From the IMG/VR virus record IMGVR_UViG_3300032288_000862, positions 1 to 39,159 of that record: 39,159 nt of DNA; one strand, given 5' to 3'. A model generated the notes under the pieces. The model had not been told where the DNA came from. It searched no databases and saw only the letters and a list, made by a program, of their open reading frames with translations. Source of the stretch: a virus. Shown here in pieces: positions 1 through 39,159 of this stretch (positions are counted from its first letter, which is position 1; every line of letters begins with the position of its first letter). Made by a program: the position numbers and the translations under genes.

Positions 1-576
1 ATCCTAGAGGTGGAGATGAAGGATGTCACCTACGACATGATCAAGAGACTCAAGAGAGACCTCGTGATTGAGGGTAAGACTGAGGTGATACTGGCTGACA
101 CGGCAGTGAAGTTGATGATGAAGGTACACCAGCTATGCAGTGGTACGATTAAGTTTGAGAGTGGCAACAGCATGGTGCTGGACACCAGCAAGGCTGAGTT
201 CATTAAACAAAAATTTCAAGGAAGTAAGATAGGCATCTTCTATAAATTTAAGGAAGAGTTGTCTGCCCTGAAGGATGTGTTTGGTGATGATCTTACAACT
301 GATCTTAGTATATTTGAGAGCACAGATAAAAGCATTGCTCTTCAGATAGTTAGCGGCAGGGAAGGGATCAGTCTTAGGCATGCCAAGTACTTGGTGTACT
401 ACAACATTGACTTCAGTGCTACCAGTTATTGGCAGAGCAGAGACAGGATGACAACCAAGGATCGTTCGTTCAACCATGTGTACTGGGTCTTCAGTAAGGG
501 AGGCATTGAGCATGACGTGTACAAGGCTGTGATAAAGAAGAAGGACTACACAGTTAATCATTTTAAGAATACATAG
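1..576 (+). CDS. SF2/SNF2-type helicase, C-terminal part (5' end outside window)
   Basis: This is the C-terminal RecA-like half of a superfamily 2 (SNF2-like) phage helicase, an ATP-driven DNA translocase of the replication or recombination arm. The frame is open to the window edge (codons ATC, CTA, GAG before the GTG at 10), so the N-terminal half with the Walker motifs lies upstream. Visible helicase features are a motif V-like stretch (SGREGISL, about 115 residues after the GTG) and a motif VI-like stretch (SYWQSRDRM) that supplies the arginine finger in this family. The text closely resembles helicases of crAss-like and other Bacteroidetes phages. The TAG stop at 574-576 overlaps the first two bases of the tRNA-like element that follows. 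The helicase-C assignment is firm; the exact subfamily is inferred. Confidence 0.85.
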   Translation: MLEVEMKDVTYDMIKRLKRDLVIEGKTEVILADTAVKLMMKVHQLCSGTIKFESGNSMVLDTSKAEFIKQKFQGSKIGIFYKFKEELSALKDVFGDDLTTDLSIFESTDKSIALQIVSGREGISLRHAKYLVYYNIDFSATSYWQSRDRMTTKDRSFNHVYWVFSKGGIEHDVYKAVIKKKDYTVNHFKNT

Positions 577-678
577 TCAGGTGGTGGAATGGAGACACAC
601 ATTGGAACTGCTTGTAAAAGTAATGGCACATTGAGATACCCTTAGATGTGCGTGCAGGATTATAACCTGCCCTGACTA
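575..678 (+). tRNA. tRNA-Leu-like (class II) element with aberrant anticodon arm and T-loop
   Basis: The element folds as a long-variable-arm tRNA. The acceptor stem is AGTCAGG (575-581) with CCTGACT (671-677), 7 perfect pairs, then a discriminator A at 678. T8 is at 582. The D-arm is GTG (584-586) with CAC (596-598) and a loop holding the A14, GG and A21 equivalents, very like bacterial tRNA-Leu. The variable arm is GCACAT (626-631) with ATGTGC (646-651). The T-stem is GCAGG (654-658) with CCTGC (666-670) around a 7-base loop, directly abutting the acceptor strand. Two parts are wrong for a normal tRNA: the anticodon stem (600-604 with 621-625) closes a 16-base loop instead of 7, and the T-loop reads ATTATAA rather than TTCRANY. 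No anticodon can be assigned with confidence. CCA is not fully encoded. It may be a degenerate tRNA or a tRNA mimic. Confidence 0.5.
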
Positions 679-698
679 CACATTTAAAATAAAACAAT

Positions 699-851
699 AT
701 GGAAAAGATTTGGAATTACGTATTTCATTGGAATGAATACACAAAGAAGTGGTACGCTGTACACAGGGACAGGTACCTAGAGTATTGGAGTACTGACAAG
801 GATAACTTCCCATCAGATGAGAACTTAAACAATCTAATCGATGAACTATGA
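699..851 (+). CDS. Small conserved phage protein, 50 residues
   Basis: The ATG at 699 follows an A-rich leader (AAAATAAAACAAT), the usual Bacteroidetes ribosome-binding context. The product is 50 residues, rich in aromatic residues (W, Y, F) and charged at the C-terminus, starting MEKIWNYVFHWNEYT and ending NNLIDEL. It has no signal peptide or membrane span. The stop overlaps the next start as ATGA (848-851), which supports translation and coupling. It reads like small proteins common in Bacteroidetes phages that begin with a WNYVFHWN-type motif. The function is unknown. Confidence 0.65.
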   Translation: MEKIWNYVFHWNEYTKKWYAVHRDRYLEYWSTDKDNFPSDENLNNLIDEL

Positions 852-1087
852 AACAGACAGCAATACAGAAAGCCATCACGATGGTGAGAAGTAGAATGGA
901 ATCGATGGATGAAACTCTAATGGGTAAGCATACTATTCACCACCTTCAGCAGGTTGAGAGATTATTGTACGAGTTGCTTGATGCAGAGAAGGAGCAGATT
1001 AAAGATAGTTATGAACAGGGGTACTCAGATGGATATCCCGATAACGGAAATTCAGGAGAACAATACTACAACGAAACTTACAAATGA
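848..1087 (+). CDS. Small phage protein with C-terminal EQYYNETY motif, copy 1
   Basis: A 79-residue protein of unknown function. It begins MKQTAIQKAI, contains a probable helical, charged middle segment including EKEQIKDSYEQGYSDG, and ends GEQYYNETYK. The same first five residues, the EKEQIK core and the EQYYNETY tail recur in the next gene, so the two are tandem paralogues. This type of short protein is common in Bacteroidetes phage genomes. The start is fixed by the ATGA overlap with the 50-residue gene upstream, and it overlaps the following gene in the same way (1084-1087). No catalytic motif is visible. Confidence 0.75.
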   Translation: MKQTAIQKAITMVRSRMESMDETLMGKHTIHHLQQVERLLYELLDAEKEQIKDSYEQGYSDGYPDNGNSGEQYYNETYK

Positions 1088-1302
1088 AACAGACAGCAGT
1101 AGATTGGTTGGTTGAGAGACTAAACAAGTTAGGATTTGCTCAAGTTGTGACAGACGAAGAAATTGGAAAAGCCAAAGAGATGGAGAAGGAGCAGATAAAA
1201 GAAGCCTATAAAGATGGGTCTAGAGATTTGGAAATTCAATATTCAGATGTTGGAGAAATTAATTCAGAACAATACTATAACGAAACCTACGGAGATGAAT
1301 AG
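1084..1302 (+). CDS. Small phage protein with C-terminal EQYYNETY motif, copy 2
   Basis: A 72-residue paralogue of the preceding gene. It starts with the same MKQTA (15 identical bases at the gene start, ATGAAACAGACAGCA, in both copies), keeps the EKEQIKEAYKDG core and ends SEQYYNETYGDE. The middle section has diverged. The pair looks like an old tandem duplication of about 236 bases. It is coupled to both neighbours: ATGA at 1084-1087 and an 8-base overlap with the next gene at 1295-1302. The function is unknown; the conserved C-terminal peptide is probably the working part or a binding tag, which is inference. Confidence 0.75.
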   Translation: MKQTAVDWLVERLNKLGFAQVVTDEEIGKAKEMEKEQIKEAYKDGSRDLEIQYSDVGEINSEQYYNETYGDE

Positions 1303-1474
1303 AAAACAATTCCTAAAGCGGTTAGGATTACTAACCATTTCAGCACCTGCAATACTAGCAGAGCAGTCGCAAATTGCGACCACAAATACAGCCAACATAA
1401 AACTAGTACCAGGCTCACAAGAACGAATGAGGATAGGTTCAAATGGAGATTCTTACTATTATAAAATTTATTAA
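1295..1474 (+). CDS. 59-residue protein with Tat-like signal peptide
   Basis: I start this gene at the ATG at 1295, not at the upstream in-frame ATG at 1214, because the latter would overlap most of the previous gene. The resulting N-terminus, NRKQFLKRLGLLTI, resembles a twin-arginine signal: a basic RK pair, F-L-K, a hydrophobic stretch, then APAILA before EQ, a plausible signal-peptidase site. The remaining 35 or so residues are polar and end DSYYYKIY. If exported, the mature product is a tiny periplasmic peptide. Only one R of the usual RR pair is present, so Sec export or no export remains possible. Function unknown. Confidence 0.6.
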   Translation: MNRKQFLKRLGLLTISAPAILAEQSQIATTNTANIKLVPGSQERMRIGSNGDSYYYKIY

Positions 1475-1484
1475 CTGAAAAACT

Positions 1485-1799
1485 ATGAGCGGAGGACACT
1501 TTAATTACGATCAAAGAAGAATAGATCCTATAGCGGATGATATTCAAAGAGAGATAGACAATAACGGTAGGGCACTCACAGAACAGGAGAAGAGAGATTA
1601 TTATTGGGATGATGACAAGCCTACTCACCATTACGAATATCCTGAAGAGGTTATTGCAGAGTTTAAGAAAGGAGTTGAGTACCTTAGACTAGCAGCCATA
1701 TATGCCCAACGAATTGATTGGCTGTTAAGTGGTGATGATGGGGAAGAATCATTCTTGGAAAGATTAAAAGAAGAACTAGACGAATATAGAAATGCCTGA
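1485..1799 (+). CDS. Conserved phage protein of the MSGGHFNY type
   Basis: A 104-residue acidic protein that begins MSGGHFNYDQRRIDPIADDI, an N-terminal signature shared by a small conserved phage protein found across several host groups. The rest is probably mostly helical, with an RDYYWDDDKPTHHYEYP stretch in the middle and a long charged C-terminal helix. No signal peptide, membrane span or catalytic motif is visible. It is the only gene of this cluster with a clear gap before it (10 bases, GAAAAACT leader). Its last 8 bases overlap the next gene. The family is recognised; the function is not known. Confidence 0.75.
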   Translation: MSGGHFNYDQRRIDPIADDIQREIDNNGRALTEQEKRDYYWDDDKPTHHYEYPEEVIAEFKKGVEYLRLAAIYAQRIDWLLSGDDGEESFLERLKEELDEYRNA

Positions 1800-1983
1800 C
1801 ATCACAATGTGCCCGGGGACAAATTGTCCCCATAAAGAAAAATGCTATCGCTTTATGGCAAAGCCTAGCGAGTATTGGCAATCCTACTTTACAGAGCCAC
1901 CCATCAAAGATGGCAAATGTGATATGTACTGGGGAGAGAATCAAATCAATATCTGGAATCAACTTAAAGAGATAGTGAAATGA
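1792..1983 (+). CDS. Four-cysteine small phage protein, possible metal binder
   Basis: A 63-residue protein with four cysteines at positions 7, 12, 18 and 43 (C-x4-C-x5-C-x24-C) set in MCPGTNCPHKEKCYRF and GKCDMYW. The spacing suits a zinc- or iron-sulphur-binding fold, but no known family can be named with certainty. A similar small protein with the CPHKE-CYRF pattern is frequent in Bacteroidetes phages. It overlaps the preceding gene by 8 bases and the next by ATGA (1980-1983), so translation is probably coupled. It is probably cytoplasmic. Metal binding is inference from cysteine spacing. Confidence 0.7.
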   Translation: MPDITMCPGTNCPHKEKCYRFMAKPSEYWQSYFTEPPIKDGKCDMYWGENQINIWNQLKEIVK

Positions 1984-2198
1984 CAATCTATCTAGGTGAC
2001 CAAGCAAAGAAGTTATTCTACATGAGAGAGGTTCCTGTAGGATCTATAGGCGTGTTCCAATCACACGTTGGTGAGTGGCTGTACTGGTACAGCGATGGGT
2101 TCACATACGATACAGGGTTCGCTGACACTGAGGCAGAATCATTGATGATTGCTAAGAGAAACTTTAGGCCCTATGACAGAGCAGCAGGTACAGACTAA
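1980..2198 (+). CDS. Hypothetical protein, 72 residues
   Basis: Not recognised. The protein is 72 residues with a compact, probably beta-rich central region (VGSIGVFQSHVGEWLYWYSDG), tyrosine- and tryptophan-rich, followed by an acidic helix and a basic segment. It has no signal peptide or membrane span. The start is set by the ATGA overlap with the four-cysteine gene upstream. Its 3' end overlaps the first 26 bases of the VRR-NUC gene, which suggests that it belongs to the same early transcription unit. Confidence 0.6.
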   Translation: MTIYLGDQAKKLFYMREVPVGSIGVFQSHVGEWLYWYSDGFTYDTGFADTEAESLMIAKRNFRPYDRAAGTD

Positions 2199-2427
2199 GT
2201 TAATGAAGGACCTGGAGGATCAGGGGTACTACGTTATCAAGTTGATTAAGACCAACAAGAACGGTATCCCTGACCTTATCGCTATCCCTAAGGACTCTGA
2301 CGTTGAGTTCTACGAGGTGAAGCGAGCGACAGGTAAGCCAAGTAAACTACAGGAATATAGAATCAAAGAACTACAGAAACATGGAATCAAAGCAGAGCTC
2401 TTTTACGGAAGAGAGAAAGAAGATTGA
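2173..2427 (+). CDS. VRR-NUC domain nuclease
   Basis: A stand-alone VRR-NUC protein of 84 residues, a PD-(D/E)xK nuclease of the kind many phages use on branched or replicating DNA. The catalytic pattern is visible: NGIPDLIAI supplies the GxPD aspartate and, about 15 residues later, FYEVK supplies the E-x-K pair. The N-terminus MTEQQVQTKLMKDLEDQGYY is typical for the family, so I chose the ATG at 2173 over the TTG at 2149 and the internal ATG at 2203. The length matches minimal phage VRR-NUC proteins. It lies next to a DnaA-like DNA-binding gene and after a helicase, which fits replication or recombination. Its substrate is not shown by the sequence. Confidence 0.85.
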   Translation: MTEQQVQTKLMKDLEDQGYYVIKLIKTNKNGIPDLIAIPKDSDVEFYEVKRATGKPSKLQEYRIKELQKHGIKAELFYGREKED

Positions 2428-2866
2428 TAATCTACGGAACATCGTTGAGCTAGTAACAGGAGAACGTATCCTATCTACAACAAGGTACCGTGGTGAGGTG
2501 GAAGCCAGAATGATATTCTCCTCACTACTAAAGGACACAGGCATGCACGTTGAGAGCATAGCATACAACTTAAAGAAGAGCAGATACGCTGCTGAGTACT
2601 ACCTTAAAAGATTCAATGACCTTGTTGAACTGGATTCAAAATTTAGAAGTTTATATCTGAAGTGCAAGGAGATGGTGGTTATGAATAAATTTAGGGACGA
2701 ACCCGTTGATTCATACAATATTGTTGGTAGATTAGTACAAGAGAATGAGGCACTTAAGCAGGAGATCAGATTACTCAAAGAAAGAATGAGACCTATTTAC
2801 AATTTTATAACAGAGAAAGAATGGATGCAAGACTCCAACAGGAAAGAGACAGAGCTGCAAGGATAG
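2381..2866 (+). CDS. DnaA domain IV-like helix-turn-helix protein
   Basis: A 161-residue protein whose residues about 20-100 resemble the C-terminal DNA-binding domain of DnaA (Bac_DnaA_C): an EARMIF helix, a SIAYNLKKSRYAAEYYLKRF helix-turn-helix-like stretch and a following D-x-x-FRSLY helix. The C-terminus is a probable coiled coil (LVQENEALKQEIRLLKERM). There is no AAA+ ATPase domain. Small DnaA-domain-IV proteins are common in Bacteroidetes phages and may bind the replication origin or act as regulators. The HTTV-type signature of true DnaA is not kept. The ATG at 2381 gives a 47-base overlap with the nuclease gene; no later good start exists. It overlaps the next gene by 46 bases. Confidence 0.65.
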   Translation: MESKQSSFTEERKKIDNLRNIVELVTGERILSTTRYRGEVEARMIFSSLLKDTGMHVESIAYNLKKSRYAAEYYLKRFNDLVELDSKFRSLYLKCKEMVVMNKFRDEPVDSYNIVGRLVQENEALKQEIRLLKERMRPIYNFITEKEWMQDSNRKETELQG

Positions 2867-3018
2867 CCTTCACTACAGAAGGCTTCCATGCCAGCGTTGC
2901 TGAGATCTACGAGAAGCTCGTGGACAGGGAGTACGTATCCGTTAAGGATGATGTCAAGAGCCTTATCAAGGATCTTAGGGATATCATCAAGACAATAGAA
3001 TATGGGGAAGACTTTTAG
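2821..3018 (+). CDS. Hypothetical protein, 65 residues, last gene of the + arm
   Basis: Not recognised. A 65-residue charged, probably all-helical protein (MDARLQQERDRAARIAF at the start, KSLIKDLRDIIKTIEYG near the end). There is only one ATG, so the start at 2821 is fixed although it overlaps the upstream gene by 46 bases. Its TAG stop (3016-3018) overlaps the TAA stop of the giant minus-strand gene, and its last codons form half of a hairpin at 3000-3033. It has no signal or membrane segment. The function is unknown. Confidence 0.6.
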   Translation: MDARLQQERDRAARIAFTTEGFHASVAEIYEKLVDREYVSVKDDVKSLIKDLRDIIKTIEYGEDF

Positions 3019-3033
3019 TCCTTGCCCCCATAT
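3000..3033. terminator. Hairpin spanning two convergent stop codons
   Basis: ATATGGGG (3000-3007) pairs with CCCCATAT (3026-3033). The interior extends with AAGAC against GTC-C-TT around a TTTTA loop, with a few bulged bases. The hairpin contains the stop codons of both the + strand 65-residue gene and the - strand 2795-residue gene. Neither side has a strong T-run, so it is a candidate bidirectional terminator or mRNA 3' end stabiliser, not a textbook intrinsic terminator. Confidence 0.5.
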
Positions 3034-6000
3034 ATCTGATCCTTCATTCTCTTCTTAAACTCTCTTTGTTCCTTCTCGAAGGCTTTAATCTCCTGCTGTA
3101 TCTCATACCCTGGAGAATTCTCTCCATAGAGTTCATTGTACTGCTCAGGGTAGTACCTCTTCAAGTCAGTCTTGTTGATGCCCTTAGATCCACCACCTCT
3201 ACTACCACCACCACTTGATGACTTCTTCTTAGCAGGTGCTTCACCCTTGTATGCATCAGCTACTCCAGCCTCTTCCTTAAGACCCTTCATGTAAGTCTTG
3301 ATGTAGTTGTATTCAGGTATGGATGTTCCAAATAAGTTTAATACTATTTGAGCTCCATTAAATGCTGTGTTCAAGGCAAGTACCTTAAGCCCTTCATCTT
3401 CTGTTAAGCTCTCTATACCGTTCTTATCTACCTTATCATAGATTACCTTTAGCTCATTTTTAGTTGCTATAAAGTCAGCATATCTAGCGTATGCTACTAT
3501 AAACTGAGGGATATATTTACCTATTGCACCAGCTACCTCCTGCTCTCCTTTGAATCCGACAACCTTATCTACAGGAAGTGGATCAATGAATACACTATCC
3601 TTCAATAGCTTCTTAATCCTAGCTTTCTGAGCCTCATCATCTGTTGATTCAATGAGCATGGTCGCTGCCAGTTGAAGAATTGCCTTACCTCCAGCAGCAT
3701 ACTTACTACCAGCAAGAGATATAGCGTTTGATGCTAACTCATTTAAGAATCCTTCTCCAGTTATCAAATCTTTTAGAAGATCCTCACCCCTCTTCTCATC
3801 ATCATCATCTCCTAGTAGCATTAGTCCTAGGGCATATGTTGCCGTTGAAAGAAACCCATAAGCGGCCACGTTCAATGCAATCCCCAGTGGCTTTTGTAGT
3901 TGACTCAATGAGCTCAATGCTCCCTCTTCATTCAAGACCTCTCCTGCCTCTCTAAATCCATTTATAAATTCTGTTGACTCCCTAAATGGATAGTTGCTAA
4001 AGAATCCCAGGATCTGTCCTTCTGCTGTGTTCTTTGATACAGTACCTTCAGCTCCAAAAAGATTAGCCAAGAACTTTGGAGCTATCCTAACTTCACGTCT
4101 TTGTCCTGCCTTAGTGGTGGGGCCTATAATCTTTTCAGTCTGTGCATCTGCTACAGCTGATGACTCCCTGATAGCTTTTCCATACTTCTCTCTGTATGCT
4201 TGGCTATCATTAAACCTATTCATGTCAAAGTCTACACCAGTAATGTCTTTAAATTCAGACTTGAATGTAGGCATCCATGAGGTAACCATCATCGTTCTTT
4301 CTGGAAGACCAGATAGGTAGTTTGTAGCCTTAGTAAATCTTCCTTGTGGTTCAATCTTTCCCTGATTAATATCAATAGCCTTGCTTATATTATCTCTTAA
4401 CAACATCGGACTATCTGTAAACTCAAGAAGTTTTTTCATGGCTCCCTGCTCACCGAACAATGACTTATATCCTGACAGTGTTTTAGATCGAACCGGATAA
4501 GATATAAGTGTTGATCCAAGTTCAACAGCAGTTCTAATTGGTCTGAACAATGTCATTGCTGCTCTTGCTGACAACAAGTTTCTAAATATAAAATTAGTCT
4601 TGACCTTATCAAACTCAAATTTCAGCGCATCAGATAGTGTGTATGATATGGTATTCATCAACTCTATTTTACTATCACCAACTATTTTCTTTACGCCTGA
4701 AAGAGTATTGTTGATATCCTGTAGTGCACCAGACAAGAAATAATCACGACCAGTCTGCTCTACACCTGCTATGAATAGCTTTTCAAAGTTAGTCATAACA
4801 GCACCAACCTTTTCGCTTACTCTTTCTTTACCAGTACCAGCCTTTATTCTTACGTTGCCATTCTCTGCTGAGGCACTTGGCTGAACCTGATCCTTACCGC
4901 CCTTAAGTCTAACTCTCAACATGTGGAATGGAATTTCTTTAAATGATTTTCCACTAAGCTCATTAGCTGCTTTCTGCTTTGGCGTAATGGCATCTGCCTT
5001 GTATGCCATCACAGCATCAAAGAATCCTTTCTCATTCTTAGAAAAGAACTTGCCATCGTTAGCCATGTAGCTATCGTATACAGCCTTTGGATCTACGTTG
5101 CCATCACTATCCTTGGGTAGGCTATCCCAAATTTCCTTAATAATATCCAGCTCTGATGAGCCTAGTCCAATCGTTTTTAGTATTGATGGCTTTCCAGATG
5201 AGTAGTTATCTCTCATCTCCCTACTGTTAAGTATCTCTTTAAACCAGTCCCGACTACCAATATTCTTAATCCCTTTATTTTCTGGATCAAACTGAGACAT
5301 GTACTCTTGAAGGTATGTGGTTAGTATACCTATCTTGTGCATATCCTTATTCTTAATCTTATATTTATTCTTAAGATTTAAGAACTCGCTGTAGCTCTTT
5401 TTATTAAAGTTCTCGTAAGATGCAATCGCTCTATTGAATGGGGCCACAATAAACTTCTGTAGTGCTCCAGCCTTAGCACGACCCATGCCAAGTAAGCCCT
5501 GCCAAAATGCACTCTCTTGTTCAGCAAGGTCCTTTCTTCCTTCTTCAGAGCTCTTATTAAACTTAGAGCTGTTAACTTGTTTCGCAAGTGGATCAAGCCC
5601 ACTGCTTGTATATGCTTTTGAAACAATAGGGGCAAATCTATATACGTCTATTTCTCCGTTGCTAATGTTCTCTAGCAAATCATTTAATATGAATAGGTTT
5701 TCAGGAGATAAACTTTCAAGGTCAGCATCACTAAGCTCTAAGTATCTACGAATCAAATCATTCTCCTCATTGCTAAAGTCTCTATTTACCTTTGGTCGTT
5801 GATTCTTTATCTCATCAATCAGGTCCTTCTTTATCTTAGCTATTTCTTTTGAGTATTTCTTTTCAACAGCAGCCTGATCTTCTCCAACAAGCTTAATAAA
5901 TTCATCGTACTTTTCTTGATCTATATCACCATTCTCTAGTAGCTGATCAGCCTTTCTCTTGAATGAGTTGATATCTTTTATCAATGCTACATAATCCTCT

Positions 6001-9000
6001 ACACTAGCTACCTCATTAAGCTCTATGCTTTCATATTTATTCTCAAGATCCTCCAATGTTTTTACAGCATCGAACTCAGCTACATTCTTATAAGACTCAA
6101 TCTCAGGTAGCATCTCATTAATCCTATCATAAGAAGGAGTTCTATTATTCAAGAAGTCAAGTGCTTCCTTGTAGTCCTGTATTCTGTCTAGTGGAATACG
6201 CTCAGGATTAATAGACGTAAACTTGTCAACAAGATTCTTCATTGACGTGTGGTTTCTAGACCTAGCCTGACGCTGTAGCTTTCTTAGCTCATCCATGTCA
6301 TCAGCATAGTTGGCATTGTCAAATACCTTCTCAATGTATGCAAGCAACCTATCTACCATGATAGGATTGTCTAGATTAGTTTTCTCAATCCTTTTTACAA
6401 TGGCCTTTGCCTGGTTAGTGGTAACTGTACCTTTGCCCTCCAATGCAGATACCTTAGCAGCCAATGCCTTTCTCTTATCATTGAGATCTCCCTTGGCTTC
6501 ACGAGCAGCTCTTGCCTCAAGCCGTATCTGGTCCTTCAGTGCTGCGCTCTCATCGACAGTTACTTTCTTTTTTACTGGCTTACCTACGATTTTCTCAGCA
6601 CTAGGTGCCTTCTTAACAGTAGGCTTAGTCTTACCCAACGCAATATCAATGGCACCTTGAGTGAAGCCACGCTTCTCTAATACATTTGATATCGCTTGGT
6701 CTGACAATCCATTATCACGTCCAACCTTAACTATTCTCTGGGCATCATTGCCAGGTAACTGTGCTCTGCTTACAAAATCACCTTTAGCAATTTGTTTTGC
6801 TGCACCTTTTTTAGGAATAAATCCCTCGCCCTTTGCCACCTTTGTTGAAACATTAGGCACCGCTTCAATAAGTAATCCTCTAGGCTTTAAATAATTATTC
6901 TTAAATTCAGTCTTAGCCGGAACAGTAAGATTTGTATATGACCTTTCCTCTAAAGGTAGATTTCTAGCCGAAGCCTTATAGAAATTATCATCTTTGTAAA
7001 GCTCCCTAACTAACTCATCTCTTTCCTCTTTGGATAAAGATATCTGTGTGTCAGGCACTGCATATTCAGCAAAGTTTTCTTGGACACCATAAAGAGCATC
7101 AAGTCTAAAGTGATTAGTACCTGGAAGTTTTGCATTGAATAGTGGGTGAACTATACCTTTATTTTGAGTATCATTTATTAAAGCCTCTCTCTGTTCTTTT
7201 GGAAGTACATCTAATTCAAATCCACCAACCACATACCCTCCAGTATTATTTAGAATTAAATCATCTGTCAAGAATGTATTGTCTCCGTACTCCTTAAGGA
7301 AATCATATATGTTGTACCCAACATTATTAAGTGCAATCTTACTATAGTTAGTAGACTTACTTGCTCTAATGTCTTTATTCTTAAACAATATTCCTTGACC
7401 AAGGACTGTTCTTATTGTAAAAGTAGTATCATTTAAGAACTCTTTAACTGCCTCTTCTAAATTAGTGTTCTCATCTATGCTATCAATAAAATCAAATAAT
7501 CTTTTTTCTGATCCTCTCTTTTGATTAGCGTCAGTCTTTTTTAATTCTTTCTGAATAGTAGTAGAACCTTTTATAAAGCTCTTAATTGCTTCCTTAGTTT
7601 TTATTAACTCTTCCTTAGAAGAAGCCGCTATTTGTTTTAGTCCTCTTAGGATATACTTAGAACCATAGGAATTATTAATGGTTGTATGAGGAGGTTGAAT
7701 CATTATTAGCACAAGAGTCTTACCAGACCCGTATGCTTTTTCTGCTGCTGTATAAGTTCCTTTTACTGTTCCAGTACTAACACTTGCGAATCCTATACCA
7801 TCGGTAACATTCTTTTCGTTAGATGCAAATCCAAATCCACCTAAGATAGGATCTCCATTTTTATCTACTCCATATCCAGTCGCATCACTAGTAATAATAA
7901 CAACTCTACCTTCATACTGCTTTACCAATTCGGTTAAAGTCTTTATAGGAAGATTAGCTATTCTAAGAATGTCTATACCAGAAGGGAATTTATAATCACC
8001 TATCTCAAGCTGAGATCTAAACTTCTTACCAACAAATTCATTAGGATTAATTACAGGTAGTGCTACACCTGAAGAGTATGGCTCTTGACTATTTAGTTGT
8101 TGTATCTCATTACCCTCTCTGATAGCACCAGAAATAGTATTAAAGAAGTCAACTACATCCTTGGTATTCTTAGTGTCCTCAAATGGTTTAAACTTACCAC
8201 CTGTAATCTTAGATACAAACTCATTGATTAACGCAGCAACCTTCTGCATTGTAGTCACAGATAAGTTAGCTTCCTGCTGTTCCAATATACCAGTTAGCTC
8301 AGCTAAGAACTCTTCATGGTTTACATCTAGTAGCTCACCTGTATTTTTATCAACATACTGATCAGCAAAATCATTTAACTGCTTGTTTACATCACCCTTA
8401 AGTACTTTCGATACCCTTGTTCTAAAGTCATTGAACAAGTTTGAATTATCTCCAAAGGTCTTTATTAGTATACCATGTGCAATCTCATGAGCTACTGTTC
8501 TGGAGTTGGCGTTAGATAAGTTAATATCAATCCTTCCTGTTGTCTTGCCATCAGCTGTATCACTAAAGAAGTTTCCTCTAGATCCAGCTTTACCACCTAT
8601 CTCCTGCATAGCAGCATTGTAGCTGCCCTCGTCTTCATGCATTACAATATCAATATCAGGGAACACTGACTTCAATGTATTGATAGCTCTTTTTGCTGTG
8701 TCAATAATCTTTAATCTTGTGCTAGAAGATTCTTTCTCTTCTTTTGTAGTGGCCTGCTGGGATCTTGACTGAGTTCTATTTCTTAACTCCTCAACATCAG
8801 TATCACTTGAGATTGATATACCAGCTGATACAGTAGGTACAGTCTCCTCCTCTGCAAGTAGCTGCTCAAGTAAGGATATCTCTCCATCTAAGTCTAATGT
8901 AGGAGTTACTTCTTGGGCTTGACTTTCTTCGGTAACGACTTGAGGTTCTGCTTGGGGTTCTCCTTGCGCCACTTCTTGGCCAACTGTGGCTCCTGGCTGT

Positions 9001-11402
9001 ACAGGTACTTCACCTGCTGCTTGCTTTTGAACGGCATCTTCTGATAGTTTAGTAAGTTGTTGATTTATTTCGTTTACTCTATTACGCTGAGGTACTGTCA
9101 ATGCTTGATCCTTACCCTCAATCTGATTCTCCAAGTCACGCTTCTCCTTAAGCAAGTTCATAGCCTCCTTCTTACCTTGCATGTCAAGGTTTTCAGGTAA
9201 TGAGTTGAATAAGCCTACAGAATTTCTGTAATTATTAAGTATGTCCTTGCCTTCAGCAGCAGTAATCTCACCGTTATTAATTCTAGACTTGAGCCTAGCA
9301 ACGAATCCCTTCTGAATGTTTGAGTCGTTCGCCATCTTTTCAAACATAGCAAACTGAGCATCATCCATACCTAAGAATCCTTTACCAGTATAGGCAGCAG
9401 ATACAGATCCGGGGACAGCAAGAACACCTGCGCCAATACCTTCTTGTAAACCAGCCTTACCTACCTGCTCTATAAACTTAACTACAGAATCAGGAGTATC
9501 AAACATCTCCTTCTCCTTAGCCATATTGTAAATTTCTTTGGCCGTGATGTCAGCTACCTCCTGTAATGCACCTGTCTCAGCCTCAGCTAGGAAACCAGCC
9601 CCTAATGTCAAAGCACCTCTAGCAGCAACATTATCTATTTCATTACTAATCAATCCACCTAGAGTTTTATAACTCGCTCCTGCACTAGCCTTTCCTAATG
9701 CCTTAAGAACCAATCCATTTAAGAAACCTTTTTGATTTAATAAGTTGCTTAATCCAGCCTTCTCAAGCAGGGCAACAGCTACTGTTATTGGCCCCTTAAC
9801 AAGGTACTTCTCATTCTCTGATATCCCTTCAAACGCAGGATCATTAGACATCTCCTCATCTATACCACCCAATATTTGAGATCCCATTAATACAGTTCTT
9901 GTTAATGATCCACCAGCCATTGCCGGTATAGATGATAGTGTGCCAAGTAAAGCACCGCCTACAAAATTATTCTCAATTGATTTATAGTATTCTGGAGAAA
10001 CCCCACTAGCCTTCATCATCATGTCTGATGTGACTCCTAAGGACTCCATCATATCTCCTTTGACAATCTTCTTCGATAAGTCCCTAACCTTATTTTCAAT
10101 CCTTGCGATTGTCTCTGCATCCATTTTGCTAGTAAGATCAGCAAAATCCTCTCCTTCAGGTATCGCTATACCCTCCTTCTTGGCTTGATCAATAAAGTTT
10201 TTCTCGTAATCATCTTGACTCATCAAGGCTTCTTTTGGAAGAAACTCACCTAGCAAATCAATAGTAAGACCAGTGAATCCCTTAGCCATATTATAGTATG
10301 ACTTGTTAGCAAATGCATTTAACCCAGCACCATACCATGTGCCTTGCTCGGCTTTCATCTCAGTGTACTTGCCTATAGACTTATTTAATTGCTGTCCTCT
10401 CTTTGATAAGTCTTCAGCATCTTTTACGAATGTCTGGAACTCACCACTGAACTGGTCTGCTCTTGATATAAAGTCATTTACTCTAGCAATGTAAGCTGGA
10501 TTGTTTCTTTGCTGTGCAGGAACACTTTCTAGTTGTGCTTTCTCTGCCTCTAGTTTATTCTGTGCCTTAACAAACTCAGCGTTCCTTGCCATGATTTTGG
10601 TCTCCTCTGCATTGATGCTTGCCAGAGACTCATCAAGTTCCTTCTGAGATACAATCTTCTTATTGGCATCTGTGTACTGCTTCTGTAGAGTAGATAAGTT
10701 CTTTACAGTGGTGGCACCCTTTCTTAAAAATGCATTTAGCTTATTGGCTTCGACTTCCTTATCCTTCTTATCTACAACGTCTAAAGAAATATAAATAGAT
10801 TCTCCAGATGGAGATGTAGCCATCATGTAATCTCCAGCTCTAGTCTCCTCGAACTTAAATCCTAGTGGACCGAACTGATACTTAAGTTGTGGTACAACAT
10901 TCTCTTCAGTCTTTCCTATAAGCTCTGGTTTAACAGCAGATAACTGCTCCTCAACAAACTTTGGAAGTGGTGCTGTCTTCTGCTCAGGCAAAGGCTTGCC
11001 AGGCTGGTATTGAAACTCAGCACGTGCAGGTAGCTTCTGCTCAGGTACTTTTACCTCAGGCTTTGGCTTAGTGAAATCAGGAGTCTCCTGTACAACTTTA
11101 CCAGTACTTGGGTCAAACTTTGTAAGCTCCGAACCACCATCCACAAATGGTGATACCGTATCTTTTTTTTTTACTGGCTCAGCAGCAGATTTACCTGCTG
11201 GAAATAACTCTGGGAATTTTGAGTTTACCACATTCCAGTCCCCATTATACTTAGGGTTGAGATAGGTCCCAACATATTCTTTTAAAATCTCCTTATCAAC
11301 TCCAGACAATTCAGGGAACTTTGAATTAACTACATCCCAATCACCGTTGTACTTAGGATTAAGATAGGTACCAACGTATTCTTTTAGTAATTGCTCTTCC
11401 AT
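3015..11402 (-). CDS. Giant polyvalent virion protein with zincin-like metallopeptidase motif
   Basis: A 2795-residue protein of the kind phages carry in the particle and inject with DNA. Visible parts in order: two copies of an EYVGTYLNPKYNGDW unit (residues about 8-65); proline-rich linker; coiled coil (about 220-350); glycine/alanine-rich hydrophobic segments that may be membrane-active (about 475-720); Q/E-rich linker; a zincin-like domain with HEIAH at 972-976 and a downstream glutamate near 1030 (FLAEL); a beta-rich domain of unknown role (about 1120-1255); charged coiled coils (about 1600-1770); and a C-terminal region like the large polyvalent domain LPD38 (about 2250-2650) with a hydrophobic segment near 2500. 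It follows two probable internal virion genes. No RNA polymerase or lysozyme motif was seen. The start has an A-rich leader (AATAAATAAAAA). The peptidase activity is predicted from the motif only. Confidence 0.75.
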   Translation of the reverse strand: MEEQLLKEYVGTYLNPKYNGDWDVVNSKFPELSGVDKEILKEYVGTYLNPKYNGDWNVVNSKFPELFPAGKSAAEPVKKKDTVSPFVDGGSELTKFDPSTGKVVQETPDFTKPKPEVKVPEQKLPARAEFQYQPGKPLPEQKTAPLPKFVEEQLSAVKPELIGKTEENVVPQLKYQFGPLGFKFEETRAGDYMMATSPSGESIYISLDVVDKKDKEVEANKLNAFLRKGATTVKNLSTLQKQYTDANKKIVSQKELDESLASINAEETKIMARNAEFVKAQNKLEAEKAQLESVPAQQRNNPAYIARVNDFISRADQFSGEFQTFVKDAEDLSKRGQQLNKSIGKYTEMKAEQGTWYGAGLNAFANKSYYNMAKGFTGLTIDLLGEFLPKEALMSQDDYEKNFIDQAKKEGIAIPEGEDFADLTSKMDAETIARIENKVRDLSKKIVKGDMMESLGVTSDMMMKASGVSPEYYKSIENNFVGGALLGTLSSIPAMAGGSLTRTVLMGSQILGGIDEEMSNDPAFEGISENEKYLVKGPITVAVALLEKAGLSNLLNQKGFLNGLVLKALGKASAGASYKTLGGLISNEIDNVAARGALTLGAGFLAEAETGALQEVADITAKEIYNMAKEKEMFDTPDSVVKFIEQVGKAGLQEGIGAGVLAVPGSVSAAYTGKGFLGMDDAQFAMFEKMANDSNIQKGFVARLKSRINNGEITAAEGKDILNNYRNSVGLFNSLPENLDMQGKKEAMNLLKEKRDLENQIEGKDQALTVPQRNRVNEINQQLTKLSEDAVQKQAAGEVPVQPGATVGQEVAQGEPQAEPQVVTEESQAQEVTPTLDLDGEISLLEQLLAEEETVPTVSAGISISSDTDVEELRNRTQSRSQQATTKEEKESSSTRLKIIDTAKRAINTLKSVFPDIDIVMHEDEGSYNAAMQEIGGKAGSRGNFFSDTADGKTTGRIDINLSNANSRTVAHEIAHGILIKTFGDNSNLFNDFRTRVSKVLKGDVNKQLNDFADQYVDKNTGELLDVNHEEFLAELTGILEQQEANLSVTTMQKVAALINEFVSKITGGKFKPFEDTKNTKDVVDFFNTISGAIREGNEIQQLNSQEPYSSGVALPVINPNEFVGKKFRSQLEIGDYKFPSGIDILRIANLPIKTLTELVKQYEGRVVIITSDATGYGVDKNGDPILGGFGFASNEKNVTDGIGFASVSTGTVKGTYTAAEKAYGSGKTLVLIMIQPPHTTINNSYGSKYILRGLKQIAASSKEELIKTKEAIKSFIKGSTTIQKELKKTDANQKRGSEKRLFDFIDSIDENTNLEEAVKEFLNDTTFTIRTVLGQGILFKNKDIRASKSTNYSKIALNNVGYNIYDFLKEYGDNTFLTDDLILNNTGGYVVGGFELDVLPKEQREALINDTQNKGIVHPLFNAKLPGTNHFRLDALYGVQENFAEYAVPDTQISLSKEERDELVRELYKDDNFYKASARNLPLEERSYTNLTVPAKTEFKNNYLKPRGLLIEAVPNVSTKVAKGEGFIPKKGAAKQIAKGDFVSRAQLPGNDAQRIVKVGRDNGLSDQAISNVLEKRGFTQGAIDIALGKTKPTVKKAPSAEKIVGKPVKKKVTVDESAALKDQIRLEARAAREAKGDLNDKRKALAAKVSALEGKGTVTTNQAKAIVKRIEKTNLDNPIMVDRLLAYIEKVFDNANYADDMDELRKLQRQARSRNHTSMKNLVDKFTSINPERIPLDRIQDYKEALDFLNNRTPSYDRINEMLPEIESYKNVAEFDAVKTLEDLENKYESIELNEVASVEDYVALIKDINSFKRKADQLLENGDIDQEKYDEFIKLVGEDQAAVEKKYSKEIAKIKKDLIDEIKNQRPKVNRDFSNEENDLIRRYLELSDADLESLSPENLFILNDLLENISNGEIDVYRFAPIVSKAYTSSGLDPLAKQVNSSKFNKSSEEGRKDLAEQESAFWQGLLGMGRAKAGALQKFIVAPFNRAIASYENFNKKSYSEFLNLKNKYKIKNKDMHKIGILTTYLQEYMSQFDPENKGIKNIGSRDWFKEILNSREMRDNYSSGKPSILKTIGLGSSELDIIKEIWDSLPKDSDGNVDPKAVYDSYMANDGKFFSKNEKGFFDAVMAYKADAITPKQKAANELSGKSFKEIPFHMLRVRLKGGKDQVQPSASAENGNVRIKAGTGKERVSEKVGAVMTNFEKLFIAGVEQTGRDYFLSGALQDINNTLSGVKKIVGDSKIELMNTISYTLSDALKFEFDKVKTNFIFRNLLSARAAMTLFRPIRTAVELGSTLISYPVRSKTLSGYKSLFGEQGAMKKLLEFTDSPMLLRDNISKAIDINQGKIEPQGRFTKATNYLSGLPERTMMVTSWMPTFKSEFKDITGVDFDMNRFNDSQAYREKYGKAIRESSAVADAQTEKIIGPTTKAGQRREVRIAPKFLANLFGAEGTVSKNTAEGQILGFFSNYPFRESTEFINGFREAGEVLNEEGALSSLSQLQKPLGIALNVAAYGFLSTATYALGLMLLGDDDDEKRGEDLLKDLITGEGFLNELASNAISLAGSKYAAGGKAILQLAATMLIESTDDEAQKARIKKLLKDSVFIDPLPVDKVVGFKGEQEVAGAIGKYIPQFIVAYARYADFIATKNELKVIYDKVDKNGIESLTEDEGLKVLALNTAFNGAQIVLNLFGTSIPEYNYIKTYMKGLKEEAGVADAYKGEAPAKKKSSSGGGSRGGGSKGINKTDLKRYYPEQYNELYGENSPGYEIQQEIKAFEKEQREFKKRMKDQIYGGKD
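11208..11381 (-). repeat. Tandem duplication at the N-terminus of the giant protein
   Basis: Two in-frame copies of about 25 codons (11307-11381 and 11208-11282) encode EYVGTYLNPKYNGDW followed by [DN]VVNSKFPEL. The protein copies differ at one residue while the DNA has many silent changes, so both copies are under selection for the peptide. Confidence 0.85.
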
Positions 11403-11412
11403 TTTTTATTTA

Positions 11413-12864
11413 TTATCTGGATGGTAGTGGTGTTCCTGATGATTCTGATTGTTGTGTTCCTCCTGTCCTTGAAAGGTAATCAATCATACCATCTGTTCCA
11501 GCTAAGTTAGAAATGATTTCTGTAAACTCATTCAAATATCCTTTCCTAATTTCTGGATCACGTTCATAGAGATAAAATGATTTAATGACATTATCTCCAT
11601 CCTTAAGATTAATTACTCCACTTGAATTTGGATCTGGTTCAACAGATATTTGAGTTCCATTAGGAATTTTAGCAAGAATTGATTTAAGATTATTTACAGT
11701 ATCTAATCTTTTATTTGAAAAAGTATCTTCACTCAATCCTGTTTGTTGTTTAACTCTTGATAAATATGTTTCCTGAACATTAATAGGAGGACCGCTAGGT
11801 TTTGGTTCTTCAGACTTTACTACTTGTGGCTGTGGCTTATTGAACGGATCTTCCTTAAGTTTTATATCAAGTCTCTGCTCAATCTTACGTCTCATGTAAT
11901 CTCTAGCAGCTTGCTCTTGCTCTGCTGTTAGGTTTGGCTTATAGTAGTTTGTCTGAGGATCATACACGTACTCAATTACGTTCCCCTTCTTACCAGATAT
12001 ATTTGACACGTATGCATTTCCATTCTTATCCTTAACTAAATCATTAGTAAGAATTGATGTCATGTTAAATGGATTAGAGAAGAATGAATTAAGCTCTTCA
12101 TTAATAGCCTCCTCGTATCCAGGTCTTCTCCTTACATCCTCAATCGTTACCACCTTACCTTGTAGCCTGCTCAAATCTTGAATAGTAGATTCAGTAAAGC
12201 CACCAAAGCTTTTACTTGCAGCATCAGCAGCAGCATTAGAATCGAAATAATCTACCTTGGTATTCTGAATCTTCTTTAGGAATCCAGAGGGAGCAATCTG
12301 CTTCCCAACTTTCATTACCCCTTGATTCTCAGGATCAGGTTCCATGATACCAACATTAACCATAAAGTTATTAGGGTCAATGATAGCCTTTGACTTAGAG
12401 AAGTCTCCAAACATTTCAGAGTATGCCATCAAGTCCATCTCAAAAGCTTGAGACTTATTAGCAGGATCATTGCTTATCATCCTATCTCTCTTCTCTTTGA
12501 ACGCATTTTGGTAGTTCTTAATAACGCTAAACAACTCATCAGTACCATCGTTCAGGTTCTGTCTCATGACAGTGTAGTCCTTCAACTTCAGTGCACCTGA
12601 CTTGAGTAATCTATCCTGCAATAAGATAGCCTCTCTTGCATTGTCTGCATACTCAAGAGTCCAAGTATTAAGACTAGTGTGGTCTCCAGTAGGTGCCTCA
12701 GCTACTCTCTTTAGATTCTCTCTAGTAGCCTGGTCTATAGCAGTTCTTTTATCCTCACGGATTTTAACCTGCTCCTGAAGCATGTCGGTAAGCCCCTTTC
12801 CAATCTCTGCCCAGTTTACAAAACTGTCAGCCTCTCTCTCAGCAAATTTATAGTAGCTCGCCAT
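11413..12864 (-). CDS. Probable internal virion or cargo protein, 483 residues
   Basis: A soluble, mostly helical protein of 483 residues starting MASYYKFAEREADSFVNWAE, rich in charged residues, with no signal peptide or membrane span. The C-terminal third has a Q/E/P linker near residue 345 followed by a compact mixed domain and an S/T/G-rich tail. It lies between a glycine/alanine-rich internal-protein-like gene and the giant polyvalent gene, 10 bases and 3 bases from its neighbours, which suggests a component of the ejected internal protein set. I do not recognise a named family. The structural role is inferred from position and style. Confidence 0.6.
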   Translation of the reverse strand: MASYYKFAEREADSFVNWAEIGKGLTDMLQEQVKIREDKRTAIDQATRENLKRVAEAPTGDHTSLNTWTLEYADNAREAILLQDRLLKSGALKLKDYTVMRQNLNDGTDELFSVIKNYQNAFKEKRDRMISNDPANKSQAFEMDLMAYSEMFGDFSKSKAIIDPNNFMVNVGIMEPDPENQGVMKVGKQIAPSGFLKKIQNTKVDYFDSNAAADAASKSFGGFTESTIQDLSRLQGKVVTIEDVRRRPGYEEAINEELNSFFSNPFNMTSILTNDLVKDKNGNAYVSNISGKKGNVIEYVYDPQTNYYKPNLTAEQEQAARDYMRRKIEQRLDIKLKEDPFNKPQPQVVKSEEPKPSGPPINVQETYLSRVKQQTGLSEDTFSNKRLDTVNNLKSILAKIPNGTQISVEPDPNSSGVINLKDGDNVIKSFYLYERDPEIRKGYLNEFTEIISNLAGTDGMIDYLSRTGGTQQSESSGTPLPSR

Positions 12865-12867
12865 ATA

Positions 12868-13776
12868 TTAAAATCCAAGAGTTTTTGTATTAAACTTTAA
12901 TGAAGGGTTAACTCCAGAAACAGAAGGCATAAATTTATTGGCACTTGTAGCTACAGATGGTTGAAACAAATTGTTGTCCTCGAAAGACATTCCTAATAAA
13001 GATTTTGTAACCGATGGTCTCTTAACAAAGTAGTCAGTAATCTGTGCGCCTTGCAATCCTTGCAATCCAGATAGCTCAACATTAGGAGCCTGTATTCTTG
13101 GTAGGATATCTTCAAATGGAAGTATATTACCTTGAGCATCTTGGAATCTTTTACCAACCTTTTTGTCCTTGACAGCAGCTTCATATTCTTTCTTCAAATT
13201 TGCAAGCTCCTTGGTTCCCTCATTCTTTTTATATAGCTCACTACCCTCCAGGTATTGCTGACCTGCTGATTGCAGTCCTGTAAATACCCCTTTAATAGCA
13301 GCATCTTGTTGAGCTCCAGCCTGAGCAGCTGCTGCCTGAGCACCTTCTGCCTCAGCCAAATTTAGGTTTGCTCTAGCCGCACTTAATCTTGCCTCCTCTT
13401 GAGCAGTTGCTGTTTCAAGACCCATTAATTGCTGACCTATGTCTGATGCTATATCTCTTTGCCCTTCTTGTGCAGCCATCTGAACACGACCTGCTGTTGC
13501 AGCTACACCACGTCCTTCACCTTCAGCAGCTTGCCGAGTAATTTGTGCCGCTGATGATGTAATCGCATCACGCTGACGATCAATGACATCCATTGGAAGT
13601 CCAATTTTAGCCATTTGATTTGCACTCAATTCTTTCATAGCTTTATCAAAAGCAATCTCTGAATTATTTCTTGCATTTCTAGCTGCTTGTCCTGCGCTAA
13701 CAGCCTGTCCAGCAGATGCTCCTGCACTTGCTATTGCTGTTGATATACCAATTATGGCTGCTGTTTCTAGTCCCAT
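12868..13776 (-). CDS. Probable internal virion protein (T7 gp14-like style)
   Basis: A 302-residue protein with a small-residue-rich hydrophobic N-terminus (IIGISTAIASAGASAG) followed by a long alanine/glutamine-rich helical region to about residue 165 and a polar C-terminal half ending FNTKTLGF. This layout, a hydrophobic glycine/alanine N-terminus then long A/Q-rich helix, is typical of internal core proteins of short-tailed phages that form or line the ejection channel. It sits directly before the two other probable ejected proteins. There is one base between its ATG and the stop of the upstream GNAT-like gene. Homology to T7 gp14 itself is not claimed, only the same general type. Confidence 0.65.
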   Translation of the reverse strand: MGLETAAIIGISTAIASAGASAGQAVSAGQAARNARNNSEIAFDKAMKELSANQMAKIGLPMDVIDRQRDAITSSAAQITRQAAEGEGRGVAATAGRVQMAAQEGQRDIASDIGQQLMGLETATAQEEARLSAARANLNLAEAEGAQAAAAQAGAQQDAAIKGVFTGLQSAGQQYLEGSELYKKNEGTKELANLKKEYEAAVKDKKVGKRFQDAQGNILPFEDILPRIQAPNVELSGLQGLQGAQITDYFVKRPSVTKSLLGMSFEDNNLFQPSVATSANKFMPSVSGVNPSLKFNTKTLGF

Positions 13777-13777
13777 A

Positions 13778-14188
13778 TTACAATATTTTTATTAACTCTG
13801 TTGAATTTGTACACCCCTTGATGTACCCACTATTAGTAAAGACCTCAATTAAATGCTTGTTGTTATTATTTGAGAACACATACTTCGCCCCTTTAATTTT
13901 ACAAACCTGAGTAAGCGTATAAATCAATAAATCCAAACACTCTTTCCTTGCTGGCTTCTTTCTATAGGTCCTGCTAGATATTATCCACTCAACCCAAGTA
14001 ACCTTTGAGTTCATGGTATAAATGAACCCAGCACATACTGGCTCATCCCCATCAAATACAATCAGTCCGCTCGTAGCATCATCAGGTAAGAAATCTCTAG
14101 CCGGTGCATCCAGACCCCAGTCATTCCACCACTTGACAAGTATGTCATCGTAGTCGTTTGCATTTAGTTGTCTTACTAATATTCCCAT
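13778..14188 (-). CDS. GNAT-like acetyltransferase fold protein
   Basis: A 136-residue protein that reads as a small GNAT fold: an N-terminal RQLNANDYDDI segment, a central strand GLIVFDGDEPVCAGFIYTM, a strand WVEWIISSRTYRKKPAR ahead of helix ECLDLLIYTLTQVC at the place of the acetyl-CoA pyrophosphate loop, then KYVFSNNNNKHLIEVFTNSGY, which matches the usual late N-x-x-x-x-x-F-x-x-x-GF pattern. The canonical R/Q-x-x-G-x-G/A loop is only partly kept (RKKPAR), so activity is uncertain. Such a gene among virion genes is repeatedly seen in Bacteroidetes phages. Substrate unknown; modification of a virion or host protein is speculation. Confidence 0.65.
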   Translation of the reverse strand: MGILVRQLNANDYDDILVKWWNDWGLDAPARDFLPDDATSGLIVFDGDEPVCAGFIYTMNSKVTWVEWIISSRTYRKKPARKECLDLLIYTLTQVCKIKGAKYVFSNNNNKHLIEVFTNSGYIKGCTNSTELIKIL

Positions 14189-14192
14189 AAAT

Positions 14193-14999
14193 TTAAGGAT
14201 AACTTTTCATTACTTCAGACTCAACTGCAAATAGCTCAACCTTAGTAGTGCTGTTATTCTCTAGTGTAAATATACAATAATGTCCTAGTACTCCGTGAGA
14301 CTCAGCTACCGATCCCTTAATATACATAAAGAACGGGGTAGTTATACCTGGGACACTGCCACCTGCTATTGATGCATTCACAACTATCCTATTGGCACCA
14401 GTTGGGTAGTCCACCACAATGCTAGTAATCTGACCACACAATACTGGCGTACTATAACTAGGCGGTAGGCTGTAGTATAAGTAGTCCCCTACACTTACTA
14501 TGCTTCCAATCTCTGTTAGGTCTGGACTAATAGGGAACGATACATTCAATGCTGATGCAGCACCAGTTACGTTCTGACTTAAGCCAATACCATTCACTGA
14601 TCTAAGTGCGTACTCAGATGGCTGTGCTGGTACCGTACCTGCGTTCCGTACAAATGCAAACCATGATGCCTCCTTCTTCTCATACCAAGCAGCATTAATA
14701 AAGCCTGAGGTCTGGATGTCTGTCTCCATTAGTGTATCCCAACTATTGCTTCCATCTAAATTAAGAGTCTTGAATATCTTATTCTCAAGAGGAGACACGT
14801 TGAACACACTCTGAATCCTAGAATTATACTGAGTCCCATAGAAGTTGTTCCTGGTCTCATTCACGTTGTGACGATACAAGTTCCCTCCCTTGAATGTGTA
14901 GAAGTAGTTGTTCATCCCAAGCATGTAGTCAGGATTGAAGGAGTAGAATGAAGGCCACCCCTGTGCAGATTCGCTATATGATAGTGTATAGTTCGCCAT
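14193..14999 (-). CDS. Conserved tail-associated structural protein
   Basis: I start this gene at the ATG at 14999 (MANYTLSYSESAQGWPSFYS), not at 15059, because the longer form would overlap the upstream gene by 55 bases and the MANYTLSYSES start matches related phage proteins as I recall them. The 268-residue product is rich in aromatic residues, N, S and T and probably beta-structured, with MLGMNNYFYTFKGGNLYRHN near the N-terminus. Proteins like this follow the tail stabilization gene in crAss-like phages. The precise place in the particle is unknown. Confidence 0.65.
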   Translation of the reverse strand: MANYTLSYSESAQGWPSFYSFNPDYMLGMNNYFYTFKGGNLYRHNVNETRNNFYGTQYNSRIQSVFNVSPLENKIFKTLNLDGSNSWDTLMETDIQTSGFINAAWYEKKEASWFAFVRNAGTVPAQPSEYALRSVNGIGLSQNVTGAASALNVSFPISPDLTEIGSIVSVGDYLYYSLPPSYSTPVLCGQITSIVVDYPTGANRIVVNASIAGGSVPGITTPFFMYIKGSVAESHGVLGHYCIFTLENNSTTKVELFAVESEVMKSYP

Positions 15000-15004
15000 A
15001 GTTA

Positions 15005-16483
15005 TTAAGGACAAGTTCCAAATTGAATGATTACGCCATTTGAATTTACTCGATACCAATTGTTAGCTCCAGCAGCGGTAGTCTTATAGTAGCCTGCACT
15101 TAGTTTAAACTGGCCGTTAGCATCACTGAATACCAAGTCATTCAATCCAAGAACTCCTGCACCACCAGTTACATATGCAACATAATATGTCTGGTCAATA
15201 GCATTAGTACAAGCAGTTGAACTGTCAAAATTATTAAGGCTAGATGCAAATGATGGCAAAGCAGCTGGGCATATAACATTTACATTAAATAGAGTTGTTG
15301 AGCAAATTCCAAATATACTAAGGTTCAATAAGGATGGACTAGCTGTTGTCTTTGGTATCACCATAACACATAGACCCGGTGCTGATGCAGTAAGTTGCAT
15401 TTGACCTGATGCTACTGAAACACTAGTAGTTGTACCCAATGAAGCAAAAGTAGTTCCATTGTACTCAAACTCTGAAATACTAGGATAAGGCGAATTTGCT
15501 ACTATACTGCAATCTGAATTACCAATAAAAGTAGGTAATCCTGCTGTGCCCTGAAGCCATCCTTCTGTCGGTGAAGATACACCGTTATAGTTCACACTAT
15601 TGTACGTGGCCAATATTCCATCAGCTAGACCTTGTGGGTTAAACTTAACAACAATAGCCCCAGTACCAGTGCCTACACTTGTCTCAACATAATACACACC
15701 CTGACCTCCACTACCATTTATTGATCCTCCACAAGGAACTGGAACTAGACAAGTACCAAATAAAACAATTGCTCCATTTGCATCCACCTGATACCAATTG
15801 TTAGCACCTGCGTCATTAGTCTTGTAGAACCCTGCTGCTAATTTAAACTGGCCATTGGCATCGCTAAATACTAAGTCGTATAATCCCAGAACACCAGCAG
15901 CTCCATTCACATGAGCTACGTAATACGTTTGGTCTATAGCATCAGCGCAAGCCAATTCACTATTGGCGTTCACTGTGCTTGAATCAAACGATGGTAGCGC
16001 AGCTGGGCATGAAACTGAAACGCTAAATACAGCACCAGTACATGGCCCAACAAATGTAAGGTTTAGAATAGATGGAGATGCCGCTGTCTTAGGTATAACC
16101 ATAACGCAATTGCCCGGAGCAGAAGCAGTAAGTTGTAGCTGACCTGCGGCTATAGTCACAGGTTCTGTAGTACCTAATGGAGCAAATGTTGTCCCATTAT
16201 ATTGGAATTCATTAAGTGTATAAGGTGACCCTGAAACTATGCCACTGCTACAAGCATCAGATGATGACCCAAGATAAGTAGTTAACCCTGCTGTACCTTG
16301 TCTCCATCCAAATGTTGGAGATGATAATCCATTGTAAACAGTACTATTATAAACAGCTTTAATTCCCTCTGGCACAGCTGTAGGATTAAACCTAACAATT
16401 ACCGCTCCAGTAGGGCTACCAAGATTTGTATTTAAATAATACACACCCTGTGTACCATTGGCATTTATTGTACTTCCACATGG
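15005..16483 (-). repeat. Two tandem units of about 740 bases within the 552-residue gene
   Basis: The unit running from about 16483 to 15740 and the unit from about 15740 to 15005 encode homologous blocks. They share peptide landmarks (QGVYY, CVMVIPKT, AIDQTYYVA, SDANGQFKL, FGTC) in the same order and spacing, with clear DNA similarity over the last 200 bases of each unit. Unit edges are approximate. Confidence 0.8.
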
Positions 16484-16663
16484 AACAGCACAGGCAGGGC
16501 AAGTCTGCTGAGGTAATAGCACTCCAGATAACTGCTCTCTAACAATAGACCCATCGGAATAGAAACCATTTGCAGCCACTGTAGTCAACGCAGCATTTGA
16601 GTATACCACCGAAGCAGTGCTAAGTGATGGGGCATCTAAATAAAATGTTCCTGATGTTGCCAT
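15005..16663 (-). CDS. Duplicated beta-rich surface protein, receptor-binding candidate
   Basis: A 552-residue, glycine/serine/threonine-rich protein of low charge, probably all beta. After an N-terminal lead of about 60 residues (ending QQTCPACAVPCG) it holds two units of about 245 residues. Each starts PCG-[ST]-x-N and QGVYY, continues with TGA-[VI]-[IV]-V-[RK]-FNP, QGTAGL, CVMVIPKT, CPAALPSF, DQTYYVA and LVFSDANGQFKL, and ends NNWY-[QR]-V then FGTC. The cysteines recur at matching places. The N-terminal lead also has a decayed unit end (VVYSNAALTTVAANGFYSDG). Lying between the tail stabilization-type gene and a conserved tail gene, it is a good candidate for a tail spike, muzzle decoration or adhesin. 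The role is inferred. No enzyme motif was seen. Confidence 0.6.
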   Translation of the reverse strand: MATSGTFYLDAPSLSTASVVYSNAALTTVAANGFYSDGSIVREQLSGVLLPQQTCPACAVPCGSTINANGTQGVYYLNTNLGSPTGAVIVRFNPTAVPEGIKAVYNSTVYNGLSSPTFGWRQGTAGLTTYLGSSSDACSSGIVSGSPYTLNEFQYNGTTFAPLGTTEPVTIAAGQLQLTASAPGNCVMVIPKTAASPSILNLTFVGPCTGAVFSVSVSCPAALPSFDSSTVNANSELACADAIDQTYYVAHVNGAAGVLGLYDLVFSDANGQFKLAAGFYKTNDAGANNWYQVDANGAIVLFGTCLVPVPCGGSINGSGGQGVYYVETSVGTGTGAIVVKFNPQGLADGILATYNSVNYNGVSSPTEGWLQGTAGLPTFIGNSDCSIVANSPYPSISEFEYNGTTFASLGTTTSVSVASGQMQLTASAPGLCVMVIPKTTASPSLLNLSIFGICSTTLFNVNVICPAALPSFASSLNNFDSSTACTNAIDQTYYVAYVTGGAGVLGLNDLVFSDANGQFKLSAGYYKTTAAGANNWYRVNSNGVIIQFGTCP

Positions 16664-16673
16664 ATTAACTTGT

Positions 16674-19600
16674 TTATGCGCAGCCGCAGCATGCGTCTAG
16701 AGTAGTTGTATTAGAGTAGCAAAGAGTTACAGGGGCTGAGTTTCTGTAATCCCAAATTAGATAAAGATAATTTCCACTGCTAGGTACAGTGAATGATCCT
16801 GAGAAGAATCCAGCACTGCCAGTTATTGGACTAACCACCGTAGATGCAGCAATCAATGATGCAATGTTAGCAGGATTGTTTGCGTATAGCGTATTGCTAC
16901 GAAGATATCTAAACTTATCCTGTCCTAACACAAAATCAAATGTATCAAAGTCAATCTTATTAGATATAATCTGTAAGCTTGATCCTCCTGTTGGTATACC
17001 TGATGTTCCTTCCGCCCCTACAATTGTATTGTATTGAGATACTATAGGACTTGCGCTTCCTGTAGCAAATGTAACAAGAGTAGATTGCAATGGTGATACA
17101 AAAGATCCATCAGTATATCTGTACTGATTGTGGATAAACTTACCTGCATCAACCACACTAGTAAGAGTCACATTAACAATAGTTAGAGCCTGTTGAACAG
17201 GGCAGCTATGTCTTACTGTTATCTCTAAAGGATTCGATGCAATTATCGCAACCGTACTTACGTTAACAGAGTTAGAGTTCTTATTAAACTGCAATGATCC
17301 TGATGTAGTTACAGGTCCAGATGTCTGAGTAACGCCATTGTAAGTTACTGATATAGTAAACGATGCAGTAGACCCAGCAGGTACAGTATAAGTCAATGTT
17401 GTAAGTCCAACAGCCTGACCTAAGTCAACACAATAATTTTGTGTATTCCCTGTAGGTATAGTAAATGTCTGAGCAACACCACATGATAAGCATTCCACTG
17501 GCCTAGGTAACTCCTCAGAGTTGGTAGTCAAAACGTATTCATTTAGATACGGATCATATCCGCCTAGCTTCTGAGTATTGAATGACTGAATGAACTCATC
17601 TCTGAACCAAGTCCTCATCCCCATCTCAGAGATTACAGCAAGGTCATTGCCTCTTAATTGAATTACTGCACCACGCTTTACATCTGTAAAGAATCTATCG
17701 TATCCCCACTGAACATAGCTCTCCGGGTGGAAGCTAATGCCAAACTCCTCTTGTCTAGCTATCTGAGTACCAAGTATCTCAGGCACTGATGAGATAGCAC
17801 CACCACCTGCTGAGTCAGAAATCAAATTCTTACTGGCAAGCACATAGGATATCTTATCCTCCTGTAGTACAAGCACATCTGTCTCACGACCATCTAAAAC
17901 ATAGATAGGTCCAAATGATACCTCAAGGTACTTGTAGTTAAGCAGACCAAGGTTAAACTCATTGAGCTTATTAACATTACTCTCAAAGTTATACACACCA
18001 CTATAGGTCATGTCTGCAAATCTCCTAACCCTTCTATAGTCCTGAGCAGATACAGCAGTTACTCTGTTACCTAATGTAAGTGTCCTACCAATAATTGAGT
18101 CAAGAATCTTATAGCTCTCCGCCCCGTTGCCAAAGCAGAAGCAGTTAAAGAACTGCGTGTCAATAATTGCTGATGCTGATATTGTCTGATTCTGAACGTT
18201 ACCAGTGTGGTATCCATTTACAATTGGAAGAGACAAGTCATTCTCAAAGAATATATCAGGAGATGCATCAGATGGCTCAGTCTCAAATATAATAGTTGAG
18301 TCAGCACGGAACACCTCGAACGTAGCAATAATAGTAGACCTTCTAGAATTTCTATAAAGTGTACCAGTACAACGAACGGTGCCAGACATAACAAGTGACA
18401 ACTCATTAGTGACTGTGTTTCTAGCAAATCGATACTTGTTAGTACATGTTTCAGGATCAGAAATAGCAGCTGTTGCTGACCCTGTATTATAATTATATAC
18501 TGTAGATATGTAGTCATTCTGGATTTCGCATCCATCCCCTCCTACATCTTGAATACCCTGATCTAGAACTACTTGAACATTGTCTCCATTAAACCAATCG
18601 ACCATGTTGTTATAGTCAGCAGATGCAATCATGGTCTTCTCTAGAGTATATATTCTCTTCTCACAATCACCATTGCCCTTACCTACACCAAGTCTTTGGA
18701 ACTTAAGGTTTATCTTTATCCTACTACCAGCAGGTACAGTATAGTCCTCATATACCCATGTAGGATTAGCAGGAGAATCATATCCAGCTACCCTCTTAGA
18801 GTTCATTGGATAACTTAATCTTGGGTAGTCCCCTCCATTATTCTCATCTACCTGAATAGTACCTGGTGCTATAATGTCATCCTGGCCTTTAACTACAGCG
18901 AAGTTATTTGGATTAATCTTTATGTATACACCAGCAGGTACAGGGATATTTACGTTTGGATCTAGATCACTTGGTATCTCAATGAATCCTTCTACCTGAG
19001 ACTCTTTCTCAAGCACAGTAGTGTACACACAATTCTGTGTAGGACCATTAGTATCAGCCTTTACAATTAGTCTATCTCCCTGCTGAACCTTTCTGGCATT
19101 CTCGCCCTCAAGCAAGAAGAACACGTTATTAGTTAGCGGATCATTGAAGAATATTGTGCTATATATTGTGTCATAGTTCTCCTCATCAGGCTTAATCACA
19201 AACTTATATCGTGTTGCCCAATATGGTGGCTTCTGAGTTGAAGGTATAGTAACCTGTATTGAGTTCTTTGTATCAGATGCTGAACATGGTATGTGAACAG
19301 TATTGTTTGGACTGACTAAAGCAGTTGTTGACCTGTTAAATTCATCCATGTACACGATGCCAATCTCATATCCTCTATTGCTATGCAAGCTTCTTGAAGA
19401 GTTTATCTTCTGATAGAACGCATTAACATTAGTAAACTCATAGTACTCGTACACGTTTACTGTTGGGGTAGTCGTATTATTGACATACCTCATTGTAAGC
19501 AATTGTATGCCTATGTATGGGCTCCCTGGTGATGTGATGATACCCAGACCCTGACCAGCAGATCCAATACCACTCTGGTATTTAATCAAAGCATTTAAGT

Positions 19601-21098
19601 TCTGTAGCAGTGAGCAGTTAAACTGGTCGGTAAATGTTGTCCCATTACAAGAGTTTGCTACAGTAGTGACATTAGAAATAGTTCCTATAGCATCTTGAAA
19701 CTCATCACTACTTGCCAGCTCATATACTGATGAGTAATCCTTAGGTAGTACAAATGAGAAGTTAAGAGATACACTATCATTAGTCTCTGTAGGGAACGGA
19801 GTATCACCTGAGAACCCCTGATGATCAAAGGTTATATCAAGCGTAATAGAGGCCCCCTCAACGAGTTCAAATGGCATAAGGTCTAGTAACACCACTGAGC
19901 CTGGAATCGTCTGAGCACCGCCAAAATTATAGGTTCCTGAGGTAAAAGAATTTGTTATCTCAGAGTTGTCAAGCTCATCAGATATTAACTGCGTAGAGTA
20001 CTCAAGCTTTACAGGATTACTATTAGCATCCACCATGTCATACCCCTCAACATAGTTGCCATACATGAGTCTGTTGCCCATGATGGTCTGAGCCTTAGCC
20101 AGCAATGGTACGTTGTCGTACAATCTAAGCAGCTCACTTTCAGGTAGAACGGTAAATATCTTACTATTTGTAAATGTGTATGTACGGTCTTCATTATTAG
20201 TGAATCCAAGGTCAGCCTTATTAAGCTTCTCAATGACCTTAATCACATTGCTATTGGTATCCTTAAACAATAAGTCAATACCAACTACTAGTGGACCACC
20301 TGTATTGTAAGTTACTCTAGCACCATTAAACTGATTCTGCATACCATCATTGAGGTAGCTGTTAATGCTAAAGCTAAACTGCTTAGGTTGAAACGCAGGA
20401 GCAGACCACTGAGATGTGGCACTGTACTCCCCATCCTCATACTCGTATCGATACGCAAAGCATATGTACCTACTCTCTAGGAAGTTATTCTGATCACCCG
20501 TATTTATTAATGTAACGCTAGGTGACTGCACCGGTGGCTTCTTAATAACAAGAATAGACTCAGCACTAAACTGGTCTATGTTACCAACAGGATCAGGGTA
20601 GTTCTTCAGTATGTTTATTACCCTCGGTGGGTTATAGTCATCAGTGAAGAATATTAAGTTGTCAATAATACTTACCCCTGTAATTAGATACTCAGGGTTA
20701 AAATTTAGCGTAGTATTACTACCACCCCCATCGTTGATACTAATCAAGTGGTAGGTCAATATGTTGTTGTACACGTTGAATGACACAATCATATCAAGCT
20801 TACCTGTAGCACCTACTGGGAAGTTGGAGTCATGGATAAACCAATAGATAGTCTCGTTGGTGTTGTCCGCTATAGTGCCTATGCATCTAGCAGAAGAACT
20901 TAGTGCTGTTCCATTAACATACTTAACTGTAGTTAACTTGCTGTTGCCCTTAGTATTTTCAATGACACCAATCTCAGAGTTTTCAGTAGACCCCATGCGA
21001 ACATTAAGCGCATCGATATACTCTCCATCAGGAATGAGTCGTTCATCAACGACCTTATTCATTCTCCCAGCTATGAAGTTTCTTGTGATGTTAGTCAT
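16674..21098 (-). CDS. Tail stabilization-type protein, 1474 residues
   Basis: A 1474-residue virion protein. The N-terminus, NFIAGRMNKVVDERLIPDGE, then DALNVRMG and GNSKLT, matches the start of the large 'stabilization protein' of crAss-like and other short-tailed Bacteroidetes phages, possibly part of the outer tail (muzzle) assembly. Long beta-rich stretches follow, with FFTDDYNPPRVINI near residue 160 suggesting a beta-propeller-like repeat. Near residues 1200-1310 there is a probable Ig-like insert bounded by cysteines (CLSCGVAQTF to RHSCP). The last residues are DACCGCA, an unusual cysteine cluster. It lies 1 base from the tail-tube-type gene upstream and before the duplicated surface protein. 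Assignment by family likeness is good; the assembly role is inferred. Confidence 0.75.
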   Translation of the reverse strand: MTNITRNFIAGRMNKVVDERLIPDGEYIDALNVRMGSTENSEIGVIENTKGNSKLTTVKYVNGTALSSSARCIGTIADNTNETIYWFIHDSNFPVGATGKLDMIVSFNVYNNILTYHLISINDGGGSNTTLNFNPEYLITGVSIIDNLIFFTDDYNPPRVINILKNYPDPVGNIDQFSAESILVIKKPPVQSPSVTLINTGDQNNFLESRYICFAYRYEYEDGEYSATSQWSAPAFQPKQFSFSINSYLNDGMQNQFNGARVTYNTGGPLVVGIDLLFKDTNSNVIKVIEKLNKADLGFTNNEDRTYTFTNSKIFTVLPESELLRLYDNVPLLAKAQTIMGNRLMYGNYVEGYDMVDANSNPVKLEYSTQLISDELDNSEITNSFTSGTYNFGGAQTIPGSVVLLDLMPFELVEGASITLDITFDHQGFSGDTPFPTETNDSVSLNFSFVLPKDYSSVYELASSDEFQDAIGTISNVTTVANSCNGTTFTDQFNCSLLQNLNALIKYQSGIGSAGQGLGIITSPGSPYIGIQLLTMRYVNNTTTPTVNVYEYYEFTNVNAFYQKINSSRSLHSNRGYEIGIVYMDEFNRSTTALVSPNNTVHIPCSASDTKNSIQVTIPSTQKPPYWATRYKFVIKPDEENYDTIYSTIFFNDPLTNNVFFLLEGENARKVQQGDRLIVKADTNGPTQNCVYTTVLEKESQVEGFIEIPSDLDPNVNIPVPAGVYIKINPNNFAVVKGQDDIIAPGTIQVDENNGGDYPRLSYPMNSKRVAGYDSPANPTWVYEDYTVPAGSRIKINLKFQRLGVGKGNGDCEKRIYTLEKTMIASADYNNMVDWFNGDNVQVVLDQGIQDVGGDGCEIQNDYISTVYNYNTGSATAAISDPETCTNKYRFARNTVTNELSLVMSGTVRCTGTLYRNSRRSTIIATFEVFRADSTIIFETEPSDASPDIFFENDLSLPIVNGYHTGNVQNQTISASAIIDTQFFNCFCFGNGAESYKILDSIIGRTLTLGNRVTAVSAQDYRRVRRFADMTYSGVYNFESNVNKLNEFNLGLLNYKYLEVSFGPIYVLDGRETDVLVLQEDKISYVLASKNLISDSAGGGAISSVPEILGTQIARQEEFGISFHPESYVQWGYDRFFTDVKRGAVIQLRGNDLAVISEMGMRTWFRDEFIQSFNTQKLGGYDPYLNEYVLTTNSEELPRPVECLSCGVAQTFTIPTGNTQNYCVDLGQAVGLTTLTYTVPAGSTASFTISVTYNGVTQTSGPVTTSGSLQFNKNSNSVNVSTVAIIASNPLEITVRHSCPVQQALTIVNVTLTSVVDAGKFIHNQYRYTDGSFVSPLQSTLVTFATGSASPIVSQYNTIVGAEGTSGIPTGGSSLQIISNKIDFDTFDFVLGQDKFRYLRSNTLYANNPANIASLIAASTVVSPITGSAGFFSGSFTVPSSGNYLYLIWDYRNSAPVTLCYSNTTTLDACCGCA

Positions 21099-21099
21099 A

Positions 21100-22023
21100 T
21101 TATTTCAACCACTTGTCCATGCCACGTAGATTCATCAATAGTCTACCTGGGTGAATGTTACTCAATCTTATTTTAGAATTTCTTAGAAGAGCAGTCTTCT
21201 CTTTTCTTGCACGGTTCACAATGTACTCCTGTACACCAAGCTTAGAGTTTAATATTTCATACGTAATGTACGCATAAATAAATTTTTCAAACAATTTATT
21301 TACACTAACACTCGCATCATTCCCATTCTCAAGCCCATCAGATATGTACTCTAATATCACTGATTCGCCATACATGTCTGAGTTGAAGTTAATCACACCA
21401 CTCTTGGCATCAATATTAAATGTAGGGTTGAAGTTAGCGGTCTCAGTATTCAATCCATATCTCGCTCCAATCCCATAGTCAAAGTACCAGTTACCATCCA
21501 TGTTCCATCCTTCTTGACCATCGTATGGGCTCTGAGGATTCAAGTATATACTTCTCTTGATACCCTCTAATCTCTGTAAGTCAATCTCAGAAAACTCAGG
21601 GGACAATGCATTACCTTGTTGGTCAAACAATATCCTTCCAGTGTTATCCTGAAGGTAAGCCAATGAAGAAAGAACTTGAATGTTCTCAGTTAATGGTCTT
21701 AGATACCCATCCTTATATAGGTTTACCCTAACCCAGTTGACATAGTCAGATGGTAGGATATACTTAAGTGTATCATTTACAGTTAGTTCTAGAACCTTTA
21801 CCTGCTTGAATGCATCGTAGTTCAGCTCCTGTATTGCTCTCTTGGCATGAAACAAAATCTTATACCGCTCCTCATTATTCACCAATGAGTGGTTTCCAGA
21901 GTACATCAACAAGAAGTTATTGACAATGTCCTGTAAGCTGACATACTGGTACGATCCCCAGTTTGCATCTACAGGAGCTACCCCGTTATTTTCGTAGTAC
22001 TTTTCTTGAGTGATGTATGCCAT
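21100..22023 (-). CDS. Neck ring / tail-tubular-type protein, 307 residues
   Basis: A 307-residue protein beginning MAYITQEKYYENNGVAP with YQYVSLQDIVNNFLLMYSG, then AKRAIQELNYDAFKQVKVLEL and LPSDYVNWVRVNLY. This pattern is strongly reminiscent of the crAss-like tail-tubular or ring protein, comparable in role to P22 gp4 or T7 gp11, which joins portal to tail. The C-terminus is helical and basic (EYIVNRARKEKTALLRNSKIRL). It follows another neck-type gene by 2 bases and precedes the tail stabilization gene by 1 base, the expected order. The role is from family likeness and order; which ring it forms is not known. Confidence 0.75.
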   Translation of the reverse strand: MAYITQEKYYENNGVAPVDANWGSYQYVSLQDIVNNFLLMYSGNHSLVNNEERYKILFHAKRAIQELNYDAFKQVKVLELTVNDTLKYILPSDYVNWVRVNLYKDGYLRPLTENIQVLSSLAYLQDNTGRILFDQQGNALSPEFSEIDLQRLEGIKRSIYLNPQSPYDGQEGWNMDGNWYFDYGIGARYGLNTETANFNPTFNIDAKSGVINFNSDMYGESVILEYISDGLENGNDASVSVNKLFEKFIYAYITYEILNSKLGVQEYIVNRARKEKTALLRNSKIRLSNIHPGRLLMNLRGMDKWLK

Positions 22024-22025
22024 GA

Positions 22026-22769
22026 TTATTGTGATTGTTTTTGTTCTTCAGCTCCACCAAATTGAACTGCCTCAATCTCACGTATAGACATACCGGCATA
22101 CTGAAGAATTTTTGTAACTAATTTTATCTCATCCTCTATAGGTAGCTCAAAGTCTTGGTATCCTAACCCAGCAGATTGATTGAACACAGGCTCACCATTA
22201 GTTAGCGTAGTGAATGTCCACTTAGGGTCCTTTGGATACCTGAAGTAGTTGGCATCCACCTCGTTAGCAAGATTAATAGTTGATGGGTATACGGTAAGTA
22301 TGCTACCTTCCTGAGTATAAGCAGGGAATGTTTCTGTTGGAGCAGTCAAGTTAGAGTTAATCAGCATCGTAATCTTACCATGAGTTACCTTGTCAGCCTC
22401 CCCCTTGAATACTCTAGTGGCACCAGATCCATCATACACAAGAATCTTATTGATCATAAAGTAATCAAAGCCAGTCGTTGTTACTGATGGCAGATAATAT
22501 CTATTTGAAGCAGAAGCCACCTGAGTGAGCGTAGATGTAGTAGCGAACAATTCAATCGCTTCCTCTAAAGTTTTTCTAACATTTGCATAGTCAGTACCTG
22601 AAACACGAGCATTCTCTTTGTTAATAGTATCATTGTACTCAGAGAAGTACTCCTCAAATAATTCTAGCTGAGCCTGCTTGGCAAACAGGTTGAAGTCAGA
22701 TGGGGAGATGTATCCGTAATTATTCTTGTTCAGAATTGCCAATACGGTATTTCGAACTGAGTTGATCAT
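22026..22769 (-). CDS. Neck/ring structural protein, 247 residues
   Basis: A 247-residue protein starting MINSVRNTVLAILNKNNYGY followed by SPSDFNLFAKQAQLELFEEYF, a helical opening typical of head-to-tail connector proteins in Bacteroidetes phages, then a beta-rich core (YYLPSVTTTG, ILTVYPSTINL, NYFRYPKDPKW) and a helical C-terminus (DEIKLVTKILQYAGMSIREIE). It ends in a Q-rich tail. It is the first gene after the strong terminator at 22794-22820 and has a TATATTTG promoter element 13 bases upstream of its ATG, so it may start the neck/tail transcription unit. The structural role is inferred. Confidence 0.7.
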   Translation of the reverse strand: MINSVRNTVLAILNKNNYGYISPSDFNLFAKQAQLELFEEYFSEYNDTINKENARVSGTDYANVRKTLEEAIELFATTSTLTQVASASNRYYLPSVTTTGFDYFMINKILVYDGSGATRVFKGEADKVTHGKITMLINSNLTAPTETFPAYTQEGSILTVYPSTINLANEVDANYFRYPKDPKWTFTTLTNGEPVFNQSAGLGYQDFELPIEDEIKLVTKILQYAGMSIREIEAVQFGGAEEQKQSQ

Positions 22770-22782
22770 TCTAGTCTTTTTA

Positions 22783-22790
22783 CAAATATA
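22783..22790 (-). promoter_or_regulatory. Bacteroidetes -7 box (TATATTTG) before the neck/tail genes
   Basis: On the minus strand the octamer TATATTTG, followed by TAA, lies 13 bases upstream of the ATG at 22769. It matches the Bacteroidetes -7 consensus TAnnTTTG and is identical over 11 bases to the promoter at 26885. No TTTG is found at the proper -33 distance, since the terminator hairpin occupies that place, so this is weaker than the other site. Confidence 0.4.
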
Positions 22791-22793
22791 AAC

Positions 22794-22820
22794 AAAAAAA
22801 AAGAGGGTGTTATTACACCC
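22794..22820 (-). terminator. Intrinsic terminator at the end of the capsid block
   Basis: On the minus strand GGGTGT pairs with ACACCC around an AATA loop (22805-22820) and is followed by TC and nine T residues (22794-22802). This is a textbook intrinsic terminator 35 bases after the stop of the 249-residue gene. Confidence 0.85.
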
Positions 22821-22854
22821 CCATTTTTAAACTTAAGCCCAAAAAAAACTATGC

Positions 22855-23604
22855 CTACAAATCTAAATTATTTTCTAACATTTTCAAAGCATCGATGCCA
22901 TCATCTGTCTTTAGGAACTGAGCCACGGCAAAGTATGGGTCATCACCATAAGAGACAGTAAGCATCTTTTTCTTTACAGAAGGTGTATTAAACCACACTT
23001 CCTTGTTATTATTTCTAAACGCCAGTAACTTGTTCTCAAAGAACACATGGATATTTGCCTGAAGTTTTAGCATTGGATCACGTAGGATATTCAAGAATCC
23101 CTTTGGATCTCTCTTTGCATAAATCAAGATATCACGCTTAAGCTCAGATGTTGTGAACTTGTTTGGATCTTTACTGAACAATACTCTAGCAATTGTCTCC
23201 ATCTGATCAACACTAAGTTGACGTGCTTCAATCAATGCATCTACTTCAGATGTAAGCTGCTCTACTTCCTTAGCTGCATCCTTCTCATAATCAACCTGAA
23301 TAAATGATAAGCCATTAAGTGGATGGTAGTGAAGAAACTGTTGTAGTACAGGGTTAGTTCTTGGAACTGATAGGAAGCCATTCTCAAAGATGATTGGCTC
23401 TACAATTGCGTTGCCATCTTGCTCATCCTCAAATGGAGACTTTTGATTGATGGCGTACCTTAGTGGTCTGTTGACATTATTCTCCTCATCAAAGTAAAGG
23501 AGTGGATACCTTCTAGTATTTCTTGAAGGTAGAGTAAAAGATAAAGGAGCAGACTCTCCCTTGAGTTTGTAAACTTTGTCAGAACTTATTGATTGCTTTT
23601 TCAT
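22855..23604 (-). CDS. Conserved capsid-region protein of unknown role, 249 residues
   Basis: Not assigned to a named family. A 249-residue protein beginning MKKQSISSDKVYKLKGESAP with LPSRNTRRYPLLYFDEE, a style I associate with proteins encoded near capsid genes in Bacteroidetes phages. There is a central helical region (EVEQLTSEVDALIEARQLS) and a helical C-terminus rich in K, D and hydrophobics (VSYGDDPYFAVAQFLKTDDG). No signal or membrane segment. It is the last gene of the scaffold/capsid block and is followed by the strong terminator at 22794-22820; a weaker hairpin lies upstream of it. A head-associated or late-function role is suggested by position only. Confidence 0.65.
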   Translation of the reverse strand: MKKQSISSDKVYKLKGESAPLSFTLPSRNTRRYPLLYFDEENNVNRPLRYAINQKSPFEDEQDGNAIVEPIIFENGFLSVPRTNPVLQQFLHYHPLNGLSFIQVDYEKDAAKEVEQLTSEVDALIEARQLSVDQMETIARVLFSKDPNKFTTSELKRDILIYAKRDPKGFLNILRDPMLKLQANIHVFFENKLLAFRNNNKEVWFNTPSVKKKMLTVSYGDDPYFAVAQFLKTDDGIDALKMLENNLDL

Positions 23605-23630
23605 TTGATTAGATTTAAAGATTTAAAATA

Positions 23631-23653
23631 GAGGGAGCCACAGCGACCCCCTC
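23631..23653 (-). terminator. Weak terminator-like hairpin after the 111-residue gene
   Basis: GAGGG (23631-23635) and CCCTC (23649-23653) form a 5-bp G/C-rich stem around a 13-base loop. On the minus strand it is followed by TATTTTAAAT. The T-run is interrupted, so partial termination or 3' end protection is more likely than full termination. Confidence 0.45.
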
Positions 23654-23662
23654 AGTTAATTA

Positions 23663-23998
23663 TTACTTCCCTGCTTTAAGCTTTTTAACTAATTGATTAG
23701 CTCCAAACTTACTCTCACTAGTAGCTATGTTCCCCTTTGATGTAACCTTACCACTTGCATCCTTAATGATATAGTTGTAGGTGTCTTTATCTGGCTTGTT
23801 CATATTTGTAGTATCAATAGACATCTTATATCCTTTGGTAAGATTAACATCCATTAATGCTCTTTTACTAGCAGGCTTCTTTGCTGGTTCGTCATAAATT
23901 CTAGAGGCCTTTACTGTAACCTCAGGAAGTGTTCGTGGTCCTTTAATCGGATCTCCTCCTTTTTTCTTGGGCACTGGCCCCATTACTTTCTTTGCCAT
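23663..23998 (-). CDS. Small basic capsid-region protein, paralogue B
   Basis: A 111-residue, lysine-rich protein. The N-terminus carries PKKKGGDPIK (residues 10-19) and then LPEVTVKASRI (24-34) followed by YDEPAKKP. The same arrangement occurs in the next upstream gene, so the two are paralogues. The C-terminal 60 residues form a separate, probably beta-rich domain (KGYKMSIDTTNMNKPDKDTY, YIIKDASGKVTSKG) that the paralogue lacks. There is no signal peptide. The position right after the major capsid gene, the high positive charge and the small size suggest a minor head protein or DNA-contacting internal protein. The leader AAACAAACAATATA is A-rich. The function is inferred only. Confidence 0.65.
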   Translation of the reverse strand: MAKKVMGPVPKKKGGDPIKGPRTLPEVTVKASRIYDEPAKKPASKRALMDVNLTKGYKMSIDTTNMNKPDKDTYNYIIKDASGKVTSKGNIATSESKFGANQLVKKLKAGK

Positions 23999-24010
23999 TA
24001 TATTGTTTGT

Positions 24011-24274
24011 TTAACGTCCTTTTCTCATACCAAAAATATTGGTCGATTTACCAGCTGCCGCACCAGATCTTTTCAATGCAGCCTTATTAACTCTTGAAAC
24101 TTTTCTAGTCCAATCTTTTGCTTTTGCTGGCTTTGAAGGCTTGTCAACAATTCTAGAAGCAGTTTTTGTAAACTCAGGCATTGTGTACCCTTCTTTAACT
24201 GGACCTGTTTCTTTTTTTACTGGGTCTCCTCCTTTTTTCTTTAGGATTGGGTCTCCTATTTTTTTCTTAATCAT
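24011..24274 (-). CDS. Small basic capsid-region protein, paralogue A
   Basis: An 87-residue, very basic protein. It starts MIKKKIGDPILKKKGGDPVK, two copies of a KKK-x-GDP motif, and then has MPEFTKTASRIVDKPSKP (32-49), matching the LPEVTVKASRI-YDEP block of the neighbouring 111-residue protein. The C-terminus is rich in K, R, S and A (RVNKAALKRSGAAAGKS) and ends GMRKGR. No transmembrane segment. It is the first gene after the major capsid gene, separated from it by a hairpin. The leader AAACAAACAAGACC closely matches that of paralogue B. A head-associated, nucleic-acid-contacting role is plausible but unproved. Confidence 0.65.
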   Translation of the reverse strand: MIKKKIGDPILKKKGGDPVKKETGPVKEGYTMPEFTKTASRIVDKPSKPAKAKDWTRKVSRVNKAALKRSGAAAGKSTNIFGMRKGR

Positions 24275-24297
24275 GGTCTTGTTTGTTTAAAGTTAAA

Positions 24298-24321
24298 AGG
24301 AAGGGCCAATCGGCCCCTCCT
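24298..24321 (-). terminator. Terminator-like hairpin directly after the major capsid gene
   Basis: GGGCC (24303-24307) pairs with GGCCC (24312-24316) around AATC, with a lower stem AGGA/TCCT beyond one mismatch. On the minus strand TTTTAACTTTAAAC follows. The stem is strong but the T-tract short, which fits partial termination that would make capsid mRNA more abundant than the downstream genes. Confidence 0.6.
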
Positions 24322-24332
24322 GTTATTTTAAA

Positions 24333-25754
24333 TTAGGCTCCGTATCTGAACAACACGAAGTTGTTAGCACCCAAGGTACATACACAACGCTCAGACAAGA
24401 AGTTAACCTCCATTGCATCGAGATCGCTAGTCTGTGCACCACCGGCAGAACCAGTAATCCAAGTCTTGTATCTACGATCTTCAGTCTCAGAAGCTCTGTA
24501 ACGAACGTGCAAGAATGGTCTCTTAGCGTTCTTACCCATAATCTGATCGTACACAGTTGTAGAACCAGCAGGCACCAATAGACCAGTTACAGTACCAGTT
24601 GCAGATGCACCAGTAGGCAAACCACCACGCATGGTAGGATCGTTCAAGTACTTCCAGTCAGACTTGTAGAAGTCATAACCTCTACGGAATCCAGTGAATC
24701 CAAGATTCAAGGCCATCTTCTCATCGTTGTCAAATAGACCGTAAGAAGTACCACCAGCACCGTAGCTGTTCTGAGCTGCCAACATATCATCGATGTCAAA
24801 GCTGAATGCTCTGTTAACGAAGATTACGTTCTCTTCGATAGATCCCTGCTTATCAAGACGAGAGATGATGCTATCAAAGTCAGCAAGAGTAGTTGGGTTA
24901 CCACCACCCCATACGTTACCACGGTTGTTAACCACGTAGAAGATACCTTCAGAACCTTTGTTACCATACAATGGGTTCAAAGAAGCGTTAGCTACACCAG
25001 ACCCATTCTCAGCAGGAACTGCTTCAATCATTGCGGTCTCAAGATAGTCTTCGAAACGTAGACGAGTCTCATGCTCAGACTTCAAATACCAAAGGTATCC
25101 AGTAGCACCATTCTCGGTAGTTACTTCTACCCATCCAATCTGAGCCATGTCAGAACCAGATACTGCATACTTATCCTTGATGATGATTGGAGAGTTGTCG
25201 AAGATTTCATCTTCAGCCTCCAAAGATCCGATCATTCCAACAGTTCCTTTCTTAAATTCAGAACCATAGATCCATACTGAAAGTACAGCAGTTCCAGAGA
25301 AAGTCTGTCCAGCACCTTCGTAGTAAGCAACTCCGAAAGTATCATTTGCTGTATCAACAGTAGTAACGATACCCTTGTTAGAAAGACCTGTAGCGTTATC
25401 AGAGATAAATACAGTCTGTCCAGCACGAATCGCAATAGCGGTTACGTTAGCATCAGAAACAGTGATAGTTGCAGAGTCTGCTCCAGCAGCAGCAGAAGAA
25501 TCACAGTTCACATACTTAGTATGCAAACGGCCTTGCTCAGCCCACTTGATCATGTCAGAGTTGGACGGCATTTCAGCTCCTACCATTCTTAGGAAGGAAG
25601 CTACGGTACGATTACCATAACGCTCGAATTCTTTCTCATAAGTATCAGGTAGATACTGGTTCAAGAAATCAAAGTTGGTAATGTAGTTAGTTGATAAAGG
25701 CACCTGCTCAGCACTTGGCTGCAACTGGAACCCAGGAGTGTTTAATACTGCCAT
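24333..25754 (-). CDS. Major capsid protein (crAss-like, HK97 fold expected)
   Basis: A 473-residue protein that forms the head shell. The N-terminus MAVLNTPGFQLQPSAEQVPL, then NFDFLNQYLPDTYEKEFERYGNRTV (shown here in part), and later KWAEQGRLHTKY, SEHETRLRFEDYLE and PTMRGGLPTG are characteristic of crAss-like major capsid proteins, and the length is right for the group. The HK97 fold is known for the family and not visible directly. It follows the scaffold gene by 19 bases and has an A-rich leader (CTAAAAAAACAAAACA). A hairpin follows its stop codon. Identification is by family likeness plus the order portal, scaffold, capsid. Confidence 0.85.
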   Translation of the reverse strand: MAVLNTPGFQLQPSAEQVPLSTNYITNFDFLNQYLPDTYEKEFERYGNRTVASFLRMVGAEMPSNSDMIKWAEQGRLHTKYVNCDSSAAAGADSATITVSDANVTAIAIRAGQTVFISDNATGLSNKGIVTTVDTANDTFGVAYYEGAGQTFSGTAVLSVWIYGSEFKKGTVGMIGSLEAEDEIFDNSPIIIKDKYAVSGSDMAQIGWVEVTTENGATGYLWYLKSEHETRLRFEDYLETAMIEAVPAENGSGVANASLNPLYGNKGSEGIFYVVNNRGNVWGGGNPTTLADFDSIISRLDKQGSIEENVIFVNRAFSFDIDDMLAAQNSYGAGGTSYGLFDNDEKMALNLGFTGFRRGYDFYKSDWKYLNDPTMRGGLPTGASATGTVTGLLVPAGSTTVYDQIMGKNAKRPFLHVRYRASETEDRRYKTWITGSAGGAQTSDLDAMEVNFLSERCVCTLGANNFVLFRYGA

Positions 25755-25773
25755 TGTTTTGTTTTTTTAGTTG

Positions 25774-26865
25774 TTATATTTTTTTAATGCTGCGGATTTT
25801 TAGACCCCTTCCAGAGTCTGGCGCAACCGCCTTCACCTGCATTCCACCCTTGTTAACAACCTCAGGAGCTCTACGCTCAGACATATTTATATTTTTGGTC
25901 TTTCGTAAAACGTCATCGGTAGCATCCGCTTGCCCTTGCTCATAAAAGAACTTGGCAAACTTCTCAGGATTCATTGCGATAGACAAAGACCTGTGGTATC
26001 CAGCTGCATCCTTAATTAGTCCACTGTCATCCAAGAACTTATTAACAAAGTTTAATGGACTTGACTGAGCACTCCTTAATTCTGAAGCAGATGCCGGAGT
26101 AAATAAAATCTTCTTCTCGTTAATGTCGAACTCAAATCCTTTGAAGTCTTTACTAAAAACCTCATCTGTCTTTTGGTCGAACCACTTACGCTTACGATTA
26201 CCTTCCTCCTCTATAGTCTTTGACTGTTTTGTATACTGACGATAAGCCTCAAATTCTTCTTTCTCTTCTGGAGATAAGCCCATACCACTTGACTCAAGCG
26301 GAAGCTTATATTTATCTTTCTGAGAATTGAAGTATTTCTTAGCCTCGGCAATAGCTTTCTTTCTTGCAATCTTTACATGCTTAATCTTTGACTCATCATC
26401 TAGGTCCTCATCGTAGGTGTAATCCTCCATCAAGACTTCAATGTCCTCATCGTCTAGATTCTGCTGCGTATCTGCAAGGTACTCTTTAAGAAGTTGATTC
26501 TGGTCCATAGCATCGTAGTCCTTCCTAAGCTTTAGGAAATCATCAAAGCCTCTACCAGTCTCCTTCTTGTAATTCAAATAAGCTGCAACATCCTCAGGCA
26601 ATTCTTCATTAGCCTGTCTCTGATCCATCAACTCATCAAATGAATTGATTTGCTTATTGTATCTTTTTCCAATATATGAAAGAACTTTTTCTTCAGATAA
26701 CTCCTCCTCTTGAGGAGCACTGTCTTCAACTGCATTGTCAATACTAGAAGTATCCAACTCAACTTCACCGTTAATCTCCCTTTCATGTTTTTCAAGTAGT
26801 TCTCTTTCTACTTCTTGTACACTCTTGGGCTCAATCCCATCTAGTGATCTTACTTTGATTTCCAT
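25774..26865 (-). CDS. Probable scaffolding protein
   Basis: A 363-residue, highly charged and acidic protein, mostly helical. It starts MEIKVRSLDGIEPKSVQEVE, has an acidic stretch (VEDSAPQEEELSEEK), predicted coiled coil in the middle (LLKEYLADTQQNLDDEDIE, then KARKK-type basic helix) and a basic C-terminal tail (SGRGLKIRSIKKI). Placement between portal and major capsid genes, the acidic helical body and the basic end are classic for scaffolds, whose tail binds the capsid protein. A good Bacteroidetes promoter lies 19 bases upstream of the ATG, making it the first gene of the capsid transcription unit. The assignment rests on position and composition. Confidence 0.7.
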   Translation of the reverse strand: MEIKVRSLDGIEPKSVQEVERELLEKHEREINGEVELDTSSIDNAVEDSAPQEEELSEEKVLSYIGKRYNKQINSFDELMDQRQANEELPEDVAAYLNYKKETGRGFDDFLKLRKDYDAMDQNQLLKEYLADTQQNLDDEDIEVLMEDYTYDEDLDDESKIKHVKIARKKAIAEAKKYFNSQKDKYKLPLESSGMGLSPEEKEEFEAYRQYTKQSKTIEEEGNRKRKWFDQKTDEVFSKDFKGFEFDINEKKILFTPASASELRSAQSSPLNFVNKFLDDSGLIKDAAGYHRSLSIAMNPEKFAKFFYEQGQADATDDVLRKTKNINMSERRAPEVVNKGGMQVKAVAPDSGRGLKIRSIKKI

Positions 26866-26884
26866 TTAATTAGATTTTATGTTA

Positions 26885-26916
26885 CAAATATATATTTTTT
26901 TTTAACGTGGCTCAAA
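26885..26916 (-). promoter_or_regulatory. Bacteroidetes-type promoter for the scaffold/capsid block
   Basis: On the minus strand TTTG (26913-26916) and TATATTTG (26885-26892) are separated by a 20-base, A-rich spacer. This fits the Bacteroidetes primary sigma consensus, TTTG near -33 and TAnnTTTG near -7, at the right distance. The -33 box lies in the last codons of the portal gene. Transcription would begin a few bases beyond 26885, giving a short leader before the ATG at 26865. Confidence 0.7.
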
Positions 26917-29337
26917 CTCTGCCATATCAAACCCATCAAGCGTGTCCTCGTTAGACTCAAAACTTAATGGAGGTAAGTTATTCTTCCTCTGATTAATCAA
27001 CTTAGACTGCTCAGAATTCTGCTGACTGATACGTTTGGCCTTAGAGTCCTCCTTCATCATATCTCTATCAGCAAGTGCGGTCTCCTTGACACCAGCAATC
27101 TGCATCTGATAATTAAACTCTTCAGCCATCAACATTCTCTTAAGCTCTGCCTCTGCCTTTAGCTTCTCAATATCAAACGCCACCTCTGCCTGCTTAATCT
27201 GCATCTTAGATTGGGTATCCAACTGGAGCTGTTGCATAGCTACCTGAGCAGCGAACTCTTGAGACTGCAACTGCTGCTGAGCCATCATGTCCTGCTTCTG
27301 CATCATCATCTTCTCTTCCCTATCCTGCTTCTTAATCCTCTTCATCTTAAGTAACTGGTTAGCAAGCTTAAGATTCTTTAGTTCTCTGATGTCAATAGCA
27401 TCCTCAAGATTGATGTCGCCCTTGGACAATGCCATCTGTACGTTGGCCTCTAGCTGTGCTCTCTGCTCCTCATCTGGGGATATCTCAATAAAGATACCAA
27501 AGTCATAGATGTACAGGTCCTTGATGTCATTCAAGATGGACACATTGTACTTGCCAATCTTATTTGCAAAGTCATCCTTAAAGTCAGCGTACTGAAGTAT
27601 ATCAGCAACACGATATGTAAGTGCCTCAGCAAGAGACCTATAGATAAATAGGCCGCTCTCAAGGATGTGTCTAGTAGCTGTGTTTGAGTTAAGAGCTGCA
27701 AGCTTCTGTACACCAACCAATGCATTAGGGTCAGGGTTAGATCCATCTCTAGCCTCATTGAGACCAGTCACAGAACGAATCATGTCTAGATAGTGATTGT
27801 AGTTAGCAATCAACATCTGAGTCTTAGCGGCACCTGAGTTCGATGTGAGCTGCTGAATAGGAACTCGTGCATTGTTGAACTCACCATCCTGAGTATAGCT
27901 TCGGCCAATAACACTACCTGTCTGGAAGTATAGTCTCAACGCATCCTCCGGGTTGTAAGCTGCGCCTGTTCCCAAGTCAACCTCATTCAATCCATCTGCA
28001 TCAATGAACACACCATCTGGTACAGTACGTGCAATTACCTGCTGTAGCTTTAGGTGAGTCAACTGAATCAAGTCAGCAAAAGGTATCATCCTTCTCACCA
28101 ACGACTCAATGGCACCCTTGTACATGCGTGGTGCTACCGCTACATAGTTTGGTATAGCATGCTGAGAGGAAGACTTTGGTCTAACCATGTTCTCGGACAT
28201 CTCCCACTTCAATAAGAAGTTAGTGCCCATCACCATCACACCATCATACCAAACGTCAATTGTCTTCTCAAGCTTCTCAAATTTCCCATCCTCCATCATC
28301 TCTACAGGAGGGTTGAACTTATCGTCCTTCTCTATAATACGTGTCCCACCACCCTCAAGAATCTTCTTCTTGTAGACCATCTTCTTAGTGGTCTTGTAGT
28401 TAAAGTAAAGTAGGGTACAGGTGTCTCTATAGAACAAGCTATTCTCGTAGAACCTAGCAACATTGTAGTAGTCGTACCAGCTCTGAGAGTATTTAGATAT
28501 CTCATCCATCTGCTCACGTGTAAGCGTAGGGTCAATCTTTAGCAGCTCTGTCATAGGAAGAGTCTTTATCTCTCCCCAATAGAAGCAGTCTTGAAAGAAT
28601 GGGTCCTCAGTGTAGCTGTACACAACATTCGCAGGGTCAACATAGGACACCTCAACACCAGACCCTAGTAGGAACTGATGCTTAGCCATGCCTACACCAA
28701 TTACTGCAAGGTCATAGTCAATACGCTTGCGTGTATCCTGGTAGTGGTTCTCATCAAAAATTGTATTGATAGCCTCCTCTTCAGCTATCTCAATGGCAGG
28801 CTTATACTTAAGCTGCATGTATAGTGATAGCTCCTCATCAGTCTGAGGTAGCTCCTCTGGATTCGTAACAAATGGGTCAACGCCAGTCTCCTGCTGTATC
28901 TTAGAAAGAAGATCCTTAGCAAGCATCTGACTCTCAATCATGTCCTGATACTTACTACGCTTGGCCTGAGACATCGCATCCTGTGCGTATGCCTTAACCT
29001 TAAAGAGTCTGTCATTCATGCCGTTAACGACAATGTCAACAAACTTTGGTAGGATAGGTACAGGAGTCCAGTCTAGATTCAAGTAAGACAAGTCACCATC
29101 AATCGCTAACTCATTCTTATATTTCTGAATGGACTGCTCACCACGTGCGTATAAACGCAAGCGATGAAACTCAGCCCACTGATTATAATATCTACATTGA
29201 CTTCCATCTTTGCGAAACCATTCGTACTGTATGGCTTGACCAACCTGAAGACCAAACTCAGGCGTAGCTTTCTCAGCATCAGAAACAAACTGGCTTGGAA
29301 ATGCTGTTGAAGATATATTGACTACGACATCTTTCAT
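26902..29337 (-). CDS. Portal protein (crAss-like)
   Basis: An 811-residue protein forming the dodecameric DNA gate of the head. Residues about 60-130 contain WAEFHRLRLYARGEQSIQKY, LSYLNLDWTPVPILPKFVDI and VNGMNDRLFKV, which I recognise as typical of crAss-like portal proteins, and the length fits. Later come ARMYKGAIESL-like and DEEQRAQLEANVQMALSKGD stretches (shown in part) and a long C-terminal coiled coil rich in Q, M and K (MMAQQQLQSQEFAAQVAMQQ). The start overlaps the terminase stop as ATGA (29334-29337), so translation is probably coupled. The order terminase, portal, scaffold, capsid is the expected one. Confidence 0.9.
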   Translation of the reverse strand: MKDVVVNISSTAFPSQFVSDAEKATPEFGLQVGQAIQYEWFRKDGSQCRYYNQWAEFHRLRLYARGEQSIQKYKNELAIDGDLSYLNLDWTPVPILPKFVDIVVNGMNDRLFKVKAYAQDAMSQAKRSKYQDMIESQMLAKDLLSKIQQETGVDPFVTNPEELPQTDEELSLYMQLKYKPAIEIAEEEAINTIFDENHYQDTRKRIDYDLAVIGVGMAKHQFLLGSGVEVSYVDPANVVYSYTEDPFFQDCFYWGEIKTLPMTELLKIDPTLTREQMDEISKYSQSWYDYYNVARFYENSLFYRDTCTLLYFNYKTTKKMVYKKKILEGGGTRIIEKDDKFNPPVEMMEDGKFEKLEKTIDVWYDGVMVMGTNFLLKWEMSENMVRPKSSSQHAIPNYVAVAPRMYKGAIESLVRRMIPFADLIQLTHLKLQQVIARTVPDGVFIDADGLNEVDLGTGAAYNPEDALRLYFQTGSVIGRSYTQDGEFNNARVPIQQLTSNSGAAKTQMLIANYNHYLDMIRSVTGLNEARDGSNPDPNALVGVQKLAALNSNTATRHILESGLFIYRSLAEALTYRVADILQYADFKDDFANKIGKYNVSILNDIKDLYIYDFGIFIEISPDEEQRAQLEANVQMALSKGDINLEDAIDIRELKNLKLANQLLKMKRIKKQDREEKMMMQKQDMMAQQQLQSQEFAAQVAMQQLQLDTQSKMQIKQAEVAFDIEKLKAEAELKRMLMAEEFNYQMQIAGVKETALADRDMMKEDSKAKRISQQNSEQSKLINQRKNNLPPLSFESNEDTLDGFDMAEFEPR

Positions 29338-31628
29338 CTAATAATTTGACTTTGATTTCCAGTGTTAGCGTACTTCGCGAAATTAACACTAATTTTCGAC
29401 TCTTTTTTATCTGGTAAATATACATGTTTTTGATTTGCCATTATAGCTAATCCAGAACTGATTGATGCATCGTGCTTTGTTCGATCATTAATATCAAACT
29501 TAGCCCAGTCCTCAAGCGTTCTAATGAATGGCATTGTGCCTATCTCATCCGCTGGTCGGTAGGTAGATGTCATATCAAACCCAATGAACTTTTCAATGTA
29601 CGACTCAATTGCAGAGGCGTGGGCCTGCTTAACTTCTTCACTTGAGTTAGGTATACCACCCAGCTCACGCTCTGTCTTGCTGAGCTTATTTAATACCCTG
29701 TCGGGCCTATTCAATGAGAACGCTCTGTAGCCCCTGTTCTTAAAGTGGTACAGTATACGTGCCTTGTTGTTCTCTGCAAGCACTGGCATACCATAGAATA
29801 TACATGCCATCAGCACATCCTCAAAGAATATCTCAGCAGTCTGTGGTCTAGCAATGTACTCTAAGAAGAACTGGTTGGCAGGAGCATCGTCCATGTGGTA
29901 CTTAGTCATACCATGCAGCGCACCATTAGATCCTCTCCCACCCACTACGGCAGAGATATCGTATGGGTCACAGCCAAATGAGCCAAGGTGTTCATTGCCA
30001 GGGTACTTCATTCCATTCCTAGTAATCACATTGTTCTGCATATTAGTAGGAGGGACCCAGCTAATTAAGAACCTACCACGCTGGTCAGGTGTCCATATCA
30101 CCTTAGTGTCCTTCTCTCCATCCTTCCAATGAAAGCCACCACGTGTAACCAGCTGCCCCTCAATCATGGAGTCATTGTAGTCTATCTGCTGATAGATTTT
30201 AGTCAAGTTAAATATAGATGACTTACTCTCATCCCTGAATGCATGGCTCTCCGTGCGAGGGAACTGGCGATAGAACTCGTTGAGGGCATCGGCATCATTC
30301 TTCAATGAGTCCACCTCAGCCTCCCAGTAGTCTATAGCCCCGTTGCGAATCATCTGGTTGTCAACACCCAAGATAGGAGCAGCAGGCTTTCTAAGTACAG
30401 GCATACCGTACCTATCAATGAATCCCTCCATGTTCCACTCCATCGGTATAAATAGAGAGTATAGCCCACTCTTAGTCTGTCCATTCGCATTCCTGTTTAA
30501 TACATTTGAATCCTCGTATAGCTTCTTGTAGTTGTCTCCACCCTTGCTCAACGCATTCGATGTAGATCCCATCATGCACTTGCCAATAATCTTACTACCC
30601 ACCCTGAGACAGGTCTTTGTTACTCTCCAGTTGTTGAGGATATTGTTCGGCTTAGTCCACTTAGCACTCTCATCATGTGCCAAGAATAGTAGCTTCTCAC
30701 CATCGTAAGAGTTCTCCTCAGTGTTCTTCCAGTCAATGGTGGTATCAAGGCCAAGCACATCGTTGTCTCCGACAGTGGACATGTTCTTCTTAGTAATCTT
30801 AGATGCTGGTACCCGGTACGCAAGCTCAGTCTTTGGCTTGTCCATACCATCCATGATAGGTCTGAAGAAAAATGGTAGCCTGCTATTAATAGGGACCACC
30901 TTGTCAGTGAACATCTTCTTAGCATCAGCACCTGTCTTAGATAGTATACCAACACGAGAGTCACGAGCAAGAGTGGCTATGTTAACGCACTCTGATGATG
31001 ACATGAATGAGAACCCTGAACGTCTAATCTTTAGATAGATCATACCAAATGCCCTAGAGTCTGCTCTGCATGCCTCCCAGAATATAAAGAATATACGGTT
31101 GGCCTCACGGTAGTCTGCGTATCCTACGTCAATGCTGGACCACTGCAAGTACATGTAGTGAGATCCTGTGATATACGTAGGCTCACCATCATTCATGAAC
31201 CACATGCCATCCTCACGCCTATTAAACTCTGCCTCAATGTAGTCTACCCACCTGTCCTTAAACTCAGCAGGCATCTCATTCCAGTGGAAGATTGACTGTA
31301 TTTTTGATAGCTCCTTAGGTAAGTCCTGTCTTTCCCAGTACTGATCCCTAACGCTCTTGCTCCTTGAGAAGCATTCTTTAGGTGCCTTAGGCAAGGCAAT
31401 ATATAGCCCTGAGATATTTATGATATCACCTATCTCTCCGGTCCTAGATATAACGACCATGTCGTACTGCTCATTGTAACCGTACAGCCATGTCCTTCCG
31501 CTGTTCTTCTTACTAAGAGCATTCTGAGGAACGTAGTCCTTAACGATTCGATATAGACCTTCGCTCTGCAAATCCTTGTTTGGTTTCTGTTCTGTTAACT
31601 CCCTTATCCAACATCTCAAGAGCTTCAC
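29334..31628 (-). CDS. terL: Large terminase subunit (crAss-like)
   Basis: A 764-residue DNA-packaging motor with ATPase and nuclease halves. Recognisable crAss-like stretches are GYNEQYDMVVISRTGEIGD, TYITGSHYMYLQWSSIDVGY and YLKIRRSGFSFMSSSE. The last (residues about 200-215) occupies the Walker A place but lacks the standard GKT/GKS. LLFLAHDESAKW (about 310-321) fits Walker B with its D-E pair. The nuclease half has FGCDPYD (about 550) as a likely metal-binding aspartate and FFEDVLMACIFYG further on. The ATG at 31628 makes an 89-base overlap with the upstream 94-residue gene; a somewhat later non-ATG start is possible, but the conserved region begins near residue 24. It is coupled to the portal gene. 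Confidence 0.9.
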   Translation of the reverse strand: MKLLRCWIRELTEQKPNKDLQSEGLYRIVKDYVPQNALSKKNSGRTWLYGYNEQYDMVVISRTGEIGDIINISGLYIALPKAPKECFSRSKSVRDQYWERQDLPKELSKIQSIFHWNEMPAEFKDRWVDYIEAEFNRREDGMWFMNDGEPTYITGSHYMYLQWSSIDVGYADYREANRIFFIFWEACRADSRAFGMIYLKIRRSGFSFMSSSECVNIATLARDSRVGILSKTGADAKKMFTDKVVPINSRLPFFFRPIMDGMDKPKTELAYRVPASKITKKNMSTVGDNDVLGLDTTIDWKNTEENSYDGEKLLFLAHDESAKWTKPNNILNNWRVTKTCLRVGSKIIGKCMMGSTSNALSKGGDNYKKLYEDSNVLNRNANGQTKSGLYSLFIPMEWNMEGFIDRYGMPVLRKPAAPILGVDNQMIRNGAIDYWEAEVDSLKNDADALNEFYRQFPRTESHAFRDESKSSIFNLTKIYQQIDYNDSMIEGQLVTRGGFHWKDGEKDTKVIWTPDQRGRFLISWVPPTNMQNNVITRNGMKYPGNEHLGSFGCDPYDISAVVGGRGSNGALHGMTKYHMDDAPANQFFLEYIARPQTAEIFFEDVLMACIFYGMPVLAENNKARILYHFKNRGYRAFSLNRPDRVLNKLSKTERELGGIPNSSEEVKQAHASAIESYIEKFIGFDMTSTYRPADEIGTMPFIRTLEDWAKFDINDRTKHDASISSGLAIMANQKHVYLPDKKESKISVNFAKYANTGNQSQIIR

Positions 31629-31824
31629 GCTCAGCCTCTATCCTATTGAGAATCTCAAACGCATCAAAGATGGCTAACTTCTTTGTAGCTGCGGCATTCT
31701 TTAATCTATCAGCAGATAGCTCATCCTCATCATCGTGCTTGATGATTGCCTCCTTGGCCACCATGATAAGCTGCTCTACAGCCTGGTGTCCTGCCTCAAT
31801 TATCTTTAGCTTTATCTCTCTCAT
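31540..31824 (-). CDS. Small helical protein before the large terminase, candidate small terminase
   Basis: A 94-residue, probably all-helical protein starting MREIKLKIIEAGHQAVEQLI and including DEDELSADRLKNAAATKKLA and FDAFEILNRIEAEREALEM. It is conserved-looking and lies just before the large terminase, where small terminase genes often sit, but it is short and I see no clear helix-turn-helix, so the role is only a suggestion. Its last 89 bases overlap the terminase start in another frame. Its own start overlaps the GroES-like gene stop as ATGA (31821-31824). Confidence 0.6.
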   Translation of the reverse strand: MREIKLKIIEAGHQAVEQLIMVAKEAIIKHDDEDELSADRLKNAAATKKLAIFDAFEILNRIEAEREALEMLDKGVNRTETKQGFAERRSISNR

Positions 31825-32384
31825 AGCTTGATGGTTATCTGGTGGTCATACATCCTGTACAGCTTCTCTCCATCCACATCAAACTCATACTCACTGTCAG
31901 GTTTGAAGCATACTAGGTCTCCAGCTTTAATGCCTTGCGATACAAGGTACTCGTTAGGGTACACCATCTCACCCATGAGTGGCTCGTGAGTGAATGGCTT
32001 CTTAATATACGAATCAATTGCTGGTATAGGCTTAACAAAGCAGTACCTATTATAAGTGTTCCATGTGCCGTTTCTGCGGTACATGAAAAACTGATCAGGC
32101 TCAATGAAGAACTTATCGTCTCTAAAAAATGCACGGCCGCTCTTACGTCTACCCCTAATGTCGTTGTAGAACTTGAAGGCATTGTGGTGTACTAGTAGTA
32201 TATCACCTACCTGAATAGGACCATCGTATCCGTAGGGCACCTCAATCACCTCACCATATCTGTTGGAGAACCTGTGGTCTTCCTCTGATGTGTTGACAAT
32301 GAACTCAATGCCACCAATATCCTTGGTGTTGTTGTACCGCTCACCCTTCACAGGTGTTACGATAAAATCAAATGGGGACTGCAT
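31821..32384 (-). CDS. GroES-like co-chaperonin
   Basis: A 187-residue protein that aligns with GroES by eye. Residues 20-36 (TKDIGGIEFIVNTSEED) fall at the mobile loop, where GroES has GGIVL for binding GroEL. GEVIEVP (44-50) and QVGDILLVHHN (58-68) match GEV-LAVG and VGDIV. A second GroES-like stretch closes the protein: GIKAGDLVCFKPDSEYEFDV (151-170), then DGEKLYRMYDHQITIKL, like the GroES C-terminal KVGD...NEE-L-M-ESDILAI. The middle (IEPDQFFMY) also fits the end of a first unit, so the protein may be a double GroES fold. By analogy with T4 gp31 it could help host GroEL fold the capsid protein. Genes on both sides overlap it by 1-4 bases. Confidence 0.7.
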   Translation of the reverse strand: MQSPFDFIVTPVKGERYNNTKDIGGIEFIVNTSEEDHRFSNRYGEVIEVPYGYDGPIQVGDILLVHHNAFKFYNDIRGRRKSGRAFFRDDKFFIEPDQFFMYRRNGTWNTYNRYCFVKPIPAIDSYIKKPFTHEPLMGEMVYPNEYLVSQGIKAGDLVCFKPDSEYEFDVDGEKLYRMYDHQITIKL

Positions 32385-32611
32385 TAGTAGTTTATATTGT
32401 ATTCAATAGCAACAGGCATGGTATAGTTAAACTCCTTCCAGAGAACTACCTCCTGCTTCTCGTTGATAATATAAATCCTAATTGATCCTGTGTCTATGGC
32501 AAACTTGATGAGATGAATCTCATGGCTGTCACCAAGGACCTTCTGCCCCACAATGTAATGCATTGAGCTGCCCTTGTAATCTGGGCCTACCGATATCTTT
32601 CTTATGTCCAT
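32384..32611 (-). CDS. Conserved small phage protein, 75 residues
   Basis: A 75-residue protein starting MDIRKISVGPDYKGSSMHYI, with IHLIKFAIDTGSIRIYIINE in the middle and MPVAIEYNINY at the end, probably a small beta-rich fold. Similar proteins accompany the GroES-like gene in Bacteroidetes phages as I recall them. Its TAA stop shares a base with the GroES-like ATG (TAATG at 32382-32386), so the two are translationally linked. No membrane, signal or catalytic motif is visible. The function is unknown; a partner role with the co-chaperonin is speculative. Confidence 0.65.
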   Translation of the reverse strand: MDIRKISVGPDYKGSSMHYIVGQKVLGDSHEIHLIKFAIDTGSIRIYIINEKQEVVLWKEFNYTMPVAIEYNINY

Positions 32612-32634
32612 TAGATTAAATTTAATTCAACTTA

Positions 32635-32871
32635 CTACCAGACTACTCCAGCAGTATCAGTTCCTGTGATTCTGTATATGTTTCCTGCCACCAATCCACC
32701 AGCCTTTGCAGCTGCGTTGTTAGCGTATACAGGCACACTTGGTAGAGGCATTGATAGAATGCTTCCGATAGTATAGTTCTTAGTGATGTTGCTGTCCTGA
32801 GCGTCAGTCCCGATTAACTTATCGCTATAAGATACCGTAGAATCTGTAGAGTATGAGCTTATTTTTGCCAT
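32635..32871 (-). CDS. Short fibre-like protein, 78 residues
   Basis: A 78-residue protein with an N-terminus typical of short phage fibre or attachment modules: MAKISSYSTDSTVSYSDKLI then GTDAQDSNITKNYTIGSI. The second half (VPVYANNAAAKAGGLVAGNI, YRITGTDTAGVVW) matches a repeat often found near fibre genes in Bacteroidetes phages. It ends with two stop codons in a row (TAG then TAA). It sits 2 bases after the 97-residue gene downstream of the two long fibres. It is probably a minor fibre or head-fibre component; this is inferred from sequence style. Confidence 0.6.
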   Translation of the reverse strand: MAKISSYSTDSTVSYSDKLIGTDAQDSNITKNYTIGSILSMPLPSVPVYANNAAAKAGGLVAGNIYRITGTDTAGVVW

Positions 32872-32873
32872 GA

Positions 32874-33167
32874 TTATTCAGCGGTTACAGGTGGTACATA
32901 GTCACCAGTGATGGTTAGGTTCAGCTCTGATGCTACCCAGTCCCATGCGTAGGAGTCCACTTCCCATTGAGCGTATGCTTCACCAGTCATGCTCAAGTTT
33001 CCTTGTGCCACTTGTTGAGCTACATTACCCTCAGCTGTTTGAGAAAGTAGTTGATAATAGAATGTCGCACTTGTTCCTAGTGTAACATTTACAGCGTAAG
33101 CGTTTAAGATAGTTGCCTCTACTGTTTGTCCGTTGTCCCAGATTGAGACGGGTTCGATTGTTTTCAT
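32874..33167 (-). CDS. Small fibre-associated conserved protein, 97 residues
   Basis: A 97-residue protein beginning MKTIEPVSIWDNGQTVEATI with a beta-rich body (ATFYYQLLSQTAEGNVAQQV, GNLSMTGEAYAQWEVDSYAW) and ending TGDYVPPVTAE. Proteins of this kind are very common beside tail-fibre genes in Bacteroidetes phages. The start overlaps the stop of the 886-residue fibre as ATGA (33164-33167), so it is coupled to the fibre. It may act as a fibre-assembly or tip component. No enzyme motif, signal or membrane segment is present; the function is unproved. Confidence 0.65.
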   Translation of the reverse strand: MKTIEPVSIWDNGQTVEATILNAYAVNVTLGTSATFYYQLLSQTAEGNVAQQVAQGNLSMTGEAYAQWEVDSYAWDWVASELNLTITGDYVPPVTAE

Positions 33168-35824
33168 AAGTTTTTAAGTTTATCTATTTGTTGTTGTTGT
33201 TCTTGTATTGCTTTTATTAACATGGGAACGAATACTGAATATTTTACAGACTTTGTAGTAGTGCCTAAATAATTTCCATCTTTATCTTTATCAGGAGATT
33301 CATCAATCATTGCAGGGAATATCTCTTCCAATTCTTGAGCAATCACACCTAACTGTTTAGTATTTTCGCCTATCAAATTGTAGTTTCTAATTTTGACCTT
33401 CATCAAGTCATTCAACTTAGGTGTAGCATCTTCAATATTTTCTTTTAGTTTTATGTCTGATAAAGCACCATAGGAATTATTTGCATTTTGAATATTACCA
33501 TTAGAATATATGATTACTCTATTCCCACCTGCTGAATTAGAATATCCTCTAAAATAATGATAATCAGTTCCATTTGTATTTAGATTAACTAGTAAACCGT
33601 CCCCAGCGGCATTATGATTCAATAAATAAAGAGTCATTGTTGCTGCTGTATTTTTTATTTGATGATAAGGACTCCCAGGAGCAATATAATTTCCATCATT
33701 ACTAAGTTGTAAATATCCTACATCTGTAATTCTCATTTTTTCAGCATCATTAGCTCCAAATCGTAAAGCTCTATTTAATGATGCAAAAATAAATGAACCT
33801 CCTGCTGAATCATTTACCCCTAAATCTAATCTTTGACTTGAGTTTGATATTGTTATTACATTTGCAGCAGTAGACGTTGTTGCAACTTCTAACTTGGAAC
33901 TAGGACTAGCCGTGCCAATGCCTACATTGCCATCTCCTCTTACATGAAAGTAATTAGTTCCAGCTCCTTGATTAAAAACTCTAAATGAGGCATCACTTGA
34001 ATTTGTCCCTCCTATTATAGTTGCTCCATAGCTTTGGCCTGCTGTAACGCCTGTAGTATATACTAATAGTGCGGATGCATTTGCTGTTGTTTGAGCAACT
34101 GTTAGTCTTTCACTGTTTATTATTGTTGTTCCGATGCCTACATTGCCTCCGTTTGTAATAGTTAAAGCATCAGTAGTTCCGCCAGTTGTAACTCTAAAAT
34201 CACCATTAGTAACAGAACGTATATTAGAACCATTGCCATTACCTGACTGCATTAGAGTTAAAACGTTGCCGTCTAAAATTCTAGTTGCTCCATTTACTTG
34301 CAATCTTTGTCCACTATCCGTTAACGTTCCAATCAGCACGTTACTGTTTGGTTTTATAACAATACTATTAGTTCCATTTACGTGAAAATAAAGCTCATTT
34401 GCTGCGCTTCCTAAAGCTATGTAATTTGAAGCTGGAGACGCAGTATTATTAAAATAAAGAAACGCAGCAGCTCCACTAGCTTCAGCTTTTAAACTATTAG
34501 CCGTCACACTACTGGAAAATGTTGCAGCTCCTGTGGAGGAAAAAGTACAAGTAGTAACACCACCATTAGCAAAAACTGTTTGATTAGCTTGTGTAGGGTG
34601 AGATGTTCCATAAAATATTGCAAAAGTATTAGTTGATGAATTGCTTAAAATAATTCTACCAGTTGCATCATTATTTCTTATTCTTGCGTCATTATTTGCA
34701 ATAACTAAACTATCTGACGTAACACTACTTGAAAAGGTAGCTGCGCCTGTGGAAGCTAGGGTTAAAACTTGTGTTAAACTACCAGCGGCTGGTCTAGTAT
34801 AAAATTGCAATTCAGTTCCTACGTTATCTGTTACTGCAACCGCTCTAATATTAGCAACTGTTGAAACACTTGAATTATACCAAGCAATCCCCCCTCTAAT
34901 ACCACTCGTAACAGAACTATAATTTGACATTGCAATTGTAACATCGCTTGATTTTCCAACTTGTAATTCCGCAGCTGGGCTATAAACGCCATTAATACCT
35001 ACGCTACTTGAAAAGGTAGCTGAACCTGTGGAGGTTATGGTCAAGGCATTTGTTGCAGAGGCAGTCCCTAATATAATATCCGAAATATCAGTACTTCTAC
35101 CAATCTCAACTTGATTACTAGTGTTTAATTTAAAAATAGTTCTATATGCAGTATCTTGAAAATTTCTTGCTTGAATTCCATAGTTATTTCCAAAATTAAA
35201 AAACCCTGCGCTAGTGATAATGTTGCCCGTAAAGCTAGCACTAGTCCCATTCAAAGCACCTGTTAACGTACCACCTGTTAAAGGCAGGTAACCACTAAGG
35301 CTTGAAGTCAATGCTATAGTGCCATCAGCATCAGGCAAGGTAAAGGTTCTTGTAGCAGATGCAGTGATGCTGTTCAAACTAAAAATAGCACCACGAAAAA
35401 CACCTGCCCCTGTTGTCTGATAAAAATTAAATTGATTAGTTGTGCCTGAACCTATAGTCCCATAGCCATTTACTAAACTGAAAATAGCATCGCTTCTTAA
35501 ATTAATCTGTCCTGCATTATTAGCTGAACCCGTAGCTCTTATTGTGTGTGCTGTGATATTATATATACCTAAATCAACATTTGTTGTTGCGCCAGTGTAT
35601 GGGACGTATCCACCAGCAACTGCTGGAGCAGCACCTATGTCTGATAGGAGTTCTGCGCCTGTACGGTATTTAATAATCCCTGTGTCTGAGACTAGGAACT
35701 TATCAGTATCAGTAGTAGCATTAGCAATAGTGTTTACATCTAAGCTTCCTGCAATGCCCACATCCCCATTGGCACCTAAGTCAAAGTAGTTTATTAATTC
35801 CGATGTCCCCGTATTCTTGCTCAT
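33164..35824 (-). CDS. Tail fibre with C-terminal S74 intramolecular chaperone
   Basis: An 886-residue long fibre. The N-terminus (NTGTSELINYFDLGANGDVG) suggests attachment to the particle. The shaft consists of beta-rich repeats with stock fibre phrases such as LPLTGGTLTGALNGT, STGAATFSSSV (repeated) and NVLIGT-x-TDSG-x-x-LQVNG. The last 100 residues (from about 786) are a peptidase S74 / endosialidase-type chaperone: YGALSDIKLKENIED, with the serine and lysine of the self-cleaving dyad, then IRNYNLIG, QLGVIAQELEEIFP and a terminal coiled coil. This domain trimerises the fibre and then cuts itself off. The stop of the preceding fibre overlaps its start (TAATG). The host receptor cannot be predicted. 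Confidence 0.85.
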   Translation of the reverse strand: MSKNTGTSELINYFDLGANGDVGIAGSLDVNTIANATTDTDKFLVSDTGIIKYRTGAELLSDIGAAPAVAGGYVPYTGATTNVDLGIYNITAHTIRATGSANNAGQINLRSDAIFSLVNGYGTIGSGTTNQFNFYQTTGAGVFRGAIFSLNSITASATRTFTLPDADGTIALTSSLSGYLPLTGGTLTGALNGTSASFTGNIITSAGFFNFGNNYGIQARNFQDTAYRTIFKLNTSNQVEIGRSTDISDIILGTASATNALTITSTGSATFSSSVGINGVYSPAAELQVGKSSDVTIAMSNYSSVTSGIRGGIAWYNSSVSTVANIRAVAVTDNVGTELQFYTRPAAGSLTQVLTLASTGAATFSSSVTSDSLVIANNDARIRNNDATGRIILSNSSTNTFAIFYGTSHPTQANQTVFANGGVTTCTFSSTGAATFSSSVTANSLKAEASGAAAFLYFNNTASPASNYIALGSAANELYFHVNGTNSIVIKPNSNVLIGTLTDSGQRLQVNGATRILDGNVLTLMQSGNGNGSNIRSVTNGDFRVTTGGTTDALTITNGGNVGIGTTIINSERLTVAQTTANASALLVYTTGVTAGQSYGATIIGGTNSSDASFRVFNQGAGTNYFHVRGDGNVGIGTASPSSKLEVATTSTAANVITISNSSQRLDLGVNDSAGGSFIFASLNRALRFGANDAEKMRITDVGYLQLSNDGNYIAPGSPYHQIKNTAATMTLYLLNHNAAGDGLLVNLNTNGTDYHYFRGYSNSAGGNRVIIYSNGNIQNANNSYGALSDIKLKENIEDATPKLNDLMKVKIRNYNLIGENTKQLGVIAQELEEIFPAMIDESPDKDKDGNYLGTTTKSVKYSVFVPMLIKAIQEQQQQIDKLKNL
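34503..35035 (-). repeat. Dispersed fibre-shaft repeats, STGAATFSSSV type
   Basis: Three copies of about 35 bases lie at 34503-34538, 34719-34756 and 35001-35035. They share the + strand core CTACTTGAAAAGGTAGCTG and CCTGTGGA, with some changes, and encode STG[AS]ATFSSSV. A fourth copy lies in the neighbouring fibre gene. Confidence 0.75.
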
Positions 35825-38800
35825 TAGTTCTTACTTTTTAATTCGTCTAACTCTGCCTTAAGTTCTTGTACTGACTTTACCAATGCAGCAATGATTGGTC
35901 TGTCCTGCAATCCAATAAAATCTCCATTCTCAACGTATGCCTGTGGAATGAATTCTTTAACCTCTTGTGCAATGAATCCTAGATGTTTATCAGAAGTTTC
36001 ATTATCAGATTTCATTCTATATAAAGTAGGCTTTAAACCTAGTATTTCATTTAAACCTATTGTTGATTCTTCAAAATCCTTCTTTTTATTTATATCTGAT
36101 AATGCAGTATATGCGCCACTTGAACTATTAATATCAGCTAATAAAGAACCTTGATAAATAAAATTAAATTTATTAAAAGCATCTGCATTTCTTAATTCCC
36201 AATAAGTACCATTATTATTTGAAAATCTTACACCAAAAGAAGCCCCTGAAGATGGATTTGCTAACATACTAATAAAACCATTAACTTGCATCTTATTCCC
36301 ATTATCACTTGTCGTTCCAATCAGCACGTTGCCGCCTGAGGTGATTGTTAATCTAACATTGTTAGCAGTAGCAAATTGAATAGGAAAATCCGTTGCGTCT
36401 CCACTTCTAATTACTAATGCAGAACCAATTCCAGCTGCTATACCTGTTCCATCTGCCCTGTTAATTCCAATTGCACTATATGTATTTCCTCCAGTTTGAG
36501 TTAGAAAATATTGAGGAGCAGTAGACGTATTTGCTGCATTAGAACCAAAATTACCGCCAGCCGTCACACTACTCGAAAAGGTAGCTGCGCCTGTGGAGGC
36601 TATTCCTAAAACAGGGTTATTATTTATTGCTAAGTTTAAATTAGAACCTGATGGAGTATTTAAAAATAATCCAGCACCTCCATCGCTTCCTATCCATCTT
36701 TGAGAACCAGCACCAACTAATGCTCCAGTAAAAACATTAATATTGCTCCAAGTTGCGCTAGTTCCAGTCAAAGCACCACTAAACCGCCCAGTTCCGTTAA
36801 CGTCTAGCTTATAGCCAGCGTCTGTGGTTGTGCCGATTAGGATGTTCCCGTTATTTTTAAAAACGCCTAAAGTAGTAGCACCATCAAACCATCTAAATAT
36901 ATCGTTTGCGCCATTACTTGTTTTTGCTACTAAAGCAACATTCCCACTCGCTGGAGATTCACTAGGTATTACAAAAGTTGCTCCATAACTTCCAGATATT
37001 GTACTTGAAAATGCAGCTGCAACTCCAACTGTCACAAGTGTTCCGCTATCTTGTATATTACTATTTCCAATCGTTGTACTTCCTGTAAACTTAGGCAAAT
37101 AATTAGTCGTTCCTGTTCCAGTTACTGGGTTAGTCAAAGCGTTTTGCTTCCCATTCAGCTGGGTTTGAATAGAGCTTGTCACTCCCTTAACGTAGCTAAG
37201 CTCAGTCAGTGATGGGTAGGTCGCAGTGCTTAAACTTGCTATCGTTGTGGACGCTGTGAAGTACGCAAGCTCATTAGTCGTACCGCTTCCTGAGATGCTG
37301 TTCACAATCCCTGAGGTGTACTTAATGATGTCCACAATGTTTCCTGCCATTGTCCCTACAGCAAGCACCACGGTAGTGCCGTTAGTAGCTGTGTAGTCAG
37401 ACGATGTCAATCGAACACCGTTAATGAATACGTCTACAAGCCCAACAGTGTACCCACCTGTTACAGTGAACGTAGTCTGTGAAGCTGTAGCGATGTATGT
37501 CTGTATCTCTCTAGCAGATGGGTTTACTGTCCCTGCGTACTCAGGGATATTAAGAACGCCTGTAACATTATTATAAGTAGCAGGTCCACTAGATCCAGTT
37601 GTTGTTAAACTAATCGCTGCTCTACTTGTAGATGTTACTTGGCCAAGTGTAGCAAACTCATTGTTATTGACAGCGTTGCTACCGATCACACGTCCCTTGA
37701 AGTTAGCAACCACACCTGCTGGTAGGTCAGCAATAGATCCTGTTATAGCGTCTACGACACCGTTAGTCTCTCCAACAATGATGCTTGAAGCGAACTGCTG
37801 CACGCCTGTGTTGTATGCGTAGATAGGATATCTGCCTGTAGGATTATTTGCGTAGTAGTCTAGAAGGTTTGTGTTTACAGATGCACTTAAAAGTCTCTCT
37901 CCTGTAACAAGCACACCTCTAAAGAATGACAATGGAGTCACAGAGAATCCACTTCCATTCCTATTAAATGTATTGACAAAGCTCCATGTAGCCTCACCAC
38001 TTGGCACCAGCTCATTTTGATTGTAAGCTACCTTCAGACCGTAAATGGTATCTGTGCCAATCTTAAAGTTTAATACATCACCGCCCCTAAGAATAGTCTT
38101 CAGTCCAGTTATGGTCTGTGTTGTATCAAGAGTAACGTACCCACTCAGGTCAGTACTATAGTTAGGAATATTTAAAGTGCTTCCTATTAATGTAGCGGCC
38201 CCAGTTGTTCCAGTGGTAGTTAATGTTATAGCGTTCTGCTTTCCATTAAAAGTAATCCAATCGGCAGAAGACAAAGCACCTCTAATCGTAGAAGTTGCTG
38301 TAGGTAGATTGAAGGTATGAGTAGCAACTGAGCTTGCAATGTTAAAGTCAGTTCCTGAAGTTCCTACCTGAAAGTATTGAACCTGTCTAGTAAGTCCATT
38401 CAAAGCAGTTAACCCGTTAGCAAACGTGGTTATAATCTGACATAGGTGACTATTCTCAGTATGTAACGTTATAGTTCTACCTGCATTGGTAACATATATT
38501 CTAATAGCAAGCCTATCGGTAGTAGACAATACAGTCTCAGGAACACCTAGTGTTGAGAAGTAAGGATTAATTGTCGTGCCTAAAGATATTAACTCAGGAT
38601 TTGTAGAATTGCTTGCAATTAAAGTAAATGCAGTTCCATCATACTTATACAACTCTACATAGAATGTTGGACTTCCTCCTCCTGATGAAGCAGAGAAATA
38701 AATCTCAAGGTTCCAGTTTCCTCCGGGAATTAATAATGATTCAGGATCATTGGCATCAGTAATAAACTGAGCAATGTATCCATCTGTATTTATACTAAAG

Positions 38801-39159
38801 TCAGTACCTGCTCCAAATACTGGAGTCTTACTCATTTCATAGTACGTGTTGCCTACAAATGTCCCTTGATTTATAGAGCCATTTAAGTAGTAAGACACAG
38901 ATGAACCTCCGCCACCTCCACCACCGGGGAAGTCTCCAAGAGTACCATCACCTCTAACGTACTGAGATGCCGTACCTGCGCCAACAACAGTTAATGTGCC
39001 AGAGCTTGTTACAGGACTGTTAGATACAGTAAATGCAATAGGCATACTAAGCCCTACACTAGTAACTGTACCTACAAATTGGTCAGTGTACTGAGGGATA
39101 TTTAATGTATTGCCAATTAATGTTGCCGCTCCACTTGTGCCTGTTGTAGTTAAAGTCAA
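35824..39159 (-). CDS. Second tail fibre with S74 chaperone (5' end outside window)
   Basis: At least 1111 residues of a long fibre; the frame runs off the window edge and the apparent TTG start there is an artefact. The shaft carries three copies of a LTTTG-x-x-G-x-AT...LNIP-x-Y unit (one at the window edge), a TSSGTLTVVGAGTASQYVRG block, a glycine hinge (PGGGGGGGSS) and repeats such as VLIGTTTDAGYKLDVNG. The C-terminal 90 or so residues are an S74 chaperone: YTALSDINKKKDFEES with the serine-lysine dyad, LYRMKSDNETSDKHLGFIAQ, then a coiled coil (VQELKAELDELKSKN). It is followed directly by the 886-residue fibre (TAATG junction). Having two such fibres side by side suggests two receptor specificities or a hetero-fibre; this is inference. 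Confidence 0.85.
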   Translation of the reverse strand: MTLTTTGTSGAATLIGNTLNIPQYTDQFVGTVTSVGLSMPIAFTVSNSPVTSSGTLTVVGAGTASQYVRGDGTLGDFPGGGGGGGSSVSYYLNGSINQGTFVGNTYYEMSKTPVFGAGTDFSINTDGYIAQFITDANDPESLLIPGGNWNLEIYFSASSGGGSPTFYVELYKYDGTAFTLIASNSTNPELISLGTTINPYFSTLGVPETVLSTTDRLAIRIYVTNAGRTITLHTENSHLCQIITTFANGLTALNGLTRQVQYFQVGTSGTDFNIASSVATHTFNLPTATSTIRGALSSADWITFNGKQNAITLTTTGTTGAATLIGSTLNIPNYSTDLSGYVTLDTTQTITGLKTILRGGDVLNFKIGTDTIYGLKVAYNQNELVPSGEATWSFVNTFNRNGSGFSVTPLSFFRGVLVTGERLLSASVNTNLLDYYANNPTGRYPIYAYNTGVQQFASSIIVGETNGVVDAITGSIADLPAGVVANFKGRVIGSNAVNNNEFATLGQVTSTSRAAISLTTTGSSGPATYNNVTGVLNIPEYAGTVNPSAREIQTYIATASQTTFTVTGGYTVGLVDVFINGVRLTSSDYTATNGTTVVLAVGTMAGNIVDIIKYTSGIVNSISGSGTTNELAYFTASTTIASLSTATYPSLTELSYVKGVTSSIQTQLNGKQNALTNPVTGTGTTNYLPKFTGSTTIGNSNIQDSGTLVTVGVAAAFSSTISGSYGATFVIPSESPASGNVALVAKTSNGANDIFRWFDGATTLGVFKNNGNILIGTTTDAGYKLDVNGTGRFSGALTGTSATWSNINVFTGALVGAGSQRWIGSDGGAGLFLNTPSGSNLNLAINNNPVLGIASTGAATFSSSVTAGGNFGSNAANTSTAPQYFLTQTGGNTYSAIGINRADGTGIAAGIGSALVIRSGDATDFPIQFATANNVRLTITSGGNVLIGTTSDNGNKMQVNGFISMLANPSSGASFGVRFSNNNGTYWELRNADAFNKFNFIYQGSLLADINSSSGAYTALSDINKKKDFEESTIGLNEILGLKPTLYRMKSDNETSDKHLGFIAQEVKEFIPQAYVENGDFIGLQDRPIIAALVKSVQELKAELDELKSKN
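36563..36600 (-). repeat. Copy of the STGAATFSSSV repeat in the second fibre gene
   Basis: This 38-base stretch is nearly identical to 34719-34756 in the adjacent fibre gene (shared + strand core GAAAAGGTAGCTGCGCCTG), so the two genes share DNA-level homology that could allow recombination between them. Confidence 0.75.

What the first reader, a model, noticed from the sequence alone, without database searches (positions are those of the whole stretch)
575..678. tRNA-Leu-like RNA with a 16-base anticodon loop and a non-standard T-loop
Acceptor, D, variable and T stems are intact and in the right register, and the D-arm is nearly that of a bacterial tRNA-Leu. But the anticodon stem closes 16 bases and the T-loop lacks TTC. 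A decayed tRNA should lose stems first; here the stems stay perfect. This could be a tRNA mimic, a tRNA altered to escape host anticodon nucleases, or an RNA with another job. The 5' end overlaps the helicase stop codon.
Basis: partly seen in the sequence, partly recalled or inferred. Interest (0 to 1): 0.62.

Follow-up and report, generated by a model that had tools for sequence, protein, structure and literature searches.

The report
Phage tRNA-shaped RNA with swappable inserts
The window carries one member of a large, apparently undescribed family of phage RNAs that keep the top half of a transfer RNA but replace the part that reads the genetic code with one of hundreds of unrelated, exchangeable RNA inserts, which suggests that phages use tRNA ends as a stable casing for small non-coding RNAs.

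Summary
The RNA at 575-678 is real. Acceptor, D, "anticodon", variable and T stems are intact, the "anticodon" loop has 16 bases and the T-loop is ATTATAA. ARAGORN and the Rfam tRNA model do not call it a tRNA. Thirty-four distinct relatives from other phages keep the stems through compensatory changes (13 of 29 pairs; 0 of 500 shuffles reach this), while the T-loop drifts freely and the 16-base loop stays fixed. So it is a conserved structured RNA, neither a decayed nor a decoding tRNA.

It belongs to a much larger family. Sampling IMG/VR gave 317 unique elements with an almost fixed acceptor stem and T arm (TAGTCAGG ... CAGG-TTCGAAT-CCTG-CCTGACTA) around about 219 unrelated middles of roughly 10-130 nt. 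Canonical anticodon arms occur no more often than by chance. At the same genome site in related phages the middle is often replaced wholesale while flanks stay 85-100% identical; true tRNAs nearby never changed anticodon. 5' and 3' flanks resemble those of true phage tRNAs.

Best reading: a tRNA-processed chassis displaying exchangeable RNA payloads in Flavobacteriia phages. Anti-defence function is plausible but untested. Ten literature searches found no description.

The parts
575..678 (+). whole tRNA-chassis RNA element, discriminator A included; no CCA encoded
   Evidence: covariance model match 128.4 bits at 574-678 (the window sequence is in the model's own alignment)
575..581 (+). acceptor stem 5' strand AGTCAGG (pairs with 671-677)
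   Evidence: sixth pair G-C in 25 relatives, U-A in 8, U-G in 1
584..598 (+). D arm: stem GTG/CAC, 9-nt loop GAATGGAGA
   Evidence: middle pair U-A in 22 relatives, C-G in 12
600..625 (+). arm in the anticodon position: stem CATTG/TAATG
   Evidence: changes on both sides in 3 of the 4 pairs counted, 100% of cells paired
605..620 (+). 16-nt loop GAACTGCTTGTAAAAG (payload loop 1)
   Evidence: near-invariant also in L001, L004, L083, L270 and L378, which were not selected by this loop
626..651 (+). variable-position arm GCACAT/ATGTGC with 14-nt loop TGAGATACCCTTAG (payload loop 2)
   Evidence: 5 of 6 pairs with compensatory changes
654..670 (+). T arm: stem GCAGG/CCTGC, loop ATTATAA in place of TTCRANY
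   Evidence: sister L093 has GTAGG-TTCAAAT-CCTAC
671..677 (+). acceptor stem 3' strand CCTGACT
574..576 (+). stop codon TAG of the upstream helicase-C ORF (10-576), sharing bases with the element's 5' end

Best explanation
The element is a non-decoding tRNA-chassis RNA. SHOWN BY SEQUENCE: its acceptor stem and T stem form a tRNA top half that is nearly constant across hundreds of elements in phages; the lower half (D-loop, anticodon and variable regions) holds one of about 219 unrelated inserts; the insert of the window is a two-arm structured module conserved with covarying stems and near-fixed loops in at least 34 variants; inserts are exchanged at the same site between related phages. INFERRED: the RNA is transcribed with the helicase message (elsewhere sometimes from its own promoter), cut out by the host's tRNA enzymes (RNase P at the 5' end; RNase Z and the CCA-adding enzyme at the 3' end), and persists as a stable small RNA that displays the insert. 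INFERRED, WEAKER: the insert is the working part and acts on a host factor, most likely as a decoy or inhibitor of a defence system, which would explain the fast turnover. My estimates: non-decoding chassis family with exchangeable inserts 0.9; tRNA-type end processing 0.75; anti-defence role 0.35.
For: Covariation of all arms in the window's module. Constant top half found from either end: of 112 distinct elements picked by the 5' half alone, 83 have the T arm plus matching acceptor downstream; of 149 picked by the 3' half alone, 130 have AGTCAGG upstream, and most others a G-U or compensated variant. 317 unique elements, 219 middle classes. No excess of canonical anticodon arms (2 against 3.4 expected) and no general closing stem, so no hidden intron. 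Payload swapping: 45 of 94 orthologous-site pairs carry unrelated middles, including one site with 7 classes in 10 contigs and one pair with about 100% identical flanks, against 0 of 51 pairs for canonical tRNAs. tRNA-type ends in the set not chosen by its 3' flank: T at -1 in 88%, A73 in 86%, C74 in 94%; canonical tRNAs in the same loci have T(-1) 66% and C74 90%. Bacteroidota -7 box TAnnTTTG peaks at -12. Host clade: all 86 named relatives of the terminase are Flavobacteriia phages.
Against: No RNA data: transcription, processing and stability are inferred. The window's own T-loop and D-loop have lost the residues that lock a tRNA elbow, so recognition by RNase P or CCA enzyme may be weak for this member. 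Inserts as a class are only mildly more stable than shuffles (mean z -0.67), so many may be unstructured or still evolving. A few genes with the same top half do have canonical anticodon arms (L160 Lys, L338 Ile, L131 Ser). No defence target or gene association was found, and the nearest relatives of the window's phage lack the element, so it is dispensable.
Confidence: 0.6

Rival explanations
1. Degenerating phage tRNA-Leu: a former tRNA whose anticodon arm, D-loop and T-loop are drifting, with stems kept by chance or recent origin.
For: Leu-like D arm; T-loop degrades from TTCAAAT to ATCATAG to ATTATAA across relatives.
Against: Compensatory changes in 13 of 29 pairs; the loop expected to be free is fixed; the same top half occurs with about 219 unrelated middles; no decoding ancestor with this insert was seen.
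Confidence: 0.05
2. Cis-acting punctuation: the tRNA top half is only a processing site (RNase P/RNase Z) that ends or separates phage mRNAs, and the middle varies because it does nothing.
For: Elements sit between genes on the coding strand, often within a few bases of flanking ORFs (window; L172, L209, L265); tRNA-like flanks.
Against: The same middles recur in unrelated contexts with covarying stems and fixed loops (window's module); several elements stand in tandem (10 in a 5-kb locus, L082) or have own promoter boxes; wholesale replacement rather than drift at one site.
Confidence: 0.15
3. Mobile or selfish cassette: the 8-bp inverted ends TAGTCAGG/CCTGACTA and constant halves are recombination or insertion signals, and the tRNA shape helps spread rather than act on the host.
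For: Patchy presence among close relatives, same modules in unrelated phages, swaps at constant ends.
Against: Acceptor and T stems change by compensatory pairs (AGTCATG/CATGACT, AGTGCAG/CTGCACT), which an RNA needs and a DNA end signal does not; no target-site duplication was seen by eye; no linked recombinase was found in the few loci examined.
Confidence: 0.12
4. Charged non-decoding tRNA: recognised by an aminoacyl-tRNA synthetase that ignores the anticodon (Leu-like D arm, A73) and used to divert aminoacyl groups, EF-Tu or tRNA-directed nucleases.
For: Acceptor AGTC and A73 strongly kept; LeuRS, SerRS and AlaRS do not need the anticodon (established knowledge); tRNA-tail nucleases exist that read the acceptor, T arm and CCA (PMC12851939).
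Against: Does not explain why the inserts are conserved and exchanged; many members lack the Leu-type D arm.
Confidence: 0.1

Closest known systems
Phage tRNA genes / tRNA-Leu (Rfam RF00005)
   Same: acceptor, D and T stems, A73, T at -1, N-C-A 3' flank; several family members pass the RF00005 cut-off
   Different: no canonical anticodon arm above chance; window member has a 16-nt loop, 14-nt variable loop, non-tRNA T-loop and no RF00005 match
Phage tRNAs with anticodon-loop mutations that evade nucleases (PMC10264068)
   Same: phage-encoded, altered in the anticodon region
   Different: those are decoding tRNAs with small changes; here the arm is replaced by other RNA
Gammaherpesvirus 68 tRNA-like/microRNA RNAs (TMERs, own knowledge)
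   Same: viral tRNA-like units that carry other small RNAs
   Different: eukaryotic virus, tRNA-like part precedes the payload rather than enclosing it
Engineered tRNA scaffold for RNA expression (PMC3753655)
   Same: payload placed in the anticodon region of a tRNA to give a stable RNA
   Different: man-made; the natural family uses a fixed top half with many swapped inserts, also in the D-loop
RNA-based anti-CRISPRs (PMC10651486) and phage ToxI mimics (PMC3475682)
   Same: phage small RNAs that counter host defence, a precedent for RNA payloads
   Different: no tRNA chassis; no resemblance to a CRISPR repeat or ToxI was established here

Membership tests
tRNA | acceptor and T stems, 7 and 5 bp, in tRNA register | tested here: met
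tRNA | 5-bp anticodon stem with 7-nt loop | tested here: not met
   16-nt loop in the window; family-wide 2 of 108 against 3.4 expected
tRNA | T-loop TTCRANY | tested here: not met
   ATTATAA in the window; met in most other family members
tRNA | recognised by ARAGORN or Rfam RF00005 | tested here: not met
   for the window; sister L104 scores 40.3 bits
tRNA | processed, CCA-tailed and aminoacylated | not testable with these tools
   needs RNA from infected cells
tmRNA | tmRNA architecture found by ARAGORN or Rfam | tested here: not met
   no call in the window or in 11 related loci; third acceptor pair is U-A, not G-U
intron-bearing tRNA | anticodon stem halves flank the insert | tested here: not met
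   closing stem hardly longer than in shuffles (5.4 against 5.0 bp); elements of 68-77 nt have no room for arm plus intron
RNA anti-CRISPR (Racr) | mimics a CRISPR repeat of the host | not tested
   only a remembered 8-11 nt resemblance to a Cas13b repeat, probably chance; the paper search for that sequence found nothing
tRNA-chassis family described here | AGTC-type acceptor, T stem NNRGG/CCYNN, non-tRNA middle | tested here: met

The most novel reading that the evidence does not exclude
Flavobacteriia phages keep a shared, rapidly exchanged library of hundreds of RNA effectors, each enclosed in the same tRNA top half so that host tRNA enzymes make and protect it; each insert counters a different host factor, chiefly defence systems.
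Probability: 0.35. Interest if true: 0.93.

Novelty: categorically new. Interest (0 to 1): 0.8.

Why it matters
If right, phages use the host's tRNA maturation as a factory for stable non-coding RNAs with exchangeable payloads, a natural version of the laboratory tRNA scaffold. It would give a ready search handle for hundreds of phage RNA effectors, explain some of the "undetermined", suppressor-like or odd-isotype tRNAs annotated in phages, and correct tRNA counts in phage genomes. The same-site swaps make the payload's function directly testable by exchanging inserts in an otherwise identical phage.

Tried and rejected
Antisense targets of the two payload loops in the window: nothing beyond chance for loop 1 (2 matches including itself) and only 3-mismatch hits for loop 2. 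A universal short motif in the middles: none convincing. Intron in a tRNA: rejected. Rfam families other than tRNA: none. Genome contigs: 7 pattern hits, all in other phyla and without visible family structure where printed, taken as chance. Cultured phages: no record carries the full scaffold or the window's module; the S-TIP37/S-TIP28 hits lie just beyond integrase genes and look like partial-tRNA att sites. Neighbour proteins gave no common partner gene. Bacteroidota host genomes could not be reached. Resemblance of loop 1 to a Cas13b repeat: remembered sequence, 8 nt in the conserved part, not pursued further. Ten literature searches found no description, but most subscription journals and bioRxiv are not held.

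Full report
WHAT IS IN THE WINDOW. The helicase stop codon TAG (574-576) overlaps the 5' end. ARAGORN finds no tRNA or tmRNA, and the Rfam tRNA model has no match at E <= 10. Energy alone is a modest signal (z -2.5).

COMPARATIVE TEST. The helicase has hundreds of relatives in IMG/VR. Printing the DNA after its stop codon showed the element at the same place in L001 and L004, a different tRNA-like element in L006, and none in the close relatives L002, L003, L005, L007 and L009. Searching for the 5' half and for the 16-nt loop brought in more copies. The 34 distinct sequences of the window's module were scored against the structure: 97.7% of cells pair, 13 of 29 pairs show changes on both sides, and no shuffle of 500 and no shifted register comes close. 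Changes occur in the acceptor, D, anticodon-position, variable and T stems. The T-loop wanders (TTCAAAT, TTTGAAT, TATCAAT, ATCATAG, ATTATAA) and the D-loop G-G is often lost. The 16-nt loop is conserved also in copies not selected by it (L001, L004, L083 with one extra base; L270 and L378 with GGAACTACTTG). The payload, not the tRNA elbow, is what selection keeps in this module.

A LARGE FAMILY WITH A CONSTANT TOP HALF. The elements share acceptor, D arm, T arm and 3' flank but differ completely in between. Of 112 distinct elements chosen only by the 5' half, 83 have the T arm and matching acceptor downstream, 72 of them with the exact stem CAGG/CCTG. Of 149 chosen only by the 3' half, 130 have AGTCAGG upstream, and most of the rest GGTCAGG, AGTTAGG or similar; 109 also have the Leu-type D arm, and some have other D arms. 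Together 317 unique elements fall into about 219 middle classes. Total lengths run from 68 to over 180 nt. Some members carry extra hairpins in the D-loop (L134, L193, L270, L312, L378). One 5-kb locus (L082) holds 10 matches to the family search, at least one of them a genuine tRNA. A covariance model of the window's module recognises the wider family (171 matches at E <= 0.1 in 95 loci).

NOT DECODING TRNAS, NOT INTRONS. Among 108 independent middle classes behind a canonical D arm, a 5-bp/7-nt anticodon arm occurs twice; 3.4 are expected in shuffled middles. There is no clear closing stem such as an intron-split anticodon arm would leave (5.4 bp against 5.0 in shuffles). The middles fold slightly better than shuffles (mean z -0.67). 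ARAGORN labels some members as tRNAs of many isotypes, but a few genes with the same top half are genuinely canonical (L160 Lys UUU, L338 Ile GAU, L131 Ser UGA). The top half is therefore not tied to one anticodon.

TRNA-TYPE ENDS. In the set not selected by its 3' flank, the base before the 5' end is T in 88%, position 73 is A in 86% and position 74 is C in 94%. True tRNAs in the same loci show T(-1) 66% and C74 90%. A subset has the Bacteroidota promoter box TAnnTTTG at -12 (16 of 315; 42 boxes in the upstream 60 nt against 10.6 expected). Later counts of C74 (98%) are inflated because one search pattern included it.

EXCHANGE AT ONE SITE. Pairs of contigs with homologous flanks reaching to within 25 nt of the element on both sides give 94 orthologous-site pairs; 45 carry unrelated middles. 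One site shows 7 middle classes in 10 contigs, and L172 and L209 have about 100% identical 300-nt flanks with unrelated middles. Pairs are not independent; at the level of sites, 5 show more than one class. The same test on canonical tRNAs gave 51 pairs and no anticodon change. Inserts are thus replaced as units while chassis and neighbours stay.

HOST AND CONTEXT. The window's phage is a podovirus-like phage whose terminase relatives among named phages all infect Flavobacteriia (Flavobacterium, Cellulophaga, Tenacibaculum, Maribacter). Most elements are intergenic and co-oriented: 317 of 354 placements do not overlap a chosen ORF of at least 80 aa by more than 30 nt. Only about 8 of 35 helicase-sharing phages checked carry a scaffold element, so it is accessory.

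MECHANISM. The simplest account is a tRNA-processed chassis: host RNase P and 3'-end enzymes release a stable RNA whose lower half is the working part. Conserved loops on covarying stems fit binding of a protein or ligand, and fast exchange fits an arms race. Phage RNAs that jam defences are known (RNA anti-CRISPRs, PMC10651486; ToxI mimics, PMC3475682). That step is inference. Rivals are RNA punctuation with idle middles, a mobile cassette, a charged decoy and, least likely, a dying tRNA.

NOVELTY. No library or paper searched describes it. The caveat is that most subscription journals and bioRxiv are not covered, and that function is untested.

Noticed in passing
L381:10495-10570 (MT497017, Elemovirus 7-9A) against L383:396-469 (MT497074): Two cultured Flavobacterium phages carry a non-canonical 'tRNA-Ala' (8-bp hairpin with GCAA loop in the anticodon position) exactly where dozens of sister isolates on the same host carry a canonical tRNA-Met; the downstream flank is identical. 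A tRNA / non-decoding RNA swap in isolates.
   Followed up: partly
L160, L338, L131: Canonical tRNA-Lys(UUU), Ile(GAU) and Ser(UGA) share the same AGTCAGG top half, which would put different anticodons on one acceptor identity.
   Followed up: no
L298, L304, L310: tRNA-Val(UAC) genes in these phages also start AGTC and end GACTA, like the chassis.
   Followed up: no
L229:523-629 (MW202828, complete circular phage from Manatee Spring): Second payload module (covarying 8-bp stem ATACAAC/GTTGTAT) in a chassis with compensated acceptor AGTGCAG/CTGCACT, directly followed by another tRNA-like sequence.
   Followed up: partly
L070 after the helicase stop (about 3565-3665): A tRNA-like element with a different acceptor (GCTATGT/ACATAGC) and a long middle at the place where the window's element sits.
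   Followed up: no
L001, L083, L100 just downstream of the element: A second conserved inverted-repeat sequence AAGGCTA...TAGCCTT follows the window-type element in several phages.
   Followed up: no
L002, L003, L006, L007 after the helicase stop: A conserved non-coding stretch GGGTCGCTAGTGCCTACCAACAGTAGCAAAC occupies the element's site or precedes another element.
   Followed up: no
window 848-1087 and 1084-1302: Two small adjacent ORFs with similar starts (MKQTA...) and ends (EQYYNETY), probably paralogues of unknown function.
   Followed up: no
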